From: a virus
Virus record (IMG/VR): IMGVR_UViG_3300021961_000284
Location: 1-36,342 of that record
DNA: 36,342 nucleotides
Strand: one strand, 5' to 3'
This document shows positions 1-36,342 of the stretch, one piece after another. How positions within the stretch are numbered: the stretch's first letter is position 1; each line of letters starts with the position of its first letter. Below the pieces are notes generated by a model. That model was not told the DNA's origin, did no database searches, and worked only from the letters and a program-made list of their open reading frames with translations. The translations under genes were made by a program, and so were the position numbers.

Positions 1-448
1 TGCGCTGCAGCGACTTGGTATATTCGACAAACTGCAAATCGGAGAATTCGCGAACAAGCGGAATTCGATTTCCGTCGTGCAATGCGATCCAGTTAACATC
101 GGTTGAGCCATTAAGCCGCGCAACTGGTATAAGGCCTTGCTTGGCGGCTTGGCGCTGCAGCAAAGCCAACGCCTTGCGCAAACCGGCAATGTAGGATTTG
201 CGGTCATGCATAAATGTGCGCGCCTTGTTTATGCGCGATTGCATAACGCTAGAATAGACGGAAACCATACCGGCATGTTCGCCAAGGCAAATGGATTTGC
301 AGGCCTCACTAGCGTCGGGGCAAAGATTGCCAACACCTGCAATTCTGGCCGGGGCCATGTAATGAATGCCGTTCAAATAGCCGAATTGCCCGGCAAGCTT
401 TGCCTTGTGTGACGTGGTAGAAAGTAATTTTTGATGATCGATTTGCAT
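1..448 (-). CDS. GP88-like protein, N-terminal part (cut by window edge)
   Basis: An open frame starts with ATG at 448 and runs without a stop to base 1, about 149 residues. It was read by hand from the reverse strand. The N-terminal third has a cysteine-rich motif, LCPDASEACKSICLGEHAGM, followed by a basic helix-rich stretch and a segment with VARLNGSTDVNWIAL and FVEYTKS. This layout is that of the phage 'gene product 88' family (PF17338 type), whose biochemical function is unknown. A good leader, GAGGGACAAACA, lies directly before the ATG. The family continues after the YTK motif with about 35-40 residues and then a VAVVF...IDGD...LRFLDP...KKDTSGFVV end. That end is found in frame at the other edge of the window (36125-36342). 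The gene follows the 497-1171 gene on the same strand. Family assignment is from remembered motifs. Confidence 0.8.
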   Translation of the reverse strand, partial: MQIDHQKLLSTTSHKAKLAGQFGYLNGIHYMAPARIAGVGNLCPDASEACKSICLGEHAGMVSVYSSVMQSRINKARTFMHDRKSYIAGLRKALALLQRQAAKQGLIPVARLNGSTDVNWIALHDGNRIPLVREFSDLQFVEYTKSLQR

Positions 449-460
449 TGTTTGTCCCTC
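449..460 (-). promoter_or_regulatory. Repeated translation leader (copy 1)
   Basis: GAGGGACAAACA directly precedes the ATG of the GP88-like gene. The identical 12-mer precedes the gene starting at 35989, and a one-base variant (GAGGGACAGACA) precedes the micro-gene starting at 36097. A weaker CCAA-rich stretch upstream is also shared. GAGG gives a Shine-Dalgarno match 8 bases before the start. Confidence 0.65.
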
Positions 461-481
461 GCTTGGTTGTGTGTAGTGGGT

Positions 482-497
482 AGGGGCCGTAGCCCCT
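482..497 (-). other. Intercistronic hairpin with UACG-type tetraloop
   Basis: On the minus strand, AGGGGC-TACG-GCCCCT forms a perfect 6-bp stem closed by a TACG loop, a member of the very stable UNCG tetraloop class. It touches the stop codon (499-497) of the preceding gene and lies upstream of the GP88-like leader. No T-run follows on the minus strand, so it is more likely an mRNA-stabilising or processing hairpin, or a weak attenuator, than a full terminator. Confidence 0.5.
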
Positions 498-1171
498 CAC
501 TTTGCCTTCGGGCGGCTGATGATGGTCTGGGCAACGCCATCCCGGTAGTCATGCGCCTTGATGGTTGCCTTGATTTTGATCTGCGCGCCCTTGTCGCCGA
601 TCCGTTTGGAGCCCTTATAGACGACCACATTCGCGTCAGCATCCTCGCAGATGTGCACGAATGTTGTGCCGAACTGCGTCTCGAAATCAGTCATGAACTT
701 GATGGTCAGATCAAAGTCGCGGCGCTCGCCGACCGTGCCAATGTGCTTGGCGGTGGCGGCCTTTTCGGCCTTGGCGGCCTCGCGGGCGGCGATGCGCTCG
801 TGAGCCTGCTCGATCATCCGCAGCACGGCCTGCTCCTGCCCCTTGGTCAGGCGGCCCCATTCAATCAGGCTGTCACGCATTTTGGAGTAGAACGCGCCGT
901 ATGCAGCGCGCACGACCGGATGGGTGGCAAAGTGCGTTTCATTGAAACGGTCAGTGCCTTCGATTGGCGCGAACTCGCCGCGCTCATGCAGGAAATCGCT
1001 GCAGCGGGTCACGACCGCCTCGCCGCTCTCGGCAATCCAGCGGTTACGTGCGCCCTTGGCGGCATTGGCCGCGATGCGGGCTTTTGTCGCACGGATGTAA
1101 GCCCCTGCGTTTTTGATGTGGTCGGGGACATTGATGCTGGGGAGGCGGCGGGGTGCGTTGACGTTGGACAT
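497..1171 (-). CDS. Conserved phage hypothetical protein, helix-rich
   Basis: About 224 residues. I prefer the ATG at 1171 (MSNVNAPRR...) because GGAG lies six bases upstream; an in-frame ATG at 1183 has no good ribosome site. The protein is highly charged and alanine-rich in the middle (residues about 120-150, with repeated AERIAAREAAKAEKAA-like helix). It ends in a short basic beta-like tail with IKIKATIKAHDYRDG and SRPKAK. Similar hypothetical proteins ending in IKATIKAH...RPK are, to my memory, recurrent in phages of Alphaproteobacteria, but no function is known to me. It is the first gene after the promoter-like site at 1268-1296 and is followed by the GP88-like gene, so it probably belongs to an early leftward operon. 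No membrane segment or catalytic motif is visible. Confidence 0.75.
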   Translation of the reverse strand: MSNVNAPRRLPSINVPDHIKNAGAYIRATKARIAANAAKGARNRWIAESGEAVVTRCSDFLHERGEFAPIEGTDRFNETHFATHPVVRAAYGAFYSKMRDSLIEWGRLTKGQEQAVLRMIEQAHERIAAREAAKAEKAATAKHIGTVGERRDFDLTIKFMTDFETQFGTTFVHICEDADANVVVYKGSKRIGDKGAQIKIKATIKAHDYRDGVAQTIISRPKAK

Positions 1172-1267
1172 TTCTAGCTCCATAGCCTACTAGGGCTGCG
1201 CAGCACCATTGCTGCTATACCCACTACTTTATACATTCTTTTGTGAGTGTAAAGCCATTTTTTTAAC

Positions 1268-1296
1268 ATAACAAAATCAAGCACTTATATTGTCAA
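1268..1296 (-). promoter_or_regulatory. Sigma70-type promoter candidate
   Basis: On the minus strand there is a perfect -35 hexamer TTGACA (1296-1291), a 17-base spacer and a -10 hexamer TGTTAT (1273-1268, 4 of 6 matches). It sits in the AT-rich gap between the terminator at 1366-1394 and the start of the leftward gene at 1171, where a promoter for the 497-1171/GP88-like operon is expected. The rest of this gap (1184-1365) shows no gene. Confidence 0.6.
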
Positions 1297-1365
1297 GGTA
1301 AAGCTTAAAATTATAAAAACCGCACAAAAAAATAGCGCATAACATATTGAAATCATTATAAATCA

Positions 1366-1394
1366 AATAAAAAAAAGCCCCGCCGAAGCGGGGC
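1366..1394 (-). terminator. Rho-independent terminator after the prim-pol gene
   Basis: On the minus strand, GCCCCGC-TTCG-GCGGGGC gives a perfect 7-bp GC stem (1394-1377), followed at once by a run of seven T and more T-rich sequence (1376-1366). It lies 25 bases after the stop codon of the 1420-3672 gene. The TTCG loop and T-tract are textbook for intrinsic termination. Confidence 0.9.
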
Positions 1395-1419
1395 AAGTCG
1401 TTTCGGGGTATCCAGCCAG

Positions 1420-3672
1420 TTACCCAGCTGAATTTCGTCGGCGGTAGGCTTTAACGCCATCTTTTCGATATTTCGTTTTACGCTGATCCATGTCCAGCAA
1501 ATTGGCTTTAACTAGGCTATCGAGGCAGGCTTGCACGTCTGACTGCCGTGCTTTTCTGATTTTATTACAGATCACGCCAAACGTCATGTAATCGTCAAAA
1601 CCGATCAGGTTCAAAAGCTTAAACCGCAGGCTGTCGGCTGGCGCTGATTTTTCACGATCATTCGCTGTTACCAAAACTGCCTTGGCGTCTATATCTCGGC
1701 GGACCAAGGCCGCAGCCCAATCCACATGCTCGACAGTGCGCAAGCCAGACGGTGCTGCCAGAATGAAAGATACTTTCAGGACCAACTCGAAAGCGCCAAG
1801 CGCCAGCGATCCAAGCCCGTTCTGCGCGGCGTATGCTTCCGCCATGTCCTGAAATTCGTCGCTGACCTGTTCCAGCCGCTCGATAGCCTCCGGGCTGGAT
1901 GGGATTCTTATTGGCTCGCCGTAATATTCAAGCCGTTCGTCTTCCGTCATATCATATTCGCCGCCGGTATAAAGCGCGGCTAATGTCGCAGCCATGGTTT
2001 TCTGGATCGGGTTTTTGCTGAAGCCTTTTTTGAGCCGCGGTACCGGATCAGTTTCACGAAATACCAATGCGCGACCCACGAAGCCGTTTGCTGCCGACTG
2101 GAAATCCAGCAGCGTGTCGAACGTCTCCGGCGTTGTGAACCCGGCAATGCTTAGAAATGGCTTTTCGATGCCATCATCGATCTTTTCCAACTGGGATTTA
2201 ATCCGCTCTGCCCGCCGCTCAACCGGCCTGCCATCGTCCAGCATTTTTTGCACCGCAGCATATTCGGAATTGAGCGCTTTGCGAATTTCGTCCTTTAGGT
2301 CGCCTGAAATCAGGAAATAAGCATCGGCCTTGGAATAGACCGACATCAGGATCGCGATCACGCCTTCGAGATATGCTGCACCGCCGCGAGCGGATGCGTT
2401 TTTCAGCTTTTGCAGCAGCAGCCCGAACTCATCGAGAATATACATGCAGGACTGATGCCGGATGAGATTGCGCACGACTTCCTGTTCTGACTTGATAGCG
2501 CCGTGCGTTGCTTTGTGAATACCGGCCGCGACATGCAGATCACGGATAGCCTGCTGAATAGGCTCTTTGCCGGTGCGCGGATCAGCCACGAAAAACGAAA
2601 ACAGATTGCTAGTCGCCTGATAATCGTCCCGGTATTTCAGCCCTATGATATTGCCGACCGCCGTTAATGCTGCGCCAACTGCCAGATTTTCGCGTGGCCT
2701 GCGAGACTGGGAATTGATCCATTCGCAAACCTGACCGACAAAACCTGGAGGCCGCAGCAAATCAACTTCGATTTTTCCAGTTTCTGGAATTTCAAATTTA
2801 TCGCTAGGCTCGAACGTCACACTTTGTTGCCATCCGTTGTTTTCGGCATGGTGGACAAGCGTACCCAGCGTCACCGGATTTACCGATTTACCAAACGAAT
2901 GCCAGCGGCGTTCCAGATTGTCTTTCCCGGGATATTTTCCGCCACGGGCTGACCAATCATCCCAGACGGCAAATGCTGTGCCGCCGCTCGCCTGATGACA
3001 AGCCATTCCGCATCTAATCCACAGCTCATGCTCGCAGTCTGGATTGATAACCGCCAGCATCCCAGCCAGATCGGAATGCGAAACGTCCATATATGTTCCT
3101 GCGAATTCGCTGCGGTGCAACTCCGGCCTTTTCAGGATTTCCAGCAATTCCTGCGGCGCGTCGTCTATATCGTCAACGGAGCCATATTCGAGCGAATATT
3201 TTTTTCCTGATGAATGAACCGATCCCGGCCCTACAACGTAGCCGCTCGATTTGAAGTCAATGCCGGGATAGTCGGCATGATGCTGGAGCAGAGCCATACC
3301 AGAAGGCGCCCGAAAATACATATGCCGCGAGCCGCCACCGGAACCTGTGGCGACAACCAGCCCGCATTTTTCGATGGCTGGTATATCAGATCGCAGCCGC
3401 TCGAAAGACGCTACACCGCTATTTCGGGCGTCAACGTCAATCACAAGCAGATCACGGATCAGCACTCCATAACCAGTCTTGAATTGTTCAGCTTGTTCCA
3501 TGGCGTCAATCTGTTCAGCCGCCCAGATCGGCGTATGCTGCCAGTTAGACGCCACCGGATGCTTTCCAGCACCATTGCAGTGCTCATTGCCACATGCGCA
3601 GCCGCCACCCTTGCGTATCGGCCACAAACCGAAAACGCGATGGCCTCCCTCCCAGAATTCTTTGTACATCAT
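1420..3672 (-). CDS. Prim-pol / PriCT / ATPase-like phage replication protein
   Basis: 750 residues. Residues 1-180 are a bifunctional primase-polymerase (AEP/prim-pol) domain: the metal-binding DVD at 79-81, SGGGSRH with H117, and GIDFKSSG at 137-144 are visible, and an N-terminal CxCxxxxC cluster lies near residue 25. Residues about 195-282 resemble a PriCT-2 helical domain. Residues 305-600 resemble the P-loop part of DUF3987-type replication proteins. The Walker A-like motif reads DPRTGKEP (364-371), with glutamate where Ser/Thr is usual, and LDEFG (413-417) could be Walker B. The last 70 residues look like a basic winged helix. The role is probably initiation or priming of phage DNA synthesis. 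It overlaps the upstream HTH gene by an ATGA. Two adjacent ATGs (3672, 3669) are possible starts after GGAGG. Confidence 0.85.
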   Translation of the reverse strand: MMYKEFWEGGHRVFGLWPIRKGGGCACGNEHCNGAGKHPVASNWQHTPIWAAEQIDAMEQAEQFKTGYGVLIRDLLVIDVDARNSGVASFERLRSDIPAIEKCGLVVATGSGGGSRHMYFRAPSGMALLQHHADYPGIDFKSSGYVVGPGSVHSSGKKYSLEYGSVDDIDDAPQELLEILKRPELHRSEFAGTYMDVSHSDLAGMLAVINPDCEHELWIRCGMACHQASGGTAFAVWDDWSARGGKYPGKDNLERRWHSFGKSVNPVTLGTLVHHAENNGWQQSVTFEPSDKFEIPETGKIEVDLLRPPGFVGQVCEWINSQSRRPRENLAVGAALTAVGNIIGLKYRDDYQATSNLFSFFVADPRTGKEPIQQAIRDLHVAAGIHKATHGAIKSEQEVVRNLIRHQSCMYILDEFGLLLQKLKNASARGGAAYLEGVIAILMSVYSKADAYFLISGDLKDEIRKALNSEYAAVQKMLDDGRPVERRAERIKSQLEKIDDGIEKPFLSIAGFTTPETFDTLLDFQSAANGFVGRALVFRETDPVPRLKKGFSKNPIQKTMAATLAALYTGGEYDMTEDERLEYYGEPIRIPSSPEAIERLEQVSDEFQDMAEAYAAQNGLGSLALGAFELVLKVSFILAAPSGLRTVEHVDWAAALVRRDIDAKAVLVTANDREKSAPADSLRFKLLNLIGFDDYMTFGVICNKIRKARQSDVQACLDSLVKANLLDMDQRKTKYRKDGVKAYRRRNSAG

Positions 3673-3848
3673 GCCTCCGACAGATATGCCTCGATTTTGC
3701 GCAGTATAGCCAAGGTTGGATTGCAGTTTTTGCCTGTGGCAATGGCCCTGACCGTGTTGTAATGCACACCGATCGCCTTTGATACGGTCATGATGTTTCG
3801 ATCTTTCAACCTCTCCCGCAAGCTAGACAATATTTCGTCGCAAGTCAT
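3669..3848 (-). CDS. Small HTH (XRE/Cro-like) regulator
   Basis: 59 residues from the ATG at 3848, with GGAG ten bases upstream. A longer in-frame form from 3959 would read across the divergent control region and into the next gene's start, and is unlikely. Residues about 20-45 (MTVSKAIGVHYNTVRAIATG) fit a helix-turn-helix of the XRE/Cro type, with the recognition helix around HYNTVRAI; the C-terminal helix (PTLAILRKIEAYL) is typical of small Cro-like dimers. It lies between the inverted repeat at 3875-3918 and the prim-pol gene, with which it overlaps by ATGA. I infer that it controls its own operon and the divergent recombination operon. There is no separate oligomerisation or cleavage domain, so it is not a LexA/CI-type repressor. 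Confidence 0.8.
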   Translation of the reverse strand: MTCDEILSSLRERLKDRNIMTVSKAIGVHYNTVRAIATGKNCNPTLAILRKIEAYLSEA

Positions 3849-3874
3849 TTTTTTGTGTCTCCTGTGAAAAAAAA

Positions 3875-3918
3875 TGTTTACAAATCTGCAATACAATATT
3901 AGGTAGACAATGTAAACA
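3875..3918. promoter_or_regulatory. Divergent control region with inverted repeat (operator candidate)
   Basis: TGTTTACA (3875-3882) and its exact reverse complement TGTAAACA (3911-3918) flank a 28-base AT-rich spacer between the leftward HTH gene and the rightward ATPase gene. Each arm contains TTTACA reading outward to inward, so each could overlap a -35 element of the promoter on its strand; good -10 matches are not obvious. The position and symmetry fit binding by the HTH protein encoded next to it (inference). Confidence 0.5.
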
Positions 3919-3934
3919 AGAAAAGGAGAGCCCA

Positions 3935-4687
3935 ATGGGCATTTTAGACACTGTATCAAAACCGGCTGATCGTCCGGTACTAGTCACGATCACTGGCGAC
4001 TCAGGCATGGGTAAAACCAGCCTAGCCGCAACCTTCCCAAATCCGATTGTTATCCGCGCAGAAGATGGCTTGCAGGCGATCCCAGCCGATAAGCGCCCTG
4101 ATGCGTTCCCGCTTTTGGTGGGCGTCGATAGCCTTTGGGAGCAACTGAAAGCTTTGATTCATGAGGATCACAGCTATAAAACACTGGTCGTCGATAGCGT
4201 CACGGCGCTGGAACGGCTTTTCACTACGCATGTCGTGGAAACCGATCCAAAAAAACCGCGAGGCATCCAGCAGGCTTTAGGCGGCTACGGCGCCGGACGC
4301 GATGCAGTTGCGGCGATGCACGCACGGCTTCGCAAGGCGGCGGGTATCTTGGCCGATAAGCGTGGCATGCACACAGTCTTTATTGCCCATGCTGACACCA
4401 GCCGGATCGAGCCGCCTGACGATGACGCATATATGCGTTACACTTTGCGCCTGCACGAAAAATCCATGCCTGCCTACGTTGATGACGTAGACATTGTGGG
4501 TTTCTTGAAATTGCAGACGTTCACCACCGGCGACGGCGACCGCAAGAAAGCGATTTCAGATGGCACGCGCCAACTGATTACATACGCAACTGCGGCTAAC
4601 GTCTCCAAAAACAGATACGGCATCACTGAACCGATCACGGTCCAACATGGCATTAATCCATTCACTAACATCATAGCAGGAGTCTAA
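3935..4687 (+). CDS. Sak4-type RecA-like ATPase (AAA_24), ssDNA annealing
   Basis: 250 residues. Walker A is GDSGMGKT (21-28) and Walker B is TLVVDS (83-88), followed by SVTALERL, the RecA-core arrangement of the phage 'AAA_24/Sak4' group. Members are single-domain RecA-like annealases used in phage recombination, typically encoded beside an SSB. That is true here: the next gene is an SSB-like protein 3 bases on, and a YqaJ exonuclease follows. RecA's N- and C-terminal accessory domains are absent. The start at 3935 has AGGAG seven bases upstream. It heads the rightward operon and is probably controlled from the inverted-repeat region just upstream. The family is clear; its exact activity is inferred from relatives. 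Confidence 0.85.
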   Translation: MGILDTVSKPADRPVLVTITGDSGMGKTSLAATFPNPIVIRAEDGLQAIPADKRPDAFPLLVGVDSLWEQLKALIHEDHSYKTLVVDSVTALERLFTTHVVETDPKKPRGIQQALGGYGAGRDAVAAMHARLRKAAGILADKRGMHTVFIAHADTSRIEPPDDDAYMRYTLRLHEKSMPAYVDDVDIVGFLKLQTFTTGDGDRKKAISDGTRQLITYATAANVSKNRYGITEPITVQHGINPFTNIIAGV

Positions 4688-4690
4688 AAG

Positions 4691-5173
4691 ATGAGCATTT
4701 GGGATAATATTGGCGACGATCAGATCAGCGATAGCTTTGATATGGGCGGCGGCGAAATTGCACCGATCCCGTCAAACACAAATGTCGCTGCAATCATCGA
4801 CGAAGCGAAATGGGACAGTCGCGATGGCGTTGACTACATCAGCCTGCGTTGGTCCGTCTTGGCGCCAGCCGATTATAAAAATCGAAAGGTGTGGCAGAAG
4901 CTGCAAGTGCGCGACGAGAAGAAAGCGCAAAAGCACGCTCGTATGTTAGCGCATATAGATCACATCGCTGGTGCTAAACTGATGGAGCGTGACGTTGACC
5001 CAACCGATCAGGACTTGCAGGCGCTTTGTAATCGGCCTATGCAAATCAAGGTGATGGTCTGGGAAATCGACGATAAGAAAGGCAACTGGGTTTGCGCCGT
5101 TTCTAAAAACGGACCTAAGCCAATGCCTACTGCTGCACCATCCGCAGCACCGGCAGAAGATGTGCCGTTCTAG
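4691..5173 (+). CDS. SSB-like ssDNA-binding protein (DUF669 type)
   Basis: 160 residues. The middle is a beta-rich single domain (residues 25-130, with WDSRDGVDYISLRWSVL and QIKVMVWEID). A flexible Pro/Ala linker follows, and the protein ends in AEDVPF, which copies the acidic DDIPF-like tip of bacterial SSBs that recruits partner proteins. Phage DUF669-type proteins with this shape behave as SSBs and sit between Sak4 and an exonuclease, as here. Its ribosome site, AGGAG, lies in the end of the upstream gene. A strong GC hairpin (5182-5202) follows the stop codon, consistent with high expression. It likely coats single-stranded DNA during replication and annealing. Confidence 0.8.
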   Translation: MSIWDNIGDDQISDSFDMGGGEIAPIPSNTNVAAIIDEAKWDSRDGVDYISLRWSVLAPADYKNRKVWQKLQVRDEKKAQKHARMLAHIDHIAGAKLMERDVDPTDQDLQALCNRPMQIKVMVWEIDDKKGNWVCAVSKNGPKPMPTAAPSAAPAEDVPF

Positions 5174-5181
5174 TCAAAACC

Positions 5182-5202
5182 GGGGCGGTGTAATGCCGCC
5201 CC
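5182..5202 (+). other. GC-rich hairpin after the SSB gene
   Basis: GGGGCGG-TGTAATG-CCGCCCC is a perfect 7-bp stem 8 bases after the SSB stop codon. No T-run follows, and the exonuclease ribosome site comes next, so full termination is unlikely. The same GGGGCGG/CCGCCCC stem recurs after the capsid gene (25515-25548). A 3'-end stabilising or partial-terminator role is inferred. Confidence 0.55.
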
Positions 5203-5221
5203 ATCATTAAGCGAGGAAGCA

Positions 5222-6088
5222 ATGGAACAGAGATCACCAGAATGGTTTGCAGCCCGCAAGGGTCGGATCACCGCCAGCAATGTCGGATCAATCCTTGGAT
5301 ATAGCCCATTTCGCAGCGCAGATGATACGCTGCGGGCGATGGTGCGCGAATACCATAACGCCGAAAGCGAGTTCAAAGGCAACGTCGCAACTCAGTGGGG
5401 AACCAACCACGAAGATGGCGCGATCATCGAATATGAAATGATAACCAACCGCAAAGTTGAAAAGTGCGGATTTTATCCATACGAGCATTGGCTCGGTGCC
5501 TCACCAGATGGGCTAATCGGCAATAACGGATTGATCGAAGTCAAATGCCCGTTCAGTTTGCGCAACGAAGAAAAGCCGGTTACGTTCAAGACGATCTTTG
5601 ACCAGATGCACTACTTCTGCCAGATACAAATCCAGCTTTTCATTCTGGACCGACAATGGTGCGATTTCGTGCAGTGGTGTCCAGCCGATTTGAAGATTGA
5701 ACGTGTGCAGCGTGCGCCAGAATTTATAAAGACAATGCTGCGTGAATTGCGCGATTTTTTTCAGCAGTACCAAATTGCTATCCAGAACCCGGATGAACAT
5801 TTAGGCGATAAGCAGTTTTCAATATCAACACTAGATGCAAAGCGTCTGTTGGCTGAATACGATGACCAGTGCGCGATCTTGGAAGCTGCGACCAATCGCA
5901 AGCAGGAACTGCTAGGCAAGATTGTTGCCTTGGCGCAGAATAAAGATGCGCTGATCTGTGGTCGGTCGCTCAAGAAAACGCAACGGGCTGGGGCTGTATC
6001 ATATGCGAAGGTTGTGAAAGACCATCTGCCTGATTTTGATCTCGAACCATATCGCGGAAAGCCGTCAGAATACTGGGTGCTGAAATGA
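5222..6088 (+). CDS. YqaJ-family phage exonuclease (lambda Exo superfamily)
   Basis: 288 residues. The PD-(D/E)XK motifs of the YqaJ/lambda-exonuclease group are plain: RSPEWFAARKGRITASN (4-20), GTNHEDGAIIE with E64 (60-70), LGASPDGLIG with D96 (91-100), IEVKCP with E106 and K108 (105-110), and a QIQIQLFIL helix after them. The enzyme would resect 5' ends of double-stranded DNA to give 3' single strands for the Sak4-type annealase and SSB encoded just upstream. The C-terminal 60 residues form a charged helix plus a basic tail. The start has GAGGA six bases upstream. The stop overlaps the next gene by ATGA. Confidence 0.9.
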   Translation: MEQRSPEWFAARKGRITASNVGSILGYSPFRSADDTLRAMVREYHNAESEFKGNVATQWGTNHEDGAIIEYEMITNRKVEKCGFYPYEHWLGASPDGLIGNNGLIEVKCPFSLRNEEKPVTFKTIFDQMHYFCQIQIQLFILDRQWCDFVQWCPADLKIERVQRAPEFIKTMLRELRDFFQQYQIAIQNPDEHLGDKQFSISTLDAKRLLAEYDDQCAILEAATNRKQELLGKIVALAQNKDALICGRSLKKTQRAGAVSYAKVVKDHLPDFDLEPYRGKPSEYWVLK

Positions 6089-7947
6089 CATTGCGGCCAT
6101 ACCAGCAAGAGGCACATGATGCGATTATCCAATGGATTAAGAAATGCACGTCGCATTGTTTGATCGAGGCAGCTACTGGCGCAGGCAAATCGCATATCAT
6201 AGCAGCCGTTGCCGATACGATCCACAAGATCAGCGGTGGCAAACATATACTTTGCCTTGCGCCAAGTCGCGAACTGGTGATCCAGAACCGCGAGAAATTC
6301 TCATTGACCGGCAATCCGTCTTCTGTTTTTAGCGCGTCAGTTGGCGAAAAATCACTTCGCCACCCAGTCGTCTTTGGAACGCCGATGACGGTCAAAAACA
6401 AGATCAGGCGTTTCGGATCAGAGTTCGCAGCGGTCATCGTAGATGAATGCCACGGGATCACGCCGACGATCCAAACAATTATATCATCAATCAACGAATG
6501 CAATTCAAATCTTCGAGTGATCGGATTATCCGCCACGCCCTATCGTCTTGGCGCTGGCTACATTTACGCGATTGATGAGGACGGAAACCCGGTTGATAGA
6601 AGTCAAACTCACGAGCCGTATTTTGCAGCGTGCGTCTATAAAATCCAAGCGCAGCAACTGATTGATGAAGGATATTTGACGCAGCCTGTGATTGGAGAGA
6701 TCGGCGCTGGTCATTATGAAACGCTGCATATGCAGGTTAACGCGCAAGGCAAATTCAACGCAGCCGATATAGACAAAGCCTATACCGGCCACGGGCGGCT
6801 TACGTCTGAAATCATTCAGGACATTGTAGCGCAATCAGAAAACCGCAAAGGCGTTATCATATTCGCGGCAACGATTGACCATGCGAAAGAATGTCTGGCA
6901 AGCCTGCCACTTGATAAATCTGCAATCATTACCGGCGACACGCCAAAAAACGAACGTGCGAAGATCATCGATGACTTCAAGGCCCAGAAGTTGAAATACC
7001 TTGTCAATGTGGCAGTGCTCACGACAGGATTTGACGCGCCGCACGTTGATGTTGTGGCGCTGTTGCGACCGACTGAAAGCGTCGGATTGATGCAGCAGAT
7101 CATCGGTCGCGGCTTGCGGATCGCACCAGATAAGAAAGACGTGCTTATATTGGATTATGCTGAAAACATTTTTAGGCATTGCCCAGAGCGCGATTTGTTT
7201 AGCCCGACAATATCAGCAAAACCGGTATCCGGTGGCAGTATCCTTGAATGCGAATGCCCATCATGTCATGTGATAAATAAGTTTGCCCCAGCATTAAATC
7301 CAAGTAATTTTAAGATTGATAAGCATGGATATTTTACAGACATAAATGGCTATGCAATCATAACCGAATGGGGGCCAATGCCTGCTCATCATGGCAGACG
7401 ATGCGGCGGCTTGGTCAGAATAAAAGGCAAGATGGAACGCTGCGAGTATCGCTGGACGTTCAAGAAATGCAAAGCATGTAAGGCCGAAAACGATATAACG
7501 GCTAGGCGATGCGTGTCCTGCAACGTTGAACTAATCGATCCAAACAAAAAGCTAAAATTGCACCAGCAAGAAACAGAGCAAAAAATTTACACTGAAAGAG
7601 TGCTGGATTGGACGGTCATGCCAACACTGAGCAAGAAAGGCGATCCAATGATGCGCATCAAAGTCAAAACCGATGGGCCGCGCATATTCTCGTTCTGGAT
7701 TTTCCAAGAGCCGAAATGGGCTAAAGCCAGACTTGAAACAGATATGTTTCGAGCATTGCAAGGAAACCAGCCGGACACTATAACTTATTCCAAGGACGCC
7801 AAGAGCGGTTTTTGGAAAGTGTTGAAATATAATGCAAATGCCAGCGGGAATTACGATTTACGGAGACCAGACGTTTCGCGGGCAATGCCCTACAGAGGCA
7901 GCGGAACAAGTAACATTTTTCAATTTCCTGCGAAGGCAGTATCCTGA
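6085..7947 (+). CDS. SF2 DEAD/DEAH-type helicase with Cys-rich C-terminal region
   Basis: 620 residues. Motif I ATGAGKS (30-36), motif II DECH (120-123), motif III SAT (149-151) and motif VI QQIIGRGLR (337-345) define a superfamily 2 helicase of the phage type related to UvrB/RecG-like cores. Residues 385-480 contain cysteine pairs at C389/C391/C394, C440, C453, C462/C465 and C476/C479, which suggest one or two zinc ribbons for DNA binding. The last 120 residues are a separate, unrecognised beta-rich tail. It overlaps the exonuclease by ATGA and the VRR-NUC gene by 116 bases in another frame. A role in replication, branch processing or recombination is likely, and the position suits a Rad25/RecG-like partner of the nucleases. 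Confidence 0.9.
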   Translation: MTLRPYQQEAHDAIIQWIKKCTSHCLIEAATGAGKSHIIAAVADTIHKISGGKHILCLAPSRELVIQNREKFSLTGNPSSVFSASVGEKSLRHPVVFGTPMTVKNKIRRFGSEFAAVIVDECHGITPTIQTIISSINECNSNLRVIGLSATPYRLGAGYIYAIDEDGNPVDRSQTHEPYFAACVYKIQAQQLIDEGYLTQPVIGEIGAGHYETLHMQVNAQGKFNAADIDKAYTGHGRLTSEIIQDIVAQSENRKGVIIFAATIDHAKECLASLPLDKSAIITGDTPKNERAKIIDDFKAQKLKYLVNVAVLTTGFDAPHVDVVALLRPTESVGLMQQIIGRGLRIAPDKKDVLILDYAENIFRHCPERDLFSPTISAKPVSGGSILECECPSCHVINKFAPALNPSNFKIDKHGYFTDINGYAIITEWGPMPAHHGRRCGGLVRIKGKMERCEYRWTFKKCKACKAENDITARRCVSCNVELIDPNKKLKLHQQETEQKIYTERVLDWTVMPTLSKKGDPMMRIKVKTDGPRIFSFWIFQEPKWAKARLETDMFRALQGNQPDTITYSKDAKSGFWKVLKYNANASGNYDLRRPDVSRAMPYRGSGTSNIFQFPAKAVS

Positions 7948-8248
7948 CACATATGGGATCATTGCGCTGCATCCACGAAATGAAGGTAAACGAACAAGAA
8001 AGCAAGTCATGTGGCAGAAGGCTGAAGGATTAGCAACTGGTGCCCCTGATATAATCATACCGGGGCGGAGGACGTTTTTATGCGAATTGAAACGCAGGGA
8101 TCATACGAAATCAAAAATAAGCAATCCACAAATTACATATCTTGAAACCGCGCAATCGTTGGGGGCATTTGTTTGCATTGCGCTAGGCTATGATGCAGCA
8201 TTGGAGGCATTTAATGAATGGTCAAGAAATGTATCGCTTGGCAGATGA
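7832..8248 (+). CDS. VRR-NUC domain nuclease
   Basis: 138 residues. The VRR-NUC (PD-(D/E)XK) signature is clear: TEAAEQ with E22, RNEGKR (49-54), EGLATGAPDIII with D73 (65-76) and FLCELKR with E85/K87 (82-88). Phage stand-alone VRR-NUC proteins act as structure-specific or Holliday-junction nucleases. The catalytic E22 lies in the stretch that overlaps the helicase gene, so the long 116-base overlap is probably real, and the start must be at 7832 or the second ATG at 7838. The ribosome site is weak, so coupling to helicase translation is likely. Together with the exonuclease and helicase it completes a recombination set. Confidence 0.85.
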   Translation: MQMPAGITIYGDQTFRGQCPTEAAEQVTFFNFLRRQYPDTYGIIALHPRNEGKRTRKQVMWQKAEGLATGAPDIIIPGRRTFLCELKRRDHTKSKISNPQITYLETAQSLGAFVCIALGYDAALEAFNEWSRNVSLGR

Positions 8249-8453
8249 GGTTATGGCAGGTAAGTTGGAAATGAATGATATGATAAAAGACGTGAAAACG
8301 ATATGTTCACTGCGCACTTTTATCATTGCCTGTGAAATTTTGGAATTTGAAACAAAAGAAAGGCGGAGGCATGAATTAGAAAAATTACCAAAACTGTTGC
8401 GGCCCCATGTCGAAAAATGGGTATGGGAAATCTGGAGAACAAGAAATGCTTAG
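8214..8453 (+). CDS. Small hypothetical protein
   Basis: 79 residues. The ATG at 8214 is chosen because GGAGG lies six bases upstream; an in-frame ATG at 8190 lacks a site. The protein is helix-rich and acidic-basic mixed, with many Glu/Lys/Arg and a C-terminal KWVWEIWRTRNA. No known motif was recognised. It overlaps the end of the VRR-NUC gene by 35 bases and the next gene by 8. It is an accessory gene of the rightward replication operon, in more AT-rich sequence than the upstream recombination genes. Confidence 0.7.
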   Translation: MNGQEMYRLADEVMAGKLEMNDMIKDVKTICSLRTFIIACEILEFETKERRRHELEKLPKLLRPHVEKWVWEIWRTRNA

Positions 8454-8691
8454 ACTTGGAATTGTGCTTTCCGTAGGCAATAAAAATGGTGGCACTTCTC
8501 AATTTATGGTTATTGAAGAACAGTGCGAGAGCATTGAAAAGTTTTTGACTAAAATATCAGATTGTGACTTTATAATCGTAAATGAAAAATATAGAAAGAA
8601 AGGCGAACGCAGTTTTGGCAGAGTACGCAAGTGCATATTGAATACGAACCGAATCGGCAGAGTGGCAGAATACGACGAAAGCGAGGACTGA
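8446..8691 (+). CDS. Small hypothetical protein
   Basis: 81 residues from the ATG at 8446, with GGAG nine bases upstream. The longer in-frame form from 8407 is less likely because it would sit inside the previous gene without a ribosome site. The sequence looks like a small alpha/beta protein (MLRLGIVLSVGNKNGG near the N terminus, DFIIVNEKYRKKG in the middle) with an acidic end, EYDESED. I do not recognise the family. It overlaps the upstream gene by 8 bases and is followed two bases later by a membrane micro-gene. Confidence 0.65.
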   Translation: MLRLGIVLSVGNKNGGTSQFMVIEEQCESIEKFLTKISDCDFIIVNEKYRKKGERSFGRVRKCILNTNRIGRVAEYDESED

Positions 8692-8692
8692 A

Positions 8693-8863
8693 ATGATGAT
8701 TATACATATATGCAACGTGTTTTCTCAAGTGATGATTATCATCGCATTTTTTGAATTGTTAAAAGACAACACATACAAAAAATGGACTGTAGTCACCAGC
8801 ATATTTTTATTCGCTGCGGTTTGTGCGGTGAATTTAGCTTTAGCATTAAAATCGTTTTTATAG
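8693..8863 (+). CDS. 56-aa protein with two predicted membrane helices
   Basis: Found by reading the 181-base gap between annotated-size genes: ATG at 8693, stop TAG at 8861-8863, 56 residues. Residues 2-20 (MIIHICNVFSQVMIIIAFF) and 32-54 (VVTSIFLFAAVCAVNLALAL) are hydrophobic, separated by a charged loop, LLKDNTYKK. It is therefore a small inner-membrane hairpin. GAGG lies five bases before the ATG, and the gene fills the gap between its neighbours almost exactly. The function is unknown; superinfection exclusion or membrane anchoring are only possibilities. Confidence 0.65.
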   Translation: MMIIHICNVFSQVMIIIAFFELLKDNTYKKWTVVTSIFLFAAVCAVNLALALKSFL

Positions 8864-8872
8864 GAAAAAAAC

Positions 8873-9139
8873 ATGGACCCGATTGAAACATTAAAAGAGG
8901 CAATAAATATACTTGCGGAGCGAGGCGAAGAATATGGCGAAACGCTATTTTGTTTTAATCGCATTTCAAGACTTGCATCAATAATGCTAGGACGTGAATT
9001 AACCGAATATGATATTGCAATAATCATGGTTGCAGTAAAAATGGGAAGATTGGAGGAAGGTAGGAACAAAAGAGACACATATATCGACGCAATAAACTAT
9101 CTGGCAATCGCAACAGAATTTGTAAACTTGGGAGAGTGA
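8873..9139 (+). CDS. DUF6378-like phage protein
   Basis: 88 residues. The pattern ILAERGEEYGETLFCFNRISRLASIML, then TEYDIAIIMVAVKMGRLEEG, then KRDTYIDAINYLAIATE, matches my memory of the DUF6378 family (typically R..YG...ENF.RIA...D.ALMM..LK.AR...D...D...Y.A...). It occurs in many phages near nucleotide or replication genes and has an all-alpha, MazG/NTP-pyrophosphohydrolase-like look. A role in nucleotide housekeeping is possible but not shown. The ribosome site is weak (AGGAAAAA). It is followed one base later by the DnaA-like gene. Confidence 0.65.
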   Translation: MDPIETLKEAINILAERGEEYGETLFCFNRISRLASIMLGRELTEYDIAIIMVAVKMGRLEEGRNKRDTYIDAINYLAIATEFVNLGE

Positions 9140-9140
9140 A

Positions 9141-9560
9141 ATGGACTTGATAATCAATAAAAACTTTGACTTCATTGCTCACTATAAAGCGGTCAAGAAA
9201 AGAATAGCTGATGCAGCGAAAGACCAACAAACGCTCAAAAGAGAACAGGAGCAATTAAAAAATGCTGAACTAAAAAGAAAGGAACAAGAACAATTAAATC
9301 GTATAAAAGAAATTGCTCAAAGCGTTAGACCCATTGCCATTGACGTTCTGCGCGAAATGGCATCAAAATATAATGTAACAATTGAAGATATCTGCGGAAA
9401 TAGACGCACAAAAGAATTGATAGACCCACGTTATGAATTCTGCTGGATTATGAATAAAAAACACAAATGGACACTGACGAAGATAGCTAAGTTTTTGGGA
9501 AAAGATCACACCACTATTTTACATGGAATAAATAAATTTTCTGAAAAAAATAATCTGTAA
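9141..9560 (+). CDS. DnaA domain IV-like DNA-binding protein
   Basis: 139 residues. Residues 15-60 are a Lys/Glu/Gln-rich coiled coil. Residues 62-139 match DnaA domain IV (Bac_DnaA_C), including the box-binding signature KDHTTILHGI (121-130; the bacterial form is DHSTVIHA) and the upstream TKIAKFLGK helix. There is no AAA+ ATPase domain, so this is a stand-alone DNA binder. It might mark the phage origin, or compete with host DnaA for DnaA boxes (inference). It is the last gene of the rightward operon, with a possible bidirectional hairpin terminator 10 bases downstream. Confidence 0.85.
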   Translation: MDLIINKNFDFIAHYKAVKKRIADAAKDQQTLKREQEQLKNAELKRKEQEQLNRIKEIAQSVRPIAIDVLREMASKYNVTIEDICGNRRTKELIDPRYEFCWIMNKKHKWTLTKIAKFLGKDHTTILHGINKFSEKNNL

Positions 9561-9570
9561 AAATAGATGA

Positions 9571-9591
9571 GTGCAGTGTTTATCGCTGCAC
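9571..9591. terminator. Weak bidirectional terminator candidate between convergent operons
   Basis: GTGCAG-9-base loop-CTGCAC is a 6-bp stem where the rightward replication operon meets the leftward lysis operon. On the minus strand it is followed by TCATCTATTTTTA and on the plus strand by CCTTCTTAA, so T-runs are imperfect. It overlaps the last codons of the leftward gene ending at 9580. Confidence 0.4.
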
Positions 9592-9924
9592 CCTTCTTAA
9601 TCCAAATCGCCAAGTGTGGTCTGCCATAAATCTGGCTGCACGATCAACGGCTTCCTCTGTTAGATCGGGCAACGCAATATGCAGCAATTCATGCAGTAAA
9701 ACTTCTTGCTGCAATTTATGACGCAATCTTGAATCAAGTTCTATTAATGGTTTGTCATAATGCGCCCAGCCGAGAACCTTATCGCGGCCCAGCTTTCGCT
9801 CAACAATTTTAATTCTTTTTGTTTTTGGCTTTTCTTCGTATGTATCCTGCACTTGTTGATTGCTCAAGTTGTTTTTCAAGCCAGATGATTGTTGCTGCAA
9901 GGTAGTATGCTGCTTTTGGGCCAT
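9580..9924 (-). CDS. HELLH small metallopeptidase-like protein
   Basis: Up to 114 residues from the ATG at 9924. The core (residues 40-114) has KIVERKLGRDKV, IELDSRL and VLLHELLHIALPDLTEEAVDRAARF. HELLH is a zinc-peptidase HExxH motif, as in small SprT/ImmA-like phage proteins. The first 38 residues are Gln/Asn/Thr-rich and lie in the other frame over the end of the 9809-9979 gene, so the true start may be further in; GTG at about 9852 is an alternative. The third zinc ligand is not identifiable, and the substrate and role are unknown. It is the last gene of the leftward operon. Confidence 0.65.
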   Translation of the reverse strand: MAQKQHTTLQQQSSGLKNNLSNQQVQDTYEEKPKTKRIKIVERKLGRDKVLGWAHYDKPLIELDSRLRHKLQQEVLLHELLHIALPDLTEEAVDRAARFMADHTWRFGLRRVQR

Positions 9925-9979
9925 GATTTTTTTCCGCTTTTTTCAGTATTTCAATCAAATCTTTTTCCTCAATCACCAT
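9809..9979 (-). CDS. 56-aa hypothetical protein
   Basis: 56 residues from the ATG at 9979, chosen because GGAGG lies exactly six bases upstream inside the end of the phosphoesterase gene, giving an 11-base overlap. It is amphipathic-helical: EEKDLIEILKKAEKNHG, then KAAYYLAATIIWLEKQLEQ, then a basic tail RRKAKNKKN. No family is recognised. It overlaps the possible N-terminal part of the HELLH gene by up to 116 bases in a different frame. The strong ribosome site makes this one the more secure of the two in the overlap. Confidence 0.6.
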   Translation of the reverse strand: MVIEEKDLIEILKKAEKNHGPKAAYYLAATIIWLEKQLEQSTSAGYIRRKAKNKKN

Positions 9980-10931
9980 ATCGATCCTCCAGATCAATCA
10001 TAGAAATATATGAGTGACCGACTATATGCCCTTCGCGTATGGATAACATCCATACACCATACGCCCAGCCGGTCATCGACTTTCCAGCATAGTATTTTAC
10101 TAGTCCGTTTGGCATAGCAGTTCCAAGGTTCAGGACTTCTATTGATTTTGCCGGTCCTATTTTAGGCACAGATATTTCGGCCTTACGATGGCTATGACCA
10201 AACACAATCGAAAACACTGCATCATTGCCAATCGTATTAACGGTTTTGCCGCCATACTCCCGCCCCATTAGATTATGTGGAACATGGACAAAGCCCACAC
10301 CATTGACGAATAGCCACTGTCCGTATGCGTAGGACTTCCAGCCATAGTTTTTGAACAATACGTCTCGACGGTCTGCGAATGATAACCCTTTGCTTTCTGG
10401 CTGATCGTTGTCCCATCGTTCAAGCCGCTCCTCATGGTTTCCATAAGTTATGTGGCAGGGAGGCCCATCCTTTAGCGTCTTGCGAAACAGGCTAAGTGCT
10501 TCTTCTGCGCTTTCCAGATCATCGACAAATGCGGGCTTGTCTGCGTAGCCAATGGTGCCAGGCTTCTCATGTTTTGATAGGCTATTCCAGTCGGCAAAGT
10601 CTCCGATCTGTACAACCAGATCAGGGTTTGTGTCGGCAATGTATCGAGCGAACCATTTGATTCGCGATTTATCTTGACCGGGGCAGTCGTGGTAATCGCC
10701 AATCGCGCAGATGGTGATAGTCTCTTTCTTGATTTTGAGACTGACCGGCTCCAGCGGTAGCTTGGGCTGGTTCGGTTTAACCCGGATGCCTTGCACCATC
10801 AGCCGCTCCATATGTTTGTTGATTGTGCCGGGGGATATACCCAATGCAGCGGCAGCAGCTCGTCGGCTACCATGAATCTCGATAGCTTCTTTAATCTGCT
10901 TCTGCCGGGCAGTCGGCTTGGCGGTAGTCAT
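9969..10931 (-). CDS. HTH-fused calcineurin-like metallophosphoesterase
   Basis: 320 residues from the ATG at 10931, which overlaps the upstream stop as TAATG (GTG at 10943 is an alternative). Residues 7-45 are a terminase-small-like or resolvase-like HTH (KQIKEAIEIHGSRRAAAAAL, GISPGTINKHM). Residues 70-300 are a metallophosphoesterase: GDYHD (78-82), GDFADW (110-115), YGNHEERL (163-170), HVPHN (216-220) and GHSHR (245-249) supply the di-metal ligands. The substrate cannot be read; relatives include nucleases and nucleotide phosphatases. The DNA-binding front end suggests a nucleic-acid substrate (inference). It sits after the spanin-like genes in the leftward operon. Confidence 0.85.
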   Translation of the reverse strand: MTTAKPTARQKQIKEAIEIHGSRRAAAAALGISPGTINKHMERLMVQGIRVKPNQPKLPLEPVSLKIKKETITICAIGDYHDCPGQDKSRIKWFARYIADTNPDLVVQIGDFADWNSLSKHEKPGTIGYADKPAFVDDLESAEEALSLFRKTLKDGPPCHITYGNHEERLERWDNDQPESKGLSFADRRDVLFKNYGWKSYAYGQWLFVNGVGFVHVPHNLMGREYGGKTVNTIGNDAVFSIVFGHSHRKAEISVPKIGPAKSIEVLNLGTAMPNGLVKYYAGKSMTGWAYGVWMLSIREGHIVGHSYISMIDLEDRYGD

Positions 10932-11149
10932 TACCGCTTGCACCAGCCAGTGCGCCGAGCGTTATTCACCTTAACCTCGACAATCGTCTGGTCAGTATCC
11001 TTTGACGACCAGCCAATCGGCTGCCAGACTTCGCAGACAGCACTGTTAGTCGCGACGATGCCCGTCATTTTCGCGCAGCCTGCTGGGATCACGGCTAACA
11101 CTATCGCCAGCGGCAATAGCATTTTGCGTACGATTGAGAACATCCGCAT
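10931..11149 (-). CDS. Rz1-like outer-membrane lipoprotein (o-spanin candidate)
   Basis: 72 residues from the ATG at 11149, with GAGG nine bases upstream. The N-terminal signal (MRMFSIVRKMLLPLAIVLAV) ends in a lipobox IPAGC, so C25 would be lipidated. The mature part is about 48 residues, with CEVWQPIGWSS and a terminal GWCKR. This resembles short phage lipoproteins of the form C..W.PI.WS..DT..T...V...N. About half of the gene is nested in another frame within the membrane-anchored gene 11046-11279, the classic Rz/Rz1 arrangement. The role would be fusing inner and outer membranes in the last step of lysis. It implies a Gram-negative host. Confidence 0.65.
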   Translation of the reverse strand: MRMFSIVRKMLLPLAIVLAVIPAGCAKMTGIVATNSAVCEVWQPIGWSSKDTDQTIVEVKVNNARRTGWCKR

Positions 11150-11279
11150 TGTTTTCAGCCTCAATTTTCTGTTTAGCGTCCCTGCGTCCACGACCATACA
11201 CCACTGCTATAGCTCCAAGAACGCCCAAAACGGCTCCGACCCAACGCATAATTGGGCTGACAAACCAGTTCATTAGCAT
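11046..11279 (-). CDS. Rz-like membrane protein (i-spanin candidate)
   Basis: 77 residues. Residues 8-28 are one transmembrane helix (PIMRWVGAVLGVLGAIAVVYG), followed by a charged periplasmic part, GRGRRDAKQKIEAENNADVL, and a disordered RDPSRLRENDGHRRD end. It has the short i-spanin shape known from phages of Alphaproteobacteria and overlaps the lipoprotein gene by about 100 bases in another frame. The start at 11279 has GGGG six bases upstream; a second ATG at 11273 overlaps the preceding micro-gene stop as TAATG. It would act with the 10931-11149 lipoprotein. Confidence 0.65.
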   Translation of the reverse strand: MLMNWFVSPIMRWVGAVLGVLGAIAVVYGRGRRDAKQKIEAENNADVLNRTQNAIAAGDSVSRDPSRLRENDGHRRD

Positions 11280-11368
11280 TTTTTACCCCAGATTAACAGC
11301 GCAATGACACACAGCGTCAATGCCATATTAACAACGTCACCGATTGAAAAAACAACTCCGGTATTCAT
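11273..11368 (-). CDS. 31-aa membrane peptide in the lysis cassette (holin/antiholin-like?)
   Basis: Not an obvious gene by size, but well supported. The ATG at 11368 shares its A with the endolysin stop (TGATG), GGAGG lies seven bases upstream, and the stop TAA shares a base with an ATG of the spanin gene. The peptide has 31 residues with one hydrophobic helix, VVNMALTLCVIALLIWG, and ends in KKC. It closes the 89-base gap between endolysin and spanin exactly. A pinholin or antiholin-like role is possible because of its place, but it has no family signature. Confidence 0.55.
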   Translation of the reverse strand: MNTGVVFSIGDVVNMALTLCVIALLIWGKKC

Positions 11369-12093
11369 CACGAAGCCTCCTCATCCAGACGCTGCTTGCG
11401 CCAGTGCCAGATGCCGATGCAGGCAAGTGTAGCAATGATCGCCATGAATACGGCAGGCATCCCCAGCGCCTCCACAGCCCCTGCCAACGCGCTATTGGCG
11501 TGCTGAATAACAGGGATTATCTCCTTGGCTGCGGCCACCATAGATGCCCCACCGGCCACCATAGCAGCGTTGGCTTCTTTGCTCTTGGCAATGGACTTGC
11601 TGGCAACTGGCTGGTCAGGCTGGACCCGGCTGCCGTCTGGATCGCCTCCTGTGAGGCTACGCCAAAGCTCACATTCAGCCCGGCGGCGACGAACAAGTCC
11701 AGCAAGCTGGCGACCACCGGCCTTTGACCATTTCATCAATTCGGCTGGAACGTCATCGTACCGCTTGGCATTTACCCGCTTTAGCAAAGTGGATTTTTGC
11801 AGCGCACCCAGACCGCAGTTGTAAGCAAAGCTAACCAAAACATCAAACTGGTTTTGAGTTAAATCAACCTTAACCATATCTTCGACACCGCGCTCAAATC
11901 GCCCGAGATCGGAGAGTAAAATTTCTGCCGCCTCATCCTTGGTGATCGTCATCTTTGGCTTGACAATAGGATTGCCAGCAGCAGATGTGTGGCCGTAACC
12001 TATAGTCAGGACACCGGCTGGGCAGACATAACTGGTCAGTCGCAACCCTTCATAAAGCTGGATTAGCTTGATGCCTTCGTTGGATGTTTTCAT
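11368..12093 (-). CDS. GH24 endolysin with C-terminal membrane helix
   Basis: 241 residues. Residues 1-145 are a T4/P22-type lysozyme: LYEG with E15, then C24 and T30, in the E-x8-(D/C)-x5-T catalytic layout; the aspartate is a cysteine, as in P1-type enzymes. IGYGHT (31-36) and FAYNCGLGAL follow. A linker (150-175) leads to an Ala-rich region and a transmembrane helix (AVFMAIIATLACIGIWHW, about 214-231) with a basic end. It cuts the peptidoglycan glycan strands at lysis. The C-terminal helix is unusual and could tether the enzyme or act as a holin-like part. It overlaps the upstream gene by ATGA and the 31-aa peptide by one base. Confidence 0.85.
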   Translation of the reverse strand: MKTSNEGIKLIQLYEGLRLTSYVCPAGVLTIGYGHTSAAGNPIVKPKMTITKDEAAEILLSDLGRFERGVEDMVKVDLTQNQFDVLVSFAYNCGLGALQKSTLLKRVNAKRYDDVPAELMKWSKAGGRQLAGLVRRRRAECELWRSLTGGDPDGSRVQPDQPVASKSIAKSKEANAAMVAGGASMVAAAKEIIPVIQHANSALAGAVEALGMPAVFMAIIATLACIGIWHWRKQRLDEEAS

Positions 12094-12323
12094 TTGTCTA
12101 CCTTGTCATCCAACTTGTCGAATATTTTCTGCACCATGCTTTCGATACGCTTCATAGTATCATGAAACTCAAACTTACTGACGTAAGATTTTGGAAGATC
12201 AACCTCAACCTGATGCAAATCTTCTTGTAGTTTTTTGACAGCACCCCACAATTCACGTGCAAACCAGCCAATGACCGAGAGCAATAATCCGACGACGACG
12301 TTAAATATGATCTGCGGGTCCAT
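12090..12323 (-). CDS. Small membrane/coiled-coil protein of the lysis cassette
   Basis: 77 residues from the ATG at 12323, with GGTGAG nearby; upstream in-frame ATGs at 12383 and 12347 lie inside the tail spike gene. Residues 4-22 are hydrophobic (IIFNVVVGLLLSVIGWFA) and the rest is a charged coiled coil (KKLQEDLHQVEV, TMKRIESMVQKIFDKLDDKVDK). It begins 8 bases after the tail spike stop and overlaps the endolysin start by ATGA. Proteins of this shape beside endolysins are often holin-like or membrane accessory proteins. One helix only, so the holin role is uncertain. Confidence 0.65.
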   Translation of the reverse strand: MDPQIIFNVVVGLLLSVIGWFARELWGAVKKLQEDLHQVEVDLPKSYVSKFEFHDTMKRIESMVQKIFDKLDDKVDK

Positions 12324-12330
12324 AATCCAC

Positions 12331-14994
12331 TCACCAATCAATTTCATAGTTCCACGTCGAGGCATTTGTAGATGTATTCGCATCCCCGGTAACTATTTTT
12401 ACATACCCGGCTGCAAAGTAGGTTCCACCATTGTGCTCTGCAAAAACGCCGTGATCCAGCGCTTCAAGTGCCGCGCCGGACGTGCGTGGAGTGATTTTTA
12501 TCCTACACGCATTGTTAGCTACCACGTTATTATTTTGGACTTGTGCCGATCCACTAGCAGCGCCTAGCGTTATTGTTCCGATAAGTGGGTAATCCATGTT
12601 GTAATGATTGCGTGACCGATAGGTGTCCGTCCCGCTATCAATAATAAACGCGGCTTCTATTGTAGAGATATTCGCAAGAGACGCGCTTCGCATCTTGTTT
12701 TTATTTCCAACAACGCCTGCGTCAGTGCATGTCGCAGCAAGAGTTATCCCGCGCGCGGTCAACCCACCACAACCAACGCTAATGATAAAATCATTGTTAT
12801 AAACTTGCGGGCGCGTGCAGTTATCAAGATAAACCATTTCAAGAGTTACCGTGCTGGCGTATTCCCAATTTGCACGCTCGAAGATATTACCTTCAATCCT
12901 CAAATCTGTTTGATAAGCGCCATAGCACAGCCAATTGTTCTTTGTGGATACAACACGATTCCTTGTTACGCTGTTCCCATACCCTTGGTGCGAAGATGAG
13001 CCTTGAACGTAGATTGCGCCCTGAAACAGGGCAATGCCAGAGCGATTGTGAAGCCTGTTATTGTCAATCTTGTTACGGTAGGAACGGGCATACTGCGAGT
13101 AGACACGGACACAACATTCAAGTTCAGATGATGCGGCAGTCTGTATGATTGTGTTATCAGTTATTTCGTTGTCGAAAATGTCAGCAAACCATTCAAATTG
13201 GAATGTTGCGCCAGTGCCGGAAGCGGAAGCAGTCGTTGAACCTGCGTCGGCTGGAACGACAGAATAACCGCCAGCGGTAGTTATTTCTACCGAAGTCACT
13301 GCGCCTGAATTTACTGTAAGAACGGTCAACGTCGCCTGCGCTCCGCTCCCTGAAAGGGTTCCGCCAGTCAGTGTTATGACTTCCCCAACGATGTATCCAG
13401 AGCCGCCAGATACAATCGAAACAACATCACGGAGGGAAGTCCCAGCAGCAGCCGAATTGATTGTTGCGTCAAGACTTATCGCAGCGCCGACGCCCTCAAT
13501 ATAGTTATCAGATGCACGAACACGTTTTGCGTTTCGTAGCGACCATCCTTGGAAGTGGTTTGATTGTGTTGTGTCTGTTGCAACAGTCGTATTGCCTGTG
13601 ATTACCGCGCCATCTGCGTCAATAGCGAATGGCTTCCGACAATCTACGCACTGGTTTCCACTAACTATGGTCCCCTTCATGGAAAGGCCATAAACAGCAT
13701 GATCCCAACAATTTTTGAATTTGTTATTTACTATGCGACACCTGAACGCAGTACCAGAACCGGATAAGTTGCCGACGCCAACCGGACTTATGTAGGAATC
13801 AAACGTACAGCCTTCGACAGTAAATGTTCCTCCGTCAGCAGTGTCGAAATAAACGAAATAAAGATTAAGCGTCGTGCTGCTATTGTATTCAGAATATGGA
13901 AAATTGCCTGACCCGTAGCAATTTTTTATCACAGTGCCGTTGCAATTATCCAGGAAAATCCCGCATTGTACAGGATTATCAATACCAATGCTATCAAACA
14001 CGCAATCGTCACCGGACACCTCTATTATGTTCAAGGTTTGAACATTTCCGGTAGTAGTCAAAAAATCACCGGCTTCCGTGAATGTCTGGATGTAATTGAG
14101 AAACTTCCCCGGCCCCTCAACGCGAACCCTGTCTCCTGAAATGAAAATCGCCGTAGCTGTCAAATCAGCCGCTCGCATAGCACATCCAGCTACAAGATGC
14201 AGAGTTACATCGTCGTCAGAAATCGTGAACGATGGCGACGTGTCAGAAAACGGCACTGTGCCGACAACATCAATGCAAAGCGTATCGCCTGCGTCCATCA
14301 AGGCGACGGCAGCTTGCAATCGAGCGTCATTCTGTGCTGCCGTGTTGCTTGTCGAAACACCAAACCATGAAGCGTAGAGTTTCTTTTCTCTTTTTCGTGC
14401 CCACGCTCCTGCTGTAGTGGCTATTGCGCCGTCAGCAAAATAAGCGCCGCCAACGGTATCGGCAGTGACCAATGCGGAATAGTTACCGCTACGCAGAAAC
14501 CACGTGTCACCATCTATTTTCACCGTAGCCCCAATGGACAGGCCCGCCGCAGCAGCCGCCGCCTGTGATGAATAAACCGTTGTCCCTGTATCCGGGCTAA
14601 GATAGTCCGTACCATCCGTTGCTATTCCGTATGCGCCCGCACCAGTGCGCTTCATCAGGCCATTCGTGGAAAAGTCGCTATCCATGATAGCGCCAGAAGA
14701 AATATCATCTTCGTCATATTCGGATGCAGTGCCTACACCTACATAATTCCAAGTCGTTGAATATGTTTCATCGGTCGTTGTTACAGTAATTTCATAAGCC
14801 GAACCATCGGCGAAAAATTCAATTTTTCCGTTACTATCAGTCTGGAATGGATTACTTTTATAAGTGGCGCCATTGCGATCTGAATAGATTGTTGCAACGC
14901 TAGCCGAGCCCTGAACTTTTACAGTCACGTTCGCTCCGACAAGAATGTTGCCAGCCGTGTCAGTCGCTGTTTTTTGAAATTTCGCAAAAGCCAT
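12331..14994 (-). CDS. Tail spike / receptor-binding protein (right-handed beta-helix)
   Basis: 887 residues. Residues 1-105 are an anchor domain with KFQKTATDTAGN, TDSNGKIEFFADGSAYEI and YVGVGTASEYD. It is shared with the first 105 residues of the 15641-16261 protein. Residues about 205-510 and 600-800 contain runs of short strands with repeated N/V/G patterns (VEGCTF, IVNNKF, VSGNQC, VTRNRV, IEGNIF), typical of pectin-lyase-fold spikes. Residues about 518-600 are a separate Gly/Thr-rich module (SGGSGYIVGEVITLTGG...GATFQFEW) that I recognise as a recurring insertion in virion proteins. No catalytic pair can be named. It is likely the host-range protein, trimeric at the virion tip. Confidence 0.8.
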   Translation of the reverse strand: MAFAKFQKTATDTAGNILVGANVTVKVQGSASVATIYSDRNGATYKSNPFQTDSNGKIEFFADGSAYEITVTTTDETYSTTWNYVGVGTASEYDEDDISSGAIMDSDFSTNGLMKRTGAGAYGIATDGTDYLSPDTGTTVYSSQAAAAAAGLSIGATVKIDGDTWFLRSGNYSALVTADTVGGAYFADGAIATTAGAWARKREKKLYASWFGVSTSNTAAQNDARLQAAVALMDAGDTLCIDVVGTVPFSDTSPSFTISDDDVTLHLVAGCAMRAADLTATAIFISGDRVRVEGPGKFLNYIQTFTEAGDFLTTTGNVQTLNIIEVSGDDCVFDSIGIDNPVQCGIFLDNCNGTVIKNCYGSGNFPYSEYNSSTTLNLYFVYFDTADGGTFTVEGCTFDSYISPVGVGNLSGSGTAFRCRIVNNKFKNCWDHAVYGLSMKGTIVSGNQCVDCRKPFAIDADGAVITGNTTVATDTTQSNHFQGWSLRNAKRVRASDNYIEGVGAAISLDATINSAAAGTSLRDVVSIVSGGSGYIVGEVITLTGGTLSGSGAQATLTVLTVNSGAVTSVEITTAGGYSVVPADAGSTTASASGTGATFQFEWFADIFDNEITDNTIIQTAASSELECCVRVYSQYARSYRNKIDNNRLHNRSGIALFQGAIYVQGSSSHQGYGNSVTRNRVVSTKNNWLCYGAYQTDLRIEGNIFERANWEYASTVTLEMVYLDNCTRPQVYNNDFIISVGCGGLTARGITLAATCTDAGVVGNKNKMRSASLANISTIEAAFIIDSGTDTYRSRNHYNMDYPLIGTITLGAASGSAQVQNNNVVANNACRIKITPRTSGAALEALDHGVFAEHNGGTYFAAGYVKIVTGDANTSTNASTWNYEIDW

Positions 14995-15012
14995 CGGATC
15001 AAAGCCCTTTTT

Positions 15013-15648
15013 TCAGTTCCATGTTATCAGAACCGCGCCCGGCGCGCCACTGCCTGCTGTGTATGTATTTACACCGCCCGCGCCGCCTGCACCTACAACA
15101 ACCGTTATGGTAGCTGTCGGCGTTAAATCACCAAAATCATATTTTTTTGTTACATAAGCTGCCCCACCGGCGCTAGCATAAGAATAATTTGACCATGCCG
15201 AAGATCCGCCACCACCGTATGCAGAACCGGGGTTTCCGTTTGTATAAGGAGCACTTACGGCACTGCCACCAATACCGCCTCCGTCTTGTGTATTACCGGC
15301 TGAACCGCCTGCTGAAGCCCCGTATGTATAGACCCAAGGGCCACCAGATACACCATTTTCACCGCTATCACCGCCAGAATGTGTGCCACCCAATCCGCCT
15401 GCATAGCCATCTGCGGATGCTTTGCCGCCTCCAGCTATTACCGTTGAATTAAAAGATGAATTGCCTCCATTCGCTCCTAGGGTCGTTGCTCCATATCGAG
15501 AGCCAGTTCCGCCGCCACCACCGCCCCAAATTTTTACGGTCAGGTTATTTTGATATGCCGGTACAGTAAACGAAAACGTCCCAGGCGTTTCGTATGATTG
15601 CGAACCTGATGTGATAAATGTTCTGACGATATGAATAAATCTATGCAA
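15013..15648 (-). CDS. Glycine-rich tail tip / adhesin-like protein
   Basis: 211 residues. The start is probably TTG at 15648 (AAGGA nine bases upstream), overlapping the preceding gene by 8 bases; no ATG or GTG is in frame before the conserved part. After residue 40, dense glycine runs (IWGGGGGGTG, AGGGKASADGYAGGLGG, YGGGGSSAW) alternate with aromatic and small residues, and it ends in VVVGAGGAGG...APGAVLITWN. Such glycine-rich domains form polyglycine-type layered folds in phage adhesins and receptor-binding tips. It sits between two proteins that share the same anchor domain, so it may assemble with the 206-aa protein upstream. Confidence 0.75.
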   Translation of the reverse strand: MHRFIHIVRTFITSGSQSYETPGTFSFTVPAYQNNLTVKIWGGGGGGTGSRYGATTLGANGGNSSFNSTVIAGGGKASADGYAGGLGGTHSGGDSGENGVSGGPWVYTYGASAGGSAGNTQDGGGIGGSAVSAPYTNGNPGSAYGGGGSSAWSNYSYASAGGAAYVTKKYDFGDLTPTATITVVVGAGGAGGVNTYTAGSGAPGAVLITWN

Positions 15649-16261
15649 CGAGCAATGTCCTTGTCATGGAAATGCTAAAACTGAGAAAGCTACATCCACT
15701 AACACTGGAAAGCGTCAAAACAATATCATCGCCTTGTAGGACCGTATTGGCAGACGTATGCGTGACACTGTTTTCGGATGTGGAAACGCTATTGGCGCCG
15801 CCGCCGAGCGCCGTTGAATTGATCTTGAAAGTGGCCGTAGCAGTTCCAGCCACGGCCTTGGTCGTGGTTTCCGTTATCGTGCCAGTCATCGGTGCTTTTA
15901 ACATTACGATGTAATCACCGGCTGCTGGTGTCTCAATCAGTCCCGTGATCGAATCAATAATTGTTTCAATATCCGCAACATCATATTCTTGCAGTGTGCC
16001 TATCCCGACATATTCCAGCGTTTGCGTATAGGCTGGGCTGACCGAGGAAACATCAATCTTATACGCATCACCGCTGGCATAGAAATAGAAAAAACCGTTG
16101 CTGTCGGTCGTGGTCGGATTAGCAAGTGGCGTGGTTCCAGCCCGGTCAGAATATATATCCGCAATCGTATTGGAAACCTGATAGCGCACGGTGACTGTAG
16201 CGCCGCTGATAATATCGCCTGCGCTATCTGTTACAGTTTTTTGGTATCTTGCTAATGCCAT
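15641..16261 (-). CDS. Tail protein with the spike-type anchor domain
   Basis: 206 residues. Residues 1-105 (RYQKTVTDSAGD, IYSDRAGTTPLANP, TDSNGFFYFYASGDAYKI, EYVGIGTLQEYD) align with the N terminus of the 887-aa tail spike, so both probably dock on the same virion site. Residues 110-206 are a beta-rich, Ser/Thr-rich domain (VMLKAPMTGTITETTTKAVAGT, VLQGDDIVLTLSSVSGCS), similar to small tail fibre heads. The start overlaps the tail tip stop as TGATG, with AGGA upstream. It is probably a structural partner of the glycine-rich protein encoded next. Confidence 0.75.
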   Translation of the reverse strand: MALARYQKTVTDSAGDIISGATVTVRYQVSNTIADIYSDRAGTTPLANPTTTDSNGFFYFYASGDAYKIDVSSVSPAYTQTLEYVGIGTLQEYDVADIETIIDSITGLIETPAAGDYIVMLKAPMTGTITETTTKAVAGTATATFKINSTALGGGANSVSTSENSVTHTSANTVLQGDDIVLTLSSVSGCSFLSFSISMTRTLLVA

Positions 16262-18546
16262 CAGTTTATCCTATCGCCCACGATTGTTCCGACGTTGGTA
16301 TATGTAACATAACTATCCCCATCGACGCCATCGCCAGCGGCGCCTGCGCCTTGAAATACCGTCCCTGGAGGATACCCAGCACCATTTTGACCCGGCCCGC
16401 CGCCGTTCCAGCCGCCTGTAGCATTAGATGTGTGGTTTGGGCTTCCAAGCCCGCCCGCGTCTAAAGTTCCCGGCTGGCCTGTCCAAGCAGGGTCATCCCT
16501 AACGCTGCCTTGACCGCCATTTCCAGCAATATAACCAGCGCCACCGCCGCCACCGCCTGCAAGTTTGCCGGTCTTACTAACAACACCGGGAGAGCCACCG
16601 CCACCGCCACCGCGAATTGATCCATGTTCATTATCTATTGTAATTGCATTGCGCGTATAAAACGCAACGCTGCCGTCTTGGCCCGGTATTGGAATTGGTT
16701 CTTGTTGATTCAAAGCCTGGCCGCCAGCGCCGCCTCGTCCTTGTATCAATCCATTATTGTATAGATAAATCGTAATGCCCACTGGCCACGAACCGACATC
16801 AAACGCCGGTCCTTCAAAAACCGAACTGCCGATCACAACATTTGTCTCAATATAGCAGGAAAGCGTGAACGTATCAGCAACAAGCGGCTCTGGGTATAGC
16901 AGATCGTGCGCTTCGCGAAGATTGAAGTTGAGCGTGCTGCTGTCCAGCGTGATTACGCGATTATTCAAATCCTCCGGGTCTAATCGCTCAAATAATTGTT
17001 CCTCCGCTTCAATCGCAATAGCAGATGCAGACGGCGCTAATCGCGTGACTTGAATTGGAGCGTATGTTTTTGCACCTGTTACATCTTGCAACGTCCACCA
17101 AGAAAGCTGGTAGCCTTGCGCTGCTTGTATATCGTAAGAATTTCTCAATAATGAAAAGTTGAAACGCCTTGGTGGGTTCTTGAACCTACCAAGAAAAATT
17201 TGCCCTATGCGAACAGCGGTCGATCTGCCGCCCTGCGCAATCCAGCGTGAAAATATTTTTTTGATAGATGCAGAACCATAATTTGCCTCCGCAGATGGAT
17301 CAGCAATAACAGCAATTGATCTGTAATTATCTTCCTCATCCAGCTTACGAAGTGAATTGCGTTGCCCAAAAAACAACCAAACTTGTGAAAGGCGCTTATC
17401 CATTTGCTCGGCAGAACTGAACGATCCTAACTGAATAATATTATCAGTAATTTGATTGGCTGATGTGCTGATTTCTCTTAATACGCGAAGGCGAATTTTT
17501 TGGTTTATATCATCCCACCAGATCGACAAAGCACCCTGCTGGATTAGTTCCGATATAAGCGTATTTACTGAAGTTGGATCAGGAATAGTTGCAGAGAAAA
17601 CGCGCCGCAGATATGAATCAACTTCATTTTCCCAATCTTCCAAATCAATATAATTCGTGTCAATTCCGCCGTAATTAACCATCAGATCATTGATAATATA
17701 TGCTGGTGTTTCACCTTCATAAGATAAAACAATTTGCACACGATCACCTGATTTGTGATCTTTTGCTTCTGTATTTTTTTGCGCTCGCGTAATGGTGAAA
17801 GTGCTGCCTGATCGCGTGTAATTGCATATTTCAGCGCCGCCAATATTTATTTCGCCACTTAACGGATATTCTGTTTCAATTCCTGAAGGACTTATGACGA
17901 AAGATGTCGCAGCCGCAGTAATATCAGCGACAAGGAATCCATTGCTGGGGCGCGGCGCTTGTGACCTATCACCATCGAGCAATTTTAGCGGGTCTTTTGC
18001 TACTATTGAAATCGTACCATCTGGGAATGGGCCGTCTAATGTCTCAACAACAAAATGTCTTTTTTCCATCTGTGCAAGAGTTTGGCCTAACTCTCCAGTG
18101 ATTAGCCTTATTTTGCGCCCGCGCAAAAATTGTACCCGTGCCCGCCACTTGCCCCAAAAAGTTCCTGTGGAAAAAGCATCATAAGATCGGTCGTTCAAAT
18201 ATGGGTCGCCACCGGGGCCAGTATCGGACCACGGGTGATCCTTTAGTTTTATTGTAAGCTGCGCCCGCAAGCCCATATTTTCGCCGAGGGATATAATGGC
18301 TGGCGATACTGAATAACCTAAAATAGATGGTATGGCGTCTATATCTTTTGGCAAATAATCAGTATCAACAGCAAAACGCAGCGTGGTAAAAGTTTCGGAA
18401 TATGCGTTGGTCGCTTGGCAAGTTTTTCTGGTGTTATAACATTTGTCAGACCCGGAAACCCCGATTGAAGCCGTGCAAGGGCTAACGCCATATTCGTGGG
18501 TGCAAATATCTTGATCGATTTCAATATATGTCAATGATTTTGTCAT
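16261..18546 (-). CDS. Tail tip / baseplate hub-like protein with glycine-rich receptor-binding end
   Basis: 761 residues. The first 550 residues are a mixed beta protein with no catalytic motif. It starts with a Cys cluster (CTHEYGVSPC, C36, C43) and contains VVETLDGPFPDGTISIVAKDPLKLLDGD, as in tail hub/fibronectin-like tip proteins. Residues about 575-760 are a C-terminal tip: DTFTLSCYIETNVVIGSS...PAFDVGSWPVGITIYLYNNGLIQGRGGAGG, then RGGGGGGSPG and GGGGGGAGYIAGNGG. I recall this VVIGSS...ITLYNNG.IQG.GG pattern as the receptor-binding end of lambda-J/N15-like tip proteins. It overlaps the upstream gene by ATGA. It probably forms the central tip that contacts the host. Confidence 0.75.
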   Translation of the reverse strand: MTKSLTYIEIDQDICTHEYGVSPCTASIGVSGSDKCYNTRKTCQATNAYSETFTTLRFAVDTDYLPKDIDAIPSILGYSVSPAIISLGENMGLRAQLTIKLKDHPWSDTGPGGDPYLNDRSYDAFSTGTFWGKWRARVQFLRGRKIRLITGELGQTLAQMEKRHFVVETLDGPFPDGTISIVAKDPLKLLDGDRSQAPRPSNGFLVADITAAATSFVISPSGIETEYPLSGEINIGGAEICNYTRSGSTFTITRAQKNTEAKDHKSGDRVQIVLSYEGETPAYIINDLMVNYGGIDTNYIDLEDWENEVDSYLRRVFSATIPDPTSVNTLISELIQQGALSIWWDDINQKIRLRVLREISTSANQITDNIIQLGSFSSAEQMDKRLSQVWLFFGQRNSLRKLDEEDNYRSIAVIADPSAEANYGSASIKKIFSRWIAQGGRSTAVRIGQIFLGRFKNPPRRFNFSLLRNSYDIQAAQGYQLSWWTLQDVTGAKTYAPIQVTRLAPSASAIAIEAEEQLFERLDPEDLNNRVITLDSSTLNFNLREAHDLLYPEPLVADTFTLSCYIETNVVIGSSVFEGPAFDVGSWPVGITIYLYNNGLIQGRGGAGGQALNQQEPIPIPGQDGSVAFYTRNAITIDNEHGSIRGGGGGGSPGVVSKTGKLAGGGGGGAGYIAGNGGQGSVRDDPAWTGQPGTLDAGGLGSPNHTSNATGGWNGGGPGQNGAGYPPGTVFQGAGAAGDGVDGDSYVTYTNVGTIVGDRIN

Positions 18547-19367
18547 GTAGCTATGCCAATCATTGAGAAATCAACTTGCATCATGCCGTTTGACATCATG
18601 TTTGACGGCGAAACGTCATTTGATAGCCAGCCGAAAGCCACTTCGTCCGGGTATGTTCTGAATTTCCACGCCCAGAAAAATGGCTTCGTTTCTGCATTGC
18701 GCACGAATGGATCAAAATAAGTACGATACCAGCGCGGGTCTAAATGCGTTAGTGAAACAGAAGTTTCCATACTTGATCCGGTTACGATCCTGCCAAGGAA
18801 ATTGCCGCTTTCACTGCGACCGTTTACAACATCAATCTTTCTGTTTAGCGTTATTGGGCTATGCCCGACATAAATGCGCTGCGGGCAAACCAATAAATCG
18901 CCTACATACATAACACCTATCTGCGGCTTTGTTGTGGTAGGCTGTAATTCGATCCTAACCGCATAAACATATTGCTTCAAAAATACGAATAGCAACTCTT
19001 TATCATCTGTCGGCATATATCCAGAAACAACCGTCGTCCATGTGCCTCCAGACTCATTTTGGATTTGCACGGATAATGCAATGCGACCGCTTCCAAAATT
19101 ATGCTTTGCAATTCCAATGTAATCAATATGTTCACTTGTACCAAGAACGGAAGTCACATATTGAACCGACAAGCTATCAGATTTCCAGAGCGATGCGGTC
19201 GAAATATTAGATACATTAGAAATAGGGTACAAAGTCTGCGAACTTGTAGCAGATACGTTATTTTTTGAAACATGATTCTTATACCCGATAAGCGGGTATG
19301 AATAATTGATAGCAGCAGGCGCTACGTACGGCGCAAGGACTATGTTGTCTGATATTACAACACTCAT
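18543..19367 (-). CDS. Tail protein downstream of the tape measure (distal tail-like)
   Basis: 274 residues. It is beta-rich with no signal peptide: IGYKNHVSKNNVSATSSQTLYPISN near the N terminus, HIDYIGIAKHNFGSGRIALSVQIQ in the middle, then RIYVGHSPITLNRKIDVVNGRSESG and WYRTYFDPFVRNAETKPFFWAWKF. Its place between tape measure and tail tip is that of distal tail proteins. A carbohydrate-binding-like or galectin-like fold is possible from the middle part. The family cannot be named with confidence. ATGA overlaps at both ends indicate one coupled tail operon. Confidence 0.7.
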   Translation of the reverse strand: MSVVISDNIVLAPYVAPAAINYSYPLIGYKNHVSKNNVSATSSQTLYPISNVSNISTASLWKSDSLSVQYVTSVLGTSEHIDYIGIAKHNFGSGRIALSVQIQNESGGTWTTVVSGYMPTDDKELLFVFLKQYVYAVRIELQPTTTKPQIGVMYVGDLLVCPQRIYVGHSPITLNRKIDVVNGRSESGNFLGRIVTGSSMETSVSLTHLDPRWYRTYFDPFVRNAETKPFFWAWKFRTYPDEVAFGWLSNDVSPSNMMSNGMMQVDFSMIGIAT

Positions 19368-21274
19368 GAGAATATTACCCTGCCGCCGTCAGCCTGATAT
19401 TGTCCGATATGTTCTACCAGTTCGCGGACTTGTTCACGCCCGAATGTAGTGCCTTGCAGATTAACATAAACGGCGCGGCCTGTCCCTTGCGTTGCCGTAC
19501 TTGCTGCACCACCTCCACCGCCTCCTGCACTCGATATAGCGCCGCTTCCACCGCCTGCGGAATTGCCGCCGCCGGATGTGTTAGTGCGGGCTATAACTGC
19601 GACAGCTGCTAGGCCTTTTGCCAATACCGCCGCAGCAGCTATATAACTTGCTGGTGGCGGCAATGCTTTAAGTGCTTGAGTGACGCCAACATATGTGTTG
19701 ATTATTGCTTCAGCAATACCAAATGCTTTTGCAAGCGCGGTATTCTTTTTACCGAAAGCATCCATAAGAGTGACAAGCGAACCAAAAAAATTGGCAGTTG
19801 CTTTTAGTGTCGTATTCTGTCGATTCTGTTCAAGTTTCGCCAATGATTTTTGATGCGATTCATTCAGTGCTTCCATTCTATCTATATGTTCAGCTTCCGC
19901 TGTAAATTTTTCTTCGTTATTTTCTCCAATTTGTTGCATACGAAGTTTATGTGCTTCCTCAAACAAAGCACGCTCACGTTCTTGCTTTGAAACAAGCTTT
20001 TGTTCTTCTGTCATATAACTTTCTTCTATGATTTTCATCCGTTCAGAAAGACGTCTTAACAATGCTTCATTTGGGTCATATTCAGCACCGCCACCGCCGC
20101 CGCCCTTTGTAGCTGCTGCTTCAGGTTTAGTTGGTATTGCGGGCGCTTGTGGTCTACCACCGCCACTAACCGGTATTGTTAATTGACGTGGTGGTTCCGC
20201 TTGTATTCGTTCAATTGCATCATTATATTTTTTGAAAGCTGCTTCCCATGTTCCTTTTTCAGGGCTAAAAAGGCCAGCGATAACATCTTTTAATAAAGTT
20301 CCTGCGGCTGCAGCCGTCTTGAATTTTACTTCAATCCAATCATAAACAGATTGTCCAAAATTTATAAGTTTTGGGATAACGTCCGCAATAATTTTCACCA
20401 AATCAGCAAGAATTGGAATAAATTTTTCTCCTATATAATTCCACGCGCCACTTATTGAGCCCTTTAGATATTCTAATGACTCACGATATTTTTCTGATGA
20501 TTGAGTTGACCTCCCACTCATTGTTACGCCAAGCTCATCAGCTTTTGCTTTTAATGCTGCTATGCCTTCTGATCCCCTATTCAGCATAGGGACTAACTTA
20601 CTGCCAACGCCATCGCCAAATATCGCATTAGCAAGAGCAGTCTTATTTGCGCCGTCTGCATACGTTTCGAATTTACCAGCAACTTCAGACAGTACTTCTG
20701 ACATAGGGCGCAAATTACCACTGGCATCTAACGCCTTGATGCCCAATAATTCTAACGCTTTTGCGCCTGAATTATCTTCTTCGCCGCTCTTAACTGCTTC
20801 CATCGCCTCTTTTAATGATGAAAGTCCGCTTGTAAGTGTTTCTGCGCCAGAGCCAGCAGCATCTGCCGCAAACTTCAATCGAGATAATTCTTCGATTGGC
20901 ATATTTATATCGCGGGCTTCGTCGCTTATTTCTTTTAATTTATCAGCAAATTTTATTGCAGCGGTTGAGGCTACAATAAATCCAGCCGCTACAATGGCTC
21001 CAAGACCTATCGCTACCGATCCCAAAATAGCAGGAACTTTACCAACAACTGCAGCAAAGTTTTTGAAATTAGTTATTGATGTTTGTAAACGAGAAGCACT
21101 TTCACCTAAGCGTCCGCTTGTCTGTGCAAGGGCATCGTTGAATTGACCAAGTTTTTGAGTAGATGATTGTGATGCTTTCGAGAACTTATCAAGCTGCGCC
21201 GTTCCCTTATCGAGACCGTCTTTCAGCTTGCTGGTATCAGCAGAAACTTCGACTTTAATCGGAGGAATTGCCAT
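19364..21274 (-). CDS. Tape measure protein
   Basis: About 636 residues from the ATG at 21274 (a TTG at 21283 is in frame but less likely). The N-terminal SADTSKLKDGLDKGTAQLDKF is the usual tape-measure beginning. A hydrophobic stretch (about residues 82-112, with ILGSVAIGLGAIVAAGFIVAS) could enter the host membrane. Long helical parts with EKQERERALFEEAHKLR-like coiled coil follow at 430-500, then an Ala-rich hydrophobic region and a Gly/Ser-rich segment before the end. Six hundred-odd residues predict a tail of roughly 90-100 nm by the usual 0.15 nm per residue (inference). It overlaps the chaperone frame by 20 bases. Confidence 0.9.
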   Translation of the reverse strand: MAIPPIKVEVSADTSKLKDGLDKGTAQLDKFSKASQSSTQKLGQFNDALAQTSGRLGESASRLQTSITNFKNFAAVVGKVPAILGSVAIGLGAIVAAGFIVASTAAIKFADKLKEISDEARDINMPIEELSRLKFAADAAGSGAETLTSGLSSLKEAMEAVKSGEEDNSGAKALELLGIKALDASGNLRPMSEVLSEVAGKFETYADGANKTALANAIFGDGVGSKLVPMLNRGSEGIAALKAKADELGVTMSGRSTQSSEKYRESLEYLKGSISGAWNYIGEKFIPILADLVKIIADVIPKLINFGQSVYDWIEVKFKTAAAAGTLLKDVIAGLFSPEKGTWEAAFKKYNDAIERIQAEPPRQLTIPVSGGGRPQAPAIPTKPEAAATKGGGGGGAEYDPNEALLRRLSERMKIIEESYMTEEQKLVSKQERERALFEEAHKLRMQQIGENNEEKFTAEAEHIDRMEALNESHQKSLAKLEQNRQNTTLKATANFFGSLVTLMDAFGKKNTALAKAFGIAEAIINTYVGVTQALKALPPPASYIAAAAVLAKGLAAVAVIARTNTSGGGNSAGGGSGAISSAGGGGGGAASTATQGTGRAVYVNLQGTTFGREQVRELVEHIGQYQADGGRVIFS

Positions 21275-21458
21275 TTTCTGCAAACGCCTTTAGTTCTTCA
21301 ACGTCAGATCGTGTCAGCTTTCCGGCAAATTTGCCGTCTGCTGTATTTGTCGAACGGTGATCGTATTCGCACCACCATTCAGCCATTGTCATTTCCCAGA
21401 ACTCTGAAGGCTGAATACCCCACTCACGCGCTATTATATACATCAAGCCCCAATTTAT
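21255..21458 (-). CDS. Tail assembly chaperone, frameshifted extension (T-like)
   Basis: This frame is most likely expressed by a -1 slip from the gene 21455-21817. The shift fuses 120 residues to 67 more beginning INWGLMYIIAREWGIQ, for 187 in all. The extension has LMYIIAREWGIQPSEFWEMTMAEWW, the pattern of phage TAC_6-type chaperones (P..FW..T..E). The continuity of W-G-L-M-Y into the second frame argues for fusion. An independent start at the ATG at 21443 lacks a good ribosome site. The fusion protein would coat and size the tape measure protein, whose gene overlaps it by 20 bases. Confidence 0.75.
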   Translation of the reverse strand: MNWGLMYIIAREWGIQPSEFWEMTMAEWWCEYDHRSTNTADGKFAGKLTRSDVEELKAFAENGNSSD

Positions 21459-21817
21459 TTTCCCTTCGCCCGTTGCCGCTTCTGGGGCGCGGTCTGGGCG
21501 TCTGGATTTTTTCCTTCAGGCTCCATCGGTGCAAATGCAACAAGAACAGAAGTGATTAAATTGCCTATCTCATCTTGTTCGCCACTCATCAATTCAACAT
21601 ATACTTCGTCATCCGTTACTGATTTTCCGGCTGACTGAAGCATTTTTGAAATAACAAATGCGATATGCGAAATGGGTGGGCGTCCGTTAGCTGTTCGAGT
21701 AGCAATATCAGCGAATGATACATCGCCTTGCTCAATTAGCCTCATTAAACGCAGGGATGGCGTGACAGTATATGCCACGCCGCCCCAAGTGATTGTTACA
21801 TCTCTGAAAATATTCAT
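21455..21817 (-). CDS. Tail assembly chaperone (G-like, GTA TAC_11 type)
   Basis: 120 residues. The sequence TWGGVAYTVTPSLRLMRLIEQGDVSFADIATRT followed by ISHIAFVISKMLQSAGKSVTDDEVYVELMSG fits the phage/gene-transfer-agent TAC_11 tail chaperone family. The C terminus is basic, AQTAPQKRQRAKGK. The final codons AAG GGA AAA TAA hold the slippery heptamer GGGAAAA right at the stop. It is coupled to the tail tube gene upstream by a TAATG overlap. Together with the frameshifted form it would give the G and G-T products needed in unequal amounts for tail assembly. Confidence 0.85.
   Translation of the reverse strand: MNIFRDVTITWGGVAYTVTPSLRLMRLIEQGDVSFADIATRTANGRPPISHIAFVISKMLQSAGKSVTDDEVYVELMSGEQDEIGNLITSVLVAFAPMEPEGKNPDAQTAPQKRQRAKGK
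21458..21464 (-). other. -1 ribosomal frameshift site (G GGA AAA)
   Basis: On the minus strand the heptamer is GGGAAAA, in the zero frame as G GGA AAA, followed at once by the stop TAA (21457-21455). This is X XXY YYZ and nearly the lambda G-T site (GGGAAAG). A -1 slip continues into the open frame to 21255 with chaperone-like sequence. No clear 3' pseudoknot was seen; the adjacent stop may help. Confidence 0.8.
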
Positions 21818-22206
21818 TAGGCTGCCGTGTAAGTGATTGCTCCGGATGATTGGATGTTAGCAGTAAAAGTTGCTGTGTCAGCTTGCTCTCCAGTCACGGC
21901 AAAGCTGTTTAGGAAGAAATCACCAGAAAAAGTGCCGATCCCGGACACTTCGATGCTCCAAGCAGATAGTAGGCCAGAGCCAGCGCCCATTGCCACTGCT
22001 AGCAGGCTATCGTCCAAAAGAACGCCTTCAACATCAGCGTCGATTGAACGAACGCCAACATCGGCCAGCATAGTACGCCAGCCAGCATCGCCCTTGTCTG
22101 TAATGTCAATTGGCTCGTTATTGATTGTCAGGTTGTCGGTGCGGGCACCTGCTACTGCGGTTCCACCTTTTTTGATTCGGACAAGACGGCCAGAAAGTGC
22201 AGCCAT
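21817..22206 (-). CDS. Tail tube protein, second paralogue
   Basis: 129 residues. The sequence is about half identical to the gene just upstream (22219-22605): both start MA.SGRLVRI.K.GT.V.GARTD, then TINNEPIDITDK, GWRT, VEG, and a SGDF-L-S-EQAD-TFTA end. The fold is the phage major tail tube (TP901-1/GTA type). This copy has more Ala/Gly and ends in ITYTAA. It begins 12 bases after the first copy, with AGGAG seven bases before the ATG, and is coupled to the chaperone by a TAATG overlap. It may be the true tube subunit or a minor/terminal-ring variant. Confidence 0.85.
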   Translation of the reverse strand: MAALSGRLVRIKKGGTAVAGARTDNLTINNEPIDITDKGDAGWRTMLADVGVRSIDADVEGVLLDDSLLAVAMGAGSGLLSAWSIEVSGIGTFSGDFFLNSFAVTGEQADTATFTANIQSSGAITYTAA

Positions 22207-22218
22207 TGTTATCTCCTG

Positions 22219-22605
22219 TTATGGGTACGTTGCGGAAATGACACCGGTGCTTTCCAGCGTTGCGGTGAAGGTTGTTACATCTGCTTGTTCAGCGCCGATG
22301 CTTACGCTTTGCAAGTAGAAATCACCGGAAAGCGTGGCAATTCCCTGAATTTCAACTTCGCAATCGTCAATCAGTGTGCTGCCAGCGGCCATAACCGCTG
22401 ACAATATTGTGCTGTCTTTGATAATGCCTTCGACTTCTGCCGAAACCGTCTTGGTTCCGACAGCAGCCATAAATGTGCGCCAACCATTTTCGTCTTTGTC
22501 GGTTATGTCAATTGGCTCATTGTTGATCGTAACCGTATCGGTACGAGCGCCGACTACAGTTGTCCCGTTTTTACTAATGCGAACCAATCTGCCAGAAATA
22601 GCCAT
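22219..22605 (-). CDS. Tail tube protein, first paralogue
   Basis: 128 residues; see the neighbouring paralogue. GRLVRISKNGTTVVGARTD, NNEPIDITDKDENGWRTF and GDFYLQSVSIGAEQADVTTF are the shared blocks. It follows the DUF3168 tail terminator gene after a 29-base gap, as tail tube genes usually do. Tail tube subunits stack as hexamers around the tape measure protein. Two adjacent non-identical copies could form a mixed or two-part tube, or one may be a decoration/cap. Neither copy shows an Ig-like insertion. Confidence 0.85.
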   Translation of the reverse strand: MAISGRLVRISKNGTTVVGARTDTVTINNEPIDITDKDENGWRTFMAAVGTKTVSAEVEGIIKDSTILSAVMAAGSTLIDDCEVEIQGIATLSGDFYLQSVSIGAEQADVTTFTATLESTGVISATYP

Positions 22606-22634
22606 TTCAAACCTCGTTATCGTGACGCATTATA

Positions 22635-23063
22635 TCACGTTAGCCATAAAATTCTATACAGCATGAGCATACGTTTTGTCTTGCCGTCCGGGTCGTCGCT
22701 GACTTCCGCTGACTCAAGTTCGGTGGTGATATGCGTAGCACCAGAAATCGACAAACTATTCCGACGAAGGCGGGCATCTACTGCATCGCCTATTTCTTTA
22801 ATTGTTAATTCGGAATGCGACCGATCCCATATATTGATCTGGACAACCGCATTTCCGCCAACGTTGTCTTTTTCGTCGAATGCGCTGATGGTCTGCGGCC
22901 CCATGGTGACAAATGGGAAATAATCCTCGTCCTCACCTTCCGCAGACTGCGGAACGTCGGAGAATATAGCCACCATCGGCGCATAGGCATCACTTAGCAG
23001 ATCAGTGAGACTGCTGTCGTTTAACTGGTTATAAATTGCCTGTTGCAGTGCTTTTGCTTTCAT
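22635..23063 (-). CDS. Tail completion/terminator protein (DUF3168)
   Basis: 142 residues. KALQQAIYNQLNDSSLTDLLSDAY at the N terminus, then DVPQSAEGEDEDYFPFVTMGP, and VVQINIWDRSHSELTIKEIGDAVDARL are the standard DUF3168 pattern. This family caps the tail tube and joins it to the head. The gene starts one base into the stop of the HK97 gp10-like gene (TGATG). Order and length agree with HK97-type siphovirus modules. Confidence 0.85.
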   Translation of the reverse strand: MKAKALQQAIYNQLNDSSLTDLLSDAYAPMVAIFSDVPQSAEGEDEDYFPFVTMGPQTISAFDEKDNVGGNAVVQINIWDRSHSELTIKEIGDAVDARLRRNSLSISGATHITTELESAEVSDDPDGKTKRMLMLYRILWLT

Positions 23064-23494
23064 CAGCTATATTTCACCACCACGTCGCGGACCATCTTTT
23101 GAAAGATCGGTCTATATTTCTCCGTTGTCGGAATCCAGATAGGTCTAGGGCCGCCGTTTCTTCTAGTTCCGTATTCAAGCCAATACGCATATTTGGCGTT
23201 GTTTCCGATTTCCGCTGTCAATTTGTCTGGCTTATTATATAGCATCTGATTGACTAAAAATCCCGTGTCTGTTTTTGGCGGCTCCCCGGGTGCTGACGCC
23301 TGATGCGTTTTCTTTCCCCGCTTATAAACGACACCAGTTCGACCACCGCGCGAAATGGCTTTCTGGACTTCAGTGCGGATCGTGATGGCTACTTTATCCA
23401 CAACCTCACCTAGTTCGTTTTCAACATCCTTGCCATAACGCTGCAAAGCTGCTTCAACATCTTTGATGCCATCGACAGATATGCGGATGCTCAT
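23063..23494 (-). CDS. HK97 gp10-like head-tail protein
   Basis: 143 residues. IRISVDGIKDVEAALQRYGKDVENELGEVVDKVAITIRTEVQK is the helical start of the HK97-gp10 family, followed by the loop RGKKTHQASAPGEPPKTDTGFLVN and YAYWLEYGTRRNGGPRPIWIP, the family signature. It assists in joining the head and tail. ATGA overlap with the upstream gene. A perfect DnaA-box sequence (23394-23402) occurs inside it as a consequence of the VVDK codons. Confidence 0.85.
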   Translation of the reverse strand: MSIRISVDGIKDVEAALQRYGKDVENELGEVVDKVAITIRTEVQKAISRGGRTGVVYKRGKKTHQASAPGEPPKTDTGFLVNQMLYNKPDKLTAEIGNNAKYAYWLEYGTRRNGGPRPIWIPTTEKYRPIFQKMVRDVVVKYS

Positions 23495-23835
23495 ACCGCC
23501 ACCCCATTTTCCACCATGATTTCAAGCCATTTGTCCTGAAATTCGAGGTTATTCACGAAGCGGATATTATGCGCGCGACCGCGAATGATTACGCGATCCG
23601 TTTCTTTTATGTCCGCATTGTAGCGAGTCACGATCTTGATCCGCACGATTGCCTGCGTCCTATCGAATGAATAGCGCTCAGAACCGCTTACGGGCACCAC
23701 ATGGCCCCTAGACGGCGTTCCGGCTATATTAGCCCATGATTGTGTCTGACCGCCTGCACCATCGCTTGTGCGCGTCATTCGCTGAAACGTGACAGGCTCC
23801 CGGAGTTTCCCGGCGCTCATATCGCAGCACTTCAT
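23491..23835 (-). CDS. Head-tail joining / head closure protein (PF05521 type)
   Basis: 114 residues. LREPVTFQRMTRTSDGAGGQTQSWANIAGTPSRGHVVPVSG, then VRIKIVTRYNADIKETDRVIIRGRAHNIR, is the usual pattern of the phage head-tail joining family (SPP1 gp16-like). ATGA overlaps on both sides. It would sit under the connector ring and close the head after packaging. The N-terminal MKCCDMSAGK suggests that the functional start could be the second Met at residue 6. Confidence 0.85.
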   Translation of the reverse strand: MKCCDMSAGKLREPVTFQRMTRTSDGAGGQTQSWANIAGTPSRGHVVPVSGSERYSFDRTQAIVRIKIVTRYNADIKETDRVIIRGRAHNIRFVNNLEFQDKWLEIMVENGVAV

Positions 23836-24602
23836 GGGATGAACTCCAGCATGTCGAATGACACTGTAACATCAATGGTTGAAGCAGTTGCACGAGCCAT
23901 AAAACCAATATCAGTCAATTCAGGTATAGGCCCTATCGGTGCAGCGAAAGTTATATCGTTCAATCCCGCGCTTTCTGGAAATTCTTCCAAAATACGTATG
24001 GCACTATATGGCGGAGATGTTTGAAGAATATTCTGGCGCTGCAACAATACAATGTTAGCGTGCTTATCTGCTTCGCAACTGATATTCATTCCGGTAATAA
24101 TCACGGATTTATTGCGCGGAACGCTATAAACCGCGATCTGTGACTGCCCACGGGCGATTGTTGTGTCCTGAATCGTTGTCCAATCTTCTGTACCAGCAGC
24201 GTTTTCAATTGTTATTGCGCCGACATGGCTACCAGCGAGCACCGTCGCATAAGTGCCGCTCTGCGAAACATACGCACGGAACAACCGGATGAATTGCAAT
24301 GAAGTCGGTGCACTGGCAGATGCGCCGTTCATCGTGATCGTGTCGGTTATCTCATAACCGTTTGGATCAAGACCGATCAGCGTCACTTGCCAAGCACCAG
24401 AACTGCCAGTGATATTGAGAGCACTACCGCCAGCCTTTGCCCGTAATGCTGTGGCCCCTGATGGTTGCGGCGTCCTGTAAATGCCGCCTGGCGCTACAGG
24501 GCGAAACGTAGAATCAACAGCCGAATTTTGCCCGAACTTGTGGATCGCGCGGCAACCACGCGCAATTCCACGGGCAACATCTATCGGCGTTGGGTAACTC
24601 AT
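23832..24602 (-). CDS. Virion structural protein of unknown function
   Basis: 256 residues in the connector cluster, with ATGA overlaps to both neighbours. It is beta-rich with no cysteine-rich or catalytic motif: GGSALNITGSSGAWQVTLIGLDPNGYEITDTITMNGASAS suggests an Ig-like or fibre-like domain (residues 65-110), and the second half has SVIITGMNISCEADKHANIVLLQ and VSFDMLEFIP. The gene lies between head-tail connector and head closure genes, where decoration, neck-fibre or whisker proteins are sometimes found. I recall similar hypothetical proteins in marine podovirus/siphovirus contigs but cannot name the family. Confidence 0.65.
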   Translation of the reverse strand: MSYPTPIDVARGIARGCRAIHKFGQNSAVDSTFRPVAPGGIYRTPQPSGATALRAKAGGSALNITGSSGAWQVTLIGLDPNGYEITDTITMNGASASAPTSLQFIRLFRAYVSQSGTYATVLAGSHVGAITIENAAGTEDWTTIQDTTIARGQSQIAVYSVPRNKSVIITGMNISCEADKHANIVLLQRQNILQTSPPYSAIRILEEFPESAGLNDITFAAPIGPIPELTDIGFMARATASTIDVTVSFDMLEFIP

Positions 24603-25276
24603 ACTTTTGCTATCCTAAAATTATCCACAATTTTATTTACGCCCGCCTGTTTGAATGCGTCTCCAATATCGCAATCGTCGCCACGGTGCGCATAAAGATA
24701 CGCCGCAAGTTGCTTGACCGCACGCTTCAAGCTGGCCGGTATATCATTGACGTTTGTATATCCAGCGACATAAACGATCTGGATACCGTTAGTTGATCGC
24801 AAAGCAACAGGCCATGTGCTGCCAGCCTTTAATGTCATCCGCCCCGGCATCTGATAAACGTCAATGTGGAACGTATTTGCCACATTAACCGCAGTATCAT
24901 CATCGGCTTCGTCGTAAACGGTCACAGATGTGACGGATTGAAGTGGAAATCTTGGCAATTTCAGGGAATACGGGCGCCCACCGTTTAGTTCTGTGATTGA
25001 TCCCTGCCGTACGCCGTCCCACCACGGCTCGCTTCCGTTTGGCCAGCGGTCCAGAGACAAGCGCCACGATTGCGTGAAAAATGCGATTCCGCAATGATCC
25101 TCGATATATTGACGGGCCTCCTCGATCAATCCATCTGCTTCTGCATCTGGCAATTCAGTTGCATCAGCACGCAAATGCGTCCGCAATTCAGCCGCTGTTA
25201 CTGGCTCGCTTGTCGGTGCTGATACGATTACTGACCCGTAATCCTGATGAAGCGAAGTAACTGATCGCAAAGTCAT
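24599..25276 (-). CDS. Head-tail connector protein (gp6-like)
   Basis: 225 residues. The sequence SEPVTAAELRTHLRAD...EADGLIEEARQYIEDHCGIAFFTQSWRLSLDRWP, then LPRFPLQSVTSVTVYDEADDD, and VYVAGYTNVNDIPASLKRAVKQLAAYLYAHRGD is the phage_connect/gp6 pattern. It would form the ring below the portal. ATGA overlaps join it to the genes on both sides. A perfect DnaA-box string (24621-24629) lies near its end. Confidence 0.85.
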   Translation of the reverse strand: MTLRSVTSLHQDYGSVIVSAPTSEPVTAAELRTHLRADATELPDAEADGLIEEARQYIEDHCGIAFFTQSWRLSLDRWPNGSEPWWDGVRQGSITELNGGRPYSLKLPRFPLQSVTSVTVYDEADDDTAVNVANTFHIDVYQMPGRMTLKAGSTWPVALRSTNGIQIVYVAGYTNVNDIPASLKRAVKQLAAYLYAHRGDDCDIGDAFKQAGVNKIVDNFRIAKV

Positions 25277-25497
25277 TCTGGTTTACCCCAAATCTTGCGA
25301 GGACGCCCGCGAGGTTTCTTTTCTGGCGTTTCAATGTCTTGAATGACCTTTGTTTCCAGAATTTCTTCGGCTGCGCCATTAGCGATTGCTTTTTCAGCAA
25401 TATAGCCAGTCACTATTTCACCGGCAGCAAAACGCTCCACGGTGTGACCCTGTGGAGCAATGCTAAAACCATTCGGCGCTGTAATCTTTGCTTGCAT
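25273..25497 (-). CDS. Small head-region protein with AT-hook-like tail
   Basis: 74 residues. The front half (ITAPNGFSIAPQGHTVERFAAGEIVTGYIAEKAI) is a compact beta-like domain, found after capsid genes in several phages. The tail, TPEKKPRGRPRKIWGK, holds the RGRP core of an AT-hook flanked by basic residues, which could touch packaged DNA. It lies between the MCP and gp6-like genes and overlaps the connector gene by ATGA. The ribosome site is weak. A decoration or cement role is only suggested by position. Confidence 0.65.
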   Translation of the reverse strand: MQAKITAPNGFSIAPQGHTVERFAAGEIVTGYIAEKAIANGAAEEILETKVIQDIETPEKKPRGRPRKIWGKPE

Positions 25498-25514
25498 TTT
25501 TATCCCATTAAATC

Positions 25515-25548
25515 GGGGCGGCGATTGTTACCGAGCAATCACCGCCCC
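25515..25548 (-). terminator. Strong hairpin after the capsid gene (attenuator or stabiliser)
   Basis: GGGGCGG (25515-25521) pairs with CCGCCCC (25542-25548), followed inward by GATTG/CAATC, an A/C mismatch between, and an 8-base loop. It is the only sizeable gap (60 bases) in the head operon and comes 8 bases after the MCP stop codon. On the minus strand it is followed by GATTTAAT, not a clean T-run. Partial termination or 3' stabilisation of the abundant MCP message is likely. Confidence 0.6.
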
Positions 25549-25556
25549 AACTTTTA

Positions 25557-26855
25557 CTAGGCCGCTGCGAACTTAACGATCTTGATCGCTTCGGCGTTGA
25601 TTACCGCACCGCCAACGCGCTTGGTGGTGTAAAACTCAACATAAGGCTTCGCAGAATATGGGTCGCGCAGAGTACGGATACCCATGCGATCCACGATCTG
25701 ATAAGCCTCGCGCATATCACCAACTGCAATGGAGAGCGAGTCAGTAGCCGGGTCAGGCATGTCCTCAAACGAGGCAACCGGATAGCCCAGCAGGGTAGCT
25801 GGCTGACCAGCCGCAACACCCGGCGACCACAGATAAGCGCCGTCGCTGTCCTTCAGCTTGCGAGTCAGGCCCATCGTTGCACGGTTCATGAACCACGAAG
25901 CGTTAGCACGATACTGCTGCTTCAGGCCATAGAGTGCGTCGATAAGAACGTCACCGCCATTAGGGGCAGCAGCAAAGCCGCCGTCAACGCCAGTGATGAT
26001 CTGCTCGATCTGGTTAGGAAGCGTGGTGCCTGCGGTGTAGGACAGGAAGCCCTTCGGCTGACCCGAACCCGAACCGGTCACGAACGCAGCGGACTCAACG
26101 CGGGCAAACTTGTCTGCAACCTTAGCTGCAAGCCATGCTTCCATGTTGATCTCACCATCGTCCAAAATCTTCTGCGTTGCCTGCGGCTTCGCATAGATTT
26201 CATGGGTGGCGATAGTCCACTTGGCGATCTGCGGAGTGGCGGTAGCAGCGCGAGCGCCGGTTTCCGTTACCCAGCCTGCTGTTGCTTCTTCCAGATCGTG
26301 CAGACCTTCAAGCTCGCTTGTCGAAATAACCTGAATGGCTGCAAAAGCGCGCATCGGTGACGTTTCAAAAACGCTTTGAACGATACGGCCAGTCAGATCA
26401 GGATGCACGACATAACCACCGTCAGCATCGGAACCAACGGACAGAGCCTTGATTTCATCGCTAGACAGGGTGCGCTCTTCCTTGCGGAGGTAGGAATTAA
26501 ACGCCGACTTGTAGGCGTCCATTTCCTTCATGCCGAATTCGCGCACATCGGTGCCACGCTTCTTGGCAATACCACGCGCCCAATGCAGAGCCTTGGCATC
26601 CATATCGACATGAGCACCATTCTGGTCGGTGACGATGCGAGACTGACGCTTAACGGCCAGAGCAGCTTCGTCGGCAACCTTCTGGGCGGCGTCGAGATTG
26701 GCTTCGATGCGAGCCAGCTTTTCTTCCAGAAGCGGATCGGCAGCGCCTTTTGCTTCCAGCTCTTTCAGCTTGGCGTCGTTAGTGGACTTAAATTCTTCAA
26801 AAGCGCGGTTGAGCGAATCAACTGCACCGTTTACGGCTTTCATTTCGTCGGACAT
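25557..26855 (-). CDS. Major capsid protein, HK97 gp5 type
   Basis: 432 residues. The first 105 are a charged coiled-coil delta domain (LNRAFEEFKSTNDAKLKELEAKG, ARIEANLDAAQKVADEAALAVKR), which the prohead protease would remove. The mature HK97 fold follows: SVGSDADGGYVVHPDLTGRIVQSVFETSPMRAFAAI, then ETGARAATATPQIAKWTIATHEIYAKPQATQKIL, VTGSGSGQPKGFL and MNRATMGLTRKLKDSDGAYLW. AGAGG with an eight-base gap precedes the ATG. It overlaps the end of the protease gene by 16 bases. A strong hairpin follows. The cleavage position (about residue 100-115) is inferred. Confidence 0.93.
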   Translation of the reverse strand: MSDEMKAVNGAVDSLNRAFEEFKSTNDAKLKELEAKGAADPLLEEKLARIEANLDAAQKVADEAALAVKRQSRIVTDQNGAHVDMDAKALHWARGIAKKRGTDVREFGMKEMDAYKSAFNSYLRKEERTLSSDEIKALSVGSDADGGYVVHPDLTGRIVQSVFETSPMRAFAAIQVISTSELEGLHDLEEATAGWVTETGARAATATPQIAKWTIATHEIYAKPQATQKILDDGEINMEAWLAAKVADKFARVESAAFVTGSGSGQPKGFLSYTAGTTLPNQIEQIITGVDGGFAAAPNGGDVLIDALYGLKQQYRANASWFMNRATMGLTRKLKDSDGAYLWSPGVAAGQPATLLGYPVASFEDMPDPATDSLSIAVGDMREAYQIVDRMGIRTLRDPYSAKPYVEFYTTKRVGGAVINAEAIKIVKFAAA

Positions 26856-27973
26856 TGGATCACCTCTGTAAGTTGCCCGATGCGTTTAAGCAACATTTCT
26901 ATGTCGCTCGGTTCATTAGGCCCATCAGATACAGCGTCCCGCTGTCCTTCGATGCCTTTATAGCCATGCAATGCGATTGCAGTGGCTTCCTTGCGCGAAT
27001 AGCCTGCATCCCGCAGGAACCGCTCAAAGTCTCTTTCAGTCCTGATAGACTTAACCGATGTGACCTTTGCATCTGGCAGCATCGGAAACGTGACAAGACT
27101 AATCTCGAATAGATCAACTTCGGTCAGCTTTCTGACCTGATTATTGCCTTCAGGCACGGCCTCAATGGCCCGATAGCCAATTGACATGCTATCAATTGCA
27201 CCAGCCCGGAGTAGCGCCATTGCCTCTGCGCCTTTGGCAACATCCTTTAGGATGCGGCCTTTGACATATAGCCCGCGTTCGTCTTCGCGCACTTCATCCC
27301 AAACGCCTATCGGCTGAGACTGGTCGTGCTGCCAAAGCATTTTAATCTTGCGAGTGCCAAGCGTTTTTGCAAATGCGCCGGGCGCAACAACGTCCATGCC
27401 TTGATCTATAACATTAAAAACGCTCGCATATCCTTCAAAGACGCCATCCTGATCTGGTTCGCGCTTCAGTTCCAATCCAAATGATTTGATCTGAATTTCT
27501 TTGTCCATGAATTTTGAGTCCTCGTTTTGGCTCACAATTTTATTCGCCCATGATTTGCCTGGATCACCGCCCCAGAGCGCCCATGCTATCCGGCCTGCCG
27601 ATGGATAACCATCTTCGCCCGGTGACCAACCTTCGCCCTGCTTATCAACTTCGTGCCTTGCGAAATAAGATTTCATCCGCTTGACTGTATCAATCGACAA
27701 ATTCGCCTTGTTCTTAATGTCTCGCGCTCTTGCAACGCCTACTTCAGTACCGCCTCGATTAAATTCCTGCCGCCATTCAAGCCCGCGAACTGCTTCTTCT
27801 GCCATTGCGTCAGTTGGTTTGAACCCATCTGCCTTTTCGTCCCGCCGCTCCCAGATCGAATTACAAACAGCATATCGCTGATCTGTTTCTGGGAAATCAG
27901 CTATTGATTCCGAATCTGCCATGCAACGTGATAAAAAATCGTTTCTGCTTTCGTTTGCACTTGGTCTTGGCAT
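26840..27973 (-). CDS. HK97-type prohead protease (S78) with N-terminal extension
   Basis: 377 residues. Residues 156-310 are the S78 serine protease: GVFEGYASVFNVID, catalytic H216 in WQHDQSQPIG, S262/S264 in DSMSIGYR and E290 in EVDLFEISLVTFP. Residues 1-150 are a fused front part: PRPSANESRNDFLSRCM...FPETDQRYAVC...WERR, then RGGTEVGVARARDI, YFARHEVDK and GYPSAGRIAWALWGG, which are seen as a recurring phage module of unknown role. An internal ATG at 27508 (MDKEIQIK) has GAGG eleven bases upstream and could yield a protease without the extension. It cleaves the capsid delta domain and itself. Confidence 0.88.
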   Translation of the reverse strand: MPRPSANESRNDFLSRCMADSESIADFPETDQRYAVCNSIWERRDEKADGFKPTDAMAEEAVRGLEWRQEFNRGGTEVGVARARDIKNKANLSIDTVKRMKSYFARHEVDKQGEGWSPGEDGYPSAGRIAWALWGGDPGKSWANKIVSQNEDSKFMDKEIQIKSFGLELKREPDQDGVFEGYASVFNVIDQGMDVVAPGAFAKTLGTRKIKMLWQHDQSQPIGVWDEVREDERGLYVKGRILKDVAKGAEAMALLRAGAIDSMSIGYRAIEAVPEGNNQVRKLTEVDLFEISLVTFPMLPDAKVTSVKSIRTERDFERFLRDAGYSRKEATAIALHGYKGIEGQRDAVSDGPNEPSDIEMLLKRIGQLTEVIQCPTK

Positions 27974-28002
27974 TCTTTCATCCTATCATTTACGAATTTT
28001 TT

Positions 28003-28824
28003 TCACAAGCCGCCAAGCGGCGGCATGTTTTTAACAACAAACCCAACAGCACATCTACAATTTATTATATTACCCGGTGCGCCTTTCGGATCGCCGGGCT
28101 GCATAATTACATCTTTACGACCTTTGCGGCTTGTCATCACGAACGGCTCATCCATTTCAACTTGCACGCCGTTCATCGCATCGTGGTCGTATTCGGAGCC
28201 TTCAGCAAATCGACGAACGCGACTATCCTCTGTTGAAATCCATTCTTTCATCATCGGCAGATTAGTTCGCTTGGCTGCTTCGACCGATCCGCTGTTTGCA
28301 GCGCCATGAACCTCTGTGCGGGCTATCGTGTTCGCACGGCTGCGATTGAATAGCGGGATTTTATCAATGATTGATCTGGCAATATCGTTCTGCCCAAGGC
28401 CTTCAGAAAACCCAGAAGCGATTGCGCGAGTAATTATGGACCGGGTGGTATCCGCTACGCTCTGAATGCGCTGTCGGATCATCTCACCGGCGATATATTG
28501 CAACGCTGATCGAATCAGCCATTGGCCGAAATCCTCTTTGACTTCCAGCGGATAGCCTATCGCCTTGCCTTGATCGAAAATGCGCATCCCAAAAACCACA
28601 TATGAAGACTTAGCCAAGTCTTCATATATCTTGGTGACGCGTTCAATATGGCCACGAGGCGATTGCACAGCCCCTGTTTGCTGCCAAAACTCAACAATTT
28701 CGCGGCTTGCGCGTGTCATTTCGTCATAAAAACGCTTTTCAAATTGTTTTTGAAGCTGCGCCTGCAACATGCGTTGGCGTCTGCCTTCACGAACTGAATT
28801 TGTATCAGTTAATAGTCTAGCCAT
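28003..28824 (-). CDS. MuF-like minor head protein (SPP1 gp7 type)
   Basis: 273 residues from the ATG at 28824, which overlaps the portal stop; in-frame ATGs at 28839 and 28851 are alternatives, with no decisive ribosome site. The C-terminal half has the MuF signature: ARTEVHGAANSGSVEAAKRTN, KEWISTEDSRVRRFAEGSEYDHDAMNG and PGNIINCRCAVGFVV. The N-terminal half is a basic helix-rich region. Such proteins enter the prohead with the portal and may be ejected with DNA. Order portal-MuF-protease-MCP is standard. Confidence 0.88.
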   Translation of the reverse strand: MARLLTDTNSVREGRRQRMLQAQLQKQFEKRFYDEMTRASREIVEFWQQTGAVQSPRGHIERVTKIYEDLAKSSYVVFGMRIFDQGKAIGYPLEVKEDFGQWLIRSALQYIAGEMIRQRIQSVADTTRSIITRAIASGFSEGLGQNDIARSIIDKIPLFNRSRANTIARTEVHGAANSGSVEAAKRTNLPMMKEWISTEDSRVRRFAEGSEYDHDAMNGVQVEMDEPFVMTSRKGRKDVIMQPGDPKGAPGNIINCRCAVGFVVKNMPPLGGL

Positions 28825-30085
28825 TAAATTGTTCGCCATACGCCAGTGCAATCATGTCCGCCTTTGTCATATCTGGCGGCAATGGTGCGGATAATCCACC
28901 GGCCATATCGAGCGAAACCATCCCTGCGTTGACCAATACAACATCGCCACCGGGGATCGGTTGGTAGCCTTTCATCGCTCGGCGTTCATTGATGGTTAGA
29001 TCGTTTGACGCATCGGCCATCTGCCAAAGCCGTTGGCGTTTTTCAACGATGGCAGGAATCTGTTCTAAATCTGGCTCAATTGTGACGCCATATTTCTGAC
29101 CTATCCACCGATTCCAATCGTCGATGATGGTGTTTAGCATCGGGATGACGGTATCTTCCCAGAACGCCAATCTGGCTTCTGCATAGTTGGAATAGGTATT
29201 ATCGCCGGGAATATTCAGCAGCAGCGGCGGAACACCAAATGCCAGCGCCACGTCGCGGGCTGCGCTGAATTTTGCCTCGATTATGCCCATATCGGACGGC
29301 GAAAGCCCCATTGCCTGCCAGTTTAGCCCGCCTTCTAGCAGCATCGGACGCCCGGCATTGCGAGCGCCGGAATATTGTTCTTCAATCTGCGCCTTCAGGC
29401 GGTTGAAGTTATCGTCCGAAAGCGTGCCACCGTCTTTCACGGTCAATGCGCCGGATGGGCGTGCGCTGTTTTGCAATAGCGCTTGGAGCCAAGCCATGCT
29501 TTCGTTTAGCTGGTCGATGGCGTATGCGCCTGCCTCGACCGGCGATAATCCATACCAATCATCTGTCGGATTGAAGAACTTCAAATGCCGAATATCTGAC
29601 TCCAGCGTATTCGGATCGACCTGCCAGCGTGTTTTGTTATATCCGATTGTGTATTCATATGCTGACGGCATACCGTTCGCGCCGGGTATAATCTTCATGC
29701 GATCAGGGCGAAGCTGGTATAGTTCTTTGATATTCTTGCCAATCATAACCCGTTCTTCAAACGAATTACCGGCAATCATCAAATAGGAAACCTTTTCTTG
29801 CATGTATTCTGAATAGGATTGCATCGGATTGGGCGTGCGCAATAGATCAACAACAGGATGTGCAACAAGCTCCTGCTCGCCGCGAAATACCGTGAGCGGC
29901 ACGGATGCGATGGCTTCTGAAATCTTATTAACAGATTGATATGCAACGACGTTCTTGCCGTATGCTTCCTTTGCAAACTGTTCGTAATTCCTATTTGACC
30001 AAACTGGCTGGCCGGGATTTGTCATCATTAATGCGGATGTGGCGCTTTGTTTTACTTCACGGCGGAAAAACTTAAACAAATCCAT
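28817..30085 (-). CDS. Portal protein (HK97 family)
   Basis: About 422 residues from the ATG at 30085, with GAGG six bases upstream; a GTG at 30097 overlaps the terminase stop but is less likely. Recognisable blocks are MTNPGQPVWSNRNYEQFAKEAYGKNVVAYQSVNKI, VPLTVFRG, LLRTPNPMQSYSEYMQEKVSYLMIAGNSF and FNPTDDWYGLSPVEAGAYAIDQ, which match the HK97-type portal. YNNN-like membrane segments are absent. It forms the dodecameric DNA-entry ring and binds TerL, whose gene ends 9 bases upstream. Confidence 0.93.
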   Translation of the reverse strand: MDLFKFFRREVKQSATSALMMTNPGQPVWSNRNYEQFAKEAYGKNVVAYQSVNKISEAIASVPLTVFRGEQELVAHPVVDLLRTPNPMQSYSEYMQEKVSYLMIAGNSFEERVMIGKNIKELYQLRPDRMKIIPGANGMPSAYEYTIGYNKTRWQVDPNTLESDIRHLKFFNPTDDWYGLSPVEAGAYAIDQLNESMAWLQALLQNSARPSGALTVKDGGTLSDDNFNRLKAQIEEQYSGARNAGRPMLLEGGLNWQAMGLSPSDMGIIEAKFSAARDVALAFGVPPLLLNIPGDNTYSNYAEARLAFWEDTVIPMLNTIIDDWNRWIGQKYGVTIEPDLEQIPAIVEKRQRLWQMADASNDLTINERRAMKGYQPIPGGDVVLVNAGMVSLDMAGGLSAPLPPDMTKADMIALAYGEQFNG

Positions 30086-30093
30086 GCTAATCC

Positions 30094-31476
30094 TCACAAG
30101 AGACGAATTGCCGGTGCGGCATTATTTAATAAAACATCAGATATGGCCGACATTGTGCAATCGATCATATCGTCATGGGCTGCGTTCGGAAACAATCCCG
30201 CCTCGCTCAGAAAGTCGGCCAAATGTGGCACATTGTTAAGCAATAGCACATTTCCACTTTCGATTAAAGGTGCTGCATCGAAGGCCCTAGTCACCTTGTC
30301 TATGTTGCGTTTTATACCAACCATCGGGATGCCTTCGCGCTTTAGCTTTTGAATCAGCCCAGTGCCACTGACTTTATCTTCAACTTTGAAAGCCCGGAGT
30401 GTGCCTTTGTTCTCGACCGCCTTATGCTTTGCCCAGAACGCTCGCGCCATTGTTTCCAGTTCCGGTGCTTCCCATTTACCGCGAGCCATGTCGAGCATAA
30501 TAGCTTGGCCGTTTACTGTATGGCCCCAGCACTGCATCACGGAATAATCGTTCTGCTCTTTTGTCTTTTGCGCGGTATCTGCATATATCGACCGCCACAA
30601 GATGGGTGGGCTTGCATCACGCATCTGCCACCAGTGGTCTTTGAATATACCGCCGCCCAGAGGCGCTGGCTGCTGCATGTATTGACCTGCATAAACATAG
30701 CTGCTGGCACGTTCTAGGCGATCCAGCATTTCGTCGGGGAATTGCTGCGGCCAGAACGAGCTGCCGTCATCCATCCGCGCCGGGATGACTAGGTGATCCC
30801 ACTTCTCGCCAGACCCGCCATTGAGAAGCCAGCCCGATAGATCGTTTTCATGCAGGCGCTGCATGATGATAATGATCGGCCCGTCTGGTTTGTTCAGACG
30901 GCTTGCGATGGTCGATTGATACCAGTCGATCACGTTCTGCCGCATGGTTTCGGATGTGGCTTCGCCTGCCTTGTGCGGATCGTCTATGATAATTGCCCCA
31001 CCAAAGCTATTGCGCATCTTGCTGGCACCATATCCGGTTATCGTACCATCGGCACCGGTGGCATAGACAACGCCGCCTTGCCCGGTTCGGAACTCATCCT
31101 TTGCTCGGCTATCGTCTTGGATCGCGGTCCACGGGAAGATCGCCCTGTATTCATCCGATTGCATGATTGCTCGAACTTCATAGGTGTTTGATGTCGCAAG
31201 CCGCTTGGAATAGCTGGCGTGGATAAATTCGGCATCCGGGAATAGCCCCATCGACCACGCTATAAAGTTCTTAACGGCCATTTCGGTTTTACCGGATCGC
31301 GGCGGCACGTTGATGATAAGTCGATTGGTGCAGCCCAGTATAACGCGCTCAAGCGCCGCACATATTTCCTCCTGATGCCAGTTTTCCAGCATCGGGGTGC
31401 CTTTGCGTGCTTTGAATATATATCGGCTAAAATGATACAAGCGGCCCAGAAGCAGGGCTTGCTCATTCTGGTTCAC
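30094..31476 (-). CDS. Terminase large subunit
   Basis: 460 residues, start GTG at 31476. ATPase: Walker A-like VPPRSGKTEM (57-66) and Walker B IIIDDPHK (162-169, D165/D166). Nuclease (RNase H-like): D300 in SIYADTAQ, E366 in FKVEDKVSGTG and D435/D436/D439 in HDDMID. It also has the GYGASKMRNSFGG element of the phage T4/T7-like Terminase_6 group. It packages DNA through the portal encoded next. It begins directly after the stop of a secreted-protein gene. Confidence 0.93.
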   Translation of the reverse strand: MNQNEQALLLGRLYHFSRYIFKARKGTPMLENWHQEEICAALERVILGCTNRLIINVPPRSGKTEMAVKNFIAWSMGLFPDAEFIHASYSKRLATSNTYEVRAIMQSDEYRAIFPWTAIQDDSRAKDEFRTGQGGVVYATGADGTITGYGASKMRNSFGGAIIIDDPHKAGEATSETMRQNVIDWYQSTIASRLNKPDGPIIIIMQRLHENDLSGWLLNGGSGEKWDHLVIPARMDDGSSFWPQQFPDEMLDRLERASSYVYAGQYMQQPAPLGGGIFKDHWWQMRDASPPILWRSIYADTAQKTKEQNDYSVMQCWGHTVNGQAIMLDMARGKWEAPELETMARAFWAKHKAVENKGTLRAFKVEDKVSGTGLIQKLKREGIPMVGIKRNIDKVTRAFDAAPLIESGNVLLLNNVPHLADFLSEAGLFPNAAHDDMIDCTMSAISDVLLNNAAPAIRLL

Positions 31477-31845
31477 TTAACCGCCCGCCTGCTGCTGCAC
31501 AAGACAATAAGTCCTGCGCAATTCAATTTGTTTAGACACTGACAAGAATAATATTGTTCCCATTTTTTGAGGCGCCAATGGCCATTTCACAATTTTTTTG
31601 ATCGGAACAGAAACTATTTCGCCACGTTTTGCTGTCGGATGTTTCATTGGATCAGTTATCTCGACGGCAACAGCATCTTTAGATGACGCTATAACACGAG
31701 CCTTGACTGCATCACCTTCGCCGCAACAATTATATGTTGTGCCGTCAAAAAACTCTGCTTGTTTTACATCTTCAAAAAACTGCTTACGTTCATCCGCAAT
31801 TACGGGACTAAACATAAACAATAATGCAATCAGGCTATTCTTCAT
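31477..31845 (-). CDS. Secreted Cys-containing protein between TerS and TerL
   Basis: 122 residues. MKNSLIALLFMFSPVIADERK is a Sec-type signal peptide, cleavage near residue 17-18 (PVIA-DE). The mature part has FFDGTTYNCCGEGDAVKARV with two adjacent Cys (C40-C41), and a KRGEIVSVPIKKIV beta segment. I recall a family of phage proteins with 'CCGE.DA' after a signal peptide, found near head genes, of unknown role. It overlaps the TerS gene by 11 bases and ends immediately before TerL's start. A periplasmic protein among packaging genes is odd; perhaps an exclusion or lysis-timing accessory. Confidence 0.75.
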   Translation of the reverse strand: MKNSLIALLFMFSPVIADERKQFFEDVKQAEFFDGTTYNCCGEGDAVKARVIASSKDAVAVEITDPMKHPTAKRGEIVSVPIKKIVKWPLAPQKMGTILFLSVSKQIELRRTYCLVQQQAGG

Positions 31846-32200
31846 GGATTTTGCCCAGCGCGGCCAATACTGCCGCCTGTACTGGCTCCGGCTTTAGTGA
31901 GCCATCCTCGTTGGAGATGTCTATGGTTTCCCGCCATTTGGCACGAGTTTTCATCCAGAAAATCGCAGCAGCGACATTGCCTTTTTTATCCGGCGATGTT
32001 GCGATCTGAAACAGATTATTCGCGACCTGTGCGTTCAGCTTTGCCATGCCGATATCGAGTTCTGCGCGATAGTATTTCCGCAGCGTCTCGTCTGATATGC
32101 CGATGATTGCCGCAATATCGTCGTGCTTCATGCCGATGCCAGCCATCAGTGTTACCTGATTGCGGGATCGTTCGTCTGGTTCATACGCTGGCATTACCAT
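31835..32200 (-). CDS. Terminase small subunit
   Basis: 121 residues. MAGIGMKHDDIAAIIGISDETLRKYYRAEL (19-48) is a helix-turn-helix of terminase-small type, followed by LDIGMAKLNAQVANNLFQIATSPDKKGNVAAAIFWMKTRAKWRE, the usual oligomerisation helices. It recognises the packaging start on the DNA and regulates TerL. It overlaps the glycosyltransferase gene by 20 bases, and the secreted-protein gene by 11. The start is at 32200 or the third residue ATG at 32194. Confidence 0.88.
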   Translation of the reverse strand: MVMPAYEPDERSRNQVTLMAGIGMKHDDIAAIIGISDETLRKYYRAELDIGMAKLNAQVANNLFQIATSPDKKGNVAAAIFWMKTRAKWRETIDISNEDGSLKPEPVQAAVLAALGKIHEE

Positions 32201-33119
32201 ATTGCACCAATTTCATCCCATATTCATTAACCTGATCCGATATTTGCAGATCATTTTTTCGTATCAGCTTTCTATTCTTGAACGGTGTATAATCTACATG
32301 ATGATGATACCGTCCGAACTTAAATACCAGCCTTGATACATCTGGATGTACTTTAACTTGCATCTGACTTTTTGCCAATGTTCCTGTATCTGCATATTTT
32401 TCGCCGGATTTTACTGATCCTTCAGCATGATAAAATTCTGCTGTATTTCCACCTTTAATAGTTTGAGTGTTCATCTTTTCTTGCAAGAACGCATTAAACT
32501 GAACAGTACACCATCCAGCTTTTAACATATCTAATGAGATTATCGTATCTTCATTGTAACGACCGCGCCATCTAAATGATAAATCGTTTTTTATAAGATT
32601 ACATGAATATATTCGTGTGTTCATTATAAATGGCGGTATTTTGCTTCTAGCCGGGGCAAACATATGATAATTGGGTCCAGCCATAGCAATATTTTTATAA
32701 CGCAATACAAAATCTTCCATTGCCTTAAAAAATGATCCTGTTGATACTTTTACTCTTTCATTTTTATTTAATCTTCTAAACGAAAGAATATTATCATCCA
32801 TAACCCAGTGCCATTTATGTCCATTTGCAATACTATGATCCCATGCAAAATTTCTTGCCGGTCCCGGTCCAGTGCTTTTAGACAATCCTAAATTATCGCA
32901 TAATTCATACTTTTCTTTATAAGATAAATCTAACTCTATAGCCTTTGCCATTAAATTCATATCTGATATTGCTTTTATGTATTCTTTCATTTGATTTGGT
33001 TCAACAATAATACAATGTGGCACTCCCATCTTCGTTAAATATTTTGAAGTTATCATATATTCAGAGCGCCCTTTGCTCGGAATATATAATGGAAATTGAG
33101 GTTTATTTGCTTTATCCAT
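32181..33119 (-). CDS. TAGT-like glycosyltransferase (TET/JBP-associated type)
   Basis: 312 residues. Blocks are FPLYIPSKGRSE (9-20), STGPGPARNFAWDHSIANGHKWHWVMDDN (82-110, metal-binding DDN at 108-110), MAGPNYHMFAP, NTRIYSCNLIKNDLSFRWRGRYNEDT (167-192), GWCTVQFNAFLQEKMNTQT and FGRYHHHVDYTPF. These are the hallmarks I recall for the GT-A-like TAGT family (PF20691 type), described by comparative genomics as linked to base hypermodification in phages. The substrate here is unknown; no TET/JBP oxygenase or hydroxymethylase is seen. It overlaps the ParB-domain gene by 8 bases, so the two are likely coupled. It is more AT-rich than its neighbours. Glycosylation of DNA or of a virion protein are the options. 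Confidence 0.8.
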   Translation of the reverse strand: MDKANKPQFPLYIPSKGRSEYMITSKYLTKMGVPHCIIVEPNQMKEYIKAISDMNLMAKAIELDLSYKEKYELCDNLGLSKSTGPGPARNFAWDHSIANGHKWHWVMDDNILSFRRLNKNERVKVSTGSFFKAMEDFVLRYKNIAMAGPNYHMFAPARSKIPPFIMNTRIYSCNLIKNDLSFRWRGRYNEDTIISLDMLKAGWCTVQFNAFLQEKMNTQTIKGGNTAEFYHAEGSVKSGEKYADTGTLAKSQMQVKVHPDVSRLVFKFGRYHHHVDYTPFKNRKLIRKNDLQISDQVNEYGMKLVQYGNASV

Positions 33120-33765
33120 ATCGTTTTGACTCTGTATCCATTTTTTCTTGTTCTGGGAACCATATTGATTTTGTTTTATCAGTATGGCTTTGCCCTATTA
33201 TGCTAAAGAACTCTGCAACATCATCATTATTTTCAAAATGAACTATAATATGCCTAAATGATTTTTTGTCTTTTTGATCATATTCAGGCATATCTTTCCA
33301 TTCTTCTTCCGGATTAGTAATTCCTTGCTCTATATCTAATGATATATTGGCCAATTCTCCTTCCGAAAAACCAATCAGCCCCAGATCGAACCCGGCAACA
33401 TCGAGATCGCCAATCTCCACCTTCAGCAGGTCCATATCCCAGCCAGCATTAAGCGCCAGTTGGTTGTCGGCCAGAACGTAGGCTTTCTTCTGCGCCTCGC
33501 TCCAGCCGGTCGCCACCATAACCGGCACTTCGTCGATCCCCAACTTGCGAGCCGCCATAACGCGACCATGCCCTGCGATGATCTGGCTGTCCTCATCCAC
33601 CAACACTGGGCTAGTCCAGCCCCACTCCTTGATCGACGCTGCCAGTTGCGCCACTTGCTCGTCGGAATGCGTTCTGGCGTTGCGTGCATACGGGATCAGG
33701 CTATCGACTGACCGACGCTCGATCTTGTCGGCGGGCCATCCTTTTATTGCGCCAATTTTACTCAT
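33112..33765 (-). CDS. ParB/sulfiredoxin-like domain protein
   Basis: 217 residues from the ATG at 33765 (AAGG five bases upstream). The ParB N-terminal core is residues 12-110: RRSVDSLIPYARNARTHSDEQVAQLAASIKEWGW, PVLVDEDSQIIAGHGRVMAARKLG (GHGR at 65-68) and VLADNQLALNAGWD. Relatives are often fused to a DNA methyltransferase; here that part is missing, and the tail (170-217) has FRHIIVHFENNDDVAEFFSIIGQ and DKTKSIWFPEQ. That tail pattern I have seen with ParB/TAGT phage loci. The ParB fold can bind or cut nucleic acid or use nucleotides; the activity is not shown. It is coupled to the TAGT gene. Confidence 0.8.
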   Translation of the reverse strand: MSKIGAIKGWPADKIERRSVDSLIPYARNARTHSDEQVAQLAASIKEWGWTSPVLVDEDSQIIAGHGRVMAARKLGIDEVPVMVATGWSEAQKKAYVLADNQLALNAGWDMDLLKVEIGDLDVAGFDLGLIGFSEGELANISLDIEQGITNPEEEWKDMPEYDQKDKKSFRHIIVHFENNDDVAEFFSIIGQSHTDKTKSIWFPEQEKMDTESKRYG

Positions 33766-33766
33766 C

Positions 33767-33895
33767 TTAACCTTTGCAGCAAATGATTTCGGCCAAGGCC
33801 GCATATACCCCATGCGGCGGCAGAAGCGGCGTTATCTTGCACCCGCTGGTCCATACGGTGTTAATTTCGTGCAGCGGCGCATAAAAAAATACCAT
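33767..33895 (-). CDS. 42-aa hypothetical protein upstream of ParB
   Basis: 42 residues from the ATG at 33895 (MVFFYAPLHEINTVWTSGCK...), chosen because GGAGG lies eight bases upstream. The open frame extends to 34015, but the extra part has a composition of random translation and overlies two hairpins. The peptide has PLLPPHGVYAALAEIICC near its end. The stop TAA is one base before the ParB ATG (TAAGATG), so it is coupled to it. No family is recognised. Confidence 0.5.
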   Translation of the reverse strand: MVFFYAPLHEINTVWTSGCKITPLLPPHGVYAALAEIICCKG

Positions 33896-33914
33896 TCCCT
33901 GATCCTCCAAAATT

Positions 33915-33947
33915 GGCTGGTCGATGAACCGGAAACACCGACCAGCC
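33915..33947 (-). other. 9-bp hairpin in the leader of the ParB/TAGT operon
   Basis: GGCTGGTCG (33915-33923) and CGACCAGCC (33939-33947) are perfect inverted repeats around a 15-base loop. On the minus strand it lies 10 bases upstream of the GGAGG of the 42-aa gene. It is not followed by a T-run sufficient for termination. A regulatory or protective 5' hairpin is likely. A weaker GCGCG/CGCGC pairing lies just upstream (about 33950-33982). Confidence 0.5.
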
Positions 33948-34015
33948 GTGCGCGCCTGTCTGGGAGGGAACCAACCGCGCATGAATAAAATATGGCTTTT
34001 TTTACAAGATTGCAA

Positions 34016-34199
34016 ATAGTATGCACATATTTAATTAAGTATTTGATTCCATTGGAAAATAGCAAAAAGCTGTTAGTCCTTTATATATACAGATATACAT
34101 CCACACAGAGAGACACTTTTTGAGAGAGAGAGAAATATATATATATAGAGATATATATCTATATGATATATTCTTTCAAAATCAAACACTTAACCCCTA
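34016..34199. other. AT-rich non-coding region with simple repeats
   Basis: No gene is evident in about 180 bases. It contains a (GA) run, TTTTTGAGAGAGAGAGAAA, then (AT) runs with AGATATATATCT, a perfect 12-base palindrome. On the minus strand TTGATT-16-TATAGA could be a promoter for the ParB/TAGT/terminase operon. AGCTGTTAGT (34068-34077) repeats the right half of the palindrome at 34199-34220. A leftward promoter region, or an origin-like unwinding element, is possible. Confidence 0.5.
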
Positions 34200-34220
34200 C
34201 TAACAGCTATAGCTGTTAGT
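34199..34220. repeat. 22-bp perfect palindrome at a gene end
   Basis: The arms ACTAACAGCTA and TAGCTGTTAGT are exact reverse complements with no spacer, so the 22 bases are a perfect palindrome. It contains the stop codon (34202-34200) of the 34200-34394 gene. A further copy of AGCTGTTAGT lies at 34068-34077. It could be a protein-binding site or form a hairpin in RNA. Confidence 0.65.
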
Positions 34221-34394
34221 CACTATCAGATTTTGATCGCCTGACTTGCGGTTTGATACTTCAAGCCGCATCCTTTTAAGATTCGCTTCAAGCTCCGGTG
34301 CTGGGCGACCGCCTGTTTTTAAGATTGCAGCGATGATGGTCTCTGCATCCACAATGGCCGTTTCTAGTTCTTTTGTCGTATATGCCGGGAACAT
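34200..34394 (-). CDS. 64-aa hypothetical protein
   Basis: 64 residues with GGAGG five bases before the ATG at 34394. MFPAYTTKELETAIVDAETIIAAILKTGG is mostly one helix, then RPAPELEANLKRMRLEVSNRK a second charged helix: a small helical hairpin. The last residues TNSYSC are encoded by half of the 22-bp palindrome. No family is recognised. It is the last gene before the AT-rich region, 67 bases after the M15 peptidase gene; that short gap contains an imperfect inverted repeat around A-rich sequence. Confidence 0.7.
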   Translation of the reverse strand: MFPAYTTKELETAIVDAETIIAAILKTGGRPAPELEANLKRMRLEVSNRKSGDQNLIVTNSYSC

Positions 34395-34461
34395 TATTAC
34401 CTCCTGCGTCTGCCGTAGAATAAATGCAAGAGGTGGGTAACCGGCTTTTTTTAGCGATTAC

Positions 34462-34836
34462 CTACCCCTTTTTTTTGCCGCAGCCTTTATACCAAGTCCG
34501 CGCTGATCCTTTTATTTCGATATGCAAGTGGTGCATTCGCCCGCAATACCAGCCGACGCGAAAGCCCGCCCTATGTGCCCGCTTTTCAATCGTCTTGCGG
34601 CTAACGCCTTTGGGCGGGTAAACGTCTATTGCGCGGCCACTTGCGTGCAGGCTTGGCTTATGCGTCCCGGCGATCTTTGCGTTTCTGCGAAAGCCAGAAA
34701 TAACTCGCAATCGGTTTTTTGTTGCGAATTGACAAAGTTTTATGTTGACGCCGCGACAATTTTTTGCCTGCGCTACGGGTGGTTCTATAGCGCAGGCAGA
34801 TAGCAAGATTGCCATCATGATTGGTATGATCTTCAT
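34462..34836 (-). CDS. M15-type peptidase, predicted lipoprotein
   Basis: 124 residues. The signal MKIIPIMMAILLSAC ends in a lipobox LSAC with C15. The domain has FRRNAKIAG, H64 in LHASGRAIDV with D71, and H103/H105 in HHLHIEI, the zinc ligands (H-x6-D ... H-x-H) of M15 D-Ala-D-Ala carboxypeptidases such as VanY or phage L-alanyl-D-glutamate endolysins. It would cut or trim peptidoglycan from the inner leaflet of the outer membrane, or the periplasm. It is well away from the lysis cassette, among small early-type genes. It overlaps the micro-gene 34833-34910 by ATGA. The C terminus encodes a poly-A run (AAAAAAAA), which could slip. Confidence 0.85.
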   Translation of the reverse strand: MKIIPIMMAILLSACAIEPPVAQAKNCRGVNIKLCQFATKNRLRVISGFRRNAKIAGTHKPSLHASGRAIDVYPPKGVSRKTIEKRAHRAGFRVGWYCGRMHHLHIEIKGSARTWYKGCGKKKG

Positions 34837-34910
34837 TCAGGGAACATCATTAAAATCATAATGCCAAACGAGAAAGCCATCATCGTGAAATTAAAAGCAG
34901 TGTTTTTCAT
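34833..34910 (-). CDS. 25-aa membrane micro-peptide
   Basis: ATG at 34910 and stop TGA overlapping the peptidase ATG as ATGA; its own start overlaps the upstream stop likewise. The peptide is MKNTAFNFTM followed by a hydrophobic helix, MAFSFGIMILMMFPE at the end. It matches the 27-aa peptide at 36014-36097 in the NT.F.F..MA..FG..IL..FPE pattern, which makes expression more credible than size alone. One membrane helix is predicted; function unknown. Confidence 0.55.
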   Translation of the reverse strand: MKNTAFNFTMMAFSFGIMILMMFPE

Positions 34911-35137
34911 AGTCCTACTTCCTTTTCTGTCCATTCTTCGATGTTTACCTTTATTGGCTTTGGGTCTGACATTATTGCGTCAACACATTCGCCGTAAGTC
35001 ATAAATTGAGAACCTGTATTCGTAAACCAAGCGCCTGACTTGGCTTTCCAGAATTGGCCTATATCGTCACCATTTCTCGATACAGTATAAACCAAAAGAA
35101 CTGGATGTAACCTTATTTCAGTGATGATAGTTATCAT
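34907..35137 (-). CDS. 76-aa hypothetical protein (paralogue of the upstream gene)
   Basis: 76 residues. LLVYTVSRNGDDIGQFWKAKSGAWFTNTGSQFMTYGECVDAIM is similar in layout to the 35118-35348 product (WYAVEIDGELVAALC...AAWWVVLDW...FHTFGEAIDYV): a Y-V strand, a G turn, a W-rich middle and a (T/F)-Y/F-GE-x-x-D-x helix. Both look like small alpha/beta domains of phage proteins of unknown function. The start at 35137 overlaps the previous gene by 20 bases; the stop overlaps the micro-gene start by ATGA. Confidence 0.65.
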   Translation of the reverse strand: MITIITEIRLHPVLLVYTVSRNGDDIGQFWKAKSGAWFTNTGSQFMTYGECVDAIMSDPKPIKVNIEEWTEKEVGL

Positions 35138-35348
35138 TTCTTTCGACCTCCATTTTCTTTACTGCTGCCTCAATCTTGACGTAATCTATCGCCTCGCCAA
35201 ATGTATGAAAATACTCTGCATAATTTGGGAGCCAATCTAGAACGACCCACCATGCCGCTTGCGTCCTACACAGTGCAGCCACAAGTTCGCCATCTATTTC
35301 GACTGCATACCAATTCTGGTGCCGTTTGACTGTTAAATTTTCCATCAT
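35118..35348 (-). CDS. 76-77-aa hypothetical protein
   Basis: About 76 residues from the ATG at 35348 (a second ATG follows directly at 35345; a GTG at 35354 is also in frame). AGGTGG lies just upstream, and the ATG overlaps the previous stop (ATGA). The middle has WYAVEIDGELVAALCRTQAAWWVVLDWL and FHTFGEAIDYVKIEAAVKK. See the next gene for the likely paralogy. No catalytic residues or membrane segments are visible; many Trp residues suggest a compact small domain. Confidence 0.65.
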   Translation of the reverse strand: MMENLTVKRHQNWYAVEIDGELVAALCRTQAAWWVVLDWLPNYAEYFHTFGEAIDYVKIEAAVKKMEVERNDNYHH

Positions 35349-35632
35349 AGCCACCTACAATCATCGTGGCAGCAATCTAGAATAAAATCATCCAGCTTTG
35401 CAAAAACTGCCTGCGCCAGTTTAGTTTTTATTTCGATTGTTTCGCATATATCATCATTTTCCCAGTCTGCTTCGCCGTCGGTCACATCCACCAGTCGCAA
35501 AAGTTCCGGCTCCCATTCAATCGAATGATCTGTGTGGCGTGCATAATTCACAAAGATTGATCCGCCATATAAGCGCCCGTCAAATTCAAATTCCTCAACA
35601 GGTATTTTAGCACTTCCGTATGTGATTTTCAT
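35345..35632 (-). CDS. 95-aa hypothetical protein
   Basis: 95 residues from the ATG at 35632, preceded by GGAG six bases upstream (an in-frame ATG at 35644 is weaker). KITYGSAKIPVEEFEFDGRLYGGSIFVNYARHTDHSIEWEPELLRLVD is a beta-rich first half with an acidic second half (DGEADWENDDICETIEI), ending in a cysteine cluster CCHDDC. No family is recognised. It belongs to the run of coupled small genes that begins at the window's right edge. Confidence 0.65.
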   Translation of the reverse strand: MKITYGSAKIPVEEFEFDGRLYGGSIFVNYARHTDHSIEWEPELLRLVDVTDGEADWENDDICETIEIKTKLAQAVFAKLDDFILDCCHDDCRWL

Positions 35633-35671
35633 TTCTTGCTCCATCTCTTACTGGTTAGCTGCGCCTGATCA

Positions 35672-35989
35672 TCAGATTGCTACGCAATCGGCTTTGTATT
35701 CCGCTGCAATTTCGCCGTCAGCATCAAAAAAGTCTAACGGTATTTGCGTAGCGATTAAGTAGTTTTTATCGCGGCGGATATACGTGTTATCGCTGATTAA
35801 CAAATTCGCGACAATATTGTGAGCATCCGCAAGGCGGCCAGTGAAGCGCCACGCCTCATAGTGGCCATCTCCATCGTCGGTAGTAAAAACGGCTGGCGCA
35901 TTAGCCCAACTGCCATTGGCAGGCTTGCCATGACCATACGTATCAATCAATTCTACGGTTCCGGTCTGTGTTTTGTGTTGATATGCCAT
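35672..35989 (-). CDS. 105-aa hypothetical protein
   Basis: 105 residues; the start is firm because the leader GAGGGACAAACA (35990-36001), identical to that of the GP88-like gene, precedes the ATG. The sequence is beta-rich with GTVELIDTYGHGKPANGSWANAPAVFTTDDGDGHYEAWRF and TYIRRDKNYLIATQIPLDFFDAD. No catalytic motif is recognised. It follows the 27-aa membrane peptide by about 24 bases. Confidence 0.7.
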   Translation of the reverse strand: MAYQHKTQTGTVELIDTYGHGKPANGSWANAPAVFTTDDGDGHYEAWRFTGRLADAHNIVANLLISDNTYIRRDKNYLIATQIPLDFFDADGEIAAEYKADCVAI

Positions 35990-36001
35990 TGTTTGTCCCT
36001 C
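35990..36001 (-). promoter_or_regulatory. Repeated translation leader (copy 2)
   Basis: GAGGGACAAACA directly before the ATG at 35989, identical to the copy at 449-460. The upstream ACCAAACGT also resembles that copy's ACCAAGC. Confidence 0.65.
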
Positions 36002-36013
36002 ACGTTTGGTTGA

Positions 36014-36097
36014 TTATTCCGGAAAGATAACTAGGATTATCAGGCCAAAAGCCAATGCAGCCATGGATGCCCAGAATGCGAATGTGTTGTCTGTCAT
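36014..36097 (-). CDS. 27-aa membrane micro-peptide
   Basis: ATG at 36097 and stop TAA at 36016-36014. The start is preceded by GAGGGACAGACA, the third copy of the shared leader, so it is likely translated. The peptide begins MTDNTFAFWASMAALAFG and ends IILVIFPE, one hydrophobic helix. It resembles the 25-aa peptide at 34833-34910. Size below normal gene-finder limits explains why it could be missed. Function unknown; small membrane effector or anchor. Confidence 0.65.
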   Translation of the reverse strand: MTDNTFAFWASMAALAFGLIILVIFPE

Positions 36098-36109
36098 TGT
36101 CTGTCCCTC
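36098..36109 (-). promoter_or_regulatory. Repeated translation leader (copy 3)
   Basis: GAGGGACAGACA directly before the ATG at 36097; one base differs from copies 1 and 2. AACACACAC lies upstream. Confidence 0.6.
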
Positions 36110-36124
36110 ATGTGTGTGTTGATA

Positions 36125-36342
36125 TCAAGCCGCGATTGCGGCTTGTGTTGCTTCAGCATGCCACACGACAAAGCCGCTTGTGTCTTTCTTGGCCTTGCTT
36201 CCCTTTGGCTTCAGCGCAACAATTTTGCCGCAACCATTGCCGCGCATGTCGGGATCAAGATGACGCAAATCGGACGCGTCGCCATCGATTGTCTCAAAGC
36301 CGCAAAATTGAGCGGGCATGGCGCAACCAAAGCACACTGCAA
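36125..36342 (-). CDS. GP88-like protein, C-terminal part (cut by window edge)
   Basis: An open frame enters from the window edge (codon phase: 36342-36341 are the last two bases of a codon) and ends at TGA 36127-36125. It reads AVCFGCAMPAQFCG, then ETIDGDASDLRHLDPD, and KIVALKPKGSKAKKDTSGFVVWHAE. This corresponds to the C-terminal end of GP88-like proteins (VAVVF..KLPE...VIDGD..DLRFLDP...V.GL.AKG.AKKDTSGFVV). It joins in frame with the N-terminal part at 1-448 if the sequence is circular. A GTG at 36337 would be only an apparent start. About 35-40 family residues between the two parts seem to be absent at a direct join. Confidence 0.75.
   Translation of the reverse strand, partial: AVCFGCAMPAQFCGFETIDGDASDLRHLDPDMRGNGCGKIVALKPKGSKAKKDTSGFVVWHAEATQAAIAA

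Follow-up and report, generated by a model that had tools for sequence, protein, structure and literature searches.

A gp88 gene divided between the two ends of a 36,342-b phage record and the near-complete circular map that it points to

Introduction

The virus record IMGVR_UViG_3300021961_000284 begins and ends inside coding sequence, and the truncated frames at its two edges both resemble the phage protein GP88 (PF17338). This raises the question of whether the edges carry pieces of two different genes, or the front and the back of a single gene that was opened when the genome was assembled. The window analysed here is the whole of that record, 36,342 b in length. The reading that best accounts for the evidence, and one that we regard as very probably correct, is a near-complete, circularly mapping phage of siphovirus type with one gp88, opened by an assembly that came about 108 b short of closing; the window would then terminate in the two parts of one gene because assembly halted before closure. 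The window termini are not real genome ends, and the split gene is an assembly consequence that is useful for annotation and biologically ordinary.

Results

Two edge fragments of gp88

The left frame opens with an ATG at position 448 of the minus strand, continues for 149 codons down to base 2, and leaves a single base, A, at position 1. At the right edge, bases 36342-36341 supply TT, the end of a split codon, and are followed by 71 codons from 36340 and a stop (Table 1). The N-terminal fragment matches PF17338 at 59.6 bits, past the cut-off of 24.4, and the corresponding phrog_1617 match has an E value of 3.2e-21; by tblastn the fragment is 63-64% identical to the intact GP88 genes of two viral contigs, L002 and L003. 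The 71-aa C-terminal piece gives no match to the Pfam PF17338 model and is identified by phrog_1617, in which the matches of the two fragments stand in consecutive order. The original prediction had read the left frame as a GP88 N-terminus running off the edge with one base over, and the right frame as a GP88 C-terminus in need of two bases; both readings hold. Strand and frame are kept when the edges are joined (1 + 2 bases), as had also been claimed, and the direct join contains no internal stop.

Alignment of the joined protein to PF17338, the check that had been proposed, confirmed the N-terminal part and left the C-terminal part without support from that model, since the C-terminal piece contributes almost nothing to a score of 59-63 bits. 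Joining the pieces does raise the PHROG score, from 76.7 to 112.8 bits, whereas a control with the C-terminal piece reversed scores 75.9. No end overlap of at least 5 b was detected between the window termini, as a gap of about 108 b would predict, and no long direct or inverted repeats were found within the window. No exact 20-mer pair separated by a gap of 92-122 b was found in the public viral contigs scanned, so the join is unspanned by an exact match among them.

Table 1. Features at and near the edges of the window, with the matches or relatives that bear on the join.
Feature	Position	Strand	Comment
gp88, 5′ part	1..448	-	PF17338 10-140, E 5.3e-16; phrog_1617 37-176
Left-edge gene of unknown function (phrog_27218)	497..1183	-	only close relative on L039, across the join
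Prim-Pol/PriCT-2 primase	1420..3672	-	in relatives on one contig with ParB-TerS-TerL, lying a few kb upstream and so across the join; weak similarity (22-27%)
Sak4-like annealing protein	3935..4687	+	phrog_124, E 3.8e-42; divergent from primase
Right-edge module overall	30094..33813	-	contiguous with left-edge genes in L039, L096
TerL	30094-31476	-	
Small ORF	31477-31845	-	
TerS	31835-32200	-	
TAGT (TET-associated glycosyltransferase)	32181-33119	-	PF20691, E 4e-39; between ParB and TerS
ParB-like	33112-33813	-	
Small variable genes separating ParB from gp88	34200..35989	-	e.g. 35345-35644, 35672-35989
gp88, 3′ part	36125..36342	-	phrog_1617 223-270 of 273, E 6.6e-10

Gene order across the join

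Genes that lie at opposite ends of the window are adjacent in seven related contigs (L039, L096, G012 and G017-G020). The 9.6-kb contig L039 (IMGVR_UViG_3300005805_001827) carries on one piece a copy of the left-edge gene that is 91% identical over 141 residues and, about 2 kb downstream and in the same direction, ParB, TerS and TerL genes that are 71-80% identical to those of the window. It differs in that other genes, the first of them a 427-aa metallophosphoesterase-like ORF, stand in the place of gp88 and the small genes, and in that its ParB-like protein extends into a DNA-methylase-like part and has no TAGT after it. In L096, Sak4 and an HTH gene from the left side of the window and ParB, TAGT, TerS and TerL from the right side are found within about 8.5 kb.

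Five contigs of 36.1-38.5 kb (G012 and G017-G020) have one circular order of structural, packaging and shared replication genes, but the cuts fall at different points: within the helicase gene in G012 and G018, between tail genes in G017, next to the capsid gene in G019, and within a head-tail gene in G020. Two of them have exact end overlaps, 51 b in G017 (IMGVR_UViG_3300035212_000171, 37,550 b) and 127 b in G018 (IMGVR_UViG_3300035438_000265, 37,263 b). Both share with the window the circular order Sak4, primase, ParB, TerS, TerL, portal, capsid, tail, helicase, and their TerL proteins are 73-74% identical to that of the window; unlike the window, they are cut elsewhere, have overlapping ends, give no PF17338 match, and have a primase that is weakly similar. 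Odd overlaps of k-mer size at contig ends usually indicate that short reads were assembled from a circular or concatemeric template (PMC8116208). Circular assemblies arise from cos phages too, and packaging in the phage of the window may be either headful or cos.

In relatives, Sak4 is the marker for the far left of the join; it is matched in position and direction in G017-G020 and L096. The primase is supporting evidence only, because its similarity in related contigs is weak, and it is the Sak4, ParB and terminase matches that carry the argument. As gp88 was not found in the circular relatives and its site is variable, the adjacency of the window ends rests on flanking genes rather than on an orthologous gp88. 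Together with the shifted cut points and the two end overlaps, L039, L096 and the 36-38 kb relatives support the claim of a circular or permuted genome close to 36.4 kb.

The gene content agrees with a near-complete genome. The packaging, head, tail, lysis and replication modules are all present, comprising terminase, portal, MuF, capsid, head-tail, tail, tape measure and endolysin genes and a replication set of primase, Sak4, SSB, exonuclease and helicase. With the gap included, the size would be about 36.45 kb, as against 37.1-37.5 kb for the relatives that are closed by end overlap.

Length and content of the missing stretch

The spacing between the two pieces was taken from 30 intact GP88 relatives from viral contigs, in which both pieces could be aligned. 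The number of intervening residues is 37 in 16 of these relatives, 33 in eight, and 32 in six, and L002 and L003, the two closest, each have the 37-residue spacing. Thirty-seven residues, with three bases of the split codons already in the window, give a missing length of 108 b, and the shorter spacings of 33 and 32 residues give 96 and 93 b. The measured ranges, 32-37 residues and 93-108 b, show that the earlier estimate of 35-40 residues or 100-120 bases was about right. The split codons are compatible with the family at both edges: the leftover A?? can code for M, the residue found at this position in L002 and L003, and ?TT can code for V, which is present there in 30/30 relatives. The middle part of GP88, about 37 residues with the family pattern LTFSxSxxN...C...GGNV, is not in the record.

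The ends could also be adjacent with a large gap between them, either because gp88 is interrupted by an intron, a homing endonuclease or another insertion, or because a longer stretch is missing. The window itself sets no upper limit on the gap, and the overlap-closed relatives are up to about 1 kb longer. We nevertheless consider this improbable, given that an insertion at this point is seen in 0/30 relatives, that the family spacing leads to about 108 b, and that all expected modules are already in the record.

A direct join, with the split codon reading ATT, no bases missing and an internally shortened GP88, is still harder to sustain. It would account for the open frame across the join, and the PHROG score of the joined protein is the same whether a 37-residue gap is included or not (112.5 and 112.8 bits). 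Against it, the stretch is deleted in none of the 30 intact relatives, and a shortened protein would lose the near-invariant residues N161, T165, S167, N172, G183 and V186. In a confident predicted model (mean pLDDT 92) the absent stretch spans a strand-helix-strand unit (E162-167, H173-181 and the start of E185-191), and it is because the missing piece is such a conserved unit that a shortened gene is unlikely. Moreover, had the join been covered, a k-mer overlap of the sort seen in G017 and G018 would normally be expected. Of the two possibilities that had been left standing in the original prediction, bases outside the window and a shortened family member, the former therefore fares much better.

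One gene rather than two paralogues

Over the first piece the window is 67% identical to L003, 63% to L002, and at most 52% to the remaining relatives. Over the second piece the values are 64% for L003 and 55% for L002, with several others at 62-66% over fewer columns, and this piece is too short for a sharp ranking of members by identity. A further character is an insert after the LDP motif (DPDMRGNGCG; DDDMRGIGPG; DPDGRRHGDG) that the window has in common with L002 and L003. C-terminal inserts of this DMRGxGxG type are rare, being missing or shorter in other GP88 members. Near relatives and a rare insert that are common to both halves indicate that the halves are not paralogues; the original prediction had named different paralogues as the finding that would count against it, and the nearest relative of both pieces is instead L003. 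The two GP88 places in some phages, such as the 384-kb Xanthomonas phage XacN1, might suggest that the window was cut from a larger genome and that its edges break two different gp88 genes. This is hardly credible in view of the shared relatives and insert, of the neighbours of both edges that are adjacent in L039 and L096, and of a size and gene set that match relatives with closed ends.

Discussion

How the gene was probably opened

Under the preferred reading of a single gp88 opened during assembly, the template would have been circular, or circularly permuted or concatemeric, DNA in the sample. The assembler would have opened the map inside gp88 and left about 108 b unclosed, giving two fragments on the same strand and in the same frame, and the missing bases would be an ordinary continuation of gp88. 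The break itself may stem from uneven coverage or from a fork in the assembly graph. A fork of this kind, within gp88 and between two phages, was observed in one other metagenome, where two contigs (L131:1-99 and L132:1-99) are identical for 99 b inside gp88 and then diverge completely. Contig breaks inside gp88 are present in 3 of 33 contigs against 4.7 expected, which is no excess over chance, so that a fork is a plausible and not a demonstrated cause for the window.

The record is best used as a genome of about 36.45 kb that is near-complete and maps as a circle, not as a linear one with natural ends, and gp88 is to be annotated as one gene rather than as two truncated ones. Complementary gene halves at the edges, combined with synteny across the join, recover near-complete phages that tests for end repeats would call linear fragments.

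Relationship to known phages

The TerL protein is 62-64% identical to those of the cultured Idiomarinaceae phage 1N2-2 (34.8 kb) and the Pseudoalteromonas phages PHS21 and SL25. The circular order of the window is also that of 1N2-2, in which the block of Sak4, HTH and primase genes continues around the deposited origin into TerS and TerL. These cultured relatives differ from the window in that most other shared genes are merely 25-47% identical, and no gp88 match was found in 1N2-2 or PHS21. Among bacterial genomes, TerL has a relative on one Mariprofundaceae MAG contig (52%), and no close relative of GP88 was found.

The closest intact GP88 members, those of L002 and L003, have different backbones from the window: the TerL of L002 is 27% identical, and L003 has matches only to a TerS-like (42%) and a MuF-like (36%) protein. 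In L002 (positions 1355-4762) the intact gp88 is flanked by homologues of the small right-edge genes 35345-35644 and 35672-35989, an arrangement which suggests that gp88 and these small genes may travel together. A separate scan for relatives of gene 35345-35644 returned none.

Next to ParB, the DNA-modification gene seems to be exchanged at a single position: L039 has a ParB-like protein that continues into the DNA-methylase-like part, and L096 has TAGT after ParB. No match to Tet_JBP was obtained in the record despite the presence of TAGT, in a search in which no control gave a signal and which is not proof of absence.

A lead on the function of GP88

No described function for PF17338 was found in the literature searched, and a PDB sequence search with a GP88 profile gave nothing significant. 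The predicted model of the L003 protein matches GP88 proteins from other phages. Against solved structures, Foldseek gave no significant match (E 0.099 or worse), whereas the 16 best VIA-align rows were all radical SAM enzymes (NifB, viperin, QueE, TYW1 and others), with Z scores of 5.0-6.1 that lie below the safe level. After its first strand, GP88 has three near-invariant cysteines spaced CX6CX3C, in place of the CX3CX2C motif of radical SAM enzymes. The resemblance of the predicted fold to these enzymes is a lead and not a conclusion. Tentatively, GP88 could be a radical-SAM-like [4Fe-4S] enzyme of an atypical kind, with its cysteines in a CX6CX3C arrangement, carried as exchangeable cargo between unrelated backbones and intact in this phage, although we would not call this the likelier case.

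A DnaA C-terminal DNA-binding domain (PF08299, E 6.9e-15) is present in a small protein that the window encodes at 9141-9560 on the plus strand, and short matches of a similar kind occur in several GP88-bearing contigs with other backbones.

What the first reader, a model, noticed from the sequence alone, without database searches (positions are those of the whole stretch)
32181..33895. ParB-domain protein coupled to a TAGT-type glycosyltransferase, next to the terminase
The glycosyltransferase shows MDDN, RGRYNEDT and GPGPARNFAWDH blocks of the TET/JBP-associated family, and the ParB-like gene overlaps it by 8 bases. The TAGT family has been tied by comparative genomics to hypermodified phage DNA, but there is no visible TET/JBP oxygenase, hydroxymethylase, methyltransferase or thymidine-modifying enzyme in the window. 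So the acceptor is unknown: a modified base made by the host or by an unrecognised gene, or a protein. The missing methyltransferase after the ParB domain, replaced by a short TKSIWFPE-type tail, is notable.
Basis: partly seen in the sequence, partly recalled or inferred. Interest (0 to 1): 0.65.

Follow-up and report, generated by a model that had tools for sequence, protein, structure and literature searches.

The report
Sugar-adding enzyme with ParB adaptor
This phage carries a sugar-transferring enzyme that, in almost every relative checked, comes with one small undescribed helper domain; here the helper sits on a DNA-binding ParB protein, which suggests the phage coats its own DNA with sugar although it has none of the known genes that prepare DNA for this.

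Summary
32181-33119(-) is a TAGT glycosyltransferase (PF20691, E=4e-39) and 33112-33813(-) a ParB_N protein overlapping it by 8 bases, upstream of the terminase genes. The 'TKSIWFPE tail' is not a leftover of a lost methyltransferase. It is an undescribed ~60-residue domain tied to this TAGT clade. A search with the tail alone found TAGT downstream in 80/80 best hits (57 ParB-tail, 23 free small proteins). In cultured T4-like and other phages it is fused to TAGT, and one metagenomic ORF fuses ParB-tail-TAGT. Across 289 loci (196 clusters at 90%), 187 of 189 assessable clusters carry it. The ParB core is a swappable carrier: 69.5% identical to the ParB of a ParB-adenine-methyltransferase fusion in the same pre-terminase slot. 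In the window GC3 falls from 0.70 to 0.21 inside the ParB gene, so tail+TAGT looks imported. A second TAGT clade (E. coli prophages, Lactobacillus phage, haloarchaeal virus) repeats the design with an unrelated tail. No thymidylate-synthase/hydroxymethylase gene occurs in 87 viral records searched (T6 control positive), so the T6 acceptor route is absent. Best reading: a ParB-delivered DNA glycosyltransferase with an unknown, non-T4-type acceptor. A protein acceptor is not excluded.

The parts
32181..33119 (-). TAGT glycosyltransferase gene (312 aa)
   Evidence: PF20691 E=4e-39; PHROG 842 E=2.5e-43; catalytic blocks invariant in 50 relatives; GC 0.34, GC3 0.25, lowest GC3 of the 39 window genes measured
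33112..33765 (-). ParB-tail gene, proposed start at ATG 33765 (217 aa; the longest ORF begins at 33813)
   Evidence: ParB_N E=1.3e-7; relatives start at the equivalent Met; SD-like AAAGG at 33771-33775
33364..33726 (-). ParB/Srx-fold core domain (residues 30-150 of the 233-aa ORF)
   Evidence: AlphaFold2 mean pLDDT 84.3; Foldseek best hit 6sdk ParB-CDP, E=1.3e-7; up to 80% identical to relatives; 69.5% to the ParB domain of a ParB-N6_N4_Mtase fusion
33136..33318 (-). TAGT-partner ('tail') domain, EWxxMPE...TKSIWFP (residues 166-226)
   Evidence: found with TAGT in 80/80 best hits of a tail-only search; fused to TAGT in cultured phages; no convincing Pfam, PHROG or NCBIfam model for the free tails tested
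33112..33119 (-). 8-base ParB/TAGT overlap (ATGGATAA), likely translational coupling
   Evidence: sequence; -8 overlap recurrent in relatives
32181..33375 (-). Probably imported AT-rich cassette (tail + TAGT); junction inside the ParB gene near 33375
   Evidence: GC3 0.70 before and 0.21 after, likelihood ratio 53, Fisher p=6e-13 (breakpoint chosen from the data); ParB core GC 0.56, tail 0.31, TAGT 0.34
31835..32200 (-). Terminase small subunit-like protein, overlapping TAGT by 20 bases
   Evidence: PHROG 309 E=2.1e-16
30094..31476 (-). Terminase large subunit
   Evidence: Terminase_6C PF17289 E=4e-11

Best explanation
The two genes make a two-part DNA glycosylation machine. TAGT is the catalytic subunit (DD metal site, UDP-sugar donor). 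The tail domain is its dedicated partner. The ParB core, a CTPase-type DNA-clamp fold, carries the partner and so brings TAGT to phage DNA. The genes lie just upstream of the terminase, so the DNA would be sugared late, around packaging, and protected from restriction or CRISPR nucleases on the next infection. Supported by data here: TAGT identity, near-obligate tail-TAGT association, ParB as exchangeable carrier, mosaic import in this phage, absence of a hydroxymethylase in the group. Inferred: physical complex, DNA as acceptor, CTP-driven loading, protection. Unknown: the base and linkage. It is not T6 chemistry, because the phage lacks the pathway that makes hydroxymethylcytosine. The donor is probably host UDP-glucose or a derivative here; some relatives carry their own UDP-sugar genes.
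For: (1) Tail-TAGT linkage: 80/80; tail present in 187 of 189 assessable 90% clusters; tail fused to TAGT in Aeh1, PTm1 and 1.124; ParB-tail-TAGT in one ORF of L289. (2) ParB as carrier: window ParB core 69.5% identical to the ParB of a ParB-adenine-methyltransferase fusion in the same slot before the terminase. (3) GC3 break inside ParB; L029 is 78.5% identical in the core but 46.7% in the tail. (4) A second TAGT clade (E. coli, Lactobacillus, Haloarcula, Nocardia) pairs the same kind of ParB core with a different conserved tail, and that tail is also found free before TAGT in Vibrio phage pv27. (5) TAGT of T6 acts on DNA (PMC13216743). (6) Some relatives add a UDP-glucose dehydrogenase plus an NAD epimerase/decarboxylase, or a second GT, in the same operon. 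(7) Thymidylate-synthase/hydroxymethylase family in 0 of 87 viral records, T6 control positive.
Against: No biochemical data. No acceptor gene is visible, and a TAGT relative, GREB1, is reported to glycosylate protein. ParB residues are not strictly kept: L020 and L027 lose the ADNK motif, and many loci do without ParB altogether. The TET search had no ringing control. Many records are fragments.
Confidence: 0.62

Rival explanations
1. The TAGT glycosylates a protein (for example terminase, portal or ParB itself) rather than DNA; ParB-tail is a scaffold that brings enzyme and protein substrate together on DNA.
For: No phage-encoded hydroxylated base pathway in the group; TAGT-domain GREB1 reported to O-GlcNAcylate protein; TerL directly downstream in 56 of 65 eligible ParB-type loci.
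Against: The same ParB module carries DNA adenine methyltransferases in the same slot; the phage TAGT with known activity acts on DNA (T6, PMC13216743); free-tail and fused loci lie near the terminase much less often (22 of 52 and 20 of 60 in the two searches that include them).
Confidence: 0.2
2. The acceptor is a hydroxylated or methylated base made by the host or by an unrecognised phage gene; TAGT-tail only adds the sugar, as in the TET-associated systems. (A narrower version of the DNA reading, overlapping with the best explanation.)
For: T6 TAGT needs a pre-existing glucosyl-hmC (PMC13216743); Krischvirus SAP has glucosylated cytosine with no known pathway gene (PMC13390438); C5-methylases in 4 of 43 related viral records.
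Against: No gene other than the tail recurs in most loci; host contigs span Proteobacteria, Bacteroidetes, Acidobacteria and others, so one shared host modification is unlikely.
Confidence: 0.3
3. ParB is a real partition (plasmid-maintenance) protein and the TAGT is an unrelated neighbour.
For: ParB fold with CTPase relatives.
Against: One-ORF fusion (L289), conserved overlaps, tail-TAGT linkage and clade-matched tails; 112 of 189 assessable clusters have the pair.
Confidence: 0.03

Closest known systems
T2/T6 beta-glucosyl-HMC-alpha-glucosyltransferase (TAGT, PF20691; makes gentiobiosyl-hmC)
   Same: Same Pfam family; the T6 protein scores E=3.7e-9
   Different: The T6 enzyme has no tail or ParB and sits beside the thymidylate-synthase-family gene gp42; the window group lacks that pathway
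Aeh1/65/phiAS5-type T4-like Aeromonas TAGT
   Same: 45-50% identical TAGT with the same tail domain; Aeh1 GT listed as presumed DNA modifier with unknown base (PMC8056088); Aeh1 and 65 lack gene 56 and are not among the gene 42 carriers (PMC2993671)
   Different: Tail fused to TAGT, no ParB
ParB-N6_N4 methyltransferase fusions of phages (PHROG 498)
   Same: Same ParB core (69.5% identity) and same position before the terminase
   Different: Effector is a DNA methylase in cis, not tail + TAGT
ParB + distant TAGT pairs of E. coli prophages, Lactobacillus phage jlb1 and halovirus HHTV-2
   Same: ParB then overlapping PF20691 gene, upstream of terminase
   Different: Different TAGT clade and an unrelated ParB C-terminal tail (profile comparison of the tails not significant)
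Canonical ParB/Noc/KorB CTPase clamps
   Same: Fold and motif positions
   Different: No helix-turn-helix match; ENxxR-type motif reads ADNxL; C-terminus is the TAGT-partner tail

Membership tests
TAGT glycosyltransferase (PF20691) | HMM match above curated cut-off | tested here: met
   135.1 bits vs 27.5
TAGT glycosyltransferase (PF20691) | Catalytic DD motif and RGRYNEDT block intact | tested here: met
   D108, D109, N110, R185, R187, N189, E190, D191 invariant over 50 sequences
TAGT glycosyltransferase (PF20691) | Association with TET/JBP oxygenase | tested here: inconclusive
   0 of 49 records, but no control rang
T6-type second glucosyltransferase on hmC DNA | dCMP hydroxymethylase (thymidylate-synthase family) encoded by the phage | tested here: not met
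   0 in the window and 0 of 87 viral records; T6 control positive
T6-type second glucosyltransferase on hmC DNA | Sugar transfer to glucosyl-hmC in DNA | not testable with these tools
   needs biochemistry
ParB/Srx superfamily | ParB_N domain and fold | tested here: met
   31.9 bits vs 26.3; Foldseek 6sdk E=1.3e-7
ParB partition protein (ParABS) | HTH parS-binding domain and C-terminal dimerisation domain | tested here: not met
   only ParB_N found by Pfam; matches to solved ParBs by sequence are confined to the N-terminal part; C-terminus is the tail domain
ParB partition protein (ParABS) | CTP binding and hydrolysis | not testable with these tools
   motif positions partly kept: GHGR, ADNxL
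ParB partition protein (ParABS) | ParA partner and parS site | not tested
   not searched
ParB-methyltransferase modification cassette | Methyltransferase domain fused after ParB | tested here: not met
   none in the ORF or next gene; the slot is taken by tail + TAGT

The most novel reading that the evidence does not exclude
TAGT with its tail partner is a self-sufficient DNA hypermodification enzyme that attaches sugar directly to a canonical base (no prior hydroxylation), with ParB as a CTP-driven clamp that spreads it along phage DNA; the ParB core is a general delivery module onto which phages plug different DNA-modifying effectors.
Probability: 0.22. Interest if true: 0.88.

Novelty: new variant of a known kind. 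Interest (0 to 1): 0.62.

Why it matters
A 2026 study notes that 288 of 753 phages with these DNA glycosyltransferase families have a solitary TAGT of undefined function (PMC13216743). This work gives two TAGT clades a concrete composition: a clade-specific partner domain, free, fused or carried on ParB, and no hydroxymethylase for the window's clade. It tells experimenters which second protein to co-express and that unmodified DNA should be tried as acceptor. It also reads phage ParB as a swappable carrier for DNA-modifying enzymes, and it points to a workable model: a ParB+TAGT pair matched over at least 80% of its length in 885 of 5,426 complete E. coli genomes, annotated there as 'ynaK' and 'hypothetical protein'.

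Tried and rejected
Tail as a decayed methyltransferase: rejected, the tail is among the most conserved parts of the ORF and TAGT-linked. ParB as partition protein next to an unrelated GT: rejected by the fusion and clade-matched tails. T6-like hmC pathway: no thymidylate-synthase family gene. TET: negative but uncontrolled; a Mycobacterium phage intended as positive control is not held, and 198 genomes of the phylum of the Frankia record also gave nothing, so no claim is made. PDB sequence search for TAGT: no credible relative. Tail fold: AlphaFold2 pLDDT 84.9 but no sheet of its own; not searched further. Tail A versus tail B profiles: no significant similarity. Nucleotide search for the window's first 25 kb in cultured phages: no match. 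Literature for ParB+TAGT pairs: nothing found in the open library; Iyer et al. 2013 and Burke et al. 2021, recalled from memory, could not be read (for the former), so an earlier mention of the pair cannot be excluded.

Full report
OBSERVATION. TAGT (32181-33119) is a clear PF20691 member; ParB (33112-33813) carries ParB_N; they overlap by 8 bases. The likely ParB start is 33765 rather than 33813. TerS-like and TerL genes follow.

THE TAIL IS A TAGT-PARTNER DOMAIN. TAGT alone, searched in 2.9 million viral contigs, gave 80 loci of 51-80% identity. Nearly all carry a ParB-like ORF directly upstream, with diverse portal and terminase genes around it. Cultured relatives (Aeromonas T4-likes, Vibrio Kuja/1.076/1.124/henriette, Tenacibaculum PTm1, Pectobacterium POP12) showed no ParB gene in the six neighbourhoods read. 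Where the gene is intact their TAGT has an N-terminal extension, and this contains the window's ParB tail (Aeh1 43% identity, E=5e-12). A profile of the tail alone (A3) then found at least 517 relatives. Of the 80 best, all 80 have TAGT downstream: 57 as ParB-tail and 23 as a small ORF without ParB, 75-127 aa, a few of them cut by contig ends. Some of these contigs are the same as. A second TAGT search gave about 50 free tails, 11 ParB-tails, 17 fusions and two contig-end cases. Its query included the tail, which may favour tail carriers. Bacterial genome contigs gave 52 more loci, from Proteobacteria, Bacteroidetes, Acidobacteria, Verrucomicrobia and others, and one single ORF ParB-tail-TAGT (L289). 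Pooled: 289 loci, 196 clusters at 90% identity; 112 ParB-tail, 58 free tail, 16 tail-TAGT fusions, 1 triple fusion, 7 at contig ends, 2 without. The free tails tested match no Pfam, PHROG or NCBIfam family convincingly. In the ParB alignment the tail's W172, M175, P176, F202 and P220 are invariant even where the ParB motif is lost.

PARB IS A SWAPPABLE CARRIER. AlphaFold2 and Foldseek place the core among ParB CTPases. In 50,697 phage records the ParB core has relatives in 394, many annotated as methyltransferases. A circular phage, MW202613, carries a 69.5% identical ParB core fused to N6_N4_Mtase, directly before its putative small-subunit and terminase genes. Inside the window's own ParB gene GC3 drops from 0.70 to 0.21 near 33375; ParB core GC is 0.56, tail 0.31, TAGT 0.34, TerS 0.51. 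The breakpoint was chosen from the data, so its p value is indicative only. L029 shows the same joint independently: core 78.5%, tail 46.7% identity to the window. The reading is that tail+TAGT was imported behind a resident ParB core.

A SECOND CLADE REPEATS THE DESIGN. An E. coli phage of a Rac-like prophage type (ON470590) has ParB followed, with an 8-base overlap, by a distant PF20691 protein (E=1.1e-34), then terminase. Lactobacillus phage jlb1, halovirus HHTV-2 and Nocardia phage NTR1 do the same. Their ParB tails resemble each other and not the window's. In Vibrio phage pv27 that second tail is a free 139-aa protein just before TAGT (E=1e-43). The E. coli pair is matched over at least 80% of its length in 885 of 5,426 complete genomes, annotated as ynaK pseudogene and hypothetical protein in the genome read.

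DONOR AND ACCEPTOR. Seven relatives (L060, L062-L064, L071, L072, L076) place an NAD epimerase/decarboxylase-family gene and a short UDP-glucose-dehydrogenase-like gene after TAGT, and L080 carries the first of these. Others insert a GT32-type enzyme, a class I methyltransferase-like protein or a radical SAM protein between ParB and TAGT. This fits a sugar-transfer operon whose sugar varies. For the acceptor, the thymidylate-synthase family, which includes dCMP hydroxymethylase, is absent from the window and from all 87 viral records searched, up to 334 kb long, while T6 rings for both its enzymes. Several of the large cultured phages do carry one such gene (Aeh1, Kuja, henriette, PTm1, pv27); in Aeh1 the one full-length gene is annotated td, thymidylate synthase. 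C5-methylases occur in 4 of 43. Petrov et al. do not list Aeh1 or 65 among gene 42 carriers and state that both lack gene 56 (PMC2993671). T6-type chemistry is therefore not available to the window's group. Apart from the tail, no gene recurs across most loci, so either the acceptor needs no dedicated phage enzyme or that enzyme varies.

MECHANISM AND LIMITS. Shown by sequence: family identities, near-obligate tail, exchangeable ParB, import event, missing hydroxymethylase. Inferred: tail binds TAGT; ParB loads the complex on DNA, perhaps with CTP; DNA is the acceptor; the effect is nuclease protection. DNA is favoured because the same ParB carries DNA methylases and because T6 TAGT works on DNA. 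Protein acceptors remain possible because the TAGT-domain protein GREB1 is reported to glycosylate protein. Many records are fragments, the hit lists are the best-scoring ones, and the triple fusion is a single MAG contig. TET absence is not established.

VERDICT. New variant of a known kind: the enzyme family is known, while the partner domain, its near-obligate linkage and the ParB-carrier arrangement were not found described in the open literature available here.

Noticed in passing
L312:3028-4702; L320:6001-7675: E. coli Rac-like prophages carry an intact ParB + TAGT pair; in the genome read it is annotated as ynaK pseudogene and hypothetical protein. The query region is matched over at least 80% in 885 of 5,426 complete genomes.
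   Followed up: partly
L060, L062, L063, L064, L071, L072, L076, downstream of TAGT: Phage-encoded short (254-270 aa) UDP-glucose dehydrogenase-like protein plus an NAD epimerase/decarboxylase-family protein, just before TerS/TerL.
   Followed up: partly
L039, L040, L042, L057 (GT32-type); L002, L020, L027, L080 (methyltransferase-like); L142 (radical SAM): Different enzymes inserted between ParB-tail and TAGT, suggesting elaborated or varied glycan or base chemistry.
   Followed up: partly
L084:8581-11269 (Vibrio phage Kuja): Two tandem tail-TAGT genes, each with what looks like a second degenerate tail-like repeat at the N-terminus.
   Followed up: no
L256:8368-10900: ParB-tail followed by two TAGT genes in a Verrucomicrobiaceae MAG contig.
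   Followed up: no
L085/L175 (Aeromonas phage Aeh1): Aeh1 keeps denA (annotated as an endonuclease initiating degradation of cytosine-containing DNA) but its one full-length thymidylate-synthase-family gene is annotated td, and it is not listed as a gene 42 carrier; its tail-TAGT might be what marks its own cytosines.
   Followed up: partly
window 1420-3672 and 8873-9139: Bifunctional primase/polymerase (Prim-Pol + PriCT_2) and a DUF6378 protein in the replication-side region.
   Followed up: no

Follow-up and report, generated by a model that had tools for sequence, protein, structure and literature searches.

A GA/AT-rich tract between inward-facing IHF-consensus sites as a probable replication origin in an uncultured phage with a Prim-Pol/DUF3987 primase-helicase

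What is the role of the A+T-rich DNA at positions 34016–34220 of an IMG/VR virus record? The record, which represents a bacterial virus and is referred to as the window, was analysed over its full length of 36,342 bases. This DNA had been described as an origin or strong regulatory region. Our analysis favours the first part of this description, on the comparative evidence of a homologous tract, IHF-consensus sites, duplex stability and an association of the weakest DNA with the primase gene in other phages, whereas the second part gained no support of its own. Region ~34030–34220 is probably the replication origin of the phage, operating through the primase/IHF mechanism proposed below.

The sequence elements named in the original prediction are all present, i.e. 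the GA run (from 34122), an alternating AT stretch (34135–34147), a 12-bp palindrome (AGATATATATCT, 34149–34160), and a perfect 22-bp palindrome at one end, the right half of which recurs as an 11-bp copy with a start-to-start distance of 143 bases (Table 1). The tract itself contains no gene, as had been claimed, but a minus-strand ORF of 64 aa has its stop codon inside the palindrome, so that the gene-free part is ~33983–34199. This ORF has a good ribosome-binding site, and as a query it retrieved no relatives from viral_contigs. Of all palindromes in the record, that of 22 bp is the longest; when the whole record was simulated 300 times with a first-order Markov model, 5 runs contained a palindrome of at least 22 bp, and the length of the 22-bp palindrome alone is thus only mildly unusual, not extreme. 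With up to three mismatches allowed, the expectation for its pattern was 0.00 (100 shuffles). We regard it as a candidate initiator or regulator site. As an exact 20-mer it was absent from the viral contigs; it folds as a hairpin but lacks a following T run, and it was not among the terminator-like sites. The 10-mer AGCTGTTAGT, with up to one mismatch, occurs three times genome-wide, always in the tract region, at 34068 (+), 34199 (−), and 34211 (+); one copy is inverted and the three do not form a direct array. Searches of Rfam and, by DNA, of the phage collection gave no match, and no cluster of DnaA boxes was found.

Table 1. Positions of the features in and around the tract and the primase gene
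Feature	Positions	Strand	Basis or remark
Third IHF-consensus site, AATCAAGCACTTA	1275..1287	+	Perfect WATCAANNNNTTR; 133 bp past the primase stop, within the weak stretch ~1276–1375
Prim-Pol/PriCT_2/DUF3987 primase-helicase, phrog_3022	1420..3672	-	Profile matches
ParB-like gene, far end of the primase–ParB interval	33112..33765	-	Family match; start set at residue 17 of the ORF as listed
Possible 71-aa ORF between tract and ParB	33767..33982	-	Translated ORF; fetched loci gave no match
IHF-consensus site, AATCAAATACTTA, left of tract	34036..34048	-	Perfect WATCAANNNNTTR; upstream arm toward tract
AGCTGTTAGTC, copy of palindrome half	34068..34078	+	Inverted repeat with 34199–34208 around the tract
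Block homologous to L085, CAGATATACATCCACACAGAGAGACAC...GA run...AT alternation	34088..34164	+	blastn, local alignment
(GA)6 run	34122..34133	+	Sequence scan
Least stable 50-bp duplex of the record	34133..34183		Nearest-neighbour scan
IHF-consensus site, AATCAAACACTTA, right of tract	34180..34192	+	Perfect WATCAANNNNTTR; upstream arm toward tract
Perfect 22-bp palindrome, ACTAACAGCTATAGCTGTTAGT	34199..34220		Holds stop codon of the 64-aa ORF
Small ORF, 64 aa	34200..34394	-	ORF list, profile search; no family match

The tract had also been called easily melted, and a nearest-neighbour scan indeed located the least stable duplex of the record within 34016–34220: the least stable 30, 50, 80, and 100 bp start at 34134, 34133, 34114, and 34082, respectively. 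That the tract is the weakest DNA of the record at all four sizes argues for an origin, and the A+T-rich, easily opened stretch expected of an iteron/IHF/AT-rich origin is thus present, with 34133–34183 as the probable unwinding element. A second stretch of low stability (~1276–1375), located just downstream of the primase gene, ranks among the five weakest for each of these four sizes. The GC-skew check suggested in the original prediction gave no support, as the extremes of cumulative skew lie at 9578 and 35956 and none lies at the tract.

Two IHF-consensus sites that bracket the tract had been missed in the original prediction. The consensus sequence for IHF is WATCAANNNNTTR, and the whole record contains five perfect matches, two of which flank the tract, while one lies beside the primase gene and two are located elsewhere. 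The density-based expectation in the region is 0.03 sites compared with the 2 observed, and only 1 of 3000 shuffles of the region contained two or more. This distribution supports the origin reading, although IHF-consensus matches are poor predictors of binding, a point that counts against it. The wider form of the consensus, WATCARNNNNTTR, given in the available part of its source (PMC8421141), has six sites in the record, including the same three. A motif common to the region and its relatives, TCAANNACTTA, was first read as an iteron but proved to match the IHF consensus.

The position of the tract relative to the primase gene depends on how the record closes. Its ends (1–460 and 36125–36342) join in frame to give an uninterrupted frame of 221 aa, which matched phrog_1617 with 112.5 bits, compared with 39.5 bits for the end piece alone. 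Because the ends join as a phrog_1617-like gene, the genome appears to be circular or circularly permuted and nearly complete; some bases (perhaps ~40 codons) may be missing at the join, since the two matched stretches leave ~40 profile positions uncovered there. Once the ends are joined, 3.5 kb separate the tract from the primase stop, across the junction, and the primase–ParB interval comprises 3996 bases. This interval is ~4.0 kb both in the record (33766–36342 plus 1–1419) and in the related locus L085 (4749–8734), but, relative to the primase gene, both the orientation of the tract and the main direction of the small genes in the interval are opposite in the two, as if the whole interval, tract included, had been inverted between them. 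The small interval genes tested had no homology in the fetched loci. Upstream of the ParB-like gene, a 12-bp inverted repeat (92%; 33915–33947) is predicted to form a stable RNA hairpin just 5′ of the ribosome-binding site, and the surrounding 131-nt stretch folds with a z-score of −3.8.

Conservation in relatives, which had been set as a test of the original prediction, was found in L085 and its near duplicate L084, the contigs of which also include the ParB relatives L010 and L012. These loci have several proteins in common with the record (primase, 55% identity; Sak4, 81–82%; ParB, 67%; glycosyltransferase, 65–70%; and small terminase, 59%), and the tract is 95–97.5% identical over 40 bp (for L085, blastn gave 97.5% across 40 bp, and 76% across 76 bp). 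Local alignment scores were 77 (L085) and 72, compared with shuffle maxima of 39 (L085) and 42 (0 of 300 shuffles), and an exact 24-mer of the tract was found in only these two contigs of the IMG/VR collection. In both loci, the tract is located 0.1 kb downstream of the primase gene, and the sole perfect IHF site of each locus sits at it. The presence of an orthologous tract directly downstream of a primase of 55% identity supports the origin reading; the next gene in L085 is convergent, so that the tract lies between two convergent genes, an arrangement that favours a site with a function at the DNA level. Among the other loci, the ParB relative L076 contains (GA)n and AT stretches with an inward pair of IHF-like sites, one of them perfect (alignment score 47; 0 of 300 shuffles), and in L087, 20 of 23 bases around an IHF site downstream of the primase gene match the 34180–34192 site (score 31; 4 of 300 shuffles). 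Against the origin reading, L086, L091, and L096 gave no significant alignment to the tract, and the perfect WATCAANNNNTTR was absent from the examined stretches of L086, L093, L094, and L095. The comparison of IHF sites is partly circular for L092, L095, and L096, because their stretches were chosen after the AT-rich lists had been seen.

A wider comparison was made among phages with the same type of primase, which matched 394 phage records; 15 of these were fetched among the 40 matches listed. In 14 of the 15 annotated phage loci, the least stable 80 bp of the stretch that was fetched lay within 4.5 kb of the primase gene (expected, 4.9); when the record and four contigs were added, this held for 19 of 20 (expected, 8.4), although the 20 loci are not independent trials, given that the phages are related and that L084 nearly duplicates L085. 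At up to 300 bp from the weakest stretch, the 15 phages contain seven WATCARNNNNTTR sites compared with 1.74 in dinucleotide-kept shuffles (seven or more in 2 of 400), and the regions of the record and the four contigs contain five compared with an expected 0.31 (0 of 400 shuffles). Neither these counts nor the distances of the weak DNA depend on the choice of the L092, L095, and L096 stretches, and the closeness of the weak DNA to the primase gene, and of these sites to the weak DNA, favours an origin. Runs of (GA)6 or longer are present in 3 of the 20 primase-bearing loci, namely the record, ct7L0027 (L092), and Torfinnsbu (L093), and that each is intergenic and near the primase gene points in the same direction. 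What the sequences show directly is the set of parts and how rare they are, the presence of a homologous tract next to the primase gene of relatives, and the association of weak DNA with this gene.

Three other explanations were weighed against these data. The tract lies directly upstream of a minus-strand ParB–glycosyltransferase–terminase operon and could be its IHF-assisted promoter/operator with the palindrome as a repressor site, an arrangement that we consider rather unlikely. The palindrome and its half-site do resemble an operator, and one −35/−10-like match is present on the minus strand (34161–34134), but promoter-like matches occur at chance level (3 compared with an expected 3.0), and the L085 tract is flanked by convergent genes, adjoining the primase gene and 3.8 kb away from ParB. 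These two results also leave the proposal of a strong regulatory region with no support of its own. It is still less probable that the tract is neutral, low-complexity DNA produced by microsatellite growth in an unconstrained intergenic gap: slippage gives GA and AT runs, and the length of the GA run varies between relatives, but 97.5% identity over 40 bp next to a primase of only 55% identity, the inward pair of IHF-consensus sites, and the recurrent association of weak DNA with the primase gene argue against neutrality. A cos/pac-type packaging site, in which the palindrome would be cut and the terminase genes would be preceded by IHF sites and short repeats, is very improbable. Lambda cosB includes an IHF site, and the tract lies upstream of the small terminase gene at a distance of ~2 kb, but in L085 the distance to that gene is 5.4 kb and the tract adjoins the primase gene, the inverted repeats listed for the stretches of relatives include no perfect 22-bp palindrome, and the record ends elsewhere, inside a gene.

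If the tract is an origin, the primase-helicase is the candidate initiator. In a structure model, its C-terminal 96 residues have the helix/strand order of a winged helix with a mean pLDDT of 68 (78–85 in the core blocks), compared with 38 for the model of the full-length protein. Foldseek searches with the C-terminal model retrieved IclR, MarR, Zur, and Z-alpha proteins, which we take to be winged-helix folds, all with E-values above 0.01. Confidence in the winged-helix prediction for the primase C terminus is moderate; the modelled domain counts in favour of the origin reading, and the lack of a match with an E-value below 0.001 counts against it. For the C-terminal winged-helix domains of related primases, origin recognition has been suggested (PMC5862659, in its accessible part). 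The primase gave no match in genome_contigs or among PDB sequences. Elsewhere in the record, the protein encoded at 9141–9560 carries a DnaA domain IV-like helix-turn-helix (Bac_DnaA_C, 6.9e-15) but, at 139 aa, is too short for a whole DnaA.

The following mechanism is proposed. The primase-helicase, with its Prim-Pol, PriCT_2, DUF3987, and predicted C-terminal winged-helix parts, would recognize the TTAGT-type repeats (the three AGCTGTTAGT copies), possibly helped by a small DNA-binding partner. Host IHF would bind the two inward-facing sites and bend the DNA around the GA/AT tract, which would then open, allowing the helicase to be loaded and the primase to start synthesis. We infer IHF binding, the repeat-recognizing protein, and the start of replication at the tract from the sequence features described above.

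Comparable arrangements have been proposed for plasmid pRN1 and phage BIP-1. According to the available part of PMC4234260, replication of pRN1 requires a stem-loop of 100 nt that lies downstream of its primase-helicase gene and remains functional when moved, and a similar stem-loop origin has been proposed for BIP-1, whose replication protein contains PriCT_2 and has a similar domain order. The phage shares with both an initiator combining AEP primase, PriCT_2, helicase, and winged helix in one protein, the winged helix by model, and a non-coding element near the 3′ side of the primase gene. When the single-stranded DNA downstream of the primase gene was folded, strong stem-loops relative to shuffles were found in L085 (z = −7.8), L091 (−7.5), L093 (−6.0), and L087 (−3.9), which supports the origin reading in line with the pRN1 and BIP-1 proposals; the corresponding stretches of L086, L092, and L076 showed no such strong folding. 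Folding was weak in L094 and in the record, where the tract had a z-score of −0.75 (−2.1 with the outer inverted repeat). The record thus has no large stem-loop directly 3′ of its primase-helicase gene, and its tract is 3.5 kb from that gene instead of adjoining it; both features differ from pRN1 and BIP-1 and, together with the lack of a GC-skew extreme and of a DnaA-box cluster, stand against an origin. Furthermore, the helicase part of pRN1 is of the SF3 type instead of DUF3987, and the part of PMC4234260 available contains no mention of IHF-consensus sites or a GA/AT tract.

Other known origins share individual features with the tract. As outlined in the accessible text of PMC5043065, the iteron origins of pSC101 and R6K gamma likewise combine short repeats, an IHF site, and an A+T-rich stretch with a replicon-encoded initiator. 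In the record, two perfect IHF-consensus sites, identified by sequence, lie beside the weak stretch, and the element is linked to the gene of its candidate initiator (0.1 kb in L085 and 3.5 kb in the joined record), but there are only three repeats, one of them inverted, no DnaA-box cluster, and a different type of initiator. The lambda ori, described in the same text as iterons plus a 40-bp A+T-rich region, similarly places repeats for a phage initiator beside a weak stretch, but the tract lies outside the initiator gene and has no O protein. The alpha protein of phage P4 (PMC4234260, available part) also unites priming, helicase, and winged-helix origin-binding functions at ori, but has a Toprim-type primase, and the P4 origin contains repeats. 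The kind of element is thus already known, and the layout seen here, in which two inward IHF-consensus sites enclose a GA/AT tract that has apparently been inverted together with the whole interval, is a local variant of it. Apart from the BIP-1 stem-loop proposal (PMC4234260), no mapped origin for phages with this type of primase was recognized in the literature covered, most subscription papers being outside its scope. If the origin reading is correct, the tract gives an uncultured phage an origin that is both precise and testable, and origins in its relatives could be sought by a simple rule, i.e. the weakest DNA with IHF sites near this primase gene.

An IHF-like core with a preferred spacer, AAAATCAANGACTTAAG, was found in at least 120 stretches, compared with 27 for the reversed control and 80 for an IHF-preserving spacer variant; this enrichment is only a lead, because in many of the 80 listed loci the motif falls within an open frame, which inflates the count. 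Its context was judged by eye in 26 of those 80 loci, picked by hand. In L121, L126, L140, L153, L161, L160, L173, and L176, it lies within or beside lineage-specific short repeats, which are possible iteron origins. Whether the core is a portable origin part, kept while the flanking initiator repeats change by lineage, is doubtful; if it were, sequence could be used to recognize the origins of phages whose replication proteins differ. A literature search with motif letters found no phage-origin paper by title.

Several further observations concern other parts of these genomes. A gene for a TET-associated glycosyltransferase (32181–33119) adjoins the ParB-like gene and the terminase, suggesting possible DNA hypermodification in this phage, and an 887-aa ORF without a PHROG match (12331–14994) is located among the tail genes. 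In L085, a repeated block, TCAAGAACTTTTTTC, lies in front of minus-strand small genes (6640–8484) and may represent a shared early promoter.
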